From the NCBI RefSeq assembly GCF_013376095.1, contig NZ_JAAMFN010000001.1, positions 1 through 64,000 of the forward strand: DNA of 64,000 nucleotides, written 5' to 3'. Under the pieces are notes generated by a model. That model was given only the letters and a program-made list of their open reading frames with translations, searched no databases and was not told the origin of the DNA. Below are positions 1-64,000 of this stretch, piece after piece; within the stretch, counting starts at the first letter, position 1, and every line of letters starts with the position of its first letter. The position numbers and the translations under genes were made by a program. The stretch is from Arthrobacter sp. SDTb3-6. Its GTDB lineage: Bacteria > Actinomycetota > Actinomycetes > Actinomycetales > Micrococcaceae.

Positions 1-22
1 CCATTAACCTTCAAAGGGGGTG

Positions 23-60
23 TTGCATCCCCAGTACTTAACGCTACTATGTACCAGTAG
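23..60 (+). promoter_or_regulatory. promoter with overlapping palindromic operator of the padR operon
   Basis: A -35 box TTGCAT (23-28) and a -10 box TACTAT (45-50) are separated by 16 bp. The palindrome CTACTATGTACCAGTAG (44-60, 5-bp arms CTACT/AGTAG) covers the -10 box and the expected transcription start. This is where a PadR repressor would be expected to bind and autoregulate. Seen: boxes and palindrome. Inferred: PadR binding. Confidence 0.5.
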
Positions 61-104
61 CTAGTAACACTGGGTAGATGACGGGGGTTCGGGTGGGCAG
101 GCAG

Positions 105-422
105 ATGACGGAGATGCTCAAGGGCACGCTGGAGGGCATTGTCCTGGCGATCCTGTCCGTGCAACCCGCCTACGGCTACGACATCACGGCGCGGCTGCGG
201 GAACAGGGCTTCACGGATATCGCCGAAGGCACCGTCTACGCCCTCCTCGTCAGGATTGAGCGCAACGGCCTCGTCGAGGTGGAGAAGGTCCCGTCCGAGA
301 AGGGGCCGCCGCGCAAGGTCTATTCACTCAACACCCCCGGGCGGGCCTACCTCGACGAGTTTTGGGTGACCTGGGGCTTCCTGGCCGACCGGCTGGGGCA
401 GCTGAAGAAGGAAGGGAACTAG
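105..422 (+). CDS. PadR family transcriptional regulator
   Basis: Short (105 aa) winged-helix regulator of the PadR family. Its first 75 residues hold the family pattern: MLKGTLEGIVLAIL, then AYGYDI, then GTVYALLVRIERNGLV as recognition helix and wing. The start at 105 is preferred over the in-frame ATG at 78 because family members begin close to MTEMLKG. It is the first gene of a four-gene run, 2 nt ahead of the DUF1048 gene and followed by an ABC exporter. This is the usual layout for PadR repressors that sense the exporter's drug or metabolite substrate. The palindrome at 44-60 is the likely autoregulatory operator. Confidence 0.88.
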   Translation: MTEMLKGTLEGIVLAILSVQPAYGYDITARLREQGFTDIAEGTVYALLVRIERNGLVEVEKVPSEKGPPRKVYSLNTPGRAYLDEFWVTWGFLADRLGQLKKEGN

Positions 423-424
423 GC

Positions 425-790
425 ATGGCGGCAAAATGGATCGAGCTGGTCACCGGACCGCTCGAGCAGAAGAAGCAATACCGGCAGTACAAGGCCCGCT
501 CCAAGGCGCTTCCCGCGAACTACCGCACCGCCATCGAGGCGCTGGAGCGGTACCTGATGCACTTTGGGGCGATTTCCAACAGCGAAACCCTGGTGCGGAT
601 GCTGGAAGACCTTCTGGACCTCTTTGAACAGAGCGTCGCCGACGGAACCCCGGTCCGCAGGATCGTTGGCGAGGATCCGGTGGAATTCGTGGAGACGTTC
701 CTGGCGAACTATGCGGAGGGGCAGTGGATCAACAAGGAACGCAAGCGGCTCATCGACGCCATCGACAGCGTCGCGGGCAGCGAGCCGTAG
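425..790 (+). CDS. DUF1048 domain-containing protein
   Basis: A 121-aa, mostly helical, charged protein matching the DUF1048 family. That family is almost always encoded between a PadR regulator and an ABC exporter, as here. Recognisable stretches are KQYRQYKARSKALP near the N-terminus and the acidic DPVEFVETFLANYAEGQWI segment in the C-terminal third. No membrane segment or catalytic motif is visible. It starts 2 nt after the padR stop, so translational coupling is likely. The molecular role of the family is not established; a part in regulation of, or partnership with, the exporter is inferred from context only. Confidence 0.8.
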   Translation: MAAKWIELVTGPLEQKKQYRQYKARSKALPANYRTAIEALERYLMHFGAISNSETLVRMLEDLLDLFEQSVADGTPVRRIVGEDPVEFVETFLANYAEGQWINKERKRLIDAIDSVAGSEP

Positions 791-806
791 CGGAAGGAAA
801 ATCCGG

Positions 807-1574
807 ATGGACACAGCCGGCCAGGCGCCCGTGATCCGTGTGCGGGGCCTGAAGAAGTCATACAAGGACGTGCAGGTGCTGCGCGGCGTGGACTTCGACG
901 TCGCACGCGGCAGCATTTTCGCACTCCTCGGTTCCAACGGCGCCGGCAAAACCACCGTGGTGAAGATCCTGGCCACCCTGCTCAAGGCCGACGCCGGCGC
1001 TGCCGCCGTCAACGGCTTCGACGTCGCCACGCAGGCGGCCCGGGTGCGTGAGTCCTTCAGCCTCACCGGCCAGTTCGCGGCGGTGGATGAGATCCTCACC
1101 GGGCGCGAGAACCTGGTGCTCGTCGCGAAGCTGCGGCACGTGAAGGACCCGGGTGCTGTGGCGGAGGAACTGCTCAAACGGTTCTCGCTGGCCGATTCTT
1201 CCGTCCGAAAGGTGTCCGGGTACTCCGGCGGCATGCGCCGCCGGCTCGACATTGCGATGAGCCTCATCGGGAACCCGCCGGTCATATTCCTGGACGAACC
1301 CACCGCCGGGCTCGACCCCCAGGCGCGGCTTGAAGTCTGGGAAGCGGTGCGGGAACTGGCGTCGCACGGCACCACCGTGCTGCTCACCACGCAGACCCTC
1401 GGCGAAGCCGAACAACTGGCCGGGCGCATCGCCATCCTGCACGGCGGGCGGATCATCGTCAACGGCACGCTTGAAGAACTCAGGGCGCTGCTTCCGCCCG
1501 CCAAGGTGGAATACGTCGAGAAGCAGCCGACGCTCGAGGACGTCTTCCTCGCCGTCGTCGGCGCGGAAAAGTAA
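807..1574 (+). CDS. ABC transporter ATP-binding protein, DrrA-type exporter
   Basis: A 255-aa nucleotide-binding subunit of a drug-resistance-type ABC exporter. Walker A GSNGAGKTT is at residues 42-50, a variant signature YSGGM near 139-143, Walker B VIFLDEP at 159-165 and the switch region TTQTLGEAE follows. The C-terminal tail (about residues 225-255) ending in LEDVFLAVVG is the DrrA-type extension. The ATG at 807 is chosen because it follows GGAAGGAAAATCCGG and gives the family N-terminus; the frame is open upstream but reads through the preceding gene. It should energise the membrane protein encoded 10 nt downstream. Confidence 0.92.
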   Translation: MDTAGQAPVIRVRGLKKSYKDVQVLRGVDFDVARGSIFALLGSNGAGKTTVVKILATLLKADAGAAAVNGFDVATQAARVRESFSLTGQFAAVDEILTGRENLVLVAKLRHVKDPGAVAEELLKRFSLADSSVRKVSGYSGGMRRRLDIAMSLIGNPPVIFLDEPTAGLDPQARLEVWEAVRELASHGTTVLLTTQTLGEAEQLAGRIAILHGGRIIVNGTLEELRALLPPAKVEYVEKQPTLEDVFLAVVGAEK

Positions 1575-1584
1575 GGGTTTTGCC

Positions 1585-2346
1585 ATGAACAAGCATTTCC
1601 TCGGCGACACGGGCATCCTGTTGGGGCGGTCCCTGCGGCACATCACGCGCAGCCTGGACACAATCATCACCACCACCATCATGCCCATCGCATTCATGCT
1701 GCTGTTTGTGTACGTCTTCGGCGGCGCCATCCATGCCGGCACCGGCGCCTACATCAACTACCTGCTGCCCGGCATCCTGCTGATCACGATTGCCTCAGGC
1801 ATCTCCTACACCGCGTTCCGGCTCTTCCTGGACCTGAAGGGCGGCATCTTCGAGCGTTTCCAGTCCCTGCCGATTGCCCGGTCCTCCGTGTTGTGGGCGC
1901 ATGTCCTGGCCTCGCTGCTTGCCAACCTGGTCTCGATCATCGTGGTGGTTTTGGTGGCCCTGCCCATGGGCTTCCGTTCCTCCGCGGGGCCGCTGGCGTG
2001 GCTGGCCGTGGCAGGCATCCTGATGCTGTTCACCTTGGCGCTGACCTGGATAGCCGTCATTCCGGGACTTTCAGCGGGCTCCGCCGACGGCGCGAGCGCC
2101 TTCTCCTATCCGATCATCTTCCTGCCGTTCATCAGCTCGGCCTTTGTACCCACAGACACCATGCCCGGTCCGGTGCGCGCCTTCGCCGAGAACCAGCCGG
2201 TCACCTCCATCGTCAACGCGATCCGCGGGCTGTTGGAGGGCCGGCCCGTGGGCAGCAGTGCCTGGATTGCCCTTGCCTGGTGCACCGGCATCCTCATCGT
2301 CGCCTACCTTTTCGCCATGGCCGCGTACCGGCGCAAAATCGCCTAG
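1585..2346 (+). CDS. ABC-2 type transporter permease, DrrB-type
   Basis: A 253-aa integral membrane protein of the ABC-2 family with about six hydrophobic segments, including TIIMPIAFMLLFVYVFGG near residue 30 and a hydrophobic C-terminal helix before the basic end AAYRRKIA. It contains the ABC-2 region near residues 170-200 (FLPFISSAFVPTDTMPG) typical of DrrB-like permeases. It is the partner of the ATPase encoded 10 nt upstream; together they form a homodimeric drug or lipid exporter. Substrate cannot be told from the sequence. It is the last gene of the PadR-controlled run; about 70 nt follow before the urea transporter gene. Confidence 0.9.
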   Translation: MNKHFLGDTGILLGRSLRHITRSLDTIITTTIMPIAFMLLFVYVFGGAIHAGTGAYINYLLPGILLITIASGISYTAFRLFLDLKGGIFERFQSLPIARSSVLWAHVLASLLANLVSIIVVVLVALPMGFRSSAGPLAWLAVAGILMLFTLALTWIAVIPGLSAGSADGASAFSYPIIFLPFISSAFVPTDTMPGPVRAFAENQPVTSIVNAIRGLLEGRPVGSSAWIALAWCTGILIVAYLFAMAAYRRKIA

Positions 2347-2417
2347 CTTGCGGGCAGTGGCCCGGTGGAACGTGTCCCCTGTCGGGAAACGGGGCGCGGC
2401 AGGGTGTAAAATCCAAT

Positions 2418-3368
2418 GTGCAAAAAATTCAGCAGACCGTTCCCGGCCTTGGACGAAGGTGGGTTGGCAATGGTTTGCTCTCCCTGCTCCATGGCACTTC
2501 CCAGATATTTTTCCACACCAAGACGGTCCCCGGGCTGTTGATTCTTGCGGCCTTTGCGGTGGCCGACTGGCGCATGGCGATACTCGTGCTCCTCGGCAGC
2601 GCCGGCTCGTCGTTGGCCGGCCTGATGTTGCGCGTGCCCGCCCATGAAGTGCGCAACGGACACCAGGGATTCTGCGGGGCGCTGGTCGGGGCGGCAGCCT
2701 ACGCTTCACTGGGCAGTGGATGGCTGGGCGTGCTGGCGGCGGTTGTTGGCGGCGTGGCCTGTGCGCCTGTGACCTGGGTGCTGGTGCGCGTCTTTGACTC
2801 GCGCCCGCTCAAGCGTTACAAGCTGCCGTACACCACGGCACCCTTCTGCATTATTGGCGGGCTCATGCTGCTGGCCACCGCGGGGCACCATGTCTCGGAG
2901 GCCATTGGCGAAATTGACGACTCCCTCAGGACCGACTTCTTCCGTTCACTGCTCACAAATATTTCCGAAGTCGTACTGATTGACAACGTGGGGGCGGGCG
3001 GACTGATCCTGCTGGCATTGTTTCTCATCCATTGGAAGGTGGGACTGGCAGCGGTGCTGGGAAGCGTGCTGCAAACCTTTTTGGTCCTGTTGCTGCACGA
3101 GGATGCTGTCAGCCTTGGCCAGGGTGTGCTGGGCTATTCGGGCGTCCTCGTCGCAATTGCCATGGCCGCAGTCTTCCTGAAGGGCACGTGGCAGCCGTGG
3201 GTCATGGCGGTGGCCGGCACGGTGCTGGCCTGCCTTTTCACGCTCGTGGTGCAGGACCTGCACGGCGTCTACACCTGGCCGTACGTCATCACCACGTGGG
3301 TTCTGTTGGTGGTTTCCCGTTACATCCCGGGCGTCGACCACGCCACACACGAGCCGCTGCCCGGATAA
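2418..3368 (+). CDS. urea transporter family protein
   Basis: A 316-aa polytopic membrane protein of the UT (SLC14-like) urea-channel family. The family opening LLSLLHGTSQIFF is near residues 20-32, followed by two internally similar halves of five hydrophobic segments each (the second starts around NISEVVLIDNVGAGG). The family mediates passive urea diffusion. The start is taken as GTG 2418, which places the family core about 20 residues in; a weak AGGG lies 13 nt upstream, so the exact start is uncertain. No urease genes are visible nearby, so the link to urea use is unsupported by context. A tandem-repeat region follows the stop. Confidence 0.82.
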   Translation: MQKIQQTVPGLGRRWVGNGLLSLLHGTSQIFFHTKTVPGLLILAAFAVADWRMAILVLLGSAGSSLAGLMLRVPAHEVRNGHQGFCGALVGAAAYASLGSGWLGVLAAVVGGVACAPVTWVLVRVFDSRPLKRYKLPYTTAPFCIIGGLMLLATAGHHVSEAIGEIDDSLRTDFFRSLLTNISEVVLIDNVGAGGLILLALFLIHWKVGLAAVLGSVLQTFLVLLLHEDAVSLGQGVLGYSGVLVAIAMAAVFLKGTWQPWVMAVAGTVLACLFTLVVQDLHGVYTWPYVITTWVLLVVSRYIPGVDHATHEPLPG

Positions 3369-3402
3369 CCCCGCACGGCGGGTCGGCGGGCTCCGTCCTC
3401 CC

Positions 3403-3513
3403 CAAACGCTCCCGCGCAACCGGGGCACTTTCCCCCAACGCCCGCGCGCAACCGGGGCACTTTCCCCCAACGCCCGCGCGCAACCGGGGCACTTTCCCGA
3501 AGCGCTCCCGCAC
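3403..3513. repeat. 32-bp tandem repeat, about 3.5 copies
   Basis: After the urea transporter stop, a unit containing CGCAACCGGGGCACTTTCCC recurs with a period of 32 bp (cores ending near 3434, 3466 and 3498) and a partial fourth copy of CGCTCCCGCAC. Copies differ at only a few bases. The reverse complement of the same core recurs at 54890-54945, 51 kb away. Copies abut with no spacer between them, so this is not a CRISPR array. The rest of the 291-nt gap holds only the promoter region of the next gene. Confidence 0.75.
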
Positions 3514-3659
3514 AATCCCCGCCGAACGCCGCCTCTCGGGGCGGGGCCGGCCGCCAGGCCGTGCGAAACCCGGCCCGTGATTTCGGTCCAACCGAACCAC
3601 GGGGCCCCCGGAATGGGTAGAGTTGTATCCAAGCCCAGGCAGGATAAAAGGATGTGACC

Positions 3660-4664
3660 ATGCGGCAGTCCGTTGGTGAGTTCAGCCCGGAAGTTGTGGA
3701 CTTTGCCGGGCGCATCAGCAACTATGAAGCCGCCGCGGAAGCCATCCGCCAGTGCATTGTTGCCCGTCTCCGGGACGACGGCCTGAACCATCACGACGTC
3801 CGTTGCCGCGTGAAGACACCGACCTCCGTGCAGGAAAAGCTGGATCGCCGCGATGACCTGGGCAATCCCCGGTATCCCGGCGGGCCCGAAAACCTGGATG
3901 ACCTGGTCGGCGTCCGCGTCATCCTCTTCGTCGAAACGGACATCAAGGCCGTGGCAATCGCCCTGACGAACCAGTTCATCTGCCATGACGACGAGGACAA
4001 AACCGCAGTCATCCGCAAGAACGGCGGGATCGGCTACGCCGGCCGCCACCTGACGCTGGAGGTGCCCGTGGACAACCCTCCGGTGGGTTGCGAGGCGTAC
4101 CGGGGGCAGCGGTTCGAGGTCCAGCTGCGCACCGTGCTCCAGCACGCATGGGCGGAATTTGAGCACGACATCCGTTTCAAGGGCACCCACGTGGACAATG
4201 CCGAGATCAGCCGCGCTTTCACCATGGCCTCGACGCTGATCGAATTGGCGGACCAGCAGTTCGTGAACATTGCCGACATCCTGAAAAGGATGCAGTCGGA
4301 AAGTGCCGCCACCGAGTCCCAGGAGCTGGACGCCAACAACGTCCAGCTGCTCCTGGACCGTGTTTTCCCCGCGTACCCACACAGCAAGGCCGGCCAGTAC
4401 CGGTGGCTTGTGGAAGTGTTTGGGGCCAACGGCTTCAGCACGGTGGCCGCGGTGGAGCAGTGGTTCATGGACATCGACCAGCGCGCCATGGTTTCCGGCC
4501 TGGGCTACCGGTTCCTGCCCGGCCAGGTCCGAGTGGTCGACGACCTCCTGCTGAAGACCCTCGGCGAACCCTACATTGAGGCCACCAAGAACGTGGGCAA
4601 TGACTTCAACCGCGAGGGCAAGCTGCGCTTCCGCCTGCGCCGCTTCCGCACCCTCCAACACTGA
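3660..4664 (+). CDS. GTP pyrophosphokinase family protein (RelA/SpoT synthetase-like)
   Basis: A 334-aa protein with a RelA/SpoT nucleotidyltransferase domain in the first about 200 residues. Visible motifs are RVKTPTSVQEKLDRR (basic substrate-binding motif), DLVGVRVI (metal/catalytic strand), YAGRHLTLEV and FEVQLRTVLQHAWAEFEHD. The family makes (p)ppGpp from ATP and GTP or GDP, or in some members modifies other nucleotides or tRNA. There is no HD hydrolase, TGS or ACT domain, so this is a small synthetase type. A further about 130 residues form a C-terminal region I do not recognise. ATG 3660 lies 8 nt after AGG; an in-frame GTG at 3654 is too close to it. Confidence 0.85.
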   Translation: MRQSVGEFSPEVVDFAGRISNYEAAAEAIRQCIVARLRDDGLNHHDVRCRVKTPTSVQEKLDRRDDLGNPRYPGGPENLDDLVGVRVILFVETDIKAVAIALTNQFICHDDEDKTAVIRKNGGIGYAGRHLTLEVPVDNPPVGCEAYRGQRFEVQLRTVLQHAWAEFEHDIRFKGTHVDNAEISRAFTMASTLIELADQQFVNIADILKRMQSESAATESQELDANNVQLLLDRVFPAYPHSKAGQYRWLVEVFGANGFSTVAAVEQWFMDIDQRAMVSGLGYRFLPGQVRVVDDLLLKTLGEPYIEATKNVGNDFNREGKLRFRLRRFRTLQH

Positions 4665-4698
4665 CCACCCGTCCGCCGGGACTTGCAGCCGGCACTTT

Positions 4699-4770
4699 GT
4701 GACGCTCCATGAACGCCCGTGACCCCGGGTGTCCCCTTCGTTGAAGCGCGCCCGCACCCTTTCCTAGCGT
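4699..4770 (+). promoter_or_regulatory. promoter region of the sulfonate importer with shared 17-bp motif
   Basis: The motif GTGACGCTCCATGAACG lies at 4699-4715. A -35 box TTGAAG (4741-4746) and -10 box TAGCGT (4765-4770) have an 18-bp spacer. A closely similar motif (14 of 17 bases) and the same promoter geometry occur upstream of the siroheme synthase gene at 7829-7890. Motif-to-promoter distances differ by 10 bp, one helical turn, as expected for a shared DNA-binding regulator of sulfur genes. Regulator unknown. Confidence 0.5.
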
Positions 4771-4776
4771 TGAGCC

Positions 4777-4836
4777 ATGACCATTTTGGCAGCGCCCGCC
4801 GGCCCACGCACCCCGGCCGCCTCTGCCGCGATGTAG
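4777..4836 (+). CDS. possible leaderless 19-codon leader peptide
   Basis: An ATG lies exactly 6 nt after the -10 box TAGCGT, so the transcript would begin at or next to this codon. The frame encodes MTILAAPAGPRTPAASAAM and stops at 4834-4836, 48 nt before the substrate-binding protein gene. Leaderless upstream peptides before sulfur operons are known in mycobacteria but are cysteine-rich there; this one has no cysteine. Translation is inferred from position only. Confidence 0.3.
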   Translation: MTILAAPAGPRTPAASAAM

Positions 4837-4884
4837 CGCGCGTCAACCACCCGCAGGCGCCCCTCCCAGCAAAGGACCCGAACC

Positions 4885-6042
4885 ATGCCGACCACGCCCG
4901 ACCACCCGCCCAGGCTGGCCACGACCCGGATCGTCGCGGGCGAAAAGCCCAAGGGCCCGCGCCGCACCGTGGAGATCGTCGCCGTCGCGGCCCTGGTGGT
5001 GCTCATCGGCGCAGGGGCCGCCGTCGCCTCCGCCACCGCCAACAACAATTCAGCCAAGAACGACGCCGTAACCCAGACGGGCGCCGCGGCGACGCTCCGG
5101 CTGGGCTACTTCCCCAACGTCACGCACGCCCCGGCCATCGCCGGACTGCAGGAGGGCATCTTCGCCAGGGACCTCGGCACCACGAAATTGACCGCACAGG
5201 TGTTCAACGCCGGGCCCTCCGCCATCGAGGCCCTCAACGCCGGCGCGATCGACGCCGCCTACCTGGGCCCGAACCCCGCCATCAACGCCTACGCCAAGAG
5301 CAGCGGCGCATCGCTGCGCATCATCGCCGGCGCGGCCAGCGGGGGAGCGCAGCTGGTGGTGAAGCCGTCCATCACCTCGGCCGCGCAGCTCAAGGGCAAG
5401 GTGCTGGCCACCCCGCAACTCGGCGGAACCCAGGACGTGGCCCTCCGATCATGGCTGGCGGGCCGGGGCCTCAAGACCACCCCGGTCGGCGGCGGGGACG
5501 TCACCATCAACCCCACCGGCAACGCCCAAACCCTCAAGCTGTTCCAGGACGGAAAGCTCGACGGCGCCTGGCTCCCCGAACCGTGGGCCTCCCGCCTGGT
5601 GCTTCAGGCGGGGGCGAAGGTGCTGGTCAACGAGGCCGATCTGTGGCACGAGGGGCAATTTAGTACAACCGTGCTGGTTGTGAACAAGGCGTTCCTTGAC
5701 GCCCATCCGCAGACCGTGGAGGCGCTGCTGAAGGGCCACGTGGACTCCATCCGATGGCTCGATGCACACCAACGGGAGGCGGCCGCCGTCATCAATGCCG
5801 GGCTGAAGGATGCCGCCGGGCAGCCGCTGGCCCCGGACGTCATGGACAGGGCGCTGGCCGGTCTGGCGTTCTCGCCCGATCCCCTGGCCGCCACGTTCCC
5901 CGAGCTGCTGGCGCACGGGGTGGCGGCCGGAGTGGCCGGGCCCGCCGACATCAAGGGGATCTTTGACCTGGCACCGCTCAATAAAGTGCTGAAGGCTGCG
6001 GGGCAAAAGCCCGTGCCGGCGGCCGGACTGGGGACGCAATGA
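4885..6042 (+). CDS. ABC transporter substrate-binding protein, aliphatic sulfonate/nitrate type
   Basis: A 385-aa exported binding protein of the SsuA/NrtA/TauA group. A basic N-terminus and one hydrophobic segment (about residues 28-50, VEIVAVAALVVLIGAGAA) act as signal or anchor; there is no lipobox cysteine. The mature part starts with ATLRLGYFPNVTHAPAIAG, a family hallmark, followed by AGAIDAAYLGPNPAINA and GAWLPEPWASRL. It captures the substrate outside the membrane for the ATPase and permease encoded next. Sulfonate is preferred over nitrate because siroheme synthase and a ferredoxin reductase follow and a motif is shared with them. AAAGGA sits 9 nt before ATG 4885. The stop overlaps the next start (ATGA). 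Confidence 0.85.
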   Translation: MPTTPDHPPRLATTRIVAGEKPKGPRRTVEIVAVAALVVLIGAGAAVASATANNNSAKNDAVTQTGAAATLRLGYFPNVTHAPAIAGLQEGIFARDLGTTKLTAQVFNAGPSAIEALNAGAIDAAYLGPNPAINAYAKSSGASLRIIAGAASGGAQLVVKPSITSAAQLKGKVLATPQLGGTQDVALRSWLAGRGLKTTPVGGGDVTINPTGNAQTLKLFQDGKLDGAWLPEPWASRLVLQAGAKVLVNEADLWHEGQFSTTVLVVNKAFLDAHPQTVEALLKGHVDSIRWLDAHQREAAAVINAGLKDAAGQPLAPDVMDRALAGLAFSPDPLAATFPELLAHGVAAGVAGPADIKGIFDLAPLNKVLKAAGQKPVPAAGLGTQ

Positions 6043-6851
6043 CGCAGACGCTCACGCCGGCACGGGAACCGGGCAGCGCGCCGGGGGCCGGGGAACGGCG
6101 CAAGGAAGGCGGGCCGCGGGACAGCGCCCCCGCCGTCGTACTGGAAAACCTGGGCAAGCGCTTCGGCGCCGGTCCCGCCGTCCTCGAAAACGTCAGTGCC
6201 ACCGTGGCGCAGGGCGAGTTCGTGGCCTTGCTGGGGGCGTCGGGCTGCGGAAAGTCGACGTTGCTGAACATCATTGCAGGCCTGGACGTGCCGACGTCGG
6301 GCGCCCTGGAAGTGCCCTCGGACGGGGCGGCATTCATGTTCCAGGACTCGTCGCTGTTCCCGTGGCTCAGCGCCGCCGGCAACGTGGAACTGGCACTGAA
6401 GCTGCGCGGCGTGGGCCGGGCGGAACGGACGGTGCGGGCCAGGGAACTGCTGGAGCTGGTGAACCTGGGACACGCTGCGGACAAGCGGCCGCACGAACTG
6501 TCCGGCGGCATGCGCCAGCGTGTGGCGCTGGCGCGCTCACTCGCCCAGGACCGGGCGGTGCTGCTGATGGACGAGCCCTTTGCCGCCCTGGACGCCATCA
6601 CCCGCGAACTGCTGCACAACGAGCTGGAACGGGTGTGGCGGGAAACCGGGCGCACCATCATTTTTGTCACGCACAATGTGCGCGAGGCCGTGCGGCTGGG
6701 CCAGCGGGTGCTGCTGCTCTCCTCCCGGCCGGGCACCGTGGTGGCCGAATGGGACGTGTCCGACGAACACCGCACGAATGCCGGGGCCGCCGGCGAACTG
6801 ACGGCCGGCATCACCGCCCGACTGCGCGAGGAGATCCGCCGCCATGCCTGA
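6039..6851 (+). CDS. ABC transporter ATP-binding protein, SsuB-like
   Basis: A 270-aa ATPase of the nitrate/sulfonate/taurine importer class. Walker A GASGCGKST is at residues 66-74, the Q-loop FMFQDSSLFPWLS near 100-111, signature LSGGMRQRVALARSL at 154-168 and Walker B LLMDEP around 175-180, followed by the switch-histidine strand TIIFVTHNVREA. The 30-residue N-terminal extension is low complexity. It overlaps the binding-protein stop by 4 nt and the permease start by 8 nt, so the three genes are one translationally coupled operon. Confidence 0.92.
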   Translation: MTQTLTPAREPGSAPGAGERRKEGGPRDSAPAVVLENLGKRFGAGPAVLENVSATVAQGEFVALLGASGCGKSTLLNIIAGLDVPTSGALEVPSDGAAFMFQDSSLFPWLSAAGNVELALKLRGVGRAERTVRARELLELVNLGHAADKRPHELSGGMRQRVALARSLAQDRAVLLMDEPFAALDAITRELLHNELERVWRETGRTIIFVTHNVREAVRLGQRVLLLSSRPGTVVAEWDVSDEHRTNAGAAGELTAGITARLREEIRRHA

Positions 6852-7740
6852 AACGCCCACCGCAACGCTGCCCGCGGGCGGGAGCGCCGAGGACCTGCGG
6901 ACCCTGGAGGCCGGCCTCGACTCGCTGCAGTCCGAGCCCGCCCGCCGCCGCCGGCTGGACCTCTCCCGCATCCTGCTGCCCCTCGCCGCCCTGCTGGTGC
7001 TGGTCCTGGCCTGGCAGTTTTATGTCACACTGGGCCTGCGCCGCCGCGACCAGGTGCCGGGTCCGCTCGACGTCCTCGGCTCGCTCGGGCTCCTGTGGCA
7101 GGAAGGAACCGCGCAGGAGGCCATCTGGACGTCGCTGCAACGCGGTGTCGTCGGTTTCGCAATCAGCATTGCGGTGGCCACACCCATCGGGCTGCTGCTC
7201 TCCCAGGTGCGCGTGCTGCGCCGGGCATTCGGCCCGCTCGTGTCCGGGCTGCAGGTGCTGCCGTCCGTGGCGTGGGTGCCCGCCGCCATCATCTGGTTCG
7301 GGCTCAGCGACGCGACGGTGTACTTCGTCATGTTCATGGGCGCCATCCCGTCCATCATCAACGGCCTCATTTCCGGGGTGGACCAGATCCCGCCGCAGTA
7401 CCGCCGTGTGGGACGGATCCTGGGCGCGTCCCGCTGGGAGATGGCACTGCACGTGGTGCTGCCCGCCGCACTTCCCGGCTACGTGGGCGGGCTGAAACAG
7501 GGCTGGGCCTTCTCGTGGCGCTCGCTCATGGCGGCCGAAATCATCGCCATGGGCGGCACACTCGGTTTCGGCCTCGGTTCGCTGCTGGAGCAGGGCCGCC
7601 AACTGGCCGACATGGGAGTTGTCATGTCCGCCATCCTGGTCATCCTCTTCGTCGGCATCGCGGTGGAACTGCTGGTGTTTGCCCCCGTGGAGAAGCGGCT
7701 GCTGCGCGGGCGGGGCCTGCTGGCCGGCAGCACGCGGTAG
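6844..7740 (+). CDS. ABC transporter permease, SsuC-like
   Basis: A 298-aa binding-protein-dependent transport permease with about six hydrophobic segments after a polar 35-residue N-terminus. The EAA-type cytoplasmic loop is visible as RVGRILGASRWEMALHVVLP around residues 190-210, followed by GLKQGWAFSWRSLMAAE, a strong SsuC/TauC-type hallmark. It forms the channel for the substrate delivered by the upstream binding protein. It overlaps the ATPase gene by 8 nt and is the last gene of the operon. The 156-nt gap that follows carries the promoter of the siroheme synthase gene. Confidence 0.92.
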   Translation: MPETPTATLPAGGSAEDLRTLEAGLDSLQSEPARRRRLDLSRILLPLAALLVLVLAWQFYVTLGLRRRDQVPGPLDVLGSLGLLWQEGTAQEAIWTSLQRGVVGFAISIAVATPIGLLLSQVRVLRRAFGPLVSGLQVLPSVAWVPAAIIWFGLSDATVYFVMFMGAIPSIINGLISGVDQIPPQYRRVGRILGASRWEMALHVVLPAALPGYVGGLKQGWAFSWRSLMAAEIIAMGGTLGFGLGSLLEQGRQLADMGVVMSAILVILFVGIAVELLVFAPVEKRLLRGRGLLAGSTR

Positions 7741-7828
7741 GCCCCGGCCGCGCCCCGGCCTCGCGCCCGTGGGCCCACCCGCCGCCTTTCTCGCAGGGAC
7801 CCGCCTGGACCGCTGATTGTGTCCCCGC

Positions 7829-7890
7829 GTGACGCCCCGTGAACAGGTGTAACGAAGGTCTTGAACAGCTTATTTTCCACTCCCTAGGGT
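7829..7890 (+). promoter_or_regulatory. leaderless promoter of siroheme synthase with shared 17-bp motif
   Basis: The motif GTGACGCCCCGTGAACA (7829-7845) matches 14 of 17 bases of the motif at 4699-4715. A -35 box TTGAAC (7861-7866), an 18-bp spacer and a -10 box TAGGGT (7885-7890) follow. ATG 7897 lies 6 nt after the -10 box, so the transcript should start at the start codon; no Shine-Dalgarno sequence is present. Confidence 0.55.
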
Positions 7891-7896
7891 CGTGCC

Positions 7897-9171
7897 ATGG
7901 CAATTGATGATCTCTTCCCCACGTCCCTGCGGCTGCTGGGCCGCCCCGCCCTCGTGGTGGGCGGCGGAACCGTTGCCGCCCGCCGTGCCAAGGCCCTGCT
8001 CGACGCCGGGGCCCGGGTCACGCTCGTGGCCCCCGCCCTCGGCGGCGCAGCCCGGGCCCTCACGGACGTCCTGCACTGGGAAGCACGCGAATACCGCGGC
8101 ACCGACTTGGACAACTCCTGGTTTGCCGTCGCGGCCAGCGGCGACCCCGCAACGGACGCCCGCGTGGCAGCCGACGCCGAGGCACGTCGGATCTGGTGCG
8201 TCAACCACTCCCACGCGGAGGACTCCGCCGCCTGGACGCCCGCCGTTGCCACGGTGGACGACGTCAAGGTGGCCGTCAACGCCGGGGGAGACCCGCTCCG
8301 TGCCGCCGCCATCCGCAACGCCATCGCCGCCGGGCTGGAAACGGGCGAACTGCCGTTGGGGAGGTACCGCCGGGGGAGCAGCCGGCCGGGGCTCGACAGC
8401 CCCCATCACCGCGGCTCCGTCGCACTCGTTGGCGGCGGGCCCGGCGCCGAAGACCTGATCACCGTCCGCGGCCGCCGTCTGTTGGCGGAGGCCGACGTCG
8501 TCGTGGCCGACCGGCTGGGTCCGCGCGGCCTCCTGGACACGCTGGGCCCGGAGGTGCGCATCATCGAGGTCGGCAAGACCCCCGGCCACCACCCCGTCCC
8601 GCAAACTGACATCAACGCCATCCTGGTCCGCGAGGCCCAGGCCGGCAACCGCGTGGTCCGGCTCAAGGGCGGCGACCCGTACGTGCTGGGCCGCGGCGGC
8701 GAGGAAGCCATCGCCTGCCGCGACCACGGCGTGGACGTGGAAGTGGTCCCCGGCGTCACAAGCGCCGTCAGCGTCCCCGCGGCCGCCGGCATCCCCGTCA
8801 CACACCGCGGCCTGGCCAAGGCCTTCACCATGATCAGCGGCCACGAGGAGCTGGAAAACGTCCCGCACGGCAGCGACCACACCGTCATCCTGCTCATGGG
8901 CGTCGGCACCCTGAACCGCTCCATCCCCACCCTGCAGGCGGCCGGACGCGGGCCGGACTGCCCCGTGGCCATCATCGAGAACGGCTTCGCCCCCAACCAG
9001 CGCGTCACCATCGGCACCTTGGGCACCATCACGGCCCAGGCGCAGGCGGGCCGGGTGCGCAACCCGGCGGTCGTCGTCGTCGGCGACGTGGTGCGGATCA
9101 GCCCGCTGGCCCCGGCGGCGCTGGCACTGGCCCGCATCAGCAGGCGGGAAACTTCCAGCACACTCTCCTAG
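7897..9171 (+). CDS. cysG: fused siroheme synthase: precorrin-2 dehydrogenase / uroporphyrinogen-III C-methyltransferase
   Basis: A 424-aa fusion. Residues 1 to about 150 are a Rossmann NAD-binding domain (LVVGGGTVAARRAKALL) like the dehydrogenase/ferrochelatase half of CysG. From about residue 168 the SUMT methyltransferase begins (VALVGGGPGAEDLITVRG), with VVRLKGGDPYVLGRGGEEA and EVVPGVTSAVSVPAAAGIPVTHRG. Together they convert uroporphyrinogen III through precorrin-2 towards siroheme, the cofactor of assimilatory sulfite and nitrite reductases. The N-terminal module is shorter than in enterobacterial CysG, so the chelatase step may need another enzyme. Its neighbours (sulfonate importer, ferredoxin reductase) support a sulfur role. 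Confidence 0.9.
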   Translation: MAIDDLFPTSLRLLGRPALVVGGGTVAARRAKALLDAGARVTLVAPALGGAARALTDVLHWEAREYRGTDLDNSWFAVAASGDPATDARVAADAEARRIWCVNHSHAEDSAAWTPAVATVDDVKVAVNAGGDPLRAAAIRNAIAAGLETGELPLGRYRRGSSRPGLDSPHHRGSVALVGGGPGAEDLITVRGRRLLAEADVVVADRLGPRGLLDTLGPEVRIIEVGKTPGHHPVPQTDINAILVREAQAGNRVVRLKGGDPYVLGRGGEEAIACRDHGVDVEVVPGVTSAVSVPAAAGIPVTHRGLAKAFTMISGHEELENVPHGSDHTVILLMGVGTLNRSIPTLQAAGRGPDCPVAIIENGFAPNQRVTIGTLGTITAQAQAGRVRNPAVVVVGDVVRISPLAPAALALARISRRETSSTLS

Positions 9172-9216
9172 ACTTGTCCCAAGCCCCTTTCCCCTTTGAA
9201 AGAAACGAGCACAGCC

Positions 9217-10680
9217 TTGCCTTCACCCACCCCCTCGACACCAGCCGGCGCTGCCCGCGGCACTGCCGGGCGCCCGCTGCGCATCGCCGTCATCGGTTCC
9301 GGCCCTGCCGGCGTCTACGCCGCGGACATGCTGACCAAGAGCCAGGAAGTGGCGGACGGGCTGGTCCTGGCGATCGACCTCTTTGACCGCTACCCGGCAC
9401 CCTACGGGCTGATCCGCTACGGCGTGGCCCCGGACCACCCCCGCATCAAGGGCATTGTCAACGCCCTGCACAAGGTGCTGGACCGCGGCGACATCCGCTT
9501 TTTCGGCAACGTCGACTACGGCACCGACGTCTCCCTCGAGGACCTCCAGACGCACTACGACGCCGTGATCTTCGCCACCGGTGCCATCAACGATGCGGAC
9601 CTGAACATCCCCGGCATCGAGCTGGAGGGCTCCTTCGGCGGAGCCGACTTCGTCTCCTGGTATGACGGCCACCCGGACGTCCCACGCGAGTGGCCGCTGA
9701 CCGCCAAGGAGATCGCGGTCATTGGCAACGGCAACGTGGCCCTCGACGTGGCCCGCATCCTCTCCAAGCACGCCGACGACCTCCTTGTGACCGAAATTCC
9801 GGACAACGTCCACCAGGGCCTGAAGGCCTCGCCCGTGACGGACGTGCACATCTTCGGCCGCCGCGGCCCCGCACAGGTGAAGTTCACGCCCATGGAGCTG
9901 CGCGAACTCAGCCATTCCCGCGACGTGGACATTGTCCTGTATGCGGAGGACTTCGACTTTGACGAGGCCTCCGACGTTGCCGTGAAGACCAACAACCAGG
10001 TCAAGACCATGGTGAACACATTGACCAACTGGCTGGTTGAGCAGGACGATGAGGCCGCCGACCCCGCCACGGGCGCGTCCCGCCGCCTGCACCTGCACTT
10101 CCTGCACAATCCCGTGGAAGTCACAGGCGGGGACGGCAAGGTCACCGGCATCACGTTCGAGCGCACCGAACTGGACGGCACCGGCAACGTCCGCGGCACC
10201 GGCGAATTCATCGACTACCCCGTCCAGGCCGTCTACCGTTCCGTTGGCTACTTCGGCTCCGCCCTCCCGGACGTGGAGTTTGACCACCGCCGCGGCGTTG
10301 TGGTGAACGAGGGCGGGCGCGTCCTGGACGCCGACGGCACCCAGGTGCCGGGCGTCTATGCGACGGGCTGGATCAAGCGGGGGCCCGTGGGGCTGATCGG
10401 CAGCACCAAGGGCGATGCCCTGGAGACCATCACACACCTGCTGGCGGACCGTGACGGGCTTCCGGCCGCGGCCGTGGCCGGGCACGACGCCATCCTCGAA
10501 CTGCTGGCCGGCCGCGGCGTGGAATACACCACCTGGGAAGGGTGGCACGAGCTGGACGCCCACGAAAAGGCGCTCGGCGCCGAGGCCTCCGCCAACGGTC
10601 CCGTCCAGCGCGAGCGCGTGAAGGTGGTCTCACGGGAGGAGATGGTCAACGTCTCCCGCGGCGCCGCCGTCGTCGGGTAG
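9217..10680 (+). CDS. fprA: FprA-type ferredoxin/adrenodoxin-NADP reductase (copy 1)
   Basis: A 487-aa flavoprotein of the adrenodoxin-reductase family. FAD-binding IAVIGSGPAGVYAADML is near residue 28, followed by APYGLIRYGVAPDHPRIK (family hallmark), the NADP-binding EIAVIGNGNVALDVARIL and the C-terminal GWIKRGPVGLIGSTKGDA. It passes electrons from NADPH to ferredoxin. Directly after siroheme synthase, the natural recipient would be ferredoxin-dependent sulfite reductase. The start is taken as TTG 9217 with GAG 7 nt upstream; TTG 9196 is possible but lacks a ribosome-binding site. A close paralogue lies at 21929-23344, also starting with TTG. Confidence 0.9.
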   Translation: MPSPTPSTPAGAARGTAGRPLRIAVIGSGPAGVYAADMLTKSQEVADGLVLAIDLFDRYPAPYGLIRYGVAPDHPRIKGIVNALHKVLDRGDIRFFGNVDYGTDVSLEDLQTHYDAVIFATGAINDADLNIPGIELEGSFGGADFVSWYDGHPDVPREWPLTAKEIAVIGNGNVALDVARILSKHADDLLVTEIPDNVHQGLKASPVTDVHIFGRRGPAQVKFTPMELRELSHSRDVDIVLYAEDFDFDEASDVAVKTNNQVKTMVNTLTNWLVEQDDEAADPATGASRRLHLHFLHNPVEVTGGDGKVTGITFERTELDGTGNVRGTGEFIDYPVQAVYRSVGYFGSALPDVEFDHRRGVVVNEGGRVLDADGTQVPGVYATGWIKRGPVGLIGSTKGDALETITHLLADRDGLPAAAVAGHDAILELLAGRGVEYTTWEGWHELDAHEKALGAEASANGPVQRERVKVVSREEMVNVSRGAAVVG

Positions 10681-10706
10681 GCGGGCCACCACCGTCCCCG
10701 GCCCGC

Positions 10707-10764
10707 CGACCCGTCGGCTGTGACGGTTTTCAGCCGCGATAACCGCCACAGCTGACGGGTCGGG
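10707..10764. repeat. 58-bp imperfect palindrome, locus A left copy
   Basis: Outer arms (10706-10728 and 10741-10763) match in 21 of 23 positions. The arms begin CCGACCCGTC and the loop is about 12 nt. It lies between the convergent 3' ends of fprA and the DUF559 gene, 3 nt from the latter's stop. Its partner at 11798-11855 aligns without gaps over 58 bp with about 42 identities. There is no T-tract, so it is not a classic intrinsic terminator. Confidence 0.8.
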
Positions 10765-10766
10765 CG

Positions 10767-11663
10767 TCAGGCGAAGTCCTTGCGCGTGCCCAGGCGGCCA
10801 AGCAGGGACCTCCCGGCGAGGTCCAATGGATCATCCCAGCCGCCAAGAACCAGCATCCGGGCGATTTTTGTGATGGCGGGCGTGCCGTCCCCGGCCATGT
10901 CGTGCTTGTTGATGATGGCCTGCTGCCAGCCCAGGGACCGCGTGACGAAGTTGCGGTCATGGTCCCGGCCCTGCTGTTCCGCCGTGAGGTGGTGGCCGCC
11001 GTCGTATTCCACGCAGGTGCGGAACTCCGGGCAGGCAAGGTCCGGGCCAAGCCTGCCCGTGCCGGCCCCGTCCCTGATCTCGTGGTTGCAGTGAAACTCC
11101 GGAAGGGGTGAGCGGCCCAGCAGCAGCCGAAGCCGGGTTTCAGGTGTTGAATCCGAACCCACCCGGACCAGGGCCACGGCCTGCTGCAGCTTGCGCATGC
11201 CGCGGGCGCCGGCGTGGCGGGCAAGGTAGCTGCGCAGGTGTCCGATCTCCACCAGGGGAAGGACCGTGCGCCCAAAGCTGTAGTTGTGGGCGCAGACTAT
11301 TTGATCGGCCAACGCCACCAGTTCATCGACGCCCAGGTCCGGTGCAATGTCCAGCAACGTGCGTTGCACGGAAGTGGCCGGAACACCGGCAACGTCAACC
11401 ACGTCTTCGGCGTCGAGCAGTAGCTCATGGCCAATGACATGGCGGCGCCGCGGCCGTTGCAGGCCAACGGGCCTGGACAGATGAAACGCCGGCAGCCTTT
11501 CGAAGCGCCGGGGAATGCGCAGGCCATGAAGCAGGGCCGCGGTGTGGTGGCTGACCACGGCCTGCGGCGTCACCAGCACCAGGACCCGGCAGCTTTCCAG
11601 CCACGAGACCTCCCCGGCCCACGCCCGCCTCGCGTGCCTGCCCAACGGTGAACGCCCGTGCAT
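10767..11663 (-). CDS. DUF559-like (Vsr/PD-(D/E)XK fold) protein, probably N-terminally damaged
   Basis: Orphan gene; 298 aa as drawn. The C-terminal half carries the DUF559/Vsr-like nuclease pattern: E175 (TPETRLR), PDL with D208, E219-Y-D221-G-G-HH, then R233-D and LGWQ at about 244-247. The N-terminal half resembles the AbiEi-like winged-helix region of these proteins (VVSHHTAALLHGLRIPRR). A plausible original N-terminus (MKNPQPLPDR..., family-like) lies in another frame from about 11706 to 11610. It joins this frame only by a +1 shift, and about 20 residues usually present between the parts are missing. The gene may therefore be decayed or start internally. No toxin partner is adjacent. 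It is bracketed by the palindromes at 10707 and 11798. Confidence 0.7.
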   Translation of the reverse strand: MHGRSPLGRHARRAWAGEVSWLESCRVLVLVTPQAVVSHHTAALLHGLRIPRRFERLPAFHLSRPVGLQRPRRRHVIGHELLLDAEDVVDVAGVPATSVQRTLLDIAPDLGVDELVALADQIVCAHNYSFGRTVLPLVEIGHLRSYLARHAGARGMRKLQQAVALVRVGSDSTPETRLRLLLGRSPLPEFHCNHEIRDGAGTGRLGPDLACPEFRTCVEYDGGHHLTAEQQGRDHDRNFVTRSLGWQQAIINKHDMAGDGTPAITKIARMLVLGGWDDPLDLAGRSLLGRLGTRKDFA

Positions 11664-11749
11664 TGAGCCGATCCGGGAGCGGCTGGGGATTCTTCATGCC
11701 TTCCATTGAGGCCCCAAGCGGCGAGGGACGGGCGGCCGGATTTCGATTT

Positions 11750-11758
11750 TGTGGACAA
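11750..11758 (-). promoter_or_regulatory. DnaA-box-like 9-mer upstream of the locus A gene
   Basis: On the minus strand this reads TTGTCCACA, the preferred DnaA box form in high-G+C actinobacteria. It lies 39 nt inside the right palindrome and about 43 nt before the upstream start codon (11706) of the DUF559 gene. The second nuclease-like locus has TTATCCACA in the equivalent place (50601-50609). Binding by DnaA is inferred from sequence only. Confidence 0.5.
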
Positions 11759-11797
11759 CCCGCTGCCCGGCCGCCCCTGTGGTGGCGTTGTTGTGCC

Positions 11798-11855
11798 CGA
11801 CCCGTCAGTCGTGGCGGCTCTGGGCCGTCGGAACCGCCACAAGTGACGGGTGGGT
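11798..11855. repeat. 58-bp imperfect palindrome, locus A right copy
   Basis: Arms of about 20 bp (beginning CGACCCGTC and ending GACGGGT) pair with three mismatches. It aligns without gaps to the left copy at 10707-10764 (about 42 of 58 identical). It lies 26 nt beyond the pucR stop codon and upstream of the DUF559 gene, so it could also act as a pucR terminator hairpin. Confidence 0.78.
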
Positions 11856-11881
11856 CCGGCCGGGGCTCCGCCGGCCAGGCG

Positions 11882-13342
11882 TCAGGCCGGCGGTGACAGG
11901 CGGCGCACGGCCAGCGCCAGCCACAGCTGCACCCGGTCGGGGGTCAGGGCGGGGTCGTAGCCGGTGAGTTCGGCAATCTGGGTCAGCCGGTAGCGGACGG
12001 TGTTCCGGTGCAGCGTGAGCGCGTCGGCCACCGCGGCAACGGAGCCGTTGAGCCGCAGGTACGTTTCAAGCGTGTCCACGAGTTCGGCGCCGTGCGTGGT
12101 GTCGAAGGCAACCAGCGGGCCCAGGGCCTCCGCAGCCATGGCCGCCATCGGCACGTCGCCGCTGGCCAGCAGCAGGGAGGTCAGGCTCAGCCGCTCGGGG
12201 ACGTTGACGTCCAGCCCCCGCGTGGCGGCTTCCCGCGCCTCAAAGTAGCTCCACCGCAGCCCGTTTGCCTGCGCATAGCTGCCGCCAATCCCCACCGCCT
12301 CGGTAATGCCCACGTCGTGCATCTTCCGGCTCAGCGCCCGCCCCAGCCCGGCCGGGTCGCCCAGCTGGGAGGGGACGATCAGCAGCAGTTCGTCGTGTTC
12401 GTCCGCCTTGATGACGGCGGCGACGGCGGAGTGCAGCTCCGCGGGCAGCACCATGGTGGACAGCATGGCGAACCGGTCCCCGCTGTCCTGGACCAGCAGG
12501 ACAAAATATTTTGACGCCGGGTCCAGCCCCAGCGTCTCGATCCGTGCGTCGGCGTCGGCGGCCTCCACCGTGCCGCGGACAATGTCCGTCACCACCTGCC
12601 CGGCGATCTGGCGGGCCGTGTGCCGGCGCTGCGCCAGGTTGTTCAGTTCAATGCTGATCAGGCCGCGGGCATAGTCCACAATGCCGTCGTCGCGGAAGGG
12701 CTTGCGCAGCCACAGCGTGCTGGCGTCCCGCTTCCCGGTGGACAGCGCCACCGCATGCCAGCCGTCGTCGTCCCCGTCCGTGGCGGCGGCGGTGGCTCCG
12801 GAGGTGGAAAACACCTCGCTGCCGTACTGGGAGATGGACAGCTCCGAACCGACCATGCCGGCCAGCTTGCGCAGCAGCGCCGGCAGCCCGCCGCCGGTCA
12901 ACAGCGCCCGGGCCAGCACCTGGTGCTCGCGCAGCAACCGTTCCAGCTTGGTGTAATGGTCTGCGGACCGCGCATCCGCCACGAGTTTGCCGATCGCAAT
13001 GAACGGGGTCACGTACGGCACTTCCACCACGGGGACACCCCAGCGGTTGGCCTCGGCAATGAGGGCCTGGGGGACCGCGTCGTGCTCAAAGCCAATGCCA
13101 AAGCCAATGCCGACGGCGCCCGCGCGCCTGATCTGGCGGACAAAGGACCGCTGGGCGTCGGCGGTGCCCTGCCGGGCTCCCGTGGTGAGCACCAGTTCGC
13201 CGCCGCTGAGGAACGCCTGAGGGTTTTCCAGCTCGGTGACGGCCACCCAGTCGATGGGCGCGGTCAGCGGGGTGCGGGTGGAGCCCAGGTTTTTAAGGTG
13301 CAGGGCCGGAACTGCCATCAGGTCTGCCAAGGATAATGCCAT
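11882..13342 (-). CDS. PucR family transcriptional regulator
   Basis: A 486-aa regulator with the PucR architecture. An N-terminal ligand-sensing domain (about residues 1-130, LSLADLMAVPAL then ENPQAFLSGGELVLTTG) is followed by a linker and a C-terminal CdaR/PucR helix-turn-helix (NGSVAAVADALTLHRNTVRY, about residues 433-452). PucR-type proteins activate purine, proline or GABA catabolism in response to pathway intermediates. It is divergent from the aminobutyraldehyde dehydrogenase and gabT genes, which it most likely controls. A -10 box TATAGT ends 6 nt before its ATG, suggesting a leaderless transcript. Confidence 0.88.
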   Translation of the reverse strand: MALSLADLMAVPALHLKNLGSTRTPLTAPIDWVAVTELENPQAFLSGGELVLTTGARQGTADAQRSFVRQIRRAGAVGIGFGIGFEHDAVPQALIAEANRWGVPVVEVPYVTPFIAIGKLVADARSADHYTKLERLLREHQVLARALLTGGGLPALLRKLAGMVGSELSISQYGSEVFSTSGATAAATDGDDDGWHAVALSTGKRDASTLWLRKPFRDDGIVDYARGLISIELNNLAQRRHTARQIAGQVVTDIVRGTVEAADADARIETLGLDPASKYFVLLVQDSGDRFAMLSTMVLPAELHSAVAAVIKADEHDELLLIVPSQLGDPAGLGRALSRKMHDVGITEAVGIGGSYAQANGLRWSYFEAREAATRGLDVNVPERLSLTSLLLASGDVPMAAMAAEALGPLVAFDTTHGAELVDTLETYLRLNGSVAAVADALTLHRNTVRYRLTQIAELTGYDPALTPDRVQLWLALAVRRLSPPA

Positions 13343-13480
13343 TCCTTAACTATACAAACGCACTATCGGAAGTGAGTGCCGTGGTGCAAAGGGCCATTCG
13401 CCCAAGCGGCATCGGGGGCTTAGGCTCGGATCAAGCGGCAAAGCCAGCCGCGCCACACCGAAGCAAAGAGGTTGAACACC
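13343..13480. promoter_or_regulatory. divergent promoter region between pucR and the GABA catabolic genes
   Basis: 138 nt between divergent start codons. On the minus strand TATAGT (13348-13353) sits 6 nt from the pucR ATG. On the plus strand AAAGAGG (about 13464-13470) is the ribosome-binding site for GTG 13481. The PucR binding site and the plus-strand promoter should be here, but I cannot point to a convincing operator. Confidence 0.5.
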
Positions 13481-14911
13481 GTGGTCCAAACCTTGCAGAA
13501 TTTCATCAACGGCGAATTTGTGCCCGTCACCGGCACGGAGTCCCTGGACATCGTCAACCCCGTCAACGGGGAGGTCGTGGCCAAGGCCCCGGTCTCCAGC
13601 CAGGCCGACGTGGACGCGGCCATGGCCGCCGCGGCCGCCGCCTTCAAGTCCTGGAAACACGCCACGCCCGGCCAGCGCCAGGCCGTCCTTCTCAAGCTCG
13701 CGGACGCCATCGAGGCCCACAGCGACGAAATTGTTGAAGCACAGCACCGCAACACCGGCCAGGTCCGGCAGATGATCGCGGATGAGGAAGTGGGTGCCGG
13801 AGCCGACCAGCTGCGCTTCTTCGCCGGTGCCGCGCGCCTGCTCGAGGGCCGTTCCGCCGGCGAATACATGGAGAACTTCACTTCCTATGTGCGCCGCGAA
13901 CCGGTGGGTGTGGTGGCCCAGGTGACGCCGTGGAACTACCCGTTCCTGATGCTGGTCTGGAAGATCGGCCCGGCCCTGGCCGCGGGCAACACCGTTGTGC
14001 TCAAGCCCAGCGACACGACGCCGGAAAGCACCCTGGTCTTTGCCGGCATCGCCAAGGACATCCTGCCTGCCGGTGTGCTGAACATTGTCCTGGGCAACGG
14101 TGCCACGGGTGCTGCCATGGTGGAGCACAGAACCCCGGCCATGGTGTCCATTACCGGTTCCGTCCGGGCCGGCATCGCCGTGGCCACGGGCGCGGCCGCC
14201 GGGTTGAAGCGCGCCCACCTGGAGCTGGGCGGCAAGGCGCCCGCCATCGTCTTTGCCGACGCCAACCTGGGCAAGACGGCGCAGGAAATTGCGGAGTTCT
14301 CCTTCTTCAACGCCGGGCAGGACTGCACGGCCATCACCCGCGTCCTGGTGGAGGAATCCGCGCACGACGAATTCGTCGAGGCCCTCGCCACGGCGTCCAA
14401 GGGCCTGGAAACCGGCAACGCGGACGATTCCAAGAACTATTACGGACCGCTGAACAACATCAACCACTTCAACGCCGTGGTCAAGGTCGTGGAGAACATT
14501 CCCGACTACGCCACGGTGGTCACCGGCGGCAAGCGGGTGGGCGAGAAGGGCTTCTTCTTCGAGCCCACCGTGGTGGACGGGGTGAAGCAGACCGACGACA
14601 TCGTGCAAAAGGAAACCTTCGGCCCGGTCATCACCGTCCAGACGTTCAAGACGGAGGAGGAGGCCGTGGCGCTGGCCAACGACGTCGAGTACGCCCTGGC
14701 CTCCAGCGTCTGGACCTCAAACCACGGCGTGGCGATGCGCGTCTCGCGCGACCTGGACTTTGGCGCGGTCTGGATCAACACCCACATCATGCTCACCGCA
14801 GAAATGCCGCACGGCGGGTTCAAGCAGTCCGGCTACGGCAAGGACCTCTCGATCTACGGCGTCGAGGACTACACCCGCATCAAGCACGTCATGAGCAACC
14901 TCGACGCCTAA
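13481..14911 (+). CDS. gamma-aminobutyraldehyde dehydrogenase (aldehyde dehydrogenase family)
   Basis: A 476-aa NAD(P)-dependent aldehyde dehydrogenase. TPWNYPF near residues 149-155 and LKPSDTTPES at the cofactor site are visible. The catalytic pair is E248 (HLELGGKAP) and C282 (NAGQDCTA). QDC before the nucleophile and the WINTHIMLTAEMPHGG segment are typical of the aminobutyraldehyde/betaine aldehyde group that oxidises 4-aminobutanal to GABA in putrescine breakdown. The following gabT supports this. GTG 13481 is chosen with AAAGAGG 10 nt upstream; TTG 13472 abuts that site. Exact aldehyde specificity is inferred. Confidence 0.87.
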   Translation: MVQTLQNFINGEFVPVTGTESLDIVNPVNGEVVAKAPVSSQADVDAAMAAAAAAFKSWKHATPGQRQAVLLKLADAIEAHSDEIVEAQHRNTGQVRQMIADEEVGAGADQLRFFAGAARLLEGRSAGEYMENFTSYVRREPVGVVAQVTPWNYPFLMLVWKIGPALAAGNTVVLKPSDTTPESTLVFAGIAKDILPAGVLNIVLGNGATGAAMVEHRTPAMVSITGSVRAGIAVATGAAAGLKRAHLELGGKAPAIVFADANLGKTAQEIAEFSFFNAGQDCTAITRVLVEESAHDEFVEALATASKGLETGNADDSKNYYGPLNNINHFNAVVKVVENIPDYATVVTGGKRVGEKGFFFEPTVVDGVKQTDDIVQKETFGPVITVQTFKTEEEAVALANDVEYALASSVWTSNHGVAMRVSRDLDFGAVWINTHIMLTAEMPHGGFKQSGYGKDLSIYGVEDYTRIKHVMSNLDA

Positions 14912-14943
14912 GTGCCCGCACCCCTACTTTGAAAGGTCTTTCC

Positions 14944-16305
14944 ATGTCTGAAATCCACTACCGGCTCGAGCAGAAGCGCCACCTGGCCGGCTCCTTCCCC
15001 GGGCCGAAGTCCGCAGCCCTTGACGCCCGCCGCAAGGCCGTGGTGGCCGGCGGAGTCGCCTCCAGCGTGCCCGTCTACGCGGCCGACGCCGACGGCGGCA
15101 TCATCACCGACGTGGACGGCAACTCGTTCATCGACCTGGGCTCCGGCATCGCGGTCACGACTGTGGGCGCGTCGGAGGAGAGGGTTGTTGACGCCGTCCG
15201 CGAGCAGGTGGGCCACTTCACCCACACCTGCTTCATGGTCACCCCGTACGAAGGTTACGTGGCCGTCGCCGAGGAGCTCAACGCCCTGACCCCCGGCACG
15301 CACGAGAAGCGCACCGTGCTTTTCAACTCCGGCGCCGAAGCCGTGGAGAACGCCGTCAAGGTGGCCCGCCTGGCCACGGGCCGCGACGCCATCGTCGCCT
15401 TCGACCACGCCTACCACGGCCGCACCAACCTGACCATGGCGCTGACCGCCAAGGCCATGCCGTACAAGACGAACTTTGGTCCCTTCGCCCCCGAGATCTA
15501 CCGCGTGCCCATGAGCTACCCCTACCGCGAGGAGTCGGACATCAAGGGGGAAGAGGCGGCACGCCGGGCCATCACCATGATTGAAAAGCAGATCGGGGCC
15601 TCCTCGGTGGCCGGCATCCTGATCGAGCCCATCCAGGGCGAGGGCGGCTTCATCGTCCCGGCCGACGGCTTCCTGCCCACCCTCGCCGCCTGGGCAAAGG
15701 ACAACGGCGTGGTCTTCATCGCCGACGAGGTCCAGTCCGGCTTCTGCCGCACCGGCGAATGGTTTGCCTCCCAGCACGAGGGTGTGGTCCCGGACATCAT
15801 CACCATGGCCAAGGGGATCGGTGGCGGCCTGCCGCTCTCCGCGATCACGGGACGCGCCGACCTCATGGATGCCGTGCACCCCGGCGGCCTGGGCGGAACC
15901 TACGGCGGCAACCCGGTGGCCTGCGCCGCCTCGCTGGCGGCCATCAAGACGATGAAGGAGCACGACCTCAACGGGCGCGCGCAGAACATTGAGCGGATCG
16001 TCACCGCGCGTTTCACCGCACTCGTGGAGGAACTTGGCGAGGCCGGCATCATCGGTGAAATCCGCGGCCGCGGCGCCATGATGGCCATCGAACTGGTCAA
16101 GCCAGGCACCGCCCGGACCACCAAGGAAGTGAACCCGGAGGCCGCAAAGGCCATCGCCGCCGCCTGCCTGCGGGCCGGGGTCATCATCCTCACCTGCGGC
16201 ACCTACGGCAACGTCATCCGCCTGCTCCCGCCGCTGGTCATCAGCGACGAACTGCTTGGCGACGGGCTGGACGTTCTCGCCACCGCGGTGCGCCTGGCCG
16301 CCTAG
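14944..16305 (+). CDS. gabT: 4-aminobutyrate aminotransferase
   Basis: A 453-aa class-III PLP aminotransferase that moves the amino group of GABA to 2-oxoglutarate, giving succinic semialdehyde. Visible are the phosphate-binding NSGAEAVENAVK (128-139), HAYHGRT (155-161), EPIQGEGGF (228-236), DEVQSGFCRTG (261-271) and the PLP lysine K290 in IITMAKGIGGG. It starts 32 nt after the dehydrogenase stop with GAAAGG as ribosome-binding site, so the two form a putrescine/GABA catabolic operon opposite pucR. A strong hairpin follows the stop. Confidence 0.93.
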   Translation: MSEIHYRLEQKRHLAGSFPGPKSAALDARRKAVVAGGVASSVPVYAADADGGIITDVDGNSFIDLGSGIAVTTVGASEERVVDAVREQVGHFTHTCFMVTPYEGYVAVAEELNALTPGTHEKRTVLFNSGAEAVENAVKVARLATGRDAIVAFDHAYHGRTNLTMALTAKAMPYKTNFGPFAPEIYRVPMSYPYREESDIKGEEAARRAITMIEKQIGASSVAGILIEPIQGEGGFIVPADGFLPTLAAWAKDNGVVFIADEVQSGFCRTGEWFASQHEGVVPDIITMAKGIGGGLPLSAITGRADLMDAVHPGGLGGTYGGNPVACAASLAAIKTMKEHDLNGRAQNIERIVTARFTALVEELGEAGIIGEIRGRGAMMAIELVKPGTARTTKEVNPEAAKAIAAACLRAGVIILTCGTYGNVIRLLPPLVISDELLGDGLDVLATAVRLAA

Positions 16306-16330
16306 CCCCTCCCTCGGGCATGTACGACGG

Positions 16331-16366
16331 CGGCACCCGGCGGGTCTTTCGGCCCGCCGGGTGCCG
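16331..16366 (+). terminator. terminator-like hairpin after gabT
   Basis: Perfect 14-bp stem (16331-16344 with 16353-16366, arm CGGCACCCGGCGGG) and an 8-nt loop, 25 nt after the gabT stop. The following tail is only weakly T-rich. Confidence 0.6.
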
Positions 16367-16434
16367 TTCCGTCCCCTGTGCTGGGCAGGCTGAAGCAATC
16401 ATTGTCCGGACGTGGCGCACCACAGGGGGCTGGG

Positions 16435-16930
16435 ATGGAAAGCGGTTTCGACGAGTGGTACCCGGCAATTTTTCAGCCCGGCGGCGAGGAACTGCCCCGC
16501 ACGGCGGTGCCTCTGGCCCCGGCCGTCCGTCCAGCTGTGCCGGCCGTGGCGGCCAGTCCAGCCGCGCCGGCCGTGGCGGCGGACGCACGCAGAATCCCTC
16601 CTGCGTGCGGCCTTCGTGCTGCTGGCGCTCGCCACCGGTGCGGCCGGCTGCCTGGTTTGTGGTGCCGCGGCGGTGGCGAAACCCCTGGCCCGGGCCGGAA
16701 GACGTCGGCGGCACCGAGCCCGGCCGGGACGTTTCCGGGGTGGACCTTCCTGCCGACGGCGTGCCCCGGACCCGGCGTGGCCTGCTGTTTGGCGTGGTGG
16801 CGCTGTCCGCGGCAGCTGCGGCCCTGTTCGCGCCCCGGCCCTTCCCGCTGTCGACCGGTGTGCTGACGGTTTCCACGGACGACGGTGGAAGCTATGTGCA
16901 GCAGGCCTGGGCGGCCATGGCGCCATGGCT
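16435..16930 (+). pseudogene. frameshifted remnant of a small membrane protein gene
   Basis: The 717-nt gap between gabT and the VanY gene is not empty. An ATG at 16435 with AGGGGG upstream opens MESGFDEWYPAIFQPGGEEL, then a Pro/Ala-rich stretch. The protein-like signal then moves to the next frame (AAFVLLALATGAAGCLVCG, a membrane helix, about 16590-16690). It moves again to the third frame (DVSGVDLPADGVPRTRRGLL followed by a second helix, about 16720-16860). Each change is a +1 shift. I read this as a decayed two-helix membrane protein; the family is not recognised. A sequencing error is the alternative. Confidence 0.4.
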
Positions 16931-17022
16931 CGCGACGCCGCTCCGGCGGCGGCCCGGGACGGGAACCCGACGGAACCGCCGCCGCACCTTGAAAGTGCCG
17001 TGCAGCGCAGGAAAGCACCGCC

Positions 17023-18162
17023 TCAGTAGCTGGGTGCGGCGGGCAGCCCGAAGTACTGCTCCAACGTCCGGTAGCCGCGGTAGTGCATGTCGGTGGCCGT
17101 GCGCACGCCGATGTAACGCAGGTGCCAGGGCTCGTAGGTGTAGCCCGTGATGGAGTCGTAGCCGTTGGGGTAGCGGATGATGAAGCCGTAGCGCCAGGAG
17201 TTGGCTGCGGCAAACTGCCCGGCGGGTGTGCCGGCAAAGCAGGCCTGCAGGCCGCAGGCTCCGTCCGGATTGCCAATGTCCATGACCAGGCCGGTCTGGT
17301 GTTCGCTGTATCCTGGACGGGCCGAAATGGTGTCCGCCACGGCCTGCCCGTACAGCGACACGTAGTAGTTGTAGAGGCTGGCCTGCGAGGAATAGGACCT
17401 GAACCCGCTGACGGTTGTGACGGCCACGCCGGCACCCGACGCGCCGCGAAGGAACAGCGTCAACTGGTTGGCGGCCTCCCACCGCATGAGCTGGGAACCG
17501 ATCCCGACCAGGTCCGGTGGCGTTTGGTTGACGGGGGAATTGGGCCGGCGCTTGTTGACCACCACGCCCACGCTGCGTGCATTGGGGTTGACGCTGACGC
17601 CGCCTCCGGAGACCCAGGTGATGCTGCCGCCCAGGAACTGCTGGACACATTGATGCGGAACCCCGGAGCAGGCCTCCTCGCTGCTGGGGTAGCCGAGCGG
17701 GTTACGCTCATACCCCATCTGGACCCATTTGCGCCCTATGCCGCCGTGGACTGCATGGGCGCCGGAAGAATGCGTCCAGTAGATGCTTCCGCCCTGGAAT
17801 AGTTGCACGCAGCCGGCCCAGACCAAGGTGCAGTTTTCGTCGCTGACGGGGTAGCCGAGGAAGCCGCGCTCCCATTGGAACACGGCCCACCGCCCGGCGA
17901 TGCCGCCGAGGGTGACGTGGGCGCCGGTCCCGGCAGACCAGTGGATGCTGCCTCCGTGGTAGGCCCGGTAACAGCCTCCGTGCACCAGTCCGCACCGCAG
18001 GGGGGTGATGGCGGCGCCGAGCGGTCCTGAAGCGCCACCTGTCGACTGGTATTTGGCGGCAATGGCGCCGTTGTCGGGCGTGGCGGCCGTGGCCGCTCCG
18101 GGGGAGAGGCCCAGCACGGCCAGCACCACGACCGCGGCCATCACCAGCCGGCCGATCCCCAT
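17023..18162 (-). CDS. LGFP-repeat D-alanyl-D-alanine carboxypeptidase (VanY/M15B family)
   Basis: A 379-aa secreted protein. A signal peptide (about 1-27, ending TAATP) is followed by three LGFP repeats to about residue 190, seen as recurring PLGAAITP, FLGYPVSDE and NPLGYPSSEE units, each with a GGSI-W tail and a paired-cysteine loop. The M15B peptidase domain follows: SGFRSYSSQ, SARPGYSEHQTGLVMDIG and YEPWHLRYIG, containing the zinc-binding His and Asp residues. LGFP repeats anchor proteins to the actinobacterial envelope; the peptidase trims peptidoglycan stems. It is divergent from the USP gene. Confidence 0.9.
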   Translation of the reverse strand: MGIGRLVMAAVVVLAVLGLSPGAATAATPDNGAIAAKYQSTGGASGPLGAAITPLRCGLVHGGCYRAYHGGSIHWSAGTGAHVTLGGIAGRWAVFQWERGFLGYPVSDENCTLVWAGCVQLFQGGSIYWTHSSGAHAVHGGIGRKWVQMGYERNPLGYPSSEEACSGVPHQCVQQFLGGSITWVSGGGVSVNPNARSVGVVVNKRRPNSPVNQTPPDLVGIGSQLMRWEAANQLTLFLRGASGAGVAVTTVSGFRSYSSQASLYNYYVSLYGQAVADTISARPGYSEHQTGLVMDIGNPDGACGLQACFAGTPAGQFAAANSWRYGFIIRYPNGYDSITGYTYEPWHLRYIGVRTATDMHYRGYRTLEQYFGLPAAPSY

Positions 18163-18353
18163 CGAATGACCGTCCCTGCCTGCCGGGTATTGGTCTGTAG
18201 AGCCTAGGCCGGTTTTCCGTGCGGGGCAAGGGCTGGAACCGCAACCGGCGTGCCCCTATCGGTGCAGCCGGTGCGGTTGTACAGTCAGTGCTGTGAATGC
18301 TGCGGCGTCCGCGGAATGCCCCTGCACACGCGGCCCATCGAGAGGTTGATTGC

Positions 18354-19175
18354 ATGAAATATGTCGTTGGTTACCGTCCGGACGAGCGCGGCGCCGATGC
18401 CGTCGCGCTGGCCGCAGTCATCGCCAAGACCCAGGGTGCCGGGCTGCACCTGGTGAACGTGGTGCACGAGCGCACTGAGGCAGATGCCCACGTGGAAAAA
18501 GCTGCGCTTGCCCTGGTGCCCGACGGCATCGCCGCCAGCTACTCGACGCTTGCGGCCGAGTCGTTCGTGCGCGGGCTGATCGAGACGGCACGGGAGGAGA
18601 ACGCGGCGCTGATCGTGGTCGGCGCTGCCAGCAACGGGCTGTTCAAGCGCTTCACGGTCGGCTCCGTCGCCAACGGGCTGCTGCACGCCTCACCCGTCCC
18701 CGTGGCGCTGGCACCCCGCGGCTACAACCGCAGGGCCCCGCTGACCCGGCTGACCGTGATGACCGGTGTCCGGGAAGGCTGGCAGGCAGTGCTCGACGTC
18801 GGCACCACCGCCGCCGGACGGCGCCACGTGCCGCTGCGGCTCGTGTCCCTGGTTGAAATTGACCAGCTGGACCAGAAGGAGTTTGAGCTGGACAACGCGC
18901 TGAGCCCCGCACGCCAACACGTCAACACCGTGCTGGCGGAGGCCGCGGCCAGGCTGCCCGACAACAAGGTCACCGTGACCCTGGCCCACGGGCGAAACAC
19001 CGAGGAGGCCGTGGACGGGATCGGCTGGAAGTCCGGCGAACTCGTGGTGGTCGGCTCCAGCCGCCTGGCCGAGAACCACAAGATCTTCCTCGGCTCCACT
19101 GCCAGCAAGATCCTGCGGGCCCTGCCGGTGCCCATGGTGGTGGTGCCGCGCGACTTCGTGGCGCCTGGGATCTAG
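18354..19175 (+). CDS. tandem-domain universal stress protein
   Basis: A 273-aa protein made of two UspA domains (about 1-130 and 140-270). The first has MKYVVGYRPDERGADAVALA and the nucleotide-loop region VVGAASNGLFKRFTVGSVAN. The second has VVVGSSRLAENHKIFLGSTA before the final strand VPMVVVPRDF. Such tandem USPs are common in actinobacteria and respond to starvation or hypoxia. AGAGG lies 8 nt before ATG 18354. The 191-nt gap to the divergent VanY gene holds both promoters. Confidence 0.9.
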   Translation: MKYVVGYRPDERGADAVALAAVIAKTQGAGLHLVNVVHERTEADAHVEKAALALVPDGIAASYSTLAAESFVRGLIETAREENAALIVVGAASNGLFKRFTVGSVANGLLHASPVPVALAPRGYNRRAPLTRLTVMTGVREGWQAVLDVGTTAAGRRHVPLRLVSLVEIDQLDQKEFELDNALSPARQHVNTVLAEAAARLPDNKVTVTLAHGRNTEEAVDGIGWKSGELVVVGSSRLAENHKIFLGSTASKILRALPVPMVVVPRDFVAPGI

Positions 19176-19286
19176 ACCGCAGCTGTCCTGGGGAGGGCGG
19201 CAGGGCGGGGACTCCCTCGCCGGCTATCCGGCGGGCGGCCTTTCAGTCTCCTTTACGCCGGCTACTGAAACCCCCGCCGTGCGGCT

Positions 19287-19310
19287 GAGCCCTGCTCCGG
19301 CTCAGGGCTC
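19287..19310 (-). terminator. hairpin overlapping the stop of the flavin disulfide reductase gene
   Basis: Stem GAGCCCTG (19287-19294) with CAGGGCTC (19303-19310), 8-nt loop; the right arm includes the stop codon of the minus-strand gene. A second small stem CGCCGG/CCGGCG lies at 19218-19233. Together they probably end the USP and reductase transcripts, which converge here. Confidence 0.45.
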
Positions 19311-20684
19311 CAGGTAGGCGTCGCTGAAGAGGAGCTGCAGGCCTTCGGCCATGGTGGGGTGGGCGATGACCGCGTCGCGGAGCTGCTGGTAGGGCACATC
19401 GCCCAGGACGGCCATCTGGACCACGGCGATCACCTCGCTTGACTCGTGGCCGTGCAGAGCGACGCCCAGGATCCTGTCGGTGCCGCGTTCCACCACGGCC
19501 TTCCATGAGCCCTCAAGGTGGCCCACGGTTCGGGCGCGTGGAATGGCGGAAACGGGCATTGTGGCGATGCGCACGTCGTGGCCCGCCGCCCGCGCCTGCG
19601 TTTCGGAGAGTCCCACCCGGCCCAGTTCCGGGGTGGTGAAAACGCAGTACGGGACCAGCCGGTCCTTCGTGCTCCGGGAGCCGCCGGCAAGGTTGGCCTT
19701 GAGGATCCGGTAGTCGTTCCACGAGGCGTGGGTGAACTGCGGGGAACCGGCAACATCGCCGGCGGCCCACACGTTGTCCGCCGTGGTGCGCAGGAATTCA
19801 TCCACCACCACGGTCCCGCGGCTGGTCAGTTCGATGCCGGCTGCATCCAGGCCGAGGCCCGCCGTGACGGGCTCGCGCCCCACCGCCACGAGGATCTCTC
19901 CGGCGCTGACGCTGGTGCCGTCGGACAGTTCCACCGTCACCGTGCCGGATTCGCGCGCAACCGCCGCCGCCTGGACGCCCAGCCGGACGTCGACGCCGTC
20001 GGCGGCCATGGACTTCAAAACGGCGGCGGAGACATCGGCGTCCTCCCGCGGCAGGATGACCGGGCCGCGCTGCACCACCGTCACCGCCACGCCCATGATG
20101 GCCATCATGGAGGCAAATTCGCAGCCGACGTAGCCGCCGCCCAAGATGACGATGCTGGCAGGCAGTGTTTCCAGGGCCAGGATCGTGGTGCTCGTCCGGG
20201 GCTTGGCGGCACGCAGGCCCCGGATGTCCGGCACAAACGGGACCATGCCGGTGTTGACCACGACGTTGGTGCCGGACAGCGTGCGGCGGGCGCCGGCGTC
20301 GTCCGTCACCTCAACGGTGCGCTCACAGATAAAGCGGGCCTGGCCGATGACCAGGTCCATGCCGGACCCCAGGAACGATTTGCGCTGGCCCGCCACCATG
20401 GTGCCCACCACGTCCTCCTTGCGGGCGCGCAGCAGGTTGATGTCGACCGCGGGGGATCCGGCGCCGGCGATGCCAAACTCGGCCGCACGGCGGGTGACGG
20501 ACAGCAGGCGCGCGCTGTTGACGAGCGTTTTTGTGGGGATGCAGGCCACGTTGATGCACGTGCCGCCAATCATGCCGCGCTCCACCATGGCGACACGTTG
20601 TCCCGCTGCGGCCAGGTCCATGGCGAGTGACTTGCCCGCCTTGCCCCCGCCTACCACCAGCAGGTCAAATTCCTCAACGGCCAT
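19302..20684 (-). CDS. FAD-dependent pyridine nucleotide-disulfide oxidoreductase (dihydrolipoamide dehydrogenase-like)
   Basis: A 460-aa class-I flavin disulfide reductase. FAD-binding LLVVGGGKAGKSLAMDLA is at 8-25, the redox-active pair C43 and C48 in GGTCINVACIPTK, NAD(P)-binding IVILGGGYVGCEFA mid-protein, the second FAD motif VWAAGDVAG, and the C-terminal dimer-interface AHPTMAEGLQ with the catalytic His. It is closer to the mercuric-reductase/RclA-like group than to E3 of pyruvate dehydrogenase, and no lipoyl-enzyme genes are near. The physiological electron acceptor is unknown. It follows rarD by 14 nt, so they form an operon. AAAGG precedes the ATG. Confidence 0.85.
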   Translation of the reverse strand: MAVEEFDLLVVGGGKAGKSLAMDLAAAGQRVAMVERGMIGGTCINVACIPTKTLVNSARLLSVTRRAAEFGIAGAGSPAVDINLLRARKEDVVGTMVAGQRKSFLGSGMDLVIGQARFICERTVEVTDDAGARRTLSGTNVVVNTGMVPFVPDIRGLRAAKPRTSTTILALETLPASIVILGGGYVGCEFASMMAIMGVAVTVVQRGPVILPREDADVSAAVLKSMAADGVDVRLGVQAAAVARESGTVTVELSDGTSVSAGEILVAVGREPVTAGLGLDAAGIELTSRGTVVVDEFLRTTADNVWAAGDVAGSPQFTHASWNDYRILKANLAGGSRSTKDRLVPYCVFTTPELGRVGLSETQARAAGHDVRIATMPVSAIPRARTVGHLEGSWKAVVERGTDRILGVALHGHESSEVIAVVQMAVLGDVPYQQLRDAVIAHPTMAEGLQLLFSDAYLEP

Positions 20685-20698
20685 GTTCTTGCCTTTCG

Positions 20699-21700
20699 CT
20701 AGGGATTGGCCTGCGCGGCGGCTCGGCGCAACCGCGAGGCGTGCCGGTAGTGGTTCAACGAGTCCGCCGTCAAGAGCACCAACGCCAGCCACACTATGCC
20801 AAAACCAATCCAGCGGTCGAGCCCCATGTGTTCGCCCAGGAACAGGGTGGCCACCGCAAATTGCATCAGCGGGGCAATATATTGGAGCAGGCCGATCGTG
20901 GTCATGGGCAGGCGCCGGGCGGAGGCGCCAAAGAACAGAAGCGGGACGGCCGTGACAATGCCGGAGGAGGCCATGAGCCAAAAGTGCCCGGCGCCCAGGT
21001 CCGTCAGCGTCGACTGCCCGGCAACCGCCAGCACCACCATCGTGGCCGCGGCGAACGGCGTGAGCACGGCCGTCTCCACGCTCAGGCTGGTGATGGCGTC
21101 GACCTTGCCGCCCACCCGGTTCTTCACGAAGCCGTACAGCCCGAAGCTGAACGCCAGGACCAGCGCAATCCACGGCAGCTTCCCGTAGCTGATGGTCAGG
21201 ACGACGACGGCCGCGAACCCCACACCGACTGCCGCCCATTGGAGGGGGCGCAGCTTTTCCTTCAGGACGATCACGCCCAGGAGGACCGAGACCAGGGGGT
21301 TGATGAAGTAGCCCAGCGACGCCTCAATGGCGTTGCCGTTGGTCACGGCAAAAACGTAGGTCAGCCAGTTGATGACGATCAGGACGCCGGCAACTCCCAG
21401 CGGTCCAAGGATGCGGGGGTCCCGCACGGCGGCGAGGACCTTCTGCCAGCCGCGCGTGAGCGTGATGGCCAGGGCACAAAAGACCACCGACCAGACCACA
21501 CGGTTGGCGACAATCTCCACGCTGCCCGCCGGGACCAGCAGGATGAAGTACAGCGGCAACAGTCCCCACAGACCGTAGGCGCCGACCCCGAAGAGCAGGC
21601 CGATGGCCGGTTCGGTCCGGGCCGGACGTGCCGGCTTGCCGCCGGTTGGGGAAACTGTTGGCAGGGAAGTGGACGGCGAAGTGGGTTTGCTGATCGGCAC
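20699..21700 (-). CDS. rarD: EamA family transporter RarD
   Basis: A 333-aa membrane protein with ten hydrophobic segments in the DMT/EamA superfamily. The RarD hallmarks are YGLWGLLPLYFILL in the first helix, NWLTYVFAVTNGNAIEASLGYFINPL mid-first half (loop NGNAIEASLGYFINPL), and RRLPMTTIGLLQYIAPLMQF in the second half. Members export small metabolites or drugs; the substrate is unknown. GTG 21700 is chosen because the frame upstream to 21826 encodes a proline- and arginine-rich non-family sequence. It is cotranscribed with the flavin reductase 14 nt downstream. The plus-strand fprA paralogue diverges from it. Confidence 0.82.
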   Translation of the reverse strand: MPISKPTSPSTSLPTVSPTGGKPARPARTEPAIGLLFGVGAYGLWGLLPLYFILLVPAGSVEIVANRVVWSVVFCALAITLTRGWQKVLAAVRDPRILGPLGVAGVLIVINWLTYVFAVTNGNAIEASLGYFINPLVSVLLGVIVLKEKLRPLQWAAVGVGFAAVVVLTISYGKLPWIALVLAFSFGLYGFVKNRVGGKVDAITSLSVETAVLTPFAAATMVVLAVAGQSTLTDLGAGHFWLMASSGIVTAVPLLFFGASARRLPMTTIGLLQYIAPLMQFAVATLFLGEHMGLDRWIGFGIVWLALVLLTADSLNHYRHASRLRRAAAQANP

Positions 21701-21928
21701 AACGCCTACAACAGCGCGAACGGGCCCAATATTCCGCGGCTGTCCGGGGTGCGGCGGGTCCGCAGGCCGCGCCCTGCGGGGTGTTGAGTGGTTGGTCACG
21801 TTCCGTGCAGGGACCCTTACCGGCACCGGGCCCGGACATCTAGACTGGGAAAGCAGCGCCTACTTGGCGTTTCCGCCGCGGCAGGCCCCATCCTGGCGCC
21901 GCGGTCCACAGTTCGGAAGGACTCCTCC

Positions 21929-23344
21929 TTGTCTAACTCGACAACCGCCCGCCCGTTCCGCGTCGCCATCATCGGCTCCGGCCCGGCCGGTGTCTACGCC
22001 GCAGACATCCTGACCAAGTCGCAGGAAGTGGCCGGCGGCGACGTTGAAGTCAGCATCGACATTTTTGAGTCGCACCCGGCCCCGTACGGGCTGATCCGCT
22101 ACGGTGTTGCCCCGGACCACCCCCGCATCAAGGGCATTGTCAATGCGCTCCACAAGGTGCTGGACCGTGGCGACATCCGCTTCTTCGGCAACGTCACCTA
22201 TGGCCGGGACCTTTCGCTGCGTGACATCCGCTCCTTTTACGACGCCGTCATTTTCGCCACCGGGGCGGTCAAGGACGCGGACCTGGACATCCCCGGGATC
22301 GGGCTGGAGGGTTCCTTTGGCGGGGCGGACTTCGTCTCCTGGTACGACGGGCACCCGGACGTGCCGCGGGAGTGGCCGCTGACGGCCAGGGAAATTGCCG
22401 TGATCGGCAATGGCAACGTGGCGCTGGATGTGGCGCGGGTGCTGTCCAAGCACGCCGTGGACCTGCTCGTCACCGAGATCCCGGACAACGTCTACCAGGG
22501 GCTGAAATCCTCCCCCGTGACGGATGTGCACATCTTTGGCCGCCGCGGCCCCGCCCAGGTGAAGTTCACCCCGCTGGAACTGCGCGAGCTTTCGCACTCG
22601 CGCGACGTTGACATTGTGCTGTACGAGGAGGACTTCGACTTTGACGAGGCCTCCGATGCCGCCATCCGCACCAACAACCAGGTCAAGACCATCATCAAGA
22701 CCTTCACCAACTGGCTGGCCGAGGAGCACGACGAAAGCAGGGTCCCGGCGTCGCGCCGCCTGCACCTGCACTTCCTGCACACGCCCGTGGAAATCCTGGG
22801 CACCGACGGCAGGGTGTCCGGCATCAAGTTTGAACGCAACGAGCTTGACGGCACCGGCAATGCCCGCGGCACCGGGGAGTTCATCGAGTACCCCGTCCAG
22901 GCCGTCTACCGGGCCGTGGGCTATTTTGGCTCCGAACTCCCGGAGGTGGACTTCGACGCCAAACGCGGTGTCGTCCCGAACGACGGCGGGCGCGTCCTGC
23001 GCGCCGACGGCACCCCGGCACCGGGCCTGTACGCGACGGGCTGGATCAAGCGCGGGCCGGTGGGACTGATCGGCAGCACCAAGGGCGATGCCCTGGAGAC
23101 CATCGGCTGCCTTTTGGAGGACCGCGCCGGCCTGCCCGTGGCCGAGCACCCCGGCGAGCACGAGATCGTGGAACTGCTCGAATCCCGCGGCGTCGAGTAC
23201 ACCACCTGGGAGGGCTGGAACAAGCTCGACGCCCACGAACAGCACCTGGGTGCCAGCTACGTGCCGGAGCCGGGCGTGGAGGTGGTGCGCGAGCGCGTCA
23301 AGGTCGTGGACCGTGAGCAGATGGTCAATATTTCCAAGAAATGA
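21929..23344 (+). CDS. FprA-type ferredoxin/adrenodoxin-NADP reductase (copy 2)
   Basis: A 471-aa paralogue of the protein at 9217-10680, near-identical over long stretches (VAPDHPRIKGIVNALHKVLD, EIAVIGNGNVALDVARVL, GWIKRGPVGLIGSTKGDALE). It diverges at the N-terminus and in the region before residue 300, where copy 1 has several extra residues. It starts at TTG 21929 with GGAAGG 8 nt upstream, again an uncommon start. It stands alone between rarD (divergent) and the APC permease, so the partner ferredoxin and acceptor are unknown. Two copies suggest supply of different ferredoxins or P450/reductase systems. Confidence 0.9.
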   Translation: MSNSTTARPFRVAIIGSGPAGVYAADILTKSQEVAGGDVEVSIDIFESHPAPYGLIRYGVAPDHPRIKGIVNALHKVLDRGDIRFFGNVTYGRDLSLRDIRSFYDAVIFATGAVKDADLDIPGIGLEGSFGGADFVSWYDGHPDVPREWPLTAREIAVIGNGNVALDVARVLSKHAVDLLVTEIPDNVYQGLKSSPVTDVHIFGRRGPAQVKFTPLELRELSHSRDVDIVLYEEDFDFDEASDAAIRTNNQVKTIIKTFTNWLAEEHDESRVPASRRLHLHFLHTPVEILGTDGRVSGIKFERNELDGTGNARGTGEFIEYPVQAVYRAVGYFGSELPEVDFDAKRGVVPNDGGRVLRADGTPAPGLYATGWIKRGPVGLIGSTKGDALETIGCLLEDRAGLPVAEHPGEHEIVELLESRGVEYTTWEGWNKLDAHEQHLGASYVPEPGVEVVRERVKVVDREQMVNISKK

Positions 23345-23486
23345 CGCCGCCGGGGGAACCGTCCATGGTGCAGTGTTTCGGAACGGCCGTCTCAAATAGT
23401 GAGAATAGCTACCTTGGATGCGGCTAATCTGATAGTGCTTCGGTAAAGTCGAATGGTTGAAAATACCTGAAGATTAAGCGATCCCC

Positions 23487-24998
23487 ATGAACTTGTTCCG
23501 TACCAAATCCATTGAACACTCCCTTGCCGATGCAGATGAACCCGGGCGCACCCTGAAACGGAGCCTGAGCGCCTGGGACCTGATGATCATGGGTGTTGCC
23601 GTGGCCGTCGGTGCCGGCATCTTCTCCGTGGGGGCCAAGGCCGCTGCAAACTACGCCGGCCCGGCGGTCACCATTTCCTTTGTGCTCGCCGCCATCACGT
23701 GCGCGCTCGCCGTCATGTGCTACGCCGAGTTCGCCACCGCGATCCCCGTCACGGGCAGCGCGTACGTGTTCACCTACGCAACCATGGGTGAGCTGCTGGC
23801 CTGGATCATCGGCTGGAACCTGATCCTGGAACTGCTGATGGCCGCCTCCGTCATCGCCAAGTACTGGGGCGTCTACCTGAGCAACTTCCTGGAAGCCGTC
23901 CACATCGGCATTCCATCCAACTTCCCCGTGCTCGGCGTCACGGTGTACTGGGGCCCGCTGGTGGTGGTGGCAGCCTTCACGGTGGTCCTGGTGCTGGGGA
24001 CCAAGCTGTCCGCCCGGATCAACAATGTGTTCACCATGATCAAGATTGCCATTGTGCTGTTCGTGATCGTGGCAGGCTTCTTCTTTGTCAAGGCCAGCAA
24101 CTTCGCCCCGTTCGTTCCCGCCTCCCAGCCTGCGCCCACCACGGACAGCTCATGGGCCACCCAGCCGTTCCTGTCCTTCCTGACCGGCGCCACGCCGGCC
24201 ATGTACGGCTTTACCGGCATCATTTCCGGGGCGGCGCTGGTGTTCTTTGCCTTCATCGGCTTCGACGTGGTGGCCACCAGCGCCGAGGAAGTCAAGAACC
24301 CTGCCAAGACCCTGCCACGCGGCATCTTCGCCGGCCTGGCCGTGGTGACGGTCCTGTACATCCTGGTCACCCTGGTGGTCACCGGCATGGTTTCCTACAA
24401 GGACCTGGCTGCGGCGGCGGACCCCTCGCTGGCCACGGCCTTCCACCTTGTGGGGGCAGAGTGGGCCGTGGTCATCATTTCCCTGGGCTCGCTGATCGGC
24501 CTGACCACCGTCATCATGGTGCTGCTCATGGGCCTGGCCCGCGTCAGCATGGCCATGAGCCGCGACGGCATGCTGCCGCGTGCCCTCAGCCGCACCTCGG
24601 ACAAGCACGGCACCCCCGCCCGCACCCAGATCCTGTGCGGCGCCGTGGTCGCCATCCTGGCCGGATTCACGCCCGTGGAACTGCTCAGTGAAATGATCAA
24701 CATCGGCACGCTGAGCGCGTTCGTCATGGTGAGCATCGGCATCCTGGTGCTCCGGCACAAGCGTCCGGACCTCAAGCCCTCCTTCCGCGTGCCGCTGGGC
24801 CCGGTCCTCCCCGTCCTCTCAGCCCTGCTGTGCATCTACCTCATGTTCAACCTCGCAACTGTCACCTGGGTGTTCTTTGCCATCTGGGTGGCCCTGGGAC
24901 TTGCCATCTACTTTTCCTACGGGCACTGGAACTCACGCCTGCGGCGTGAAGAGGCCGCCGGGATCTCTCCGACCGTTCCGGCCGGGCTGCGCGGCTAG
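23487..24998 (+). CDS. APC superfamily amino acid permease (cationic amino acid transporter type)
   Basis: A 503-aa membrane protein with about 12-14 hydrophobic segments. The CAT-type opening LSAWDLMIMGVAVAVGAGIF is near residues 28-47 and the APC helix-6 motif FFAFIGFDVVATSAEEVKNP follows the mid-point. The end of the protein (LRREEAAGISPTVPAGLRG) is cytoplasmic. Such proteins import basic or other amino acids by proton exchange. The stop is 2 nt before the start of the next gene, giving tight coupling. The 142-nt upstream gap contains AT-richer sequence with no clear consensus promoter that I can fix. Confidence 0.88.
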   Translation: MNLFRTKSIEHSLADADEPGRTLKRSLSAWDLMIMGVAVAVGAGIFSVGAKAAANYAGPAVTISFVLAAITCALAVMCYAEFATAIPVTGSAYVFTYATMGELLAWIIGWNLILELLMAASVIAKYWGVYLSNFLEAVHIGIPSNFPVLGVTVYWGPLVVVAAFTVVLVLGTKLSARINNVFTMIKIAIVLFVIVAGFFFVKASNFAPFVPASQPAPTTDSSWATQPFLSFLTGATPAMYGFTGIISGAALVFFAFIGFDVVATSAEEVKNPAKTLPRGIFAGLAVVTVLYILVTLVVTGMVSYKDLAAAADPSLATAFHLVGAEWAVVIISLGSLIGLTTVIMVLLMGLARVSMAMSRDGMLPRALSRTSDKHGTPARTQILCGAVVAILAGFTPVELLSEMINIGTLSAFVMVSIGILVLRHKRPDLKPSFRVPLGPVLPVLSALLCIYLMFNLATVTWVFFAIWVALGLAIYFSYGHWNSRLRREEAAGISPTVPAGLRG

Positions 24999-25000
24999 CC

Positions 25001-25783
25001 GTGCGCCGGCGCCGGCACGTTGCGGGGATTGGGGACCTTGCCCCGGAATCCGTGCTGCTGGCCGGAGCCGGACGGGCCATCCTTTTGCAACTGGCCAACC
25101 CGGCCGTCGGCCACGGCGTGGCCAGGCATTCAAATTTTGCCGCCGACCCGCTCAAACGGCTGCATGCAACGCTGCAGTACGTCTATGCCCTGACGAACGG
25201 GACCCCCGCAGAGCAAAGGCTCGTCAAGGCCCGCGTCCAGCGGGCCCATCTGCCCGTCAAGGGCGGCCCCGGGCCGGACCACCCGGGCTACGACGCCTCC
25301 GACCCCGGGCTCCAGCTATGGGTGGCCGCCACCCTCTACGACTCCGCCATGCAGGTGTACGACGCCGTGTTCCCGGCCCTGGCGCCGGACACTGCCGAGG
25401 CCGTGTACCGGGACTATGCACGGCTGGGCACGGCCCTGGGCATGCCGGCGGCACTGTGGCCCGCCAGCCGGGCGGACTTCTCCGCCTACTGGGACCGCAG
25501 CCTCCGCGGCCTGGCCGTGGACGGCACCATCCGCCAGGTGGCGGCGGAGCTCCTGGCTGCCACCAACGCGCCGCCATGGATCCGGCTGCTGATGCCATTG
25601 GCCCGTTTCCTGACAGTGGGCCTCCTTCCCCCCTCCGTGCGGGAGCTGTACCAGTTCGCCTGGTCTGCGCGCCAGGACCGGCTGTTGCGCGGGTTTTTCA
25701 CGATGGCATCGGTGCTGGTCCGGATCACGCCGGCCCGGGTCCGCCACGCGCCGATGCGCCACTACCTCAAACGCCTCGGCTGA
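25001..25783 (+). CDS. MpaB-family oxygenase (DUF2236)
   Basis: A 260-aa protein of the DUF2236/MpaB family, related to the haem-containing rubber oxygenase Lcp. Visible family features are ESVLLAGAGRAILLQLANPAVGHGVARHS (residues 16-44, including the RAILLQLANP core), LWVAATLYDSAMQVYD (about 105-120) and a helical C-terminal half. It starts at GTG 25001, 2 nt after the permease stop and without its own ribosome-binding site, so translation is probably coupled. Substrate is unknown and haem binding is inferred from the family. Confidence 0.82.
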   Translation: MRRRRHVAGIGDLAPESVLLAGAGRAILLQLANPAVGHGVARHSNFAADPLKRLHATLQYVYALTNGTPAEQRLVKARVQRAHLPVKGGPGPDHPGYDASDPGLQLWVAATLYDSAMQVYDAVFPALAPDTAEAVYRDYARLGTALGMPAALWPASRADFSAYWDRSLRGLAVDGTIRQVAAELLAATNAPPWIRLLMPLARFLTVGLLPPSVRELYQFAWSARQDRLLRGFFTMASVLVRITPARVRHAPMRHYLKRLG

Positions 25784-25822
25784 CCATGCAACGGGGGCCG
25801 GTGGCCCGCCCCAGGCCTGCCC

Positions 25823-26458
25823 CTACGGTGCCGCGTATCGGATGGTCCAGTCCACCAGCGGACGCAGCTGCTCCCAGTGCCTGGCCACCTCCTCCCTGGC
25901 GCCGGCAGTGTCCAGCCACGCCGGCTGGCCGAGCAGCTTTGAAGCGCTCAAGGTCTTGTGCTTGAGCAGCTCAGCACGCGGGTGGTCCTTGGGGAAGCCG
26001 CGCGGGACGGTCTTGAGCCGTTGGCCTTCGACAGCGAATCCGGCCTCCGTCAATGCGTCCGCCAGCCCGGCCAGGGCAGCGCCGCTGAGGGGAGCGTCGA
26101 CGGCCGAGCGGAAGCGGGCCAGGTGGGCCGGCGAGCTGGAGTGGAAGCCGCCACCCACCAGCAGCCCGTCGGCGCCGAGCTGCAGGTAAAAGCCGACGCC
26201 CTCGTGGCTGGACACAAAGGCCCCCTGTGCCGTCTTGTACGGCGACTTGTCCGGTGAAAACCGCACGTCCCGATACGGCCGGAACAGCTTGGCGGGGCCA
26301 AAGACGGGGGCCAGCCCGGCAAGGAGTGCCTCCAGCGGCTGCCGCACCGCGGCGTCGTAGGTGTCCTTGTGGGACAGCCACCAGTCGCGGTTGTTGTGCT
26401 CCTCGAGTTCGGCATAAAACCCGACCGCTGCCGCGGGAATTCCGGTAAATTTTTCCAT
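25823..26458 (-). CDS. DUF2461 domain-containing protein
   Basis: A 211-aa protein of the DUF2461 (TIGR02453) family. Hallmarks: LEEHNNRDWWLSHKDTYDAA (about 18-37), FRPYRDVRFSPDKSPYKT (about 60-77) and GFYLQLGADGLLVGGGFH (about 88-105). Function of the family is unknown. ATG 26458 is used; TAGTCT lies 7 nt upstream and no Shine-Dalgarno sequence is seen, consistent with a leaderless transcript. It converges on the MpaB gene and diverges from the Fur gene. Confidence 0.85.
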   Translation of the reverse strand: MEKFTGIPAAAVGFYAELEEHNNRDWWLSHKDTYDAAVRQPLEALLAGLAPVFGPAKLFRPYRDVRFSPDKSPYKTAQGAFVSSHEGVGFYLQLGADGLLVGGGFHSSSPAHLARFRSAVDAPLSGAALAGLADALTEAGFAVEGQRLKTVPRGFPKDHPRAELLKHKTLSASKLLGQPAWLDTAGAREEVARHWEQLRPLVDWTIRYAAP

Positions 26459-26564
26459 GCAAGTGAGACTACGGAGTTCCCCACGCGCGCAACAGGGGGA
26501 CGATGGAAGGTGTGGACCGCCCAACGGCGGGCCCTGCCTGTGGAGGAGACACCAAAAAGATTTA

Positions 26565-26579
26565 CTGGACTCGGTCCAG
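26565..26579. promoter_or_regulatory. palindromic operator candidate upstream of fur-katA
   Basis: CTGGACTCGGTCCAG is a perfect palindrome (6-bp arms, 3-nt centre) 22 nt before the ATG of the Fur-family gene. Position and symmetry suggest an autoregulatory site for that repressor, which would also control katA. The sequence is not the AT-rich classical Fur/PerR box. Confidence 0.5.
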
Positions 26580-26601
26580 AAAACATGAAAGGGTGGGACG
26601 C

Positions 26602-27048
26602 ATGGTCGATGTACGGAAACCCGAGGACATGTTGCGGGCAGCTTCGCTGCGCGTGACGCGGCCCCGGCTGGCCGTCCTCGAAGCAGTCCGGGCCCATCCG
26701 CATGCCGACGCCGACACCATCATTGGCGTCGTTCGGGATGTCCTGGGCAGCGTCTCCAAGCAGGCCGTCTATGACGTGCTTTCAGCCTTGGCCGACGCCG
26801 GACTGGTCCACAGGATCGAGCCGTCGGGATCGCCGGCACGCTTCGAGGCCCGTGTGGGGGACAACCACCACCACGTGGTGTGCCGGAGCTGCGGCGACAT
26901 TGCCGACGTCGACTGTGCCGTTGGCGAGGCTCCGTGCCTGCACGCCTCCAACGACCACGGCTTCACGATTGACGAAGCCGAGGTCATCTACTGGGGAACG
27001 TGCCCGGCCTGCACCGCCAAGAAGACTTTGGAAACCCAAAACACCTAG
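26602..27048 (+). CDS. Fur family transcriptional regulator (peroxide/redox type)
   Basis: A 148-aa Fur-family repressor. The winged helix spans about residues 14-85 ([23 protein letters not shown], then [23 protein letters not shown]). The metal-binding region has [19 protein letters not shown] and the C-terminal CPACTAKK, giving two CxxC structural zinc pairs. Placed 14 nt before the catalase gene, it most likely acts as a peroxide- or iron-sensing repressor of katA, like FurA/CatR. AAAGGG lies 8 nt before ATG 26602. Sensing metal cannot be told from sequence. Confidence 0.88.
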
Positions 27049-27062
27049 GAGCGAAACACTTT

Positions 27063-28559
27063 ATGGCTAACGACAACACCTTGCCGCTGACCACCGTTGC
27101 CGGGGCACCTGTCGCGAACAACCAGGACAGCCTGACCGCCGGCCCCCGCGGCCCCATGCTGCTCCAGGACGTCTGGTTCCTGGAAAAACTGGCCCACTTT
27201 GACCGCGAGGTCATCCCGGAGCGCCGCATGCACGCCAAGGGCTCCGGCGCGTTCGGCACCCTGACCATCACCAACGACATCTCCCGGTACACCAGTGCCA
27301 AGGTTTTCTCCGAGGTGGGCAAGAAGACCGAGATGTTTGCCCGCTTCTCCACGGTGGCCGGCGAACGCGGCGCTGCCGACGCCGAGCGTGACATCCGCGG
27401 CTTCGCCGTGAAGTTCTACACCGAGGAAGGCAACTGGGACCTGGTGGGCAACAACACCCCCGTGTTCTTCTTCCGCGACCCGCTGAAGTTCCCCGACCTC
27501 AACCACGCAGTGAAGCGTGACCCGCGCACCAACCTGCGCAGCGCCGAGAACAACTGGGACTTCTGGACCAACCTGCCCGAGTCCCTGCACCAGGTCACCA
27601 TCGTCATGTCCGACCGCGGCCTGCCGGCGTCCTACCGCCACATGCACGGCTTCGGCTCCCACACCTACTCGCTGATCAACGCCGAGGGCGAGCGTTTCTG
27701 GGTCAAGTTCCACCACGTCACCCAGCAGGGCATCAAGAACCTGACCGATGGGGAAGCCGCCGCGCTCGTCGGCTCCGACCGCGAGTCCCACCAGCGCGAC
27801 CTCTTCGACGCGATCGAGGCCGGCGACTTCCCGAAGTGGAAGCTCATGGTCCAGATCATGCCCGAGGCCGACGCCGAGACCTACAAGTACCACCCCTTCG
27901 ACCTCACCAAGGTCTGGAGCAAGAAGGACTACCCGCTGATCGAGGTCGGCGAATGGGAACTGAACCGCAACGCCGAGAACTACTTTGCCGACGTCGAGCA
28001 GGCAGCGTTCTCCCCGGCCAACGTGGTCCCCGGCATCAGCTTCTCCCCGGACCGCATGCTCCAGGGCCGCCTGTTCTCCTACGGTGACGCCCAGCGCTAC
28101 CGCCTCGGTGTCAACCACCACCAGATCCCGGTGAACGCACCCAAGGCGCCCGTCAACTCCTACCACCGTGACGGCGCCATGCGCATTGACGGCAACCAGG
28201 GCGCGACGCCGAGCATCCAGCCGAACTCCTATGGCCGCTGGGCCGAGCAGCCCGCCTACGCCGAGCCGGCCCACGCCGTCGGCGCCGTGGCCGACCGCTT
28301 CAACTACCGCGAAGACGATGCCAACTACTTTGAGCAGCCGGGCATCCTGTTCCGCGAGAAGATGACGCCGGCACAGCGCCAGGTCCTGTTCGAGAACACC
28401 GCAAGGGCCATCGACGGTGCCTCACAGGCCACCATCGAGCGTCACATTTACAACTGCACGCAGGCCGACCCCGCCTACGGTGAAGGCGTGCGCCAAGCGA
28501 TCGAGGCCCTGCAGGCCGCCAAGAATGACGGCGCCCTCGTCAATTCGGACGCCGTCTAG
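27063..28559 (+). CDS. katA: monofunctional haem catalase
   Basis: A 498-aa small-subunit catalase that splits hydrogen peroxide in the cytoplasm. Distal haem residues are H57 ([12 protein letters not shown]) and N130 ([13 protein letters not shown]). The proximal ligand is Y340 in [14 protein letters not shown]. Length and the absence of a C-terminal flavodoxin-like domain indicate the small-subunit clade. AGGAG lies 10 nt before ATG 27063. Transcribed with the Fur-family gene 14 nt upstream, so peroxide-inducible expression is likely. A strong hairpin follows. Confidence 0.96.
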
Positions 28560-28565
28560 GGACTG

Positions 28566-28610
28566 CCGCCGGCCCGGTGCGCACCGTAATGGTGCCCACC
28601 GGGCCGGCGG
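28566..28610 (+). terminator. terminator hairpin after katA
   Basis: A 20-bp stem (28566-28585 with 28591-28610) with one mismatch and a 5-nt loop GTAAT, starting 6 nt after the katA stop and followed by TGTTT. Confidence 0.7.
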
Positions 28611-28671
28611 TGTTTAAGGACCGGCGGTGTTTGACGACCGACGGCGGCGTCCCCGCCGGTGCCGCGGAAAA

Positions 28672-29058
28672 TCAGCCGAGCAGGTGTTCGCGGCCAAACA
28701 TGGCCGCTGCCGCCCGGGCCGTGGGCGTGCCGGCGTCGAGGTCGGCCCCGGCGGCCACGAGCAGGGCCACCACGGACTCCTCACCCTTGAACAGGGCGCC
28801 GGCGACGGGCGTCTGGTCGCGGCCGTTGCGGATGTTCGGCCCGGCTCCGCGCTCCAGCAGCATTTTCACCGTCTCAGTCCGGCCGCTGTAGGCGGCAAGC
28901 ATCAGCAGGGTGTTGCCGTCGGGATCCCGGGCGTCCACCTGCAGGCCGTGGTCGAGGAACTCGGCGAGTTCGGCGGTGCGGCCCTCGCGGGCCAGGTCCA
29001 TGGCGAGGGCGATGACCCTGGCGGCCTGTTCGTCATTGAGGGAGGGGTTGGAAGTCAT
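28672..29058 (-). CDS. ankyrin-repeat protein
   Basis: A 128-aa protein with about three ankyrin repeats: DGNTLLMLAAYSGRTETVKMLLERGAGPN (repeat unit near residues 48-76), a following unit RNGRDQTPVAGALFKGEESVVALLVAAG, and degenerate flanks. The N-terminal 35 residues are helical and acidic. It probably binds another protein; no catalytic motif is seen. Its ATG overlaps the stop of the preceding gene (ATGA at 29055-29058) and GGAG lies just upstream, so the two are translationally coupled. In actinobacteria small ankyrin proteins often sit near catalases, as here. Confidence 0.85.
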   Translation of the reverse strand: MTSNPSLNDEQAARVIALAMDLAREGRTAELAEFLDHGLQVDARDPDGNTLLMLAAYSGRTETVKMLLERGAGPNIRNGRDQTPVAGALFKGEESVVALLVAAGADLDAGTPTARAAAAMFGREHLLG

Positions 29059-29957
29059 TTCTCCAGCGTAGGCGATGGCCCGTCGTTTTTCGCCTGCCCA
29101 TCCGCCGGGACGGGCAGGTCCAGCCCGCCGCCGGCCACGAAGCCGGCCAGCAGCGGGGAGGACCCGCCGTGCCGGCGGGCGAAGATGTGCAGCGTTGCCG
29201 GGGCGGGGGAGCCCCAATCGTCCGTGGCCCAGACAGCGAGGCCCTGGCGCCCCGGGTGCGGGTGCGACGCCAGCCGTTGCATGGTTTCGGCGAGTGTCAG
29301 GAGCGCGGCCGGGGCCAGGCGGTCAAGCGTCGGGGCCGGGAAGCGGGGGATTGCCGTCCAGTGGCCGCCGCGGAAGGGTTCGCCGGGCCGGGGCGGGGCC
29401 GGCTCGATGTGGAAGGGACGGTCCGCCCAGCCCGGCGGTTCCCACGAACGGTCCGCGCCTGGTGGGGGATCCCCTGGGCGAGGCCCCTCTCCCAAGGCGC
29501 GACGGGACACGGCGGACTCGGGAGTGGCGCCGGTGCCGGAGGACGGCAGCCCGGCCAGCCTGCCGCGCAGCTCCGCGTCCAGTTCCCCGGTGCCCGGAGC
29601 GGCCATGCGCCGGTGGGCGGGGAGGCGCAAGGGACCCGCCGGCGCGGTGCCTCCCGGCCAATGGAAAAAGAGGTGGAGGGTGGGGGTGGAGGTCTCCGCC
29701 AGGGGTTCCCCGACGGCGTCGCCCACCGGCTGCCAGTCCAGGGCCAGGTACAGCTGCGCGGCCGTGGCACCCTTGAGCGCCGCCAGGGCGCGGCGCAGGC
29801 GCCCGTAGCAATTCAGGAGGTCCGCGGCGGAGGCGGTGCCGAAGGCGAGGGCCGGATCGTTGAGGCGGAGCACAAGGTGTCCCTCCGTCAGCGGCAGCTT
29901 GGGCCGCCTGGCACTCCAGAACGTGGAGGAATGCAGCTGCGTGCGATGTGGAGCCAA
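29055..29957 (-). CDS. hypothetical protein coupled to the ankyrin gene
   Basis: A 300-aa protein I do not recognise. Two similar segments, TLHLFFHWPGG (about residue 92) and TLHIFARRHGG (about 259), suggest an internally duplicated or pseudo-symmetric fold with a His-containing strand. This is reminiscent of HIT/GalT-like proteins, but the diagnostic HxHxH is not present. The middle (about 140-200) is proline- and glycine-rich. Start TTG 29957 follows a G-run. Its stop overlaps the ankyrin gene start, implying a two-gene unit. Codon use is normal for the window. Confidence 0.6.
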   Translation of the reverse strand: MAPHRTQLHSSTFWSARRPKLPLTEGHLVLRLNDPALAFGTASAADLLNCYGRLRRALAALKGATAAQLYLALDWQPVGDAVGEPLAETSTPTLHLFFHWPGGTAPAGPLRLPAHRRMAAPGTGELDAELRGRLAGLPSSGTGATPESAVSRRALGEGPRPGDPPPGADRSWEPPGWADRPFHIEPAPPRPGEPFRGGHWTAIPRFPAPTLDRLAPAALLTLAETMQRLASHPHPGRQGLAVWATDDWGSPAPATLHIFARRHGGSSPLLAGFVAGGGLDLPVPADGQAKNDGPSPTLEK

Positions 29958-30060
29958 GTCGTCCCCCCCTCCGGTGGACCCGGCGCCACCGATGCCATGG
30001 CCAGACTACGTGCCCGGCCGGCCGGGCGGAAGCGGCGGACCACACGGCTAGGCTTGGCCC

Positions 30061-31341
30061 GTGCCAAAAATACTCGCCGACATCACCCCGCTGAAGGAAA
30101 GCCCGGCCTTTCGGCGCTTGTGGCTGGGCAACGGGCTCTCCTCGATCGGCACGCAGCTGACCGTGGTGGCCGTCAGCCTGGAGGTGTACTACCTCACCGG
30201 CTCCACCCTGGCCGTGGGCATGCTCGGGCTCGTGGCGTTGGTGCCGCTCGTGTTTGCCGGGCTGTACGGGGGTTCCATCGCCGACGCGCACGACTGCCGC
30301 ACGGTGGCCCTGGTCTCCTCCACGGCCCTGTGGCTGGTGACCATCGGCATCGCCGCCCAGGCCTGGCTGCGCCTGGACAACGTGTGGATCCTGTACGGGC
30401 TCATCGCCATCCAGTCGGCGGCGGCCGGGGTGAACGGCTCGGCCCGCAGCGCCATCGTGCCGCGCCTGGTGCGCCCGGAACTGCTGCCCGCGGCGAATGC
30501 GCTGAGCATGATCGTCATGGGCCTGGGCACCACGGTGGGCCCCCTGCTGGCCGGCATCCTGGTGGCCAATGTGGGCTACGGCTGGACCTACACCGTGGAC
30601 GTGCTGACGTTCACGGCGTCGTTGTGGGCATTGTTCCGGCTGCCGGCCCTGCCGCCGCTCGGCGGCGGCACGGTCCGGCGGGCCGGGCTGAAATCCGTGC
30701 TGGAGGGGTTCCGGTTCCTGGGCAGCCGGCCCAACCTGCGCATGACGTTCCTCGTGGACATGTGCGCCATGGTCTTTGCCCTGCCCCGCGCGCTCCTGCC
30801 GGCCATCGGCGCCGTCTGGCTCGGCGGCGGCCAGCAGACGGCGGGGCTGCTGCTGGCCTCCATCGCGGCCGGCTCCTTCCTGGCCGCCCTGTTTTCCGGC
30901 CCCCTGGGCGGCGTCCGGCGCCAGGGCCTGGCCGTGCTCTGGTCCATCACGGTGTGGGGTACGGCGATCGCGGGGCTGGGCGGTGCTGTCCTGGCCGGCG
31001 GCCGCCTCCCGCCCGGCGGCGGCGTGTCGCCGTGGATTGTTGGTGCAGTGGCCGCCCTGGTGGTGGCCGGCGTGGCCGACTCCGTCAGTTCCGTGTTCCG
31101 CTCCACGATCCTGCAGTCCGCCACCCCGGACCACCTCAGGGGCCGGCTGCAGGGCATTTTCGTGGTGGTGGTGACCGGCGGCCCGCGCCTTGGCGATGTT
31201 TTCTCCGGCTCCACCGGCCAATGGCTGGGCGAGGGCTGGGCTGCCGTGGCCGGGGGCCTGATGTGCATTGCGGCCGTCTGGGCGCTGGCGGCGGGGCAGC
31301 GCGGCTTCAGGGCCTATGACGCCCGCCACCCGGAGCCCTGA
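30061..31341 (+). CDS. MFS transporter, EntS-like
   Basis: A 426-aa major facilitator with about 11-12 hydrophobic segments. The DHA3/EntS-type opening is FRRLWLGNGLSSIGTQLTVVA (about residues 18-38, core FRRLWLGNGLSSIGTQL). The cytoplasmic loop GGSIADAHDCRTV replaces the usual GxLaDRxxRR, and SATPDHLRGRLQGIF stands near 355. The group exports siderophores or drugs; the substrate is unknown. TAGGCT (30049-30054) lies 6 nt before GTG 30061 with no Shine-Dalgarno sequence, so a leaderless transcript is likely. Confidence 0.85.
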   Translation: MPKILADITPLKESPAFRRLWLGNGLSSIGTQLTVVAVSLEVYYLTGSTLAVGMLGLVALVPLVFAGLYGGSIADAHDCRTVALVSSTALWLVTIGIAAQAWLRLDNVWILYGLIAIQSAAAGVNGSARSAIVPRLVRPELLPAANALSMIVMGLGTTVGPLLAGILVANVGYGWTYTVDVLTFTASLWALFRLPALPPLGGGTVRRAGLKSVLEGFRFLGSRPNLRMTFLVDMCAMVFALPRALLPAIGAVWLGGGQQTAGLLLASIAAGSFLAALFSGPLGGVRRQGLAVLWSITVWGTAIAGLGGAVLAGGRLPPGGGVSPWIVGAVAALVVAGVADSVSSVFRSTILQSATPDHLRGRLQGIFVVVVTGGPRLGDVFSGSTGQWLGEGWAAVAGGLMCIAAVWALAAGQRGFRAYDARHPEP

Positions 31342-31415
31342 GACGGGAACAACCGGCCCGGCCGGCTCGTTTTACCCGTATAGCCTTTTATGCGAATGAC
31401 AGAAGGGACGGGGCC

Positions 31416-32285
31416 GTGCACAGCCACTTCAACGGACTGAAGACCACCGCGTTGTTTGGTGTCCTCTGGGCGGTGCTGCTCGGCATCGGCGCGCTCGTTG
31501 CGGGCGGCACGCGCAGTGCCGCGCCGTTGTGGATTTTTGCGCTGATTGGTGTCGGGACCACCGCCTACGGCTACTGGAACAGCGGCAAGATCGCCATCCG
31601 CTCGATGCAGGCCTACCCCGTCACGGAGGCGCAGGCGCCGGGCATCTACCGCATTGTCCGGGAACTCTCGACCAGGGCCAACCAGCCCATGCCGGCCATC
31701 TACGTTTCGCCCACGCAGGCGCCCAACGCCTTTGCCACGGGGCGCAACCCGAAGAACGCCGCCGTGTGCTGCACCGAAGGGATCCTGAACCTGCTCGATG
31801 AACGCGAACTGCGCGGCGTGTTGGGCCACGAGCTCATGCACGTCTACAACCGCGACATCCTCACCTCCTCTGTGGCGGCGGCCGTGGCCGGCGTCATCAC
31901 CTCCGTGGCCCAGATGATGCTGTTCTTTGGCGGCGGCGACCGCCGCAATGCGAACCCGCTCGCCATGATGGCCATGGCCCTGCTGGCCCCCATGGCCGCC
32001 TCCATGATCCAGCTGGCCATCAGCCGCACCCGCGAATACGACGCCGACGAGGACGGTTCGAAGCTGACCGACGACCCGCTGGCGCTCGCCTCCGCACTCC
32101 GGAAGCTGGAATTCGGCGTCCAGCAGGCACCGCTGCCGGAGGAGCAGAAGCTGGTCAACGCCAGCCACCTCATGATCGCCAACCCGTTCCGCAACGGCGG
32201 TGCCCGCAAGCTGTTCTCCACCCACCCGCCGATGGCGGACCGCATCGCCCGGCTCGAAAAGATGGCTGGCCGCCCGCTCGCCTAG
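31416..32285 (+). CDS. htpX: HtpX-type zinc metalloprotease (M48)
   Basis: A 289-aa membrane protease. Two hydrophobic helices (about 10-30 and 37-53) precede the catalytic zinc motif HELMHVYNRD (H138, E139, H142). The third ligand lies in SRTREYDADEDG. Two more hydrophobic stretches follow the zinc site. HtpX degrades misfolded membrane proteins under envelope or heat stress. It starts at GTG 31416 with GAAGGGACGGGG upstream. An AT-richer stretch (TATAGCCTTTTATGCG, about 31379-31394) is the likely promoter core. Confidence 0.92.
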   Translation: MHSHFNGLKTTALFGVLWAVLLGIGALVAGGTRSAAPLWIFALIGVGTTAYGYWNSGKIAIRSMQAYPVTEAQAPGIYRIVRELSTRANQPMPAIYVSPTQAPNAFATGRNPKNAAVCCTEGILNLLDERELRGVLGHELMHVYNRDILTSSVAAAVAGVITSVAQMMLFFGGGDRRNANPLAMMAMALLAPMAASMIQLAISRTREYDADEDGSKLTDDPLALASALRKLEFGVQQAPLPEEQKLVNASHLMIANPFRNGGARKLFSTHPPMADRIARLEKMAGRPLA

Positions 32286-32306
32286 CCGCGGCGGAAGCGG
32301 CGCTGC

Positions 32307-33425
32307 CTACGCGAACCCGCCGAGGACCAGGGCGGCATGCACGAGTGACTCCCGGTCCGTGGTGGCGTGGGGCGAGAGGCGGATGCGCCACCGGCCGTGC
32401 AGGGTGGCCGTGATGCCGGCCAGTGCCAGGGCGGCGTGCGCCTCAGCGGCGTTGCCGTCAGGGAAGCCTGCCACCACAATGCCGGCGCGCTGCCCGGGCC
32501 CGCGCGGCGAGAGGACTTCCACGCCGGCGTCGTCCAGCAGCCCGATGAGCTCTCCGGCGCGTGCCTCGACGGCGGCCGCGATCCGTCGCGTGCCCGCCTC
32601 CTCCAGGAGTTCCAGCGCCGTGGCGAAGGCACCGGTGGCAAAGGGGGAGAGGTTCGTGACGCCGTACTTGAGGGCGTCGGCGCGCGCTGCATGCTCCACG
32701 CCGTCGTACGCCGTGGGGCTTTCGACGCCGGTCCAGCCGCCCAGGACGGGGCGGATCCGTTCCAGGCCTGCGGGCGAAAATGCCATGGCACCGGCCCCCC
32801 AGCCGCCGCGCACCCACTTTTGGCTGCCAACCACCACGGCATCCGCCACGGTCCAGTCAATGTCCGCCGCGCCAAAGCCCTGAATGCCGTCGACGAGCAA
32901 CAGCCGGTCCGGGCCCAGGACGTCACGGAGGCCGGCCAGGTCGGCACGGTGCCCGGTACGGAAGTCGACGGCGCTGACGGCCACCGCCGTGACGTCCGGG
33001 GCCAGCGCCGCTGCCACGAGCTCCGGGGTCACCGGGGCTGCGTCCAGCAGCACAAGTTCGCACAGGCCGGCCTGTTGCGCCCGCAGCCACGGGTAGACGT
33101 TGGCCGGAAATTCACGGGCCCCGGCCAGGATCTTGCCCGGAAGGCCGAACGCCAGCTGGAACAGCCCGTACGATGTCGCGGGGACCAGCGCCACGTGGTC
33201 CGGCGCGAAGCCGCTGAGCCGCGAAAACACCTGGCGTGCCCGCAGGTCCCCGGCATGCAGCCGCCCGCTCGCGCCCACCCCGCCCTCGGCGGCCAGGGAC
33301 ATCAGGGCGGCAGCGGTCTCCAGCACCGGGGCCGAGGGCGGGCCGTAACTGGCAAAGTCCAGGTAGCCGGGCTGTTCCCGGAAGGCGGCGGAGTAGCTGG
33401 CGGGCAGTGGGGCGGGAGCCTGCAT
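32307..33425 (-). CDS. aminotransferase class V-fold PLP enzyme
   Basis: A 372-aa fold-type I PLP enzyme of class V (cysteine desulfurase/kynureninase-like fold). LDFASYGPPS opens the chain, DGIQGFGAADIDW carries the PLP-pyridine aspartate, and VVGSQKWVRGGWGAG has the PLP lysine. The GGWGAG context and C-terminal RIRLSPHATTD resemble isopenicillin-N-epimerase/desulfurase-like members of unknown substrate. AAGGAACCGACCC precedes the ATG. It converges on htpX and diverges from the phosphatase gene. Confidence 0.82.
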   Translation of the reverse strand: MQAPAPLPASYSAAFREQPGYLDFASYGPPSAPVLETAAALMSLAAEGGVGASGRLHAGDLRARQVFSRLSGFAPDHVALVPATSYGLFQLAFGLPGKILAGAREFPANVYPWLRAQQAGLCELVLLDAAPVTPELVAAALAPDVTAVAVSAVDFRTGHRADLAGLRDVLGPDRLLLVDGIQGFGAADIDWTVADAVVVGSQKWVRGGWGAGAMAFSPAGLERIRPVLGGWTGVESPTAYDGVEHAARADALKYGVTNLSPFATGAFATALELLEEAGTRRIAAAVEARAGELIGLLDDAGVEVLSPRGPGQRAGIVVAGFPDGNAAEAHAALALAGITATLHGRWRIRLSPHATTDRESLVHAALVLGGFA

Positions 33426-33561
33426 GGGTCGGTTCCTTGCGGGGATGGGGACTGTCACGGGTGCCTCAAGCATGCCACGGCTCCGCGGGGCCGGCAGGAA
33501 ACGGGGACCCGGGCAGCCGGCGCCCACTGCAGTTCCCAGCGCGGTAGGACAGAATGGGGGT

Positions 33562-34263
33562 ATGCGACTGATCCTGATCCGACACGGCCAGACACCCAAC
33601 AACGTCCGGAGCCTGCTCGACACGGCCGTCCCCGGTCCGGGGCTGACCGCCATGGGGGAGCAGCAGGCAGCCGCCCTGCCCGCCGCCCTGCGTGGCGAGC
33701 GGATCAGCCGCCTCTATGTCTCCAACCTGGTCCGCACCTCCCTGACCGCCGCATCGCTTGCCGCAGACCGCGGCCTGGAACCGGTGGTCCGCCCCGGGCT
33801 CCGCGAGATCAGTGCCGGATCCCTGGAAATGAAGGGCGACCCCGACTCGATCCAGGCCTACCTGGAAACCGTCCTGGCCTGGCTGGGCGGCGACTTGTCG
33901 GCGCGCATGCCCGGCGGCGACACCGGCCGGGAAGTGCTTGAACGCTTTGACGCCGTCGTGGCGGAAGCGGCCGCCGGCGACGGAACCGGCGCCGTCGCCA
34001 TGGTCAGCCACGGTGCCATGATCCGCTTCTGGGCCGGACACCGGGCCACCAACGTCGACTGGTCGGACCCGAAATACCACGAGCTTTCCAACACGGGGAT
34101 TCTCACGCTCGAGGGCACGCCGGCCCCGGGGAACGCACCGGGCGGCTGGCAGCTCCTGGACTGGCAGGGCACCCCGGCCGGCGGACTGGGCGGCACCGAC
34201 TTTGATGGGCCGACGGCGGAGCTGGACGCGGGCGCGGCCCGCGCCGACAATGTCCAACGCTAG
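33562..34263 (+). CDS. histidine phosphatase family protein
   Basis: A 233-aa phosphoglycerate-mutase-like phosphatase. The phosphate-binding loop LILIRHGQTPNN with its catalytic His is at residues 3-14, the second arginine lies in SNLVRTSLTAA, and the second His in VAMVSHGAMIRFWAG. The C-terminal 40 residues are glycine-rich. Substrate unknown. Its last 14 nt overlap the start of the sensor kinase gene, so expression is coupled with the two-component system. Confidence 0.85.
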   Translation: MRLILIRHGQTPNNVRSLLDTAVPGPGLTAMGEQQAAALPAALRGERISRLYVSNLVRTSLTAASLAADRGLEPVVRPGLREISAGSLEMKGDPDSIQAYLETVLAWLGGDLSARMPGGDTGREVLERFDAVVAEAAAGDGTGAVAMVSHGAMIRFWAGHRATNVDWSDPKYHELSNTGILTLEGTPAPGNAPGGWQLLDWQGTPAGGLGGTDFDGPTAELDAGAARADNVQR

Positions 34264-35569
34264 CCACGGGGCCCGGGCAGGATCCCCGGGCACCGGCGCG
34301 GGGCCCGGGCAGGGTGCGTTCAACACGGCCAACCTGTGGCGGCTGAAGCGGATCGGCTGGGTGTGGCTGGGCACGGCCGCCGTGTGCATTGCACTGCTGG
34401 CCGTCGGGGCGCCGCTGAACATGACCCTGTACCAAATGGTGCTGCCCTTTGGGCTGGGCATGGCAATCCTGCACGCGGCCGCCCTGGGGCTGACGGCGGC
34501 GCGGCCGGTGGCGGGCATGGCGGTGTCGCTCGTGCCCATGGTGGTCATGCCGCTCGTGTCCACGCCGCAGGGGGGCGCGCCCATGCCCTTCAGCGTGGTG
34601 GCCATGGTGACACAGGTCCTGGTGATCTGCGTGGCCGGGATGCGCAGCCACTGGATGGTGGCGGCCGGCGGGTGGCTGCTGAGTGTGGGCGTGGGCGTGA
34701 TGGACAACTACCTCACCCTGCCGCACGGGCAGACGCAGGCCGCCCAAATCAACGTGGTGGTCTTCGCCGCCGTGTCAGGCGGACTGATGGTGGCCTCCGT
34801 CGTGGCCCAGCAATGGCAGCACCTGCGCGCCGAACTGGCCGCCGAACGTACCCTCAGCGCCGAGGAGCAGTCCCGCCGCCGGCTGGCCGAGGAGCGCACC
34901 CGCATTGCGCGCGAACTTCACGACGTCGTGGCCCACGGCATGTCCGTGGTGGTGGTCCAGGCAACCACCGCGGCGTACCGGCACGCCGGACTCAGCGACG
35001 AGCTGAAGCAGGAATTTGAGGACATCGCCAACAACTCACGCCGGGCCATGACGGAAATGCGGAGCATGCTCGGATCATTGCGCGATTCCGGCGGGGGGCG
35101 CGAAACGGCGCCGCAGCCGGGCTTTACGGACCTCCCGGGCCTGCTGGCCTCCGCCCGCACGGCGGGGGTGCGCGTCCGCGACCCCGAGCTGTCCGGTGTC
35201 GACCTTGACGCGGTGGGTGAGGTGATCGCCCTGACGGCCTACCGGATTGTCCAGGAGGCCCTGAGCAATGTGATCCGCCACGCCCCCGGGGCCGCGGTGG
35301 AGATCGGCTTCACCACGGCGGCCGGCAGGCTTGAAGTGTCGGTGGTCAATTCGCCGTCGGACGTCGGTGCCGTGATGGCCCAGCTGGACCGCGGCTCCCA
35401 TGTGGGCCAAGGGCTGATCGGCATGCGTGAGCGGGCGGCCATTGTCGGCGGATCGGTCTTCTGCGCCCCGACGGTGGACGGCGGCTTTTCCGTCGTGGCC
35501 TCGCTGCCGATGATCAGCGTCGGCAAGGGATCCCCCGCCCGGAACCAGGACGGGAAGGGCACAGCATGA
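34250..35569 (+). CDS. sensor histidine kinase, NarL/DesK type
   Basis: A 439-aa membrane kinase. Five to six hydrophobic segments span about residues 35-185 with very short loops, so the sensor lies within the membrane. A coiled linker (188-215) leads to the HisKA_3 dimerisation motif RIARELHDVVAHGMSVVVVQ with phosphorylated H224. The HATPase domain follows, with YRIVQEALSNVIRHAPG (N-box) and GQGLIGMRERAAIVGG (G-box). ATG 34250 overlaps the phosphatase gene by 14 nt; its stop overlaps the response regulator start (ATGA). The signal is unknown. Confidence 0.93.
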   Translation: MSNASHGARAGSPGTGAGPGQGAFNTANLWRLKRIGWVWLGTAAVCIALLAVGAPLNMTLYQMVLPFGLGMAILHAAALGLTAARPVAGMAVSLVPMVVMPLVSTPQGGAPMPFSVVAMVTQVLVICVAGMRSHWMVAAGGWLLSVGVGVMDNYLTLPHGQTQAAQINVVVFAAVSGGLMVASVVAQQWQHLRAELAAERTLSAEEQSRRRLAEERTRIARELHDVVAHGMSVVVVQATTAAYRHAGLSDELKQEFEDIANNSRRAMTEMRSMLGSLRDSGGGRETAPQPGFTDLPGLLASARTAGVRVRDPELSGVDLDAVGEVIALTAYRIVQEALSNVIRHAPGAAVEIGFTTAAGRLEVSVVNSPSDVGAVMAQLDRGSHVGQGLIGMRERAAIVGGSVFCAPTVDGGFSVVASLPMISVGKGSPARNQDGKGTA

Positions 35570-36243
35570 GCATCCGGGTGCTGGTGGTGGATGACCAGGC
35601 GATGGTGCGGGAGGGCTTTGCCGCCCTGCTTGGCGCACAGTCGGACATCGAGGTGGTGGGCCAGGCCGAGAACGGCGCCGTGGCCGTTGAACTCGCGGCA
35701 AGCTGCCGTCCCGATGTGGTGCTCATGGACGTGCGCATGCCCGTCATGGACGGCTTGGAAGCGGCCCGGCGGATCCTGGCCGAGGCCCTGGACGGCGGGC
35801 CGGAACGGTCGGTCCACGTGCTGATGCTGACCACCTTTGACGTGGACGACTACGTCTACGACGCCCTGCGGATCGGGGCCGGCGGCTTCCTGTTCAAGGA
35901 TGCGCTCGCCGACGAACTGGTGGCCGCCGTGCGGATTGTGGCCGGGGGAGAGGCCCTGCTGGCGCCGTCCGTGACCCGGCGGCTGATTGAACGGTTTGCG
36001 CAGTCCAGCGCCCGCCCCGAACTGTCCCGGGACCGCCTGGACGGGCTGACGGACCGCGAGCTGGAAGTCATGACGCTGGTGGGCCGGGGGCTGTCGAACC
36101 ACGAGATTGCCGCGGCACTGTTCATCGCCCAGCAGACCGTGAAGACGCATGTGAGCAAAATCCTGGCCAAGCTGGAACTGCGGGACCGGGTGCAGATGGT
36201 GGTGCTGGCCTACGACACCGGGCTCGTGGAGCCCGGTGCGTAG
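35566..36243 (+). CDS. LuxR/NarL-type response regulator
   Basis: A 225-aa DNA-binding response regulator. The receiver has the acidic pair D9/D10, phospho-acceptor D55 (VVLMDVRMP) and the conserved lysine in FLFKDALADE. A LuxR helix-turn-helix covers about residues 158-220 (LTDRELEVMTLVGRGLSNHE, then QTVKTHVSKILAKLEL). It is the partner of the kinase whose stop codon it overlaps by 4 nt. Together with the phosphatase gene they form a three-gene operon; targets are unknown. Confidence 0.95.
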   Translation: MSIRVLVVDDQAMVREGFAALLGAQSDIEVVGQAENGAVAVELAASCRPDVVLMDVRMPVMDGLEAARRILAEALDGGPERSVHVLMLTTFDVDDYVYDALRIGAGGFLFKDALADELVAAVRIVAGGEALLAPSVTRRLIERFAQSSARPELSRDRLDGLTDRELEVMTLVGRGLSNHEIAAALFIAQQTVKTHVSKILAKLELRDRVQMVVLAYDTGLVEPGA

Positions 36244-36251
36244 GGTCCGGG

Positions 36252-37025
36252 CTACCGCGGCGGCGGCTGGATGACCTTGAACAACGCCCCGGTGGGATCG
36301 GTCAGCCCGGCCAGGCGGCCGAAGGGAGTGTCCTGGGCCGGCTGGACCACGGTGGCACCCAGGGAGAGGGCCGTCGCAACGGCCGCATCGGCGTCGTCCA
36401 CCTGGAAATAGACCTGCCAGCTGGAGGGGGCCTGCTCGGGGAGCTCGCGGCTGGCGTCCATGACGCCGGCGACGGAATCGCGTCCCTCTCCCACCGTGGA
36501 GTACCTGAACTCAGGGGTGTCGCTCATGACGGCGGTCTTCCAGCCAAAGACGTCCTGGTAGAACTTCAGGGCCGCGGGGTAGTCCTTGGTCCAGAGCTCG
36601 TGCCAGTTCGCGGCGCCGTCGACGGAGTGGGCCTGGAAGCCGGTGTGGCCGCCAAACTCCCACAGGCCCACGGCCGCGCCGGCGGGGTCGCCCAGCATGG
36701 CCATCCTGCCCTGCTCCGGGACGTCCATGGGTGCGAGGTAGGTGACGCCGCCGGCCTTGGTGGCCGCGGCCACCGTCGCGTCAATGTCGTCGACGCGCAG
36801 GTAGGTGGACCACACGTCAGGGTGTCCGGCGTCGTCCGGGTTGCTTTGCATCAGCCCGGCCACGGACTTTCCGTCCTTCAAGGCCGTGGTGTAGCCGCCG
36901 TACTTCTCCACGTCGCCGGTCTCGTACGTCCAGCCGAACAAGGCGGTGTAAAACTCCTTGGCGCGGGCCGGGTCCGCGGTCATCAGGTCGATCCAGCAGG
37001 GTGCGCCCGCGGGAATTTCAGTCAT
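36252..37025 (-). CDS. VOC family (glyoxalase/dioxygenase fold) protein
   Basis: A 257-aa protein with two vicinal-oxygen-chelate domains in tandem (about 8-120 and 135-252). Domain 1 opens with CWIDLMTADPARAKEFYTAL and ends GDPAGAAVGLWEFGG; domain 2 opens with NWHELWTKDYPAALKFYQDV and ends TDPTGALFKVI. Such two-domain proteins are often annotated as hydroxylase-like, but no metal triad can be assigned with certainty. AAGGAGCAGCC precedes the ATG. It converges with the response regulator gene. Confidence 0.86.
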   Translation of the reverse strand: MTEIPAGAPCWIDLMTADPARAKEFYTALFGWTYETGDVEKYGGYTTALKDGKSVAGLMQSNPDDAGHPDVWSTYLRVDDIDATVAAATKAGGVTYLAPMDVPEQGRMAMLGDPAGAAVGLWEFGGHTGFQAHSVDGAANWHELWTKDYPAALKFYQDVFGWKTAVMSDTPEFRYSTVGEGRDSVAGVMDASRELPEQAPSSWQVYFQVDDADAAVATALSLGATVVQPAQDTPFGRLAGLTDPTGALFKVIQPPPR

Positions 37026-37140
37026 GGCTGCTCCTTGGCATGTGAATTGAAAGATCAGGTGAATTACAAGGTCAGGTGAATTGAAACGTCAAGACAAGCC
37101 ACGAGCCTATGCCCGCAGGGACGGGCCCACAAGTGAAAAA

Positions 37141-37202
37141 GGGCACTTGCAGGCTGGGAATTCACCGGGCGTCCACCGGAGCTTTCCCGCGCGCAAGTGC
37201 CC
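37141..37202. repeat. 62-bp imperfect palindrome downstream of yajQ
   Basis: Outer arms GGGCACTTGC (37141-37150) and GCAAGTGCCC (37193-37202) pair perfectly. Inner parts (GGGAA...CCGG against CCGG...TTCCC) continue the pairing with mismatches. It lies 20 nt beyond the yajQ stop and may terminate that transcript, though no T-tract follows on the minus strand. Size and design resemble the 58-bp palindromes at the two nuclease loci, but no nuclease gene is adjacent here. Confidence 0.6.
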
Positions 37203-37222
37203 CGTTGGGCCGGCGGCGCCAG

Positions 37223-37711
37223 TCAGCGCAAATTGACGAACTGCAGGTCCGCATCCTCAAACTTGCGCAGCAGCGCCATGACCGCCTGTAGGTCGTCACG
37301 GCTCTTGGAGCTCACCCGCAGTTCGTCACCCTGGATGGTGGACTTGACGCCCTTGGGCCCCTCGTCGCGGATCAGCTTGTTGATCTTCTTCGCCACGTCC
37401 TGGGCAATGCCTTCCTTGATCGAGGCTTCCAGGCGGTACTCCTTGCCGGAAGCGAACGGCTCGCCTGCATCCAGGGACTTCAGCGAAATGCCGCGCTTGA
37501 TCAGCTTGGATTCAAAAACATCCATGACGGCCATGACGCGTTCCTCGGAATTGGCCTTAAGCAGGATCTTCTCGCCGCTGAAGTCGATTTCCGCGCCGAC
37601 CCCCTTGAAGTCGTAGCGCTGGGCGACCTCCTTCTGGGCCTGGTTCAGCGCGTTGGCGACCTCCTGCTTGTCCACCTTGCTGACGACGTCGAACGTTGAC
37701 TCACTGGCCAT
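37223..37711 (-). CDS. YajQ family cyclic-di-GMP-binding protein
   Basis: A 162-aa protein of the YajQ family: two RNP-like ferredoxin folds with [22 protein letters not shown] at the start (core [18 protein letters not shown]), [14 protein letters not shown] near residues 34-47 and [19 protein letters not shown] near the C-terminus. Family members bind nucleic acids or nucleotides; c-di-GMP binding is known for the Xanthomonas protein. GGAGG lies 5 nt before the ATG. Single gene, divergent from the small membrane protein gene. Confidence 0.93.
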
Positions 37712-37886
37712 GATTCCTCCACATGCATGAAAAAGTGACGGTTGATTTGAAACCAAGCCTAGCGCCCGAGGGGCGGGCTGCGAGTTTACGAGCGGTTCAC
37801 AGTTCGCTCCAAGCGGACGCGGAGTGGGAGCACATTTGGACCGGGAATCGTTATACCCGTTGAGAGCCACCACGTCTGGAGGACTG

Positions 37887-38243
37887 ATGAGCAAGACCGA
37901 AGGCACGACGCCGGAACCCGACCCCGTCCCTGCGGCACCATCCGCCGTGGCCCCCATGGAGGGTGCGGCGCTTCCCGGCAAGTCCCGGCCCGGAATGAAG
38001 GCAGCCGTGGGCACGGCCATGGCGGCGGCCACCCTGGCGGCCGTGACGGTGCTGTCCGGGACCGTGCTCAGCCAGGAGCCCGACGCCATCCTTGCCTCGC
38101 CCGTCAACTCGGCCTCGTCGCGCATCGCCGGTGTCCAGGCGGACATGGCGCGCGCCGTGGCCCTTCAGCAGGTGACGCCCGAACAGGCAGCGTTCCTGGA
38201 GAAACAGCTGGTCCGCCGGATCGAAGGCGGCACGCAGGCCTGA
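37887..38243 (+). CDS. hypothetical single-pass membrane or exported protein
   Basis: A 118-aa protein of unknown function. A polar, proline-rich 48-residue N-terminus ([15 protein letters not shown]) is followed by one hydrophobic segment (about 53-73, [18 protein letters not shown]) and a helical C-terminus ([20 protein letters not shown]). GGAGGA lies just upstream of ATG 37887, so it is a genuine gene. It precedes tRNA-Tyr. The long tail before the helix argues against a cleaved signal peptide. Confidence 0.7.
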
Positions 38244-38369
38244 TTCCCCGGGCACGACGGGGATGGAAAACGCCCGATTCGATTCTTGGCCGAATACCTT
38301 GTATTGTTTTACTGCTCCCACTTGATGGGGGCGAAAGCCGGGACGCAACAATGAGGCCCGGCGGGCCAT

Positions 38370-38454
38370 GGCAGATTACCCGAGTGGCCAAAGGGGGCTG
38401 ACTGTAAATCAGCTGGCAACGCCTTCACTGGTTCGAATCCAGTATCTGCCACCA
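38370..38454 (+). tRNA. tRNA-Tyr (GTA)
   Basis: Acceptor arms GGCAGAT and ATCTGCC pair fully, with discriminator A and encoded CCA (38452-38454). Anticodon stem GCTGA/TCAGC carries the loop CTGTAAA, giving anticodon GTA. A long variable arm and a T-loop GTTCGAATC are present, as expected for a class II tRNA-Tyr. Upstream, -10-like TATTGT (38302-38307) precedes a structured leader of about 55 nt. Confidence 0.97.
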
Positions 38455-38574
38455 TCAGGGGAAGCCCGGAGCCTTGCGGGAAATCGCAGGCTCCGGGCTT
38501 TCCGCCTTTAACGCCCGCAGCCACCACCGCAGCCCGCAGGATGCGCCCGGAGGGCGGGGAACTACAGTTAAGGC

Positions 38575-39315
38575 ATGGAATATCTCGTGCCCTTGGTCAT
38601 TGTGCTGGTCATTGTCATTGTGGTGATCGTGGCCTCCCGGTTCATGGGCCGCAAGGGGAGGGCCATCCAGGATGCAGAAGGCCCGAAGCCCCGCACGGCG
38701 GCTCCGTCCGAACGCAAGCCCAGGGTTACGCGTGAGATGGCCGTGGAGGCCGCTGCGAAGCTGACGCCCGAGACCCACCGGGCAGTCTATTCGCTGATTG
38801 CCCGCCAGCAGGTGCTCAATGCCGTACAGGCCTACCGCAAGGCCACAGGCACCAGCCTGGGCAAGTCCGCCGCGGCCGTTGCCGCACTGGCCGAATATCC
38901 CCAGCCCTTGCCCGAACAACCCGCCGACGCCCCCCTGGTGGTCGAGGACATCCTCCAGGCTGCCCCGAAACCTGCCGGGCCGACGCCGGCCACCCCGAAA
39001 GCTGCCGATCCCGGACAATCCGGATCCGGCCAGCCCAATTCCGGCCAGCCCAAATCCGGCAAGGACACTACGGAGCGGGCCGAGGGCAGGGCCGTACCGG
39101 CCGCACCCAGCTACCGCTACCGGGCCATCGTCTCCCGCGGCGACGAGGTCCGTGAGGTGGCCAGCACGCGCCTGAACGAGGAAGTCTTCGGGCGCATCCG
39201 TTCGCTCGCTCTGTCAGGGGACCTGGACGGTGCGGCCCGGCTCCTGCGCAACCACGCCGATTTGTCCGAGGACGACGCCCGGGAGTTTGTCTCGATGATC
39301 GGCCCGGAACGCTGA
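38575..39315 (+). CDS. hypothetical membrane-anchored protein with Gln/Pro/Ser linker
   Basis: A 246-aa protein beginning with a membrane helix (LVPLVIVLVIVIVVIVASRF, residues 4-23) and a basic stop-transfer. A folded helical region follows (about 48-100); its NAVQAYRKATGTSLGKSAAA segment recalls the ribosomal L7/L12 C-terminal domain. A flexible linker then contains repeated GQP-SG units (about 140-162), and a second helical domain ends the protein. Function unknown. TACAGT (38563-38568) lies 6 nt before ATG 38575, suggesting a leaderless transcript. Confidence 0.72.
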   Translation: MEYLVPLVIVLVIVIVVIVASRFMGRKGRAIQDAEGPKPRTAAPSERKPRVTREMAVEAAAKLTPETHRAVYSLIARQQVLNAVQAYRKATGTSLGKSAAAVAALAEYPQPLPEQPADAPLVVEDILQAAPKPAGPTPATPKAADPGQSGSGQPNSGQPKSGKDTTERAEGRAVPAAPSYRYRAIVSRGDEVREVASTRLNEEVFGRIRSLALSGDLDGAARLLRNHADLSEDDAREFVSMIGPER

Positions 39316-39321
39316 CCACGG

Positions 39322-39344
39322 GCAGGCACTGAGCCTGCTTTTTT
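39322..39344 (+). terminator. intrinsic terminator
   Basis: Stem GCAGGC (39322-39327) / GCCTGC (39333-39338), loop ACTGA, then six T. It ends the transcript of the preceding gene. A second inverted repeat GGGCCC (39345-39350 and 39361-39366) lies directly beyond, towards the minus-strand gene. Confidence 0.75.
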
Positions 39345-39392
39345 GGGCCCTTTGTCTTTAGGGCCCTGCGGCCGCGCGTGCTGCGGGGCCGC

Positions 39393-39644
39393 CTAGGCGG
39401 GCAGGCTGACTTCGAGCTCGAAGCCGTCCTCGTGGTGGATCAGTTGACGGCCCATCCCGGCGTCGAGCTGGATCCACAGGCACCGGCGGTCGCTGGTCAA
39501 CGTCTCCACCGTGCCGGACAGGCGCCAGCCGCGCTCGTTGACGAGGGCAACATGCTGGTCCTTGGCCAGGGCCGGCCACACATCACGGCCCTCGTGCGCT
39601 TGTGGGGCATGGTCGGGTTCCCGGTGGTGGCTGGGGCGGGTCAT
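39393..39644 (-). CDS. small hypothetical protein
   Basis: An 83-aa protein of unknown function. A His-rich, polar N-terminus (RPSHHREPDHAPQAHE) is followed by a short beta-rich region (QHVALVNERGWRLSGTVETL, then RCLWIQLDAGMGRQLIHHED). AGGAGGAACC directly before the ATG is one of the best ribosome-binding sites in the window, so expression is likely. No domain recognised. Confidence 0.65.
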   Translation of the reverse strand: MTRPSHHREPDHAPQAHEGRDVWPALAKDQHVALVNERGWRLSGTVETLTSDRRCLWIQLDAGMGRQLIHHEDGFELEVSLPA

Positions 39645-39742
39645 GGTTCCTCCTGGGGCGCGGTTGCTTCGGCGGTGCTACGTATGGTTATACACAGCCA
39701 ACCCGGACAAATTGGGTGCACCAGGTGTGCTCTCCGTGAATT

Positions 39743-40306
39743 TTATGTGTCCACGTTGTGTGGAGCCGGCGCACTGCCTCCCGCGTCCACGGCAAAAACC
39801 AGCGTGTCCAGCCACCGGCCGTTGATGAGCCGGTCATTTTCCAGCCGTCCCACCTGTGCCATCCCCAACTTCTGCAACACGCCGGCGGAGGCCACGTTTT
39901 CCGGGCGGCAGGCGGCGGTGATCCGGGACAGGTGCAGCTGTGAAAAGCCAAAATGCAGCATGGCGGAGGCTGCTTCCGTGGCATACCCCTTTCCCCACCG
40001 GTCCGGATGGAGGGTGTAGCCAATTTCCGCCTCCTGCGTCCCGTGCCGCCCGCCGCGGGTGTTCAGCGTGAGTCCGATGGAGCCGATGACGCTGCCATCG
40101 AGCGTGATGGCGAGGGTGTGGCTGCGGCGCGGTGCTTCTGCGGCCTTGTCGATGCAAAAGTTGAGGAAGTCGCGGGTGTCCTGTTCCGAGTTCGGGCCCC
40201 ACTCGACAAAGGTGCTGGTGCGCGGGTCCGAGGCGAAGGCATGCACGGCGGCGTGGTCGGATAGCGTGTATTCGCGCAGGACCAGGCGCTCCGTGGTCAA
40301 TTCCAT
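39743..40306 (-). CDS. GNAT family N-acetyltransferase, RimJ/RimL-like
   Basis: A 187-aa acetyltransferase. It opens with LTTERLVLREYTLSDHAAVHAF, with acetyl-CoA loop motif EIGYTLHPDRWGKGYATEAA (about residues 93-112) and ENVASAGVLQKLGMAQVG near 137-154, as in RimJ/RimL and related GNATs acting on N-terminal or side-chain amino groups. Substrate unknown. TAGACT lies 6 nt before the ATG on the minus strand, consistent with a leaderless transcript. Confidence 0.87.
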   Translation of the reverse strand: MELTTERLVLREYTLSDHAAVHAFASDPRTSTFVEWGPNSEQDTRDFLNFCIDKAAEAPRRSHTLAITLDGSVIGSIGLTLNTRGGRHGTQEAEIGYTLHPDRWGKGYATEAASAMLHFGFSQLHLSRITAACRPENVASAGVLQKLGMAQVGRLENDRLINGRWLDTLVFAVDAGGSAPAPHNVDT

Positions 40307-40342
40307 GCGGCAAGTCTAGGCGAACGTCTCCGGGCGGACGCC

Positions 40343-40378
40343 TTGACCCTTAGGCAGCCTAATGTTAGACTACCTAAC
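40343..40378 (+). promoter_or_regulatory. marR promoter with two palindromic operators
   Basis: -35 TTGACC (40343-40348), 17-bp spacer, -10 TAGACT (40366-40371), ATG at 40380. TTAGGCAGCCTAA (40350-40362), a perfect 13-bp palindrome, fills the spacer. GTTAGACTACCTAAC (40364-40378) covers the -10 box and start site. Binding of the MarR protein here would block RNA polymerase, giving autorepression of the marR-MFS unit. Confidence 0.7.
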
Positions 40379-40379
40379 T

Positions 40380-40811
40380 ATGAGCGAAGATCTTGGGGAA
40401 CTGGCGGGCAGCTATCGCAACATCCTGCGCCAGGCCGTCTATCTGTTGCGCTCCATGGACGCCGAAGGGGAGCTCAGCACCGGCCATGTCAGCACGCTGA
40501 ACATGCTGGCAGCAGGGCCGTTGCGGGTCAGCGCCATCGCCCGGTTCGCCGGCATCCGCGTGCCAAGTGCCACCGAGCAGGTCATCAAGCTGGAGGCTGC
40601 CGGATTGGTGGAGCGGAAGCCGGACAGCACGGACGCGCGGGCCGTGCTGGTCGAGCTGACCGGGGACGGCCGCAAGGCGCTCGACGTGGCCAACACGCGG
40701 CGGACCGCCGAAGTCGCCGCAGCCCTCGCCACCCTCTCGACGGAGGAGCGGCTGGCCGTCAGGAACGCCATCCCCGCCATCGACAAACTCAATGCGGCGC
40801 TGAGGACCTGA
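40380..40811 (+). CDS. MarR family transcriptional regulator
   Basis: A 143-aa winged-helix repressor. The DNA-binding core spans about residues 40-100 (VSTLNMLAAGPLRVSAIARF, then VPSATEQVIKLEAAGLVERK, with wing DSTDARAVLVELT). It probably responds to a small phenolic or drug-like ligand and controls itself and the MFS exporter gene 64 nt downstream through the two palindromes at 40350-40378. The start at 40380 fits the promoter, being 8 nt after the -10 box without a Shine-Dalgarno sequence. Confidence 0.9.
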   Translation: MSEDLGELAGSYRNILRQAVYLLRSMDAEGELSTGHVSTLNMLAAGPLRVSAIARFAGIRVPSATEQVIKLEAAGLVERKPDSTDARAVLVELTGDGRKALDVANTRRTAEVAAALATLSTEERLAVRNAIPAIDKLNAALRT

Positions 40812-40875
40812 CCTCCGGCGGCGGGCGCGGCCGCCGGCGTCGTCTGTGAACAATGAAAGATCCAAAGGAGTAAAC

Positions 40876-42105
40876 GTGCAGGCCAACACGGCAGAGAACT
40901 CTGCCCACGAAATAGAGGACGTCCTCGCCGATGAGAAGAGGTCGATGCTCAAGCAGCCCAAGGCTGTCTGGGCCGTGGCGTTTGCCGCAGTCTTCGCGTT
41001 CATGGGGATCGGCCTGGTGGACCCAATCCTGCCCGCCATCGCCAAGAACCTGCAGGCCACGGCGAGCCAGGTTTCGCTGCTGTTCACCAGCTACTTCCTG
41101 GTCACCGCAGTAGCCATGCTCATTACGGGATTTGTCTCCTCCCGCATCGGCGGCAAGAAGACCCTGCTGATCGGGCTGTCCGTCATCGTCGTCTTTTCGG
41201 CCCTGGCAGGCACCTCCGGCACGGTTGACGCGCTGGTCGGATTCCGGGCCGGCTGGGGACTGGGCAACGCGCTGTTCGTCGCGACGTCGCTGGCCGTCAT
41301 GGTGGGCGTGGCCTCCGGCGGCCACGCAACCGCCATCATCCTCTACGAAGCAGCCCTGGGCCTGGGCCTTTCACTCGGCCCGCTCATGGGTGCGCTGCTG
41401 GGCGGCTGGCAGTGGCGGGCGCCATTCTTCGGCACGGCCACGGCCATGGCCATCGCCTTCATCCTGCTGATCATCATGTTGCCCAAGACGCCCGTGCCCG
41501 CCGTCAAGACCCGGCTGCGGGACCCGCTGGTGGCCTTGGGGCACAAGGGGCTGCGCACCACGGCCGGCAGCGCCCTGTTCTACAACTACGGTTTTTTCAC
41601 CATCCTGGCCTTTGTACCGTTCATCCTGGGCTTCAACGCCTACGGCATCGGTGCCGTGTACTTTGGCTGGGGTGTCGCCGTGGCCGTGTTCTCCGTGTTC
41701 GTGGCCCCCATCGTGCAGCGCCGCTTCGGCCCTGTGAAGTCGCTCATCGGCGCCCTGCTGGGCCTCATGGTGGTGCTGGCCGGACTGGCCGTTGCTGCAG
41801 GCCATTCGGTGCCGGCGATCGTGGTCCTGACCATTGTGTCCGGCGCGCTGCTGGGCATCAACAACACCCTGTTCACCGAAATGGCCATGGCCGTCTCCGA
41901 TTCGCCCCGGCCGGTGGCCAGCGCCGGCTACAACTTTGTGCGCTGGATGGGAGGCGCCCTGGCGCCGTTCCTGGCCGCCAAGATCGCCGAGCACACCTCG
42001 GCGTCGGTCACCTTCTATGTGGCCGCCGCAGCGGTGCTGGTCAGCGCCGGGGTGATCTTTGGCGGGCGCAGGTTCCTCGCCGCCCATGAGCCTGAGGGCG
42101 TGTAG
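40876..42105 (+). CDS. MFS transporter, DHA1-type drug exporter
   Basis: A 409-aa major facilitator with 12 hydrophobic segments. AFMGIGLVDPILPAIAKNL near residue 45, the loop-2 motif GFVSSRIGGKKTL and antiporter motif C-like ALGLGLSLGPLMGALLGG mid-way identify a DHA1 multidrug-type exporter. GTG 40876 is chosen because GGAG lies 5 nt upstream (AAAGGAGTAAAC); an in-frame GTG at 40846 lacks one. It forms a MarR-MFS pair with the repressor gene upstream, so it is probably induced by its own substrate. Confidence 0.9.
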   Translation: MQANTAENSAHEIEDVLADEKRSMLKQPKAVWAVAFAAVFAFMGIGLVDPILPAIAKNLQATASQVSLLFTSYFLVTAVAMLITGFVSSRIGGKKTLLIGLSVIVVFSALAGTSGTVDALVGFRAGWGLGNALFVATSLAVMVGVASGGHATAIILYEAALGLGLSLGPLMGALLGGWQWRAPFFGTATAMAIAFILLIIMLPKTPVPAVKTRLRDPLVALGHKGLRTTAGSALFYNYGFFTILAFVPFILGFNAYGIGAVYFGWGVAVAVFSVFVAPIVQRRFGPVKSLIGALLGLMVVLAGLAVAAGHSVPAIVVLTIVSGALLGINNTLFTEMAMAVSDSPRPVASAGYNFVRWMGGALAPFLAAKIAEHTSASVTFYVAAAAVLVSAGVIFGGRRFLAAHEPEGV

Positions 42106-42177
42106 GGCCGTTATTCCCGCTCACGCGCTGAGCGAAACCTGTAGCCATGCCTCCCGCCGTCACGTAGCGTGGAAGTC

Positions 42178-42567
42178 ATGGCTACAGTTGAAATCACCAC
42201 CGAATCGTTTGGCACCACCATCGAGAGCAACGACATTGTGTTCGTCGATTTCTGGGCTTCCTGGTGCCAGCCATGCGTCCGTTTTGCGCCCACCTATGAG
42301 GCTGCCTCGGACAAGCACGACGACGTCGTGTTCGGCAAGGTTGACACCGAGGCGCAGCAGCAGCTGGCCGCCGAGGCCAACATCACCTCCATCCCCACGC
42401 TGATGGCCTTCCGTGAAAAGGTGCTGGTCTTTGCCCAGCCCGGTGCGCTCAGCGGCACGGACCTGGACAAGGTCATCACAGCGGTCAAGGACCTGGACAT
42501 GGCCGAGGTGCACTCCGCCGTCGCCAAGCAGCAGGCCGAGGCAGCCGGCGGCAACGCCGGCGAGTAA
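42178..42567 (+). CDS. thioredoxin family protein with WCQPC active site
   Basis: A 129-aa thioredoxin-fold protein. The active site is WCQPC (C30, C33), differing from classical WCGPC at the second position. DFWASWCQPC, the cis-proline strand SIPTLMAFREK and the C-terminal helix are all present. The C-terminus has an extra about 20-residue Ala/Gln/Glu-rich tail. It serves as a cytoplasmic disulfide reductase, though the altered site may shift redox potential. TAGCGT ends 7 nt before ATG 42178, so a leaderless transcript is likely. A strong terminator follows. Confidence 0.92.
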   Translation: MATVEITTESFGTTIESNDIVFVDFWASWCQPCVRFAPTYEAASDKHDDVVFGKVDTEAQQQLAAEANITSIPTLMAFREKVLVFAQPGALSGTDLDKVITAVKDLDMAEVHSAVAKQQAEAAGGNAGE

Positions 42568-42581
42568 AAGCCCAACAACCG

Positions 42582-42640
42582 GTTGAGGTTGGGGACCGTG
42601 GCACCATTGGGTGTCGCCGTCCCCAACCTCAACAGTTTTT
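42582..42640 (+). terminator. terminator after the thioredoxin gene
   Basis: Perfect 15-bp stem: GTTGAGGTTGGGGAC (42582-42596) with its complement at 42619-42633, 22-nt loop, then AGTTTTT. It also faces the minus-strand monooxygenase gene and may work in both directions. Confidence 0.75.
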
Positions 42641-42643
42641 AAG

Positions 42644-42694
42644 GGCAGTCCGGTTTTAAAGGCAATCCAGTTTTAAAGGCGGTCCAGCTTGACG
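42644..42694. repeat. 17-bp tandem repeat across the end of the monooxygenase gene
   Basis: Units GGCAGTCCGGTTTTAAA (42644-42660) and GGCAATCCAGTTTTAAA (42661-42677) are followed by a diverged third copy GGCGGTCCAGCTTGACG (42678-42694) inside the coding region. The second unit spans the TAA stop, so a duplication of the gene's 3' end appears to have produced extra copies of the stop codon downstream. Confidence 0.65.
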
Positions 42695-42951
42695 GGCTCG
42701 GCCAGCAGCGCGCTGAGGGACTCGTTGAGGTCCTGCACCGCGACGCCCTTGCTGTGCTTGTCGAGGGCATCCTCGGACGCCCACTGCTCGGTCAGCACAA
42801 TCTTTTCTTCCGATTCCTGCGTGATTTCATACTGGATGCAGCCCGGCTCCTCGACGACCTGCTCGATCGCGATCTCGAGGGCGAGCTTCACACGGAAGAA
42901 TTCGCCCTCGTTGGGGATGAATGTGGCCTTGAGGTTGATGAGGTCGCTCAT
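42673..42951 (-). CDS. putative quinol/antibiotic biosynthesis monooxygenase (ABM family)
   Basis: A 92-aa ABM-fold protein (dimeric ferredoxin-like barrel). INLKATFIPNEGEFFRVKLA, the middle GCIQYEITQESEEKIVLTEQW with the conserved W-A-S-x-DAL-x-H stretch (QWASEDALDKHSKG), and a helical end are typical. Members act as quinol monooxygenases or haem-degrading enzymes; the substrate here is unknown. TAGGCT lies 6 nt before the ATG, suggesting a leaderless transcript. The coding end overlaps a 17-bp tandem repeat. Confidence 0.85.
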   Translation of the reverse strand: MSDLINLKATFIPNEGEFFRVKLALEIAIEQVVEEPGCIQYEITQESEEKIVLTEQWASEDALDKHSKGVAVQDLNESLSALLAEPVKLDRL

Positions 42952-43014
42952 GCCCTCAGCCTAGGCGATGGGCGCCCGCAGGCGGGAAGCCGTCCCGCAG
43001 TGTGAACGTCATGC

Positions 43015-43971
43015 TCAGTGGCTGCGGTGGTCCTGGATGCCCATGCGCGGGCCGCGGGCGGGCTTGCGGAAACCGCTCAGGTACAGCATCCGCACCACCC
43101 GCTGCCGGTGCCCGCGCCACGGTTCCAACAATTCCAGCATGCCGGCGTCATCCACGGGCTGTCCGGCCAGCGCCCAGCCCACAAAGGCGGCCAGGTGGTA
43201 GTCGCCCACGGCCACCGCATCGGCGTCCCCGTGGGTGCGCTGCGTGACCTCGGCCGCAGTCCACACCCCTATCCCCGGGATGCCCTGCATCTTCGCGGCC
43301 GCTTCCGTGGCCGGCAGCGATGCCAGCCGTTCCAGGCCCGACGCCGAACCCGCCGCGCGCAGCACCGTCGCCGAGCGCTGTGGCCCCACGCCTGCCCGGT
43401 GCCACTCCCACGACGGAATTTTTGCCCATTGCCGCGGGGTGGGCGCCACCATCAGGTCCGCCGGAATGTCCGGGTGGCTGCCCGCGCCCGGTGCCGTGCT
43501 GCCAAACTTTCGCAGCAGGGTGGCGTAGCCGCGGCGGGCCTCCAGCGCGGTGACCTTTTGTTCCAGGATGGCAGGCACCAGGGCGTCGACCATGCGCCCG
43601 GTGGCGGGCAGGCGCACTGCCGGGTGCCGGCGTCGTGCCTCCCGGGCGAGCCGGGGCAGGGTGGCATGGAACACCGGGGCGTCAAAGGGGGACCAGTCGT
43701 CGTTGCGGCCCAACAGGGACGGGGCGCCGTGGAGTGCGTGGCCGGCGCCGGGGCCCCAGGCCCGGGCATGGAGTTCGGTGCCGCGTTGGCTGATGCCCAG
43801 CGTCGCCGGGCCGTCCGGGGTGTTGAAGGCCAGCCAGGCCGTGCCGGGGGTGAGGCGGATGGTCCTGTCCCCGGGGCCGCGGCCGAGGATGCCCAGTGTC
43901 TCGTGCAAACTGTAGGGGCCGCCGGCATCCCAGACCAGGGCGGGACCCGGGTGTGTCGCGGTGGCGGTCAT
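43015..43971 (-). CDS. DNA-3-methyladenine glycosylase (AlkA-like, HhH-GPD superfamily)
   Basis: A 318-aa base-excision repair glycosylase. An AlkA-type N-terminal domain (about 1-115) is followed by the HhH-GPD core: ILEQKVTALEARRGYATLLR (about 135-154), hairpin MQGIPGIGVWTAAEV (228-242) and the catalytic aspartate D257 in AVAVGDYHLA. No iron-sulfur cluster cysteines are present, as expected for AlkA-type enzymes. It removes alkylated purines. The C-terminus ends in a basic tail. It diverges from the 200-aa hypothetical gene. Confidence 0.88.
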   Translation of the reverse strand: MTATATHPGPALVWDAGGPYSLHETLGILGRGPGDRTIRLTPGTAWLAFNTPDGPATLGISQRGTELHARAWGPGAGHALHGAPSLLGRNDDWSPFDAPVFHATLPRLAREARRRHPAVRLPATGRMVDALVPAILEQKVTALEARRGYATLLRKFGSTAPGAGSHPDIPADLMVAPTPRQWAKIPSWEWHRAGVGPQRSATVLRAAGSASGLERLASLPATEAAAKMQGIPGIGVWTAAEVTQRTHGDADAVAVGDYHLAAFVGWALAGQPVDDAGMLELLEPWRGHRQRVVRMLYLSGFRKPARGPRMGIQDHRSH

Positions 43972-44054
43972 GGTTCCATGGTCGCATGCCGGGCCGGGGG
44001 CTGGCTGCCGGGGGACCGCGCGGGTAGGGTGGTGGCATCGATCAGGGGGCGCAG

Positions 44055-44657
44055 ATGCAGTTTGCCGGGCGGCCGGGATGGCGGATGGACGAGGATTTTT
44101 CCTGGCCGCTCACCGTGGCGCTGCACATGCGTGACGCGCTGAAGCTGCCCGCCACGCAGCCGTTCTTCATCCCGCCGCTGGAGCCGGCGGTGCCCGAACA
44201 CGTTCCTGCCAGGGGTCCGGGGCTGGACTTGGTGTTAGCTGAAGAATGGGCAAACTGGTTTTCGGCGCTGCTGGTGTACCCGGCCGACATCCCGGGCAAT
44301 GCCCCCATCGAGTACCTGCCCCTGGAAGGCTGCTCACCGGCCTTTGATCGGCTGGTTCGTGGGTGTTACGGCGATGCCCGGGCCTATGCCAACACCTTCA
44401 AGGAAGAATATTTTCGGCGGTTCATTCGCACAATGAAGGAACAGGGTCCGCTGGAAACCTATCTGGTGCGCTCCATCGAAAAGGAACTTGGCCACCGCGC
44501 CGCACCCTTCAAGCTCGGCGTGCGGATACTGCCGGCCCAGGGTTTTTGGCTGCACCGGACAGGGCCCGCGGAGGTGCTGGTCAGCGACGGCGTCCGCAAG
44601 GATCCCGGGCAGCTGCGCCGCCTGCTGGGGCCCATCATCAGGGAACTGGCCCAGTAA
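44055..44657 (+). CDS. hypothetical protein
   Basis: A 200-aa soluble protein I do not recognise. AGGGGG lies 5-6 nt before ATG 44055 and a -10-like TAGGGT (44025-44030) is upstream, so the gene looks real. Notable features: aromatic-rich N-terminal half (EDFSWPLTVALHMRDALKLP, then ADIPGNAPIEYLPLEG), a central charged helix (YANTFKEEYFRRFIRTMKEQ) and a beta-rich end (FKLGVRILPAQGFWLH). No catalytic motif is visible. The operon context is uninformative. Confidence 0.65.
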   Translation: MQFAGRPGWRMDEDFSWPLTVALHMRDALKLPATQPFFIPPLEPAVPEHVPARGPGLDLVLAEEWANWFSALLVYPADIPGNAPIEYLPLEGCSPAFDRLVRGCYGDARAYANTFKEEYFRRFIRTMKEQGPLETYLVRSIEKELGHRAAPFKLGVRILPAQGFWLHRTGPAEVLVSDGVRKDPGQLRRLLGPIIRELAQ

Positions 44658-44704
44658 ACCTGGCCTCCGGCGTTGGGCGCCTGCGCAAGGCTGGACGTCA
44701 CGCC

Positions 44705-44772
44705 GGGGCAAAATCCCGGATGGGTTCTGCCCCCGGTGTACCCGGGGCACAACCCGACTTGGGTTTTGCCCC
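44705..44772. repeat. 68-bp imperfect palindrome in a convergent gap
   Basis: Outer arms GGGGCAAAA (44705-44713) and TTTTGCCCC (44764-44772) pair perfectly. Interior GGGTT...TGCCCC and GGGGCA...AACCC continue the pairing; about 26 of 34 positions pair overall. It sits between the 3' ends of the hypothetical gene and the LysR gene. It could be a bidirectional terminator or a solo intergenic repeat of the kind seen at the nuclease loci. Nothing else is seen in this 218-nt gap. Confidence 0.6.
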
Positions 44773-44875
44773 GCAGGGAAGCTGCCGGACCGGACCAACT
44801 GCGGTGATTGTTGGCGAAGCCGCGCGCAAGGGCCCAGGGAACCTGGACAGTCAACGCGGCCACCCGGCGTCGTAC

Positions 44876-45820
44876 TTAGGAGGCCCGCTCCGCCGGTTCC
44901 CCGGCCAGGCCCTGGGCCGCCCGCTCCAGGATTTCCCGGCACGCCAAAATGGCCGGGCGGCTGCGGCTGGCACGGCGCGCCGAGGTGAACACGGTGCGCC
45001 GCGGTGCCCCGGGAAGGTCCACCAGCTCCAGCGCCGGGGCGCGGCCGGTCCACATCAGGTCGGGCATCAGCGCCACGGCGTTGCCGGATTCAATGAGGCG
45101 CACCTGGGCCTGGAGGTCGGCCGTTTCAAAACGCACATCGGGCTCAAACCCGGCCTGGCGGCAGGCCTGCTCGGCCCAGTGCCGCGATGCCGCACCGCGC
45201 GGCTCCATGACCCATGGCAGCCCGGCAGTGTCCGCAATGTCCAGGACAGGTTCGCTGCGCAAATGGGACACGGTGCCGGCAGTTCCGGGGGAGGGGACGG
45301 CCAGGCGGATGGCGTCCGTGGTCAGCACCACCCGGTCCAGTTCGGGGTGGCGGGGCGCGGCATGTCCGGGATACTGTTCGGCGACCACCAGGTCAAAGTC
45401 GCGCGCCCAGGTTTCATACAACGCTGTCTCGGGCTCCCGCTGCACCATTTCAATGCGGACCTCGGGGTAGTTCTGCGCCATGGCGGTGAGCATCTCCGGC
45501 AGAAGGGCCAGCGCGGCGGACTGGAACACGGCCAGCTTCACGGTCCCCGTGACGGTGGTCAGCGAGGCGGACATGTCCGCCTCGGCCCGCTCCAGGGTCT
45601 CCAGGATCTCCGCCGTGTGGGCCACCAGGATCTCCGCCTGCGGCGTCAGCTGGACCCGCCGGCCCACCTTGAGCAGCAGTTTCACGCCCGCTTCCTTTTC
45701 CAAAAGCGCCAGCTGCTGCGACACCGCGGAGGGGCTGTACTGCAGGGCCAGGGCCACGTCGGCAAGGGTGCCGCGGAGGTGCAATTCGCGCAGCAGCCGC
45801 AGGCGTTTGACGTCCAGCAC
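44876..45820 (-). CDS. LysR family transcriptional regulator
   Basis: A 314-aa LysR-type regulator. The N-terminal winged helix-turn-helix is at about residues 3-60 (VKRLRLLRELHLRGTLADVA, then SPSAVSQQLALLEKEAGVKL). The effector-binding periplasmic-binding-like domain follows (TGTVKLAVFQSAALALLPEM onward). It is divergent from the large proline catabolic gene, which it probably activates or represses in response to proline or a pathway intermediate. GTG 45820 is chosen with GGAGG 5 nt upstream; the frame remains open to 45874 but that extension is unlike the family. Confidence 0.88.
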   Translation of the reverse strand: MLDVKRLRLLRELHLRGTLADVALALQYSPSAVSQQLALLEKEAGVKLLLKVGRRVQLTPQAEILVAHTAEILETLERAEADMSASLTTVTGTVKLAVFQSAALALLPEMLTAMAQNYPEVRIEMVQREPETALYETWARDFDLVVAEQYPGHAAPRHPELDRVVLTTDAIRLAVPSPGTAGTVSHLRSEPVLDIADTAGLPWVMEPRGAASRHWAEQACRQAGFEPDVRFETADLQAQVRLIESGNAVALMPDLMWTGRAPALELVDLPGAPRRTVFTSARRASRSRPAILACREILERAAQGLAGEPAERAS

Positions 45821-45878
45821 GGGGGCCTCCAAAGAGTTAAGTAAACACGAATGATATTCATCAAAAAACATCACTTTT

Positions 45879-45895
45879 GCTAATTGAATATTAGC
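45879..45895. promoter_or_regulatory. LysR-type operator candidate in the lysR-putA gap
   Basis: GCTAATTGAATATTAGC has inverted arms CTAAT/ATTAG around 5 nt and fits the T-N11-A pattern of LysR-type boxes. It is the most AT-rich point of the 177-nt divergent region, 59 nt from the lysR start and 103 nt from the putA ATG. Confidence 0.55.
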
Positions 45896-45997
45896 CCCAT
45901 ACTGGAGCTAAAGGGAACCCCCGAGGCGCCGATCCAGCTGCCTGCGTTGGATCCCGGCCCAACCCGAGCGCCAACAGAAAAGAACGCACCAGCCATC

Positions 45998-48900
45998 ATG
46001 ACAACCACCATCGACACGGACCCCGCCGCCACCATTCCTGCCCCCGGCAACGACCTTGCGCAGGAAACCATCGCCCTCGTCCGGCACTGGCTGACCGAGG
46101 CCGCAAAGTTCCCCGCCGACATCTCCGCCCAGCGCCTGGCGGGCGTCCTGAAGGACCCCAACGGCCTGGACTTCACCGTCGGCTTCGTCGACGGCGTGAT
46201 CCGCCCCGAGGACCTGGCCGTTGCCGGCCGGAACCTGGCCGTGCTGGCGCCCAAGGTGCCCGCCTTCCTGCCGTGGTACATGCGCGGGGCCGTCCGCCTC
46301 GGCGGCGCCATGGCCCCCATCCTGCCGCAGCTCGTCATCCCCATTGCCCGCAGGGTCCTGCGCGAGATGGTGGGCCACCTGATCGTGGACGCCACCGACG
46401 CCAAGCTGGGCCCGGCCATCGCCAAGATCCGCCGGGGCGGCGTGGACCTGAACATCAACCTGCTGGGCGAGGCCGTGCTGGGCGAAAACGAGGCCGCCCG
46501 CCGCCTTGAGGGGACCATGCGCCTGCTGGCGCGTGACGACGTCGACTACGTCTCCATCAAGGAGTCCTCCACCGTCGCCCCGCACTCCGCCTGGGCCTTC
46601 GACGACGCCGTCAACCACGTCGTGCAGGAACTCACCCCGCTGTATGCGCTGGCCAACTCCTTCCCCAAGCCCAAGTTCATCAACCTGGACATGGAGGAGT
46701 ACAAGGACCTCACCATGACCATCGCGGTGTTCAAGCGCATCCTGGACAAGCCCGAGTTCAAGAACCTCGAGGCCGGCATTGTGCTCCAGGCCTACCTGCC
46801 GGACACCCTCGCGGCCATGATCGAGCTGCAGGAGTGGGCGGCTGCGCGCCGGGCCGCCGGCGGCGCCCCCGTCAAGGTGCGCATCGTCAAGGGCGCCAAC
46901 CTGCCCATGGAACAGGTCCAGGCCTCCGTCTACGGCTGGCCGCTGGCCACCTGGGGCACCAAGATGGACTCGGACACCAACTACAAGCGCATCGTGAACT
47001 ACGCACTGACGCCGGAGCACATCGAGAACGTGCACATCGGCGTCGCCGGCCACAACCTTTTTGACGTCGCCCACGCGTGGCTGCTCGCCAAGAGCCGCGG
47101 CATCGGCACCGCCACCGGCCAGCTGGAATTTGAGATGCTGCTGGGCATGGCCACCGGGCAGGCCGAGGCCGTGCGCCGCGACGTCGGCTCCCTGCTCCTC
47201 TACACGCCCGTGGTCCATCCCGGTGAGTTCGACGTTGCCATCGCCTACCTGATCCGCCGCCTGGAAGAAGGCGCCAGCCAGGAAAACTTCATGTCCGCCG
47301 TGTTTGAGCTCTACGACAACGAGGCCCTGTTCGAGCGCGAGCAGAACCGCTTCCTTGCCTCCCTGGCCGCGCTGGACACGGAGGTCCCCGCGTCCAACCG
47401 GACCCAGGACCGCTCGGTGCCGGCGGCCCCCGCCGCCACGGACACCTTTGCGAACACGCCGGACACGGACCCGGCCCTGCCGGCCAACCGTGCCTGGGGC
47501 AAGGAAATCCTGGCCCGGATCCCCGGCTCCAGGCTGGGCGACGACATCGTGGCAGCGAGCCGGGTGGCGGACCTGGCACAGCTGAACGGCATCGTGGACT
47601 CGGCGTTGGAGGCCGGAAAGGCCTGGGGCGCCATGACCGGCGCCGAACGCGCCGCCGTGCTGCACCGCGCCGGCGACGTCCTGGAATCCCGCCGCGCCGA
47701 ACTCATGGAGGTCATGGCTTCCGAGACCGGCAAGACCCTGGACCAGGGGGACCCCGAAGTCAGCGAAGCCATTGATTTCGCGCACTACTACGCCGAGCGC
47801 GCCAAGGACCTGGACGCGGTCGACGGCGCCACGTTTGTCCCGGCGAAACTCACCGTTGTGACCCCGCCGTGGAACTTCCCCGTGGCCATCCCGGCCGGAT
47901 CCACCCTGTCCGCACTGGCCGCAGGCTCCGCCGTCGTCATCAAGCCGGCCACCCAGGCGCGGCGCTGCGGCTCCGTCATGGTGCAGGCGCTGTGGGACGC
48001 CGGCGTTCCCCGCGAGGTGCTGGCGCTGGTGCAGCTGGAAGAGCACGCGCTCGGCCAGGCACTGGTCTCCCACCCCGCAGTGGACCGGGTGATCCTCACC
48101 GGCGGCTACGAAACGGCCGAACTGTTCCGCAGCTTCCGCACCGACCTGCCGCTGCTGGCCGAAACCTCCGGCAAGAACGCCATCATCGTCACCCCCAGCG
48201 CCGACCTGGACCTGGCCGCCAAGGACGTGGTGCAGTCCGCGTTCGGGCACGCCGGGCAGAAGTGCTCCGCCGCCTCCCTGGTCATCATGGTCGGGTCGGT
48301 GGCGAAGTCCGCACGCTTCCACAACCAGCTCCTTGACGCGGCCCGCAGCATGGTCGTCGGCTACCCGGAAACCGCCACGAGCCAGATGGGGCCGATCATC
48401 GAACCGGCCGCCGGCAAGCTCCGCAAGGCCCTGACCACCCTGGACGCCGGGGAATCCTGGGCCATTGAGCCCCGCCAGCTCGACGACTCGGGCCGGCTCT
48501 GGTCCCCGGGCGTGCGCACCGGCGTTGCCGAAGGTTCGGAATTCCACCTGACCGAGTACTTTGGTCCCGTCCTGGGTGTCATGGCGGCCGAGACGCTGGA
48601 GGACGCCATCGCCATGGTCAACCGGATCGACTACGGGCTGACCAGCGGCCTGCACTCGCTGGACCCGGCCGAGATCGGGCTGTGGCTGGACACCGTCCAG
48701 GCAGGCAACCTGTACGTGAACCGCGGCATCACCGGCGCCATTGTCCAGCGGCAGCCGTTCGGGGGCTGGAAGAAGTCGGCAGTGGGTGCCGGCACCAAGG
48801 CAGGCGGGCCCAACTACCTGGTGGGTCTGGGCAACTGGCTGCCCGCAGCGTCGACGGCCACTGCGCCGCTGGGCGATGCCGCGCGCAAGATGCTCAACGC

Positions 48901-49450
48901 CGCCTCCTCCCTCGACGCCGAGGGGCAGGCCTTCCTGTCCCGGTCGCTGCACAGCGACGCCGCCGCCTGGGCCGCCGAATTCGGCATCGCCAAGGACGTC
49001 TCCGGGCTGTCGGCCGAGCGCAATGTGTTCCGCTACCTGCCGCTGAACCCCCTGGTCCGCCTGGCCGAAGGCGAACCCGTGGCCAAGCTGCTGCGCGTGC
49101 TCTCGGCAGGAATCACGGCCGGGGCCGTTCCGGAAGTCTCCTCCGGCGTCGAACTTCCCAACGCCGTCAAGGCCCTGCTGGTGAGCCTGCGCATACGCGT
49201 CACGGTGGAGAACGACGCCGACTGGCTCGCCACCGCGCGCCGCTTCGGTGCCGGGCGCATCCGGCTCATTGGCGGGGATGCCTCCGCCGTGTACGGCGCC
49301 ACGGGCGGCCGCCCCGACCTGGCGATCTACCACAACGAGGTCACCGAGGCCGGGCGCATTGAGATGCTGCCGTTCCTGCACGAGCAGGCCGTCAGCATCA
49401 CGGCGCACCGCTTCGGCACGCCGAACCACCTCTCGGACGGCCTGATCTAG
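45998..49450 (+). CDS. putA: bifunctional proline dehydrogenase / L-glutamate gamma-semialdehyde dehydrogenase
   Basis: An 1150-aa two-step proline oxidation enzyme. The FAD-dependent proline dehydrogenase barrel occupies about residues 40-480 (KIRRGGVDLNINLLGEAVLG, VKVRIVKGANLPMEQVQASV, GVAGHNLFDVAHAW). The aldehyde dehydrogenase lies at about 500-990 (TPPWNFPVAIPAGST, LLAETSGKNAIIV with the general base, HAGQKCSAASLV with the nucleophile). About 160 C-terminal residues form an extra domain. There is no N-terminal DNA-binding domain, so regulation must come from the divergent LysR. It converts proline to glutamate, linking with the GABA genes upstream as nitrogen and carbon catabolism. ATG 45998 lacks a strong ribosome-binding site. 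Confidence 0.93.
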   Translation: MTTTIDTDPAATIPAPGNDLAQETIALVRHWLTEAAKFPADISAQRLAGVLKDPNGLDFTVGFVDGVIRPEDLAVAGRNLAVLAPKVPAFLPWYMRGAVRLGGAMAPILPQLVIPIARRVLREMVGHLIVDATDAKLGPAIAKIRRGGVDLNINLLGEAVLGENEAARRLEGTMRLLARDDVDYVSIKESSTVAPHSAWAFDDAVNHVVQELTPLYALANSFPKPKFINLDMEEYKDLTMTIAVFKRILDKPEFKNLEAGIVLQAYLPDTLAAMIELQEWAAARRAAGGAPVKVRIVKGANLPMEQVQASVYGWPLATWGTKMDSDTNYKRIVNYALTPEHIENVHIGVAGHNLFDVAHAWLLAKSRGIGTATGQLEFEMLLGMATGQAEAVRRDVGSLLLYTPVVHPGEFDVAIAYLIRRLEEGASQENFMSAVFELYDNEALFEREQNRFLASLAALDTEVPASNRTQDRSVPAAPAATDTFANTPDTDPALPANRAWGKEILARIPGSRLGDDIVAASRVADLAQLNGIVDSALEAGKAWGAMTGAERAAVLHRAGDVLESRRAELMEVMASETGKTLDQGDPEVSEAIDFAHYYAERAKDLDAVDGATFVPAKLTVVTPPWNFPVAIPAGSTLSALAAGSAVVIKPATQARRCGSVMVQALWDAGVPREVLALVQLEEHALGQALVSHPAVDRVILTGGYETAELFRSFRTDLPLLAETSGKNAIIVTPSADLDLAAKDVVQSAFGHAGQKCSAASLVIMVGSVAKSARFHNQLLDAARSMVVGYPETATSQMGPIIEPAAGKLRKALTTLDAGESWAIEPRQLDDSGRLWSPGVRTGVAEGSEFHLTEYFGPVLGVMAAETLEDAIAMVNRIDYGLTSGLHSLDPAEIGLWLDTVQAGNLYVNRGITGAIVQRQPFGGWKKSAVGAGTKAGGPNYLVGLGNWLPAASTATAPLGDAARKMLNAASSLDAEGQAFLSRSLHSDAAAWAAEFGIAKDVSGLSAERNVFRYLPLNPLVRLAEGEPVAKLLRVLSAGITAGAVPEVSSGVELPNAVKALLVSLRIRVTVENDADWLATARRFGAGRIRLIGGDASAVYGATGGRPDLAIYHNEVTEAGRIEMLPFLHEQAVSITAHRFGTPNHLSDGLI

Positions 49451-49468
49451 CCGGTTCCGGGCACGCCC

Positions 49469-49526
49469 GCGCCCGTCCCCCATAAATGCGCCCCTTCCAC
49501 GGGGCGCATTTATGGGGGACGGGCGC
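49469..49526. repeat. 58-bp perfect palindrome, locus B left copy
   Basis: 26-bp arms (49469-49494 and 49501-49526; the arm starts GCGCCCGTCCCCC and contains ATAAATGCGCC) pair without mismatch around a 6-nt loop TTCCAC. A run of T (ATTTTTT) follows on the plus strand, so it can also terminate putA. Its partner at 50660-50717 matches 54 of 62 bases including flank. It lies 17 nt from the stop of the minus-strand gene. Confidence 0.88.
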
Positions 49527-49542
49527 ATTTTTTAGCAGGGCA

Positions 49543-50547
49543 CTACCCTTGCGGGATCCCGGCCTGGCGCAACAGCCGTTCAAAGCCGCGAAGATCCATC
49601 ATTTCCTGCCATGTCCACCGAAAGACGCCCACATCCTGGGCGCGGATCTGGTCCTCACGGTTCTTTTCCGCCATGATCCGGTCCTGAATGGACGTGCCGC
49701 CCGCCCAATCCCGGCGCAGGTACTTGCTGCGGCCATCGAACTCGCCGGCCTGGCGCTGCTGCTCGAACCAAAAGTCCACAAATGCGTTGCTGCCATCGCG
49801 GAGGGTGAAGCGGTGCTGGAGTTCCGGGGCGGCAAAACCCAACTGCCCCATGCGGACCCTGCTGAGGGATTCGCCGGCGGAACCGGACAGCCCGGACGCG
49901 AACCCAATGACGGCCACGGCCCTGTTCCGGGCCGACCTTGACGGCAGCGACTCGGCCGCCTGCAGCAGCTCCGGCTTGGACAGTGGAGCGCCCTGCGGTT
50001 CATCGACACGCCACACGGGTTCATGGCCGGACGCGGGGAAGCCCACGGGGGTGAACACGTTGACGGGTCTGGGACGCCTGGCCGCGTGCAGGCTGGAATC
50101 ACACACGGCCACGGCCCGTTCGAAGCTCAGCCGGGTGATCAACTCCATGGTGGTGGTGAGCTTGTCCGTCAGGACCAGTGGGCCGCAACGCACCACCCCG
50201 TCGTCGGTCTGCCCAAAATGACGGGCGATGTCGCCACGGCTGCGGCCGCCGCCCCGCTCCTGCGTCAGGGCGTGCAGCTTTTGCGGGGTGCCGATGGTCC
50301 ACAGGCCCCACAGCAGCGCGGCGGTTTGCCGGCAGAACACCGGCTGGTGCTTGGTGGCCAGCTGAAACGCGATGGCACGAAGCCCGTACCGCGACGGCCC
50401 ATCGAGGGGCTGCCACTCGGAAGCCTCCGCATAAACGCCGCGGCGGACGCGCACGTACCGCCCGCTGTTGCACAGCCTGGCGAGGAGTCGTGAGTCCTGG
50501 CCGGCAAGCTCAACATCGGAGGGGAGAATCAACCGTGGCGCGCCCAT
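49543..50547 (-). CDS. AbiEi-like / DUF559-like (PD-(D/E)XK fold) orphan protein
   Basis: A 334-aa protein. The N-terminal part (about 10-45, LLARLCNSGRYVRVRRGVYA) is an AbiEi-type winged helix, followed by a helical AbiEi-like middle (HQPVFCRQTAALLWGLW). The C-terminal about 110 residues show a nuclease-like core: E226 (AGESLSR), D258 (AFVDFW), E269-F-D271-G and K295 in EKNREDQIR, with W311. It combines a DNA-binding head and a Vsr/DUF559-like domain. No AbiEii toxin partner is present; neighbours are putA and a VOC gene. It is bracketed by 58-bp palindromes and preceded by TTATCCACA. A paralogue in architecture lies at 10767-11663. Confidence 0.75.
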   Translation of the reverse strand: MGAPRLILPSDVELAGQDSRLLARLCNSGRYVRVRRGVYAEASEWQPLDGPSRYGLRAIAFQLATKHQPVFCRQTAALLWGLWTIGTPQKLHALTQERGGGRSRGDIARHFGQTDDGVVRCGPLVLTDKLTTTMELITRLSFERAVAVCDSSLHAARRPRPVNVFTPVGFPASGHEPVWRVDEPQGAPLSKPELLQAAESLPSRSARNRAVAVIGFASGLSGSAGESLSRVRMGQLGFAAPELQHRFTLRDGSNAFVDFWFEQQRQAGEFDGRSKYLRRDWAGGTSIQDRIMAEKNREDQIRAQDVGVFRWTWQEMMDLRGFERLLRQAGIPQG

Positions 50548-50600
50548 GCATCCCAGCGTTCCAGAGCCTGGCGGTCCTTGTCAGCGGGGTCCAGCCGGAC

Positions 50601-50609
50601 TGTGGATAA
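50601..50609 (-). promoter_or_regulatory. DnaA-box-like 9-mer upstream of the locus B gene
   Basis: Minus strand TTATCCACA, identical to the consensus high-affinity DnaA box, 53 nt before the ATG and 50 nt inside the right palindrome. The first nuclease-like locus has TTGTCCACA at the matching place. Confidence 0.55.
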
Positions 50610-50659
50610 CTCCCTCCCAGGGGCAACGCCGGGTCATCTTCGCACTGCTGGCAGTTTCC

Positions 50660-50717
50660 GCGCCCGCTCCCCACCTATGCGCCCCTTCCACCGGGCGCAT
50701 TTATGGGGAGCGGGCGC
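50660..50717. repeat. 58-bp imperfect palindrome, locus B right copy
   Basis: Arms beginning GCGCCCGCTCCCC pair with three central mismatches (22 of 25). The loop TTCCAC and the following GCATTT are identical to the left copy at 49469-49526; 54 of 62 positions match, without gaps. It lies 14 nt beyond the stop of the VOC gene and upstream of the AbiEi-like gene. Confidence 0.85.
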
Positions 50718-50731
50718 ATTTCCTGCGAAGG

Positions 50732-51133
50732 TCAGGCCTGCGAAATCCGGACCATGTTGCCCGAGGGGTCGCGGAAGGCGCAGTCGCGCGGCCCCCACGG
50801 CTGCTGGATCGGTTCCTGCAACACCTCGGCGCCGAATGCGCGGGCCTGCTCGAAGGTGCTGTCGAGGTCGTCGGTCTGGAACACGAGCATGGGCAGCACG
50901 CCCTTCGTGAGCAGTTCCTGGAGGGCGTCCCCGTCGGCCTGCGAACGGCCGGCGTGCGGTTCGGAGACCACGATGCCCAGGCCGGGCTGGGCGTCGCTGC
51001 CGAGCGTGACCCAGCGGAAGCCGCCGGAGGCCACATCGTTCAGGACGGAAAGGCCCAGCCCGTCGCGATAGAAGGCCACCGCCTCATCGGTGTTGCTGAC
51101 AGTGACATTGGTGTATTGCAGTGAAATCGTCAT
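50732..51133 (-). CDS. VOC family protein
   Basis: A 133-aa single vicinal-oxygen-chelate domain: LQYTNVTVSNTDEAVAFYRD at the start, FRWVTLGSDAQPGLGIVVSE, and the second module MLVFQTDDLDSTFEQARAFG ending FRDPSGNMVRIS. Typical of glyoxalase/bleomycin-resistance-like proteins of unknown substrate. TAGCGT lies 7 nt before the ATG. It follows the AraC-type gene by 10 nt on the same strand, a frequent AraC-glyoxalase pairing. Confidence 0.88.
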   Translation of the reverse strand: MTISLQYTNVTVSNTDEAVAFYRDGLGLSVLNDVASGGFRWVTLGSDAQPGLGIVVSEPHAGRSQADGDALQELLTKGVLPMLVFQTDDLDSTFEQARAFGAEVLQEPIQQPWGPRDCAFRDPSGNMVRISQA

Positions 51134-51143
51134 GGCAGTTACG

Positions 51144-51617
51144 CTATCCGGCCCGGCGCGGCACCGCTTCTTCGATCCTGCTTTCCTGGGCGGGCGTCGG
51201 GACGTGCGGGGCCTGGGCCGGGCTGCGCAGGGGGCGGGTGGCGAATCGGGCAAAGCAGGCGGGCATGGCCTCGACGGCGCTGTGTTCCCGGGCACGGTAC
51301 GCGCTGGGGGTCTCGCCCATGATCTCGGTGAAGCGGGAGCTGAACGAGCCCAGGGATGTGGCGCCCACGGCCATGCAGGCGTCGGTCACGGACGTGCCGG
51401 ACCGCAGCAGCGCGGCCGCCCGCTCAATGCGTCGCGTCATGAGGTAGTTGTAGGGCGTCTCCCCATAGGCGGCGCGGAACTTGCGGGAAAAGTGCGCAGG
51501 GGACATGAACGCCTTCGCTGCGATGGTGGGCACGTCAAGGGGCAGCGCGTAGTCCCGGTCAACCATGTCCCGCGCCTGGCGCAGCAGCGCGAGCGTGGCA
51601 AGTTCCTCCGGCGTCAT
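51144..51617 (-). CDS. AraC family transcriptional regulator
   Basis: A 157-aa regulator consisting almost only of the AraC double helix-turn-helix: LDVPTIAAKAFMSPAHFSRK (about 27-46), FRAAYGETPYNYLMTRRIER (about 47-66) and SLGSFSSRFTEIMGETPSAY (about 88-107), plus a disordered C-terminal tail. There is no separate ligand domain, so it may sense through the partner VOC protein or act constitutively. TAGCTT lies 6 nt before the ATG, giving a leaderless transcript. Cotranscribed with the VOC gene. Confidence 0.88.
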   Translation of the reverse strand: MTPEELATLALLRQARDMVDRDYALPLDVPTIAAKAFMSPAHFSRKFRAAYGETPYNYLMTRRIERAAALLRSGTSVTDACMAVGATSLGSFSSRFTEIMGETPSAYRAREHSAVEAMPACFARFATRPLRSPAQAPHVPTPAQESRIEEAVPRRAG

Positions 51618-51626
51618 GGTTTGAAG

Positions 51627-52196
51627 CTACCAGCCGGAGGTGGCGGAAAGCTGAAGGTTCCGCAACCAGGGCTCCACCTCCCGCGGCGACGCCAGGCGCA
51701 CCACACGGAGCCCGGGATCACCGCGGTCCAGGGCAGGCACCAGCGAGCGGTAGAGGTGCCGGGTCTGCCACCCCCAGCGGATGATGTGGTCGGGGTCGGT
51801 GAACAGAGTGCGCAGCGGCGCCTCAAGGTTGCCGTTCCGCAGCTCCTCCCGGCGGAGCCGGCGCCGCACGGTCCGCCGTACCAGGCGCCCCATGGCCACC
51901 GGCACGGGAAAGTCCAGCCACACCAGCGTGTCGGCCCGCTGTGCCAGCAGGGGCCGGGCAGCCGGATACTGCCATTCCGTGACCCAGCCGGGCGCCCTGG
52001 TGAGACGGTCGACGTCGTCCATGAAGTCCGCGCGCGGCTGCCAGCCGGGCCCGTGGAACAAGGCGTCGATCTCGGTGTGCGGGACGCCGAGAAGGGCGCC
52101 GATGCGCCCGGCCAGCGTGGTCTTCCCGGAGCCGGAGACACCCGCCACCAGGACGCGCCGCGGCCGGGTCGGCAGGGGATCCCGGTGGGTCAACAT
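51627..52196 (-). CDS. P-loop NTPase, adenylate-kinase-like (topology-modulation type)
   Basis: A 189-aa small P-loop protein. Walker A GVSGSGKTTLAGRIG is at about residues 19-33, then HTEIDALFHGPGWQPRADF (40-58), which matches FlaR/topology-modulation-like nucleoside kinases, and a basic Arg-rich lid region (MGRLVRRTVRRRLRREELRN). It probably phosphorylates a small nucleoside-like substrate; the real role is unknown. TAGAAT lies 7 nt before the ATG, and the next gene on that strand starts 10 nt beyond its stop. Confidence 0.8.
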   Translation of the reverse strand: MLTHRDPLPTRPRRVLVAGVSGSGKTTLAGRIGALLGVPHTEIDALFHGPGWQPRADFMDDVDRLTRAPGWVTEWQYPAARPLLAQRADTLVWLDFPVPVAMGRLVRRTVRRRLRREELRNGNLEAPLRTLFTDPDHIIRWGWQTRHLYRSLVPALDRGDPGLRVVRLASPREVEPWLRNLQLSATSGW

Positions 52197-52226
52197 GCTC
52201 CAGATTCTAGAACCGCAAATGCCCCG

Positions 52227-52270
52227 GGAGGTAACCTCCTTTGGCTGGACGGGCAGCGCGGGGATACTTT
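52227..52270 (+). promoter_or_regulatory. cbs promoter with upstream palindrome
   Basis: GGAGGTAACCTCC (52227-52239) is a perfect 13-bp palindrome directly before -35 TTGGCT (52241-52246). An 18-bp spacer and -10 TACTTT (52265-52270) follow; ATG 52277 is 6 nt on. The palindrome is a candidate operator for methionine/cysteine control of cbs-metB. Confidence 0.55.
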
Positions 52271-52276
52271 GGACTC

Positions 52277-53653
52277 ATGAAGTATGCAAACACCGTCCTT
52301 GACCTCATTGGCAACACCCCCTTGGTGAAACTCAACAAGGTGACCGAGGGCATCGCTGCCACCGTGCTGGTCAAGCTCGAGTACATGAACCCGGGCGGCT
52401 CCGCGAAGGACCGCATTGCCGTCAAGATGCTCGACGAGGCTGCCAAGGAAGGCAAGATCAAGCCCGGCGGCACCGTGGTGGAACCGACCAGCGGCAACAC
52501 CGGCGTTGCCATGGCCATGGTGGCGCAGCTGCGCGGCTACAACTGCGTGTTTGTGGTCCCGGACAAGGTGGGCGAGGACAAGCGCGCAGTCCTGCAGGCC
52601 TATGGTGCCGAGGTGGTGGTGACCCCGACGGCGGTGGCCCCCGACAGCCCGCAGTCCTACTACGGCGTTTCCGACCGGCTGGTGCGGGAGATTCCCGGCG
52701 CCTACAAGCCGGACCAGTTTTCCAACCAGAACGGCCCGCTGAGCCACTACGAGACCACCGGCCCCGAAATTTGGCGCGACACCGAGGGCAAGGTCACGCA
52801 CTTTGTGGCGGGTGTTGGCACGGGCGGGACCATCACGGGAACCGGCCGTTACCTGCGCGAAGTCTCCAAGGACCGCCCCGAGGGCGAAGTGCGCGTCATC
52901 GGCGCCGACCCGGAAGGCTCCGTCTACTCCGGCGGCACCGGCCGGCCGTACCTGGTGGAAGGCGTGGGCGAGGACATGTGGCCCGCCTCCTACGACCCCG
53001 CCATCCCGCACGAGGTCATCGCCGTCACGGACAACGACAGTTTCGCCATGACGCGCCGCCTGGCCCGCGAGGAAGGCCTGCTGGTGGGAGGCTCCTCCGG
53101 CATGGCCGTGGTGGCCGCGCTGGAAGCGGCCAGGAAGCTGGGACCCGAGGCCGTCGTCGTCGTGCTCCTGCCGGACAGCGGGCGCGGCTACCTGGCCAAG
53201 ATCTTTGACGACAAGTGGATGCAGTCGTACGGCTTCCTGAAGGCCACCGACGAGCCGGCCGTTGGCGACGTGCTCAAGGCCAAGACCGGGCAGCTGCCGG
53301 ACCTGGTCCACATCCACCCGAACGAGACAGTGCGCGACGTCATCAACCTGATGTCCGAGTACGGCGTCTCCCAGATCCCGGTGCTTTCCGCCGAGCCGCC
53401 GGTGGTGATGGGCGAGGTCATCGGATCGGTGGACGAGCGCACGCTGACGGGCAAGCTGTTCCGCCACGAGGCCAAGCTGACGGACAAGATCACCGAGCAC
53501 ATGCAGCCGCGCCTGCCCATCCTCGGCTCGCTGGAGCCGATCTCCGCCGCGCGGACCGCGCTCCAGAACGTGGACGCGCTCATGGTGACCTTCGTCGGCG
53601 CGCCCGTGGGTGTGCTGACCCGCCACGACCTGCTGAACTACCTCAACGACTGA
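52277..53653 (+). CDS. cbs: cystathionine beta-synthase
   Basis: A 458-aa PLP enzyme that joins serine and homocysteine to cystathionine. IGNTPLVKLN opens the fold, the PLP lysine is K44 (NPGGSAKDR), and PTSGNTGVAMA and GVGTGGTITGTGRYL bind substrate and phosphate. Two C-terminal CBS domains (about 340-455) form the regulatory module. Leaderless start, TACTTT 6 nt before ATG. It is followed 17 nt later by cystathionine gamma-synthase, so both transsulfuration directions are encoded together. Confidence 0.94.
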   Translation: MKYANTVLDLIGNTPLVKLNKVTEGIAATVLVKLEYMNPGGSAKDRIAVKMLDEAAKEGKIKPGGTVVEPTSGNTGVAMAMVAQLRGYNCVFVVPDKVGEDKRAVLQAYGAEVVVTPTAVAPDSPQSYYGVSDRLVREIPGAYKPDQFSNQNGPLSHYETTGPEIWRDTEGKVTHFVAGVGTGGTITGTGRYLREVSKDRPEGEVRVIGADPEGSVYSGGTGRPYLVEGVGEDMWPASYDPAIPHEVIAVTDNDSFAMTRRLAREEGLLVGGSSGMAVVAALEAARKLGPEAVVVVLLPDSGRGYLAKIFDDKWMQSYGFLKATDEPAVGDVLKAKTGQLPDLVHIHPNETVRDVINLMSEYGVSQIPVLSAEPPVVMGEVIGSVDERTLTGKLFRHEAKLTDKITEHMQPRLPILGSLEPISAARTALQNVDALMVTFVGAPVGVLTRHDLLNYLND

Positions 53654-53670
53654 CTTCCCAGGAGAACGAC

Positions 53671-54831
53671 ATGACTGAAGGCTTCAACACCCGCGCCGTC
53701 CACGCCGGCCAGGCCCCCGACCCCACCACCGGCTCCGTCATCCCGCCGCTGTACCAGACCACCACGTTTGCCCAGGACGGGATCGGCAAGCTGCGCAACG
53801 GCTACGAGTACGGCCGCGGCACCAACCCCACGCGCGACTCCCTCCAGTCCCAGCTTGCCGCCCTGGAAGGCGGCAAGTTCGCGTTCAGCTTCTCCTCCGG
53901 CCTGGCCGCCGAGGACGCCCTGATCCGCGCCCTCCTGGTCCCCGGCGACCACATCATCATGGGCAACGACGTCTACGGCGGCACCTACCGGCTCATCAAC
54001 CGCGTGCTGTCCGTCTGGGGCATCAGCAACGCCGCGGTGGACATGAATGACTCTGGGGCGCTGGCTTCCGCCGTTGCCGCCGGCGGGCCCGAGGGCAAGA
54101 CCAAGATGATTTGGCTGGAAACGCCGTCCAACCCGATGATGAAGATCACGGACATCGCCGCTGTCGCGAAGGTGGCCCACGACGCCGGGGCCCTCCTGGT
54201 GGTCGACAACACCTTTGCGTCCCCCTACCTCCAAAACCCGCTCGCCCTCGGTGCCGACGTGGTGGTCCACTCCACGACGAAGTACATTGGCGGACACTCC
54301 GACGCCTCCGGCGGCGCGATCGTGCTTTCCGACGCCGAGGCTGCGGAAAAGATCGGCTTCGTGCAGTTTGCCGTGGGTGCCGTGTCCGCGCCGATGGAGG
54401 CCTGGCTGACCACCCGCGGGCTCAAGACGCTCGGCGTGCGCATGGACCGGCACTCCGCGAACGCCCAGCAGATCGCCGAGTGGCTGCTGACCCGCCCCGA
54501 GGTGGAAACCGTGCTGTACCCGGGCCTGCCCGACCACCCCGGGCACGAGCTTGCGGCCCGCCAGATGCGCGGCTTTGGCGGCATGATCTCCGTGCAGTTC
54601 AAGGGCGGGGAGGCGGCGGCCCGCAAGGTGGCCGAGTCCACGCGCCTGTTCACGTTGGCGGAGTCGCTGGGCGGCGTTGAGTCGCTCATGAACTACCCGT
54701 CCGAGATGACTCACGCCTCCGTCAAGGGCACCGAACTGGCCGTCCCCGTCAACCTGGTCCGGCTCTCCGTGGGCATCGAGGACGTGGCCGACCTGATCGC
54801 CGACCTGGACCAGGCCCTCAGCCTCCTCTGA
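53671..54831 (+). CDS. metB: cystathionine gamma-synthase (Cys/Met metabolism PLP enzyme)
   Basis: A 386-aa gamma-family PLP enzyme. TTTFAQDGIGKLRNGYEYGR (about 31-49), SGLAAEDALI, WLETPSNPMMKITDI (148-162), VVDNTFASPYLQNPL (177-191) and the PLP lysine K204 (HSTTKYIGGHSD). It makes cystathionine from an activated homoserine and cysteine; some members act instead as cystathionine gamma-lyase, so direction is inferred. AGGAG lies 6 nt before ATG 53671. Operon with cbs. Confidence 0.9.
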   Translation: MTEGFNTRAVHAGQAPDPTTGSVIPPLYQTTTFAQDGIGKLRNGYEYGRGTNPTRDSLQSQLAALEGGKFAFSFSSGLAAEDALIRALLVPGDHIIMGNDVYGGTYRLINRVLSVWGISNAAVDMNDSGALASAVAAGGPEGKTKMIWLETPSNPMMKITDIAAVAKVAHDAGALLVVDNTFASPYLQNPLALGADVVVHSTTKYIGGHSDASGGAIVLSDAEAAEKIGFVQFAVGAVSAPMEAWLTTRGLKTLGVRMDRHSANAQQIAEWLLTRPEVETVLYPGLPDHPGHELAARQMRGFGGMISVQFKGGEAAARKVAESTRLFTLAESLGGVESLMNYPSEMTHASVKGTELAVPVNLVRLSVGIEDVADLIADLDQALSLL

Positions 54832-54851
54832 CCCTGCGGCCCACTGACGCT

Positions 54852-54945
54852 CGGTTGCAACCGGGGGTGTTTTGGGGAACGCTCCCTCACCGGTTGCGGG
54901 AGGGTTTGGGGATTGTGCCCCGGTTGCGCGGGAGCGTTGGGGATG
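54852..54945. repeat. diverged copies of the CGCAACCGGGGCAC repeat, inverted orientation
   Basis: Two units with a period of about 30 bp (cores CCGGTTG at 54890 and 54920). The second contains GTGCCCCGGTTGCGCGGGAG (54916-54935), which with the next nine bases is the reverse complement of the first unit at 3402-3430. A short palindrome CGGTTGCAACCG starts at 54852. The block fills the convergent gap between metB and the MBL gene. Confidence 0.65.
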
Positions 54946-54951
54946 GTGTGG

Positions 54952-55767
54952 CTATTCCGGCGGCGTGCCTTCCAACCAGTCCATGTAGCGCTGCAGGGAA
55001 CGCTGCACGATGGCCCGGGCGTCGGCGTCGATGGTGCGAAACGCGCCGTGGATCCGGTCGTAGTCCAACGGGGAAACAGTGTCCAGGATGCGCTGGATGG
55101 CCCTGCGCGGCAGCGGGATGTTGTTGACGTAGCTGCGCATGGCGTTCACGGACTTCCCGTCGGCGCCGATGGCAATGGTGTCGCCGCTCAGGAGCGCACC
55201 GCGGCCCTCGGCGCCGGCCGGCCAGTGCAGGATGCTGCTGCCGGCGAAGTGCCCGCCGCACTGGAGCATGGACAGCCCCGGCAGAACCTCCATCCGGCCC
55301 TCCCACAACCGGATCGCAGGGTCCGGGCGCCGGATCCACTGCCGGTCGGCGGAGGCCACATGCACCGGCGCATTGCCGAAGGCGTGGCTCCATTGGATGG
55401 AGGACCCCGTCAGGTGCGGGTGGCTGGCGGATATCGCCGCGACGCCGCCAAGGGCCCTGACCGCGGCCACGCCGTCGTCGTCAATAAACCCCGGTGGCTC
55501 CCACAGAAGGTTCCCGTGTCCGGTCCGGACCAGGAGGCCGCGCTGGCCGATCCCCAGTTCCGGGACCACGTTGACGGCGTGGAGGCCGGGCTCCAGTTCG
55601 TCCACGGTGACGCGGTGGCCGGCTGCGGCCAGTTCCTCCCGGGTGGTCCAGCGCTGGCCGCCGGAGGGAATGAACTGGCGTTCGTCGGCGCAAATTTCAC
55701 AAAGCTTCGGTGGTGCGGGCGTGTCCGGGTGTTCAACGGCACACGTGGCGCAGGTCCAAATAGGCAC
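54952..55767 (-). CDS. MBL-fold metallo-hydrolase with N-terminal zinc ribbon
   Basis: A 271-aa protein. The first 30 residues hold a zinc-ribbon-like pair of CxxC motifs (CATC and CEIC). The metallo-beta-lactamase-like domain follows, with SASHPHL in place of the usual HxHxDH, then GGHFAGSS and LLSGDTIAIG. The altered first motif leaves the metal site incomplete, so a hydrolase activity is uncertain. GTG 55767 has AAGGA 7 nt upstream. It lies 69 nt after the short gene under the SoxR-type promoter and may belong to that transcript. Confidence 0.78.
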   Translation of the reverse strand: MPIWTCATCAVEHPDTPAPPKLCEICADERQFIPSGGQRWTTREELAAAGHRVTVDELEPGLHAVNVVPELGIGQRGLLVRTGHGNLLWEPPGFIDDDGVAAVRALGGVAAISASHPHLTGSSIQWSHAFGNAPVHVASADRQWIRRPDPAIRLWEGRMEVLPGLSMLQCGGHFAGSSILHWPAGAEGRGALLSGDTIAIGADGKSVNAMRSYVNNIPLPRRAIQRILDTVSPLDYDRIHGAFRTIDADARAIVQRSLQRYMDWLEGTPPE

Positions 55768-55836
55768 GGCTTGTCCTTAATTTGAGGATGAAAATGCGGG
55801 CATGTGTTCGGGTGCTTGCAGGGCTTTGGCGGATGT

Positions 55837-56118
55837 TTAGCGTGGGCCGGACAGGTGCCCTGCCCACAGAAGCGGCACTGATTCGTGCGGGCGCCCCTCC
55901 CGCATTCGGGCCTCTGTCCGGCGATGTACTGCCTGCCGCCTCAGGCGGAAGAGCCTGCGACGGGTCACCGGGACGTGTGCGGCAGCTTGGCAGCCCGCGG
56001 CAGCAGCCCCGGGCATGGCACCTCCGCGGGAACCGGCGGCGGGAAGCAGCGGCCGGCCGGGCGCGGGATCGGCCTTGATGGTCGTCGTGGCTGTGGCGGG
56101 GAACAACGGGGCGCTCAT
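55837..56118 (-). CDS. short open frame under the SoxR-type promoter, possibly a gene remnant
   Basis: An ATG at 56118 has an excellent ribosome-binding site (AAGGAG, 4 nt away) and sits 49 nt after the SoxR box, so translation probably starts here. The 93-aa product opens MSAPLFPATATTTIKADPAP and then becomes arginine- and alanine-rich without recognisable domain. This suggests a frameshifted or truncated enzyme gene of a SoxR regulon. Nothing else is seen in the 446-nt gap between the MBL gene and soxR apart from the operator. Confidence 0.35.
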   Translation of the reverse strand: MSAPLFPATATTTIKADPAPGRPLLPAAGSRGGAMPGAAAAGCQAAAHVPVTRRRLFRLRRQAVHRRTEARMREGRPHESVPLLWAGHLSGPR

Positions 56119-56166
56119 GGGGCTCCTTGGCAGTGGAAGTGGTGGCGGACACCCCCAGCCAACTAG

Positions 56167-56187
56167 CTCAAGTTAGCTTGAGGTCAA
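56167..56187 (-). promoter_or_regulatory. SoxR box within a minus-strand promoter
   Basis: CTCAAGTTAGCTTGAG (56167-56182) matches the SoxR operator except for the central bases. On the minus strand -35 TTGACC (56187-56182) is followed by the box at the spacing used by SoxR-activated promoters (19-bp spacer to a weak -10 TTGGCT). Activation therefore points towards the genes at 56118 and 55767, not towards soxR. Confidence 0.75.
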
Positions 56188-56213
56188 GCCCGGGCTGTGG
56201 CAGCATTCAACGC

Positions 56214-56690
56214 ATGCCCCACATTGCCCCCAACGAACTGCTCCCCATCGGCGAACTTGCCCGCAGGGCAGGTGTCAGCGTGCCCACGGTGCGTTACTAC
56301 GAGGAGCGCGGGCTGATCCGTTCGGAACGCACTCCGGGCAACAAACGGCTCTTCCCGCGCCACACGCTGCGCCGCCTGGCAGTCGTGGCCGCGGGGCAGC
56401 GCGTGGGCCTCACCCTGCAGGAAATCATGGCGGCGCTCGCCGACATGCCTGCGGACAGGGCGCCGACGCAGCGTGAATGGACCCGCATGGGGACCCGGTG
56501 GGCGCAGACCGTGGCGCAGCGGATCCGGCAGTTGGAAATCCTGCAGACGTCGCTGGATGGATGCATCGGCTGCGGCTGCCTGTCACTGGGAAAATGCGTC
56601 CTGTTCAACCCCGGGGACGAGGCAGCGACGGAGGGCCCGGGCTCACGCTGGTTACGGAATGCGGAAGCTGCCACCGGTTCGCAAGGGTGA
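56214..56690 (+). CDS. soxR: redox-sensitive MerR-family activator SoxR
   Basis: A 158-aa MerR regulator. The DNA-binding domain is at 10-80 (LPIGELARRAGVSVPTVRYY). The dimerisation helix is followed by the [2Fe-2S] ligands C117, C120, C122 and C128 in CIGCGCLSLGKC, diagnostic for SoxR. Oxidation of the cluster by redox-cycling compounds activates target promoters with elongated spacers, such as the divergent one at 56167-56187. The C-terminal 20 residues vary as usual. No strong ribosome-binding site before ATG 56214. Confidence 0.95.
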   Translation: MPHIAPNELLPIGELARRAGVSVPTVRYYEERGLIRSERTPGNKRLFPRHTLRRLAVVAAGQRVGLTLQEIMAALADMPADRAPTQREWTRMGTRWAQTVAQRIRQLEILQTSLDGCIGCGCLSLGKCVLFNPGDEAATEGPGSRWLRNAEAATGSQG

Positions 56691-57733
<1,043 letters not shown>

Positions 57734-57770
57734 GCAGTTCCCCGCGCAGGCACCTCCGCATGATACTGAA

Positions 57771-57812
57771 ATGGACCGTGGAGGCTGATCATTCAGCCTC
57801 CACGGTCCATTG
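57771..57812. terminator. bidirectional terminator between rpf and the amidohydrolase gene
   Basis: Perfect 19-bp stem (57771-57789 with 57794-57812, starting AATGGACCGTGG) with a 4-nt loop TCAT in a convergent gap. The A/T ends of the arms give short T runs on both strands. Confidence 0.7.
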
Positions 57813-57857
57813 CTGCATCCACGCCCGTCCGGCCCCGCAGTGAAGCGGGAAGGGGGC

Positions 57858-59222
57858 CTACCCTCGGGGGGCCACGGCACCCACGTGGGCAACGGCGTCG
57901 TACGTGTAGACGGGCTTGCCGCCAATGAACACCTTCAGGGCACGTTGCATGACGTCCAGGGGGTCGCCGCTCCAAAGCACCAGGTCCGCGTCCTTGCCCA
58001 CGGCGAGGGAACCGATCCTGCCGTCCAGCCCCAGCACCTTGGCGGGGTTGATGGTCAGCGCGCGCATGGCCGTGCGCCGGTCCAGCCCCTCCTTCACGGC
58101 GAAGGTGGCCTGGTGGACCAGGAAGTTGACGGGCACCACGGGGTGGTCGGTGATGATGGAAATTTCCACGCCCGCCGCGGCCAGCTTGCCCGGATTGGCC
58201 AGCGAGCGCCCGCGCAGTTCCGGCTTGGACTTCGTGGTGAACAGCGGGCCGATGAGGACGGGGACGCCGCGGGCGGCCAGCACGTCGCCCAGGACGTGGG
58301 CCTCCGTGCCGTGATCGATGACCAGGTCATAGTCAAATTCCTCCGCCAGGCGCAGGGCGGTGGCGACGTCGTCGGCGCGGTGGCAATGCTGGCGCCACGG
58401 AATTTCGCGGCGCAGCACCATGGCCAGCGCCTCCATCTGGGCGTCGCGGGGGCGCGGCTCGGGCTTGGCGAGCCAATTCTGCGCAGCCATGAACGCCTGC
58501 CGGATCACGAGGGCGGTGCCCAGCCGGGTGGAGGGCGTCTGCTTCTTTTCCCCATAAACGTGCTTCGGGTTCTCGCCGAGGGCCGACTTCAGCCCGCTGG
58601 GGGAGCGCAGCACCATCTCCTCGATATACCTCCCGTGCGTGTGCAGTGCCACGGCCAGGCCGCCGATCGGGTTGCCGGAGCCGGGATTGACGTTCACGGC
58701 CGTGATGCCGCCGGCCAGGGCGTCGTTGAAGCCGGGGTCAAAGGGGTCGACGGCGTCGATGGCCCGGACCGCGGCCATGACGGGGTCGGTCATCTCGTTG
58801 GCATCACTGGTGGAGCCCACCTCGCCCTCGGGGTGCATGCCCAGGTGGACGTGGGCGTCGATAAACCCGGGCAGCAGCCATTGGCCCTTGGCATCCACCA
58901 CTTCCGCCCCCGCGGGCACCTGCACCGAGGCGCCCAGGGCCAGGATTTTCCCGCCATCCACCAACACCGTGCCGTCAAAGGGTTCGCCGTCGATCGGCAC
59001 CACATGGCCGTTGGTGATGGCCAGCACGCGCTTCTTGGCGGCGTCGGCGGCTTCGCGGATGGCGGCGCTGATCGAGGCGGTGTCCACCGCCGGCCGGGCG
59101 GGCTTCCCTCCGCCCTTGCCTCCGGGCTTGCCGCCCTTGCCTCCGGGCCTTGCGGGGGTGGCCGGCTTGGTCACGCGGCCCGGGACGAAGCCGGGCTTGG
59201 GAGTGGGCAAGGTGGGGGACAT
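57858..59222 (-). CDS. amidohydrolase family protein (imidazolonepropionase-like)
   Basis: A 454-aa metal-dependent hydrolase. An unusual Gly/Lys/Pro-rich N-terminus (about 20-45, with GGKGGKPGGKGGGKP) precedes the beta-sandwich and barrel. Metal site and active residues appear in GFIDAHVHLGMHPEG (about 118-132), QHCHRADDVATALRLAEEF and IITDHPVVPVNF (with the catalytic Asp). The end IGSLAVGKDADLVLWSGDPL is typical for the family. Substrate unknown. AAAGG precedes the ATG. The basic, low-complexity tail is not part of the usual fold. Confidence 0.85.
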   Translation of the reverse strand: MSPTLPTPKPGFVPGRVTKPATPARPGGKGGKPGGKGGGKPARPAVDTASISAAIREAADAAKKRVLAITNGHVVPIDGEPFDGTVLVDGGKILALGASVQVPAGAEVVDAKGQWLLPGFIDAHVHLGMHPEGEVGSTSDANEMTDPVMAAVRAIDAVDPFDPGFNDALAGGITAVNVNPGSGNPIGGLAVALHTHGRYIEEMVLRSPSGLKSALGENPKHVYGEKKQTPSTRLGTALVIRQAFMAAQNWLAKPEPRPRDAQMEALAMVLRREIPWRQHCHRADDVATALRLAEEFDYDLVIDHGTEAHVLGDVLAARGVPVLIGPLFTTKSKPELRGRSLANPGKLAAAGVEISIITDHPVVPVNFLVHQATFAVKEGLDRRTAMRALTINPAKVLGLDGRIGSLAVGKDADLVLWSGDPLDVMQRALKVFIGGKPVYTYDAVAHVGAVAPRG

Positions 59223-59339
59223 GGCGGCCTTTCAATGCATGCACGCGGTCTCGCGGCGGATTTCCGGCGGGCGGAGGGCCCAATCACCAACTTACCGCCC
59301 CCGCCTGCGAATCGCCGGTCATCGCCGTAGGGTGGGTGC

Positions 59340-60089
59340 ATGAACCGCAAAACCGCATTGGTCACCGGCGTGGGCCGCACCGTTGGCATCGGTGCCGGCA
59401 TTGCCCGGGCGCTCGCGGCCGACGGCTGGAACCTGGTCCTCAACTACTGGCAGCCCTACGACGCCCGGATGCCGTGGGGCGAGCAGCCCGACGACGTCCG
59501 CACCCTCACCACCGAACTCGCCGCCGCGGGCACCCGCGTCTGGGCCATGCCGGCCGACCTTGCCGAGCCGTCCTCCGTCGGCAGCCTTTTTGCCCGGATC
59601 GCCACGGAGGCCGGAACCCTGGAGGGCATGGTGCTTTCCCACTGCGAGTCGGTGGACTCCGCCATTTTGGACACCTCGCTGGAGAGCTTTGACCGGCATT
59701 TTGCCGTGAATGCGCGCGCCAGCTGGCAGCTCATCGCCGCATTTGCGCGGCAGGCCGGGCCCGACGGCGGAGCCCTGGTTGCGCTGACCAGCGACCACAC
59801 GGCCTTCAACCTGCCCTATGGGGCGTCCAAGGGGGCCCTGGACAGGATCGTCATTGCGGCCGCGCGCGAACTGGGCGGGCAGCGGATCAGCGCCAACGTG
59901 CTCAACCCCGGCCCCGTCGACACCGGCTGGATGGACGATGCCCTCCGGGCGGAACTGTCCGCGCGCCAACCCGGCGGCCGCCTCGGCACCCCCGCCGACG
60001 TGGCCCCGACGGCGGCGTTCCTGCTGTCCCCCGGCGGGCGCTGGGTGAGCGGGCAGCTGATCAAGGCCGACGGCGGCTTCTCGGCATAG
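59340..60089 (+). CDS. SDR family oxidoreductase
   Basis: A 249-aa short-chain dehydrogenase. NAD(P)-binding TALVTGVGRTVGIGAGIA is at 5-22. The catalytic YxxxK is YGASK (about 160-164), with a preceding TSDH in the place of the usual serine. NVLNPGPVDTGWM and GQLIKADGGFSA end the fold. The first glycine motif is altered (GVGRTVGIG) as in FabG-like 3-oxoacyl reductases of broad specificity. TAGGGT lies 6 nt before ATG 59340, so the mRNA is leaderless. Confidence 0.88.
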   Translation: MNRKTALVTGVGRTVGIGAGIARALAADGWNLVLNYWQPYDARMPWGEQPDDVRTLTTELAAAGTRVWAMPADLAEPSSVGSLFARIATEAGTLEGMVLSHCESVDSAILDTSLESFDRHFAVNARASWQLIAAFARQAGPDGGALVALTSDHTAFNLPYGASKGALDRIVIAAARELGGQRISANVLNPGPVDTGWMDDALRAELSARQPGGRLGTPADVAPTAAFLLSPGGRWVSGQLIKADGGFSA

Positions 60090-60149
60090 CCTTCCTCCCC
60101 CGCTTCCCAGGGTGCGCAGGACCGGGCACCGCTCCAGTAAGTTGGGACC

Positions 60150-60806
60150 ATGACCGATTCACCTGATGGCACCGTCCTGGCCCTGTGCCGTGTCCACGAG
60201 ACAGCGCGCACCATGACGGGCTTCGGCATCACCGGGATCGACAAACGGCCTGTGGCGGGGGCCGTCAGTGTCCGCACCTTCGGCGTTTTCGGCGACGTGC
60301 AGGGGGACCGGGAACACCATGGCGGCCCGGACCAGGCCGTTTACGCGTACTCGCAGGAAGATGCGGACTATTGGGGCCGTGAACTGGGCCGCGACATCCC
60401 GCCCGGGCTTTTTGGCGAAAACCTGCGCACGCAGGGGGTGGAAACCACGGGGGCGGTCATTGGCCAGCGCTGGCGCGTGGGACGGCACCTGCTCCTGGAG
60501 GTGACGAACCCGCGCGTCCCGTGCGCCACCTTCGCAGAGCGCATGGGCGAGCGGCAGTGGGTCCGGCGGTTCACGGAGGCAGGACGGGTCGGCGTGTATT
60601 TCCGGGTGCTGCGCAAGGGCAAGGTGCAGGCAGGGGACACCATCACGGTGGAGCCGGCCCCGGCCCACGGCATCACGGTGGGCAGGTTCTTCTCCCACCC
60701 CACCGTGGCGGACGTCCACACCCTGCAGGCACTGCACGACGCCGGCGAACTCACCCTGAGCGCCCACTACGGCAAGTACTTCCGGCGCATCCTGGACAAC
60801 GCCTAG
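60150..60806 (+). CDS. MOSC domain-containing protein (YiiM-like)
   Basis: A 218-aa MOSC-domain protein of the YiiM type. KRPVAGAVSVRTFGVFGDVQGDREHHGGPDQAVY opens the MOSC core (GVFGDVQGDREHHGGPDQAV within about 44-63). GLFGENLRTQGVETTG and the sulfur-carrier cysteine in TNPRVPCATFAERMG follow. MOSC proteins mobilise sulfur for molybdenum cofactor or act on N-hydroxylated compounds. Leaderless: TAAGTT lies 6 nt before ATG 60150. The stop TAG is part of the CTAG at which the following IS element inserted. Confidence 0.88.
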   Translation: MTDSPDGTVLALCRVHETARTMTGFGITGIDKRPVAGAVSVRTFGVFGDVQGDREHHGGPDQAVYAYSQEDADYWGRELGRDIPPGLFGENLRTQGVETTGAVIGQRWRVGRHLLLEVTNPRVPCATFAERMGERQWVRRFTEAGRVGVYFRVLRKGKVQAGDTITVEPAPAHGITVGRFFSHPTVADVHTLQALHDAGELTLSAHYGKYFRRILDNA

Positions 60807-60999
60807 GACACCGCTGAACAAAGGCCGATTTGGCTGGCAGTGCTCGCTGGTGGCGGGTTGATGGCGGTTTGGGCGTCTGGTTGGTGGCGGTTCCGGGTTT
60901 CCTTGGGCGGAGCCGGGAGGGTTTGTGGAATGGCTTTTTGGGGCCGCTGTGGTGTGGGTGTGCCGCGGGCGCCGGTGCCGGCCGGCTCAGCGGGGGCTT

Positions 61000-62580
61000 T
61001 TAGTTGACGGCCCAGGTCCCGTTGATGTTGGCAAGTCCGAGATTGACCATGCGGCGCAGGTTCAGCCCGGCAGTGCGCAGGGTGAGCCAGGTGTTGTTCC
61101 TGGCGACGCCGATGTAGGGCACGCGCCGGTTGCCGCGTGTGAGCCAGGCGATGGAGCGTTCGACCATGGGACGGTGGCGGCGGTAGGTCTGGATGAGGGC
61201 GGGTTCCTGGGCTCGGGCCCGGTGTTCGCGCTGGAGTGCATCGTGGGGATGTAGGGTCAGGGACTTGCCGTCCCGGGCGGTGGTGCACGGGTTCCTGAAC
61301 GGGCGGCCGGCACAGGCGGCACCGAAAGTGGCGTTCCGTTTGGGGCTGATGTTCCGGGTGACGTTGTTCGGGCAGGTCACGGTGCCTGCGGCCTCATCGA
61401 CGCTGGAATCATCGAGGGTGGACCCTCCGGCCACGGCTGGGCGCAGCGGCCAGGGCTTGATCACCGGGGTGTGTCCGGCCGCAGCGACGGCGGCGAGCAT
61501 CTCCCCGGTGCCGTAAGCCGAATCGGCGAGCACTTCCACCGGCGCAGCCCCGATGGTGGTCTCCTTGCCCAGCAGGTCCGCGCCGACGGCCGCGTCGCCA
61601 TTGCCCGGTCCGGATGCCATTGCCCGGTCCGGATGCCTTGGTCAGGGCGGACGCGGTGATGGTCCCGGTATCGGGCTCGATCACGGATATGTGCCTTGAA
61701 CCCATCCTGGCGCCTGGCCTGGGTCTTGTGGGCGTGCCGGGCCTCCGGGTCAATAGTGGAGATTGCCCTGTCATAGGCGGTTTTCCGGGCAATCCGCCAT
61801 CGTCCGTCGGCACCATCGGAGCCTTCTGCGGGCTCGACGCCCTGCCCGGCAACCAGTGCCCGCAGGGCCACAGCATCCGCGGCTTTGCCCTTCCAGATCG
61901 GCGGTGTCGATAGCGGCCAGAAGCGCCAGGGCATCCGTGACCGGGGCGGAGAACAGTCCGTCCCGGGCCGCGGGATCATCCCAGGCGATCCGGGGTTTGC
62001 CCGGCTGCGTGTAGTCATAGCCGGTGCAGACCGCGGGGACCAGCGCGTCCACGCCGGGCACTTCCCGGCCGACCCGGCGGATCGCGGCGATCAGTTGGGT
62101 GACGGTGTCCTGGCGGGCAACCGCATCATCGAGGACGGTCGAATCCAGCGCCCGCCGCGTCCTGGATTTCAGCACGCCGGTCTCGGCGACCACGGCGGCG
62201 ACGGACTGGAAGATCCGGTCCGGGCGGCCGCTGGCGGCCAGTCGCTTGCGCCAGTACGTCAACGTCGTCGGATGAAATGCCTTCGTGGTCACGGCGAACC
62301 CGCAGGCCGCCTTCCAGCGCAGATCAAAAGTCACCGCTTCCGCGGCCTCGCGGTCCGAGAGCCCGTTCAACGCCTGCAGGACCAGCACCGTGGCCACGAC
62401 CTCGGCCGGAATCGAGGGCCGTCCCCTGCCGGACGGGAACAGATCCTCAAACATCGACGGCGGGAACAACTCCCCTCGGTGCCCAGCCAGAAACGCGAAG
62501 ACGCTGCCCGGGTCCAAAAGGTCCCCGGCCAGCGCCTCAACATCCAGGATTTCCCGCTGCCCATCATCACGACCCTGCAT
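61000..62580 (-). pseudogene. IS1182 family transposase, three frameshifts
   Basis: The N-terminal part (62580 to about 61890) has RGRPSIPAEVVATVLVLQAL and FHPTTLTYWRKRLAAS with a DDE start. An extra G near 61888-61890 shifts the frame; GKAADAVALRALVAGQGVEP continues. Near 61688 a 2-nt loss shifts it again to VIEPDTGTITASALTKASGP. A 19-bp tandem duplication (unit CCATTGCCCGGTCCGGATG at 61598-61616, repeated 61617-61635) gives the third shift. The C-terminal part VEVLADSAYGTGEMLAAVAA to RSIAWLTRGNRRVPYIGVAR ends at 61000. The enzyme cannot be active. Confidence 0.85.
61598..61635. repeat. 19-bp tandem duplication inside the transposase
   Basis: Two identical 19-bp units follow each other without gap. 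Nineteen is not a multiple of three, so the duplication itself breaks the transposase frame. Confidence 0.85.
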
Positions 62581-62654
62581 AAAACAAGGTCCTAACGATC
62601 CATAGCCAAAGTCCAGCAGGCGCTCCTTAACACGCTGGACTAATCAGCAGTGTC

Positions 62655-63107
62655 CTAGCCCCGGAAGCCCGTCTCCGGGGCGGGGTTCCGCGTTTACGGG
62701 AGGGCGGGCACCGTCGGGCCCTCCCTCCACAGGGCATGCTGCGGCCCCGTGTGCCCAAACTCACGGGGTGCCGTCGACTTTTGCCCTGGGGATTGTGTAG
62801 CGTATGCCCTACAATTTAAATATCCCCCACTCCGGTATCTCCTTATTATTTCTGCCCAATTTTTGAGGCAGGAGCCTGAAGTGTATGGGGCCCGCAAAGC
62901 ATGTTGGGCGGGCAGTAAAGCGTTCATAGGGGATTGCCGGCAAAGAAAACGCCATGTGGCGCCGGCACCCGCTGACGCCTGCAAGTGCGCGTCAAAACGC
63001 ACAGCAATGGTGCCGAAGTCCTGCCACGGGATGGTATGTAGCGGCTGGATTTCTTTGTAATGCGGCTGTCACAGGCCGCCTGGCCCTATGAATGAGGACT
63101 ACTAACC
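62655..63107 (+). promoter_or_regulatory. long upstream region of the DEAD-box helicase gene
   Basis: 453 nt without a credible gene. It contains an unusually A+T-rich island (about 62795-62870, with TACAATTTAAATATC) holding a good -10 (TACAAT, 62810-62815) but no matching -35, and a small inverted repeat TGTAG/CTACA (62796-62800 and 62809-62813). If transcription starts there, the 5' leader is about 285 nt, as in cold-inducible helicase genes. GAGGA (63093-63097) is the ribosome-binding site. Confidence 0.45.
62659..62682 (+). terminator. orphaned terminator hairpin of the MOSC gene
   Basis: GCCCCGGA (62659-62666) pairs with TCCGGGGC (62675-62682), loop of 8 nt. It directly follows the right CTAG of the IS and would lie immediately after the MOSC stop codon if the IS were removed. 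Confidence 0.5.

Positions 63108-64000
<893 letters not shown>

Follow-up and report, generated by a model that had tools for sequence, protein, structure and literature searches.

Why is a chromosomal gene of Arthrobacter sp. SDTb3-6 enclosed by two copies of one long palindrome, with a DnaA-box sequence ahead of its start codon, and is this arrangement peculiar to one place? The locus (locus B) lies in the window, i.e. the whole stretch of 64,000 nucleotides that was analysed. As the original prediction had claimed, a minus-strand gene is flanked there by a pair of 58-nt palindromes. The open reading frame (49543-50547) encodes 334 aa. The left repeat, downstream of the gene (49469-49526), had been called a perfect palindrome and is indeed a perfect inverted repeat, with 26-nt arms that are 100% complementary around a 6-nt loop, TTCCAC; the right repeat, upstream of the gene (50660-50717), has 25-nt arms that are 88% complementary. 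Aligned as a 64-nt direct pair (49467-49530 and 50658-50721) the two are 88% identical, which fits the 54/62 identity first noted. The topology of the neighbours was also correctly described: a plus-strand gene (45884-49450), which we take to be of putA type from reading its sequence without a family search, has its stop codon 18 nt ahead of the left repeat, and a minus-strand open reading frame of the glyoxalase family (50732-51295, start codon uncertain), convergent on the slot, ends 14 nt beyond the right repeat. Directly after the left repeat the plus strand reads ATTTTTT, and this repeat may also serve to terminate putA.

Hairpins of the size found at locus B exceed chance. The two repeats score 26 and 16; in 464 kb of the genome 36 hairpins score at least 15, ordinary terminators among them, and an order-2 Markov copy of the 464 kb contains none scoring 13 or more. 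Their DNA-fold z values are -11.7 and -9.1, with no shuffle equal to either. A generic sigma-70 promoter and terminator scan returned nothing at locus B, to which the stem-length limits of the scan may contribute. With Rfam the hairpins gave microRNA-model matches only, all under their cut-offs, and across the window one tRNA was found at curated cut-offs. Further strong hairpins, without a linked family gene, are present in the window at 28566-28610, 42582-42633 and 57770-57811.

The protein had been labelled AbiEi-like and DUF559-like. The first part of this label is borne out by the N-terminus, which matches Pfam AbiEi_4 (E 4.3e-6). In Pfam and NCBIfam profile searches the B protein has no DUF559 or Vsr match. 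DUF559 passes the Pfam cut-off in three (L036, L032 and L033) of the six own-genome paralogs scanned (locus A, L035, L036, L032, L033 and L031). An AlphaFold2 model of B, built from an alignment of 29 sequences, has a mean pLDDT of 90.1, and a Foldseek search of the PDB with this model returned the AbiEi antitoxin (6y8q, E 8e-6) and Rv2827c (1zel, E 1.7e-3), together with weak matches to Vsr (E 0.32-0.78) and the homing endonuclease I-Bth0305I (3r3p, TM 0.68 by target length, E 0.48); as the table is without aligned ranges, these matches were assigned to the two halves by domain order. By Pfam and by predicted fold the N-terminal half is AbiEi-like, and the C-terminal half is weakly predicted to be like a Vsr/EDxHD-type homing nuclease. 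Across the 29 aligned family sequences E226, D271, K275 and E294 are invariant, D258 and E269 almost so. Searches with Pfam, NCBIfam and PDB folds found no HUH transposase, giving AbiEi and Vsr-like matches instead, and the phage and plasmid collections held no match to the B protein. A sequence profile search of the PDB with B gave a single match (E 0.24), which we judged to be due to chance.

A second locus with the plan of B had been proposed in the window, and locus A is real. Its gene (10767-11663, minus strand, 298 aa), a relative of B from a second branch of the family, lies between a left (10706-10763) and a right (11797-11854) inverted repeat, which are 74% identical to each other and unrelated to those of B. 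The fold of the right one exceeds chance by a small margin (z -2.9), 2 of 200 shuffles being equal to it. Two details of the comparison needed correction. The box of A is TTGTCCACA (11750-11758, minus strand) and not TTATCCACA, which B carries (50601-50609, minus strand), placed as predicted between the right palindrome and the gene. The distances, said to agree within 10-11 bp, match more poorly: box to start is 95 nt at A (annotated start) against 62 nt at B, and box to repeat 38 against 50, the start codons of A-type genes being uncertain and their box distances possibly off by several codons.

Searching the own genome with the B and A proteins yielded ten loci. We define a flank pair as two flanks of one gene that match each other; since a score of 20 is lax, being attained by 13 of 193 non-family control genes, we use a score of at least 30 for headline counts. 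At this cut-off 8 of the 10 own-genome loci have matched flanks, and the pair of L030 is 79 nt long and 97% identical. L029 (G000:C24:51264-52260), a B-like gene that a stop or frameshift has disrupted, has no matched pair at score 20 and has kept its TTATCCACA box; L034 (G000:C67:45097-45936), an A-like gene within an 815-aa open frame, has one strong palindrome near it and neither a matched pair nor a box. All 23 congeneric genomes contain both B-like and A-like matches at E <= 1e-10. Among 127 gene loci read from these genomes, a subset of the loci found, 92 have a flank pair scoring at least 30 and 106 one scoring at least 20, leaving 35 below 30; without L029, L030, L332, L372 and L381, whose gene ends were corrected, the pair (at least 30) is present at 89 of 122. 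A box (TTNTCCACA, either strand) lies upstream at 103 of the 127. In a wider set, the best 80 of 562 loci from Micrococcaceae, Microbacteriaceae and Cellulomonas records with some congeners, pairs reach 20 at 60 of 80 loci (cross-locus control, 5.9%) and 30 at 32 of 80. The proposal of a system with locus-specific repeats, which had been made to depend on further paired examples in related genomes, is supported by these counts, and the family is apparently large and undescribed.

As a control, genes of 200-450 aa were called in 464 kb of the own genome from their codon composition, and the 198 obtained were surveyed. Flank pairs scoring at least 30 occurred in five, all at family loci, one being an open reading frame antisense to the C57 family gene, and TTNTCCACA within -450 to +20 in four, again all at family loci. 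The 193 non-family genes of these 464 kb gave no pair at 30 and no TTNTCCACA box.

The own genome contains 31 copies of TTATCCACA and none of the reversed pattern. Eight of the 31 precede family genes, and two adjoin genes (C56) that we read, without a family search, as dnaA and dnaN. Although A and B agree less well in box spacing than had been predicted, the spacing is fixed near 60-62 among B-type genes of the wider family: the distance from box to start is 58-62 in 22 of 24 boxed B-type loci (among 32 loci), and of the 52 boxed loci in the wide set (best 80 of 562) 43 have it at 59-62. Sixty non-redundant upstream regions, chosen for a box at 58-62, conserve further positions, among them a T near -35 and two letters, A and T, within a -10-like hexamer; its position directly 5' of the ATG suggests that the transcripts may be leaderless. 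At locus B, where the box is 62 nt upstream of the start codon, the hexamer AACGCT (50555-50560, minus strand) matches the family pattern nAnnnT and ends so near the ATG (7 nt ahead) that this promoter, predicted from the family pattern, also suggests a leaderless transcript. In the second branch the box is reversed (cTGTGGATAACtt); of 56 regions, 36 have it at -45 to -48, and most of the others, in which the start codon is doubtful, near -30, and a -10-like element follows it as well. Binding of DnaA to these boxes is putative, and the preference of E. coli DnaA for paired boxes, reported in the available part of PMC11317965, calls for caution over single ones. Sequences like TGTGGATAAC are also found near unrelated genes (L055-L058, L060-L062 and L065), so the set of DnaA boxes is likely to be wider.

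The original prediction had called for a genome-wide search for dispersed solo copies, and these exist: B-type palindromes are present in 10 of the 23 genomes, and in 9 of the 23 there are copies away from a B gene. Genomes with a close B gene have 5 (G000), 8 (G001), 8 (G008), 4 (G022) and 4 (G006) B-type places, all four palindromes of G006 flanking the gene; those without a close (at least 74%) B gene have 5 (G011), 4 (G021), 3 (G014), 2 (G016) and 1 (G002). We inspected 22 copies of the B family and of family 2, one of which lacks the central hairpin, and a gene 3' end adjoins 20 of the remaining 21; among those 20, L148 stands beside an A-type gene and three also lie under a called open reading frame. 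The gene loci themselves sit between convergent genes in 71 of the 128 cases with both neighbours called (146 loci). Of 50 B-type palindromes, 22 have a central GTNNAC and 28 lack it (among the 37 non-redundant ones, 17 have it), against a background of 48 in 2672 off-centre windows. Family 2 was defined at the putA slot of G017; its copies adjoin A-type genes in G007, G015 and G017, and these genes were found independently, by protein search. Our blind prediction that two family-2 copies of G007, 1.1 kb apart, enclose a nuclease gene was wrong: the gene between them is presumably a hut gene, and the family-2 gene sits elsewhere (L198, L375). At L316 (G001:C1:2000400-2000900) two different long palindromes stand in tandem behind one gene, the first being of the family that flanks L093 in the same genome.

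We also asked how far such copies follow the gene-linked palindromes of their own genome, scoring 39 position-defined intergenic regions against the palindromes that flank family genes in the own and in other genomes. An own-genome match of at least 20 was obtained in 19 of the 39 (putA, 9 of 17; S38, 8 of 13; S37, 2 of 9), or in 17 of 37 without two G000 rows that had been chosen by similarity; 102 of 858 other-genome cells reach the same cut-off. Over 5000 permutations of the genome labels the count averaged 5.2 and peaked at 13, compared with the 19 observed. In 14 of the 39 regions the best match came from the own genome. Among the genomes with own matches are G010 (at two slots, with two different genes), G012, G014, G016, G003, G017, G007 and G001; at S37, apart from G000, 1 of 8 regions has an own-genome match, which hardly backs the same-genome link. 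Because the sampling of gene loci was uneven, with between 1 and 9 per genome, the own-genome count tends to be too low.

The two repeat copies of a locus evolve jointly at the metG-side site, so named from the neighbour that we read as metG: in 57 of 66 genome pairs the copies within a locus are more alike than the orthologous ones, counted on 12 paired loci of which two are from near-identical genomes. The metG-side genes do not form one branch, so that replacement of whole units may contribute. At the putA slot the same relation holds weakly, in 4 of 10 genome pairs. L080 and L085, which have no matched pair, are omitted from this comparison. Between paralogs at different sites, palindrome similarity correlates weakly with protein similarity, with rho 0.22 for B (8 of 1000 permutations) and, in the same Mantel test, rho 0.12 for A-type loci, a value reached in 106 of 1000 permutations.

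The 3' end of putA was compared in 23 genomes. Six of them have a B-type gene there, five with a matched pair; in G005 the gene is present and no matched pair was found. Among the 17 genomes without the B gene at this site, 14 have at least one hairpin scoring 12 or more within the scanned stretch: G021 and G011 carry the B type, eleven genomes carry other families, and G004 has repeats of another sort. By eye, weaker palindromes are visible in G014 and G012, while G002 has no hairpin at score 12 or more. At the fpr-pucR site, that of locus A, the comparison covers 21 of the 23 genomes, G004 and G009 being outside it. Gene and pair are present in G000, G011 and G013, and G002 and G008 have a single palindrome, by eye like those of G011 and G013, the gap being occupied by other DNA. 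Five genomes (G022, G006, G018, G019 and G007) have 23-51 bp with neither gene nor hairpin, G020 and G015 have a short hairpin with a T-rich tail, and the remaining nine (L298 and L300-L307) have 2-8 kb of other DNA; the junction is possibly an insertion hot spot. Of the 12 genomes besides G000 with slot S38, nine have a hairpin scoring at least 12 there, the families differing. No clean insertion boundary or target-site duplication is readable at putA, fpr-pucR or S38.

These sites bear on the view that takes the palindromes for common bidirectional terminators or structures of gene ends, between which orphan AbiEi-like regulators lie by chance. Copies do stand directly behind stop codons, T runs follow some of them, as at the left copy of B, and REPs are placed likewise at gene ends in REP-rich genomes (available part of PMC3733652). 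However, terminators have no need to match across a gene, and yet the flanks of family genes match whereas, at score 30, none of the 193 other genes has matching flanks. The palindrome family at the putA end varies between species, and the fpr-pucR junction is free of both gene and palindrome in 5 of 21 genomes, so that we do not observe the terminator conserved regardless of the nuclease gene against which the original prediction had been set; in addition, dispersed copies track the gene-linked families of their own genome beyond label shuffles. We regard this explanation as unlikely, and the placement at gene ends would nonetheless allow the palindromes a role in termination.

The six putA-site genes form one branch (support 92/95; 93% of bootstrap trees), and the family gene appears to be mostly inherited in place. 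L074 (G002:C1:3199861-3200859) belongs to this branch and yet lies far from putA, flanked by a different palindrome family, possibly through a move of the whole unit. In G006 the putA-B unit is seen near both contig ends (C1:15211-16209 and C1:4355953-4356948; L099 and L101), the second copy carrying stops, which is possibly a redundant overlap of a circular assembly. A homing endonuclease, whose gene spreads by cutting palindrome-only alleles and is then copied in, would agree with the C-terminal fold, like that of Vsr and I-Bth0305I at weak E-values, with slots that have either gene and pair or a single similar palindrome (G021 and G011 at putA, G002 and G008 at fpr-pucR), and with L074, which places at least one putA-branch gene at another site. 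On the other side, a single branch holds the putA-site genes, and among the A and B loci sampled the protein score ratio of different-site pairs never exceeds 0.8, so that gene movement appears to be rare; neither flanking palindrome is interrupted, although homing genes as a rule split their target; and single copies may be leftovers of deletion between repeats. This makes homing improbable, and we place it behind the terminator view.

The explanation that we consider probable is a resident nuclease with cognate, dispersing palindromes, which resembles REP/RAYT systems in its logic and is built from an unrelated enzyme and an unrelated repeat; locus B is then, in our judgement, likely to be one of ten paralogous loci of the "nuclease plus cognate palindrome" kind in its own genome. 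By analogy with AbiEi, the N-terminal half would bind both arms of its own palindrome and the Vsr/homing-type half would cut the centre, where B-type arms that are otherwise unrelated often share GTNNAC. Repair from another copy, or the reverse reaction, could then spread the palindrome to new gene ends, and recopying would keep the copies alike. The DnaA box by the apparently leaderless promoter might couple expression to replication, when extra templates exist. The palindromes would thus be the mobile population, the gene itself rarely moving. More tentatively, we propose a replication-timed, palindrome-guided family of non-HUH nucleases in Micrococcales, with several distinct units per genome that each cut their own palindrome centrally, copying and homogenising it at host gene ends, so that gene 3' ends would be continually rewritten throughout the genus by competing families.

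Least likely of the explanations weighed is that the upstream palindrome is the autoregulatory operator of an orphan repressor like a type IV antitoxin, the downstream and solo copies being operators of its regulon: AbiEi and Rv2827c do repress their own operons by binding paired inverted repeats of 23 bp that are separated by 3 and 13 bp (available part of PMC7319586), to which the arms and spacing at B (26 nt and 6 nt) are similar, but the palindrome lies upstream of the box, beyond the apparent promoter, the dispersed copies inspected are mostly behind genes, and the C-terminal half has a conserved nuclease-like cluster.

If the reading as a resident nuclease with cognate palindromes is true, a second and unrelated enzyme class follows the same logic, and the combination of a nuclease with cognate palindromes arose more than once. 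The family would also supply naturally distinct protein-palindrome pairs, with which the question of what keeps such repeats in genomes becomes directly testable, and the fixed DnaA-box sequence offers a handle on replication coupling. Our literature search of full texts, which left most subscription journals and bioRxiv outside, returned no AbiEi/DUF559 genes with palindrome pairs. To our knowledge, HUH RAYTs are the only dedicated enzymes known for REP-like palindromes. The available parts of PMC3733652 and PMC12306157 make no mention of DUF559.

Among known systems, the Vsr/EDxHD homing endonucleases (I-Bth0305I) resemble the C-terminal half weakly in fold, and DUF559 proteins resemble the family through the three own-genome paralogs that pass the DUF559 cut-off; both differ in that the association with a palindrome pair is found here, and B has neither a DUF559 nor a Vsr match. 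With the AbiE type IV toxin-antitoxin systems the N-terminal half shares the fold (6y8q, 1zel) and Pfam AbiEi_4, and AbiEi-type antitoxins bind inverted repeats (PMC7319586, in its available part). Unlike them, the protein has an extra nuclease-like half, palindromes lie on both sides and are also dispersed, and no AbiEii (DUF1814) toxin was found by Pfam in the locus B neighbours scanned (glyoxalase, AraC). The CGTC-tagged REPs, a super-family reported without a dedicated enzyme, are likewise dispersed palindromes without a HUH partner (PMC3733652, same part), but they are short, carry the CGTC tag and are reported mainly from alphaproteobacteria. The closest analogue is the REPtron (RAYT/REP), as described in that part of PMC3733652: a chromosomal enzyme gene is flanked by its own palindromes, the units are repeat-specific where a species has several families, and the dispersed palindromes lie mainly behind genes. 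It differs from the present loci in its enzyme, since RAYT is a HUH tyrosine transposase of IS200/IS605 type whereas the enzyme here is AbiEi/Vsr-like, and in its repeats, REPs being 20-40 nt long with a GTAG or CGTC tag whereas those here are about 58-75 nt with locus-specific arms. No constant end was seen in the latter, and the motif shared by B-type repeats is the central GTNNAC. Moreover, copies are few here (no genome has more than 8 B-type places at the cut-off used), and a DnaA-box sequence lies upstream of the gene. As both the HUH enzyme and the short tagged REP are missing, we do not file these loci as REPtrons; neither enzyme nor repeat was found to be related to those of this closest analogue, and the overall logic is REP-like.
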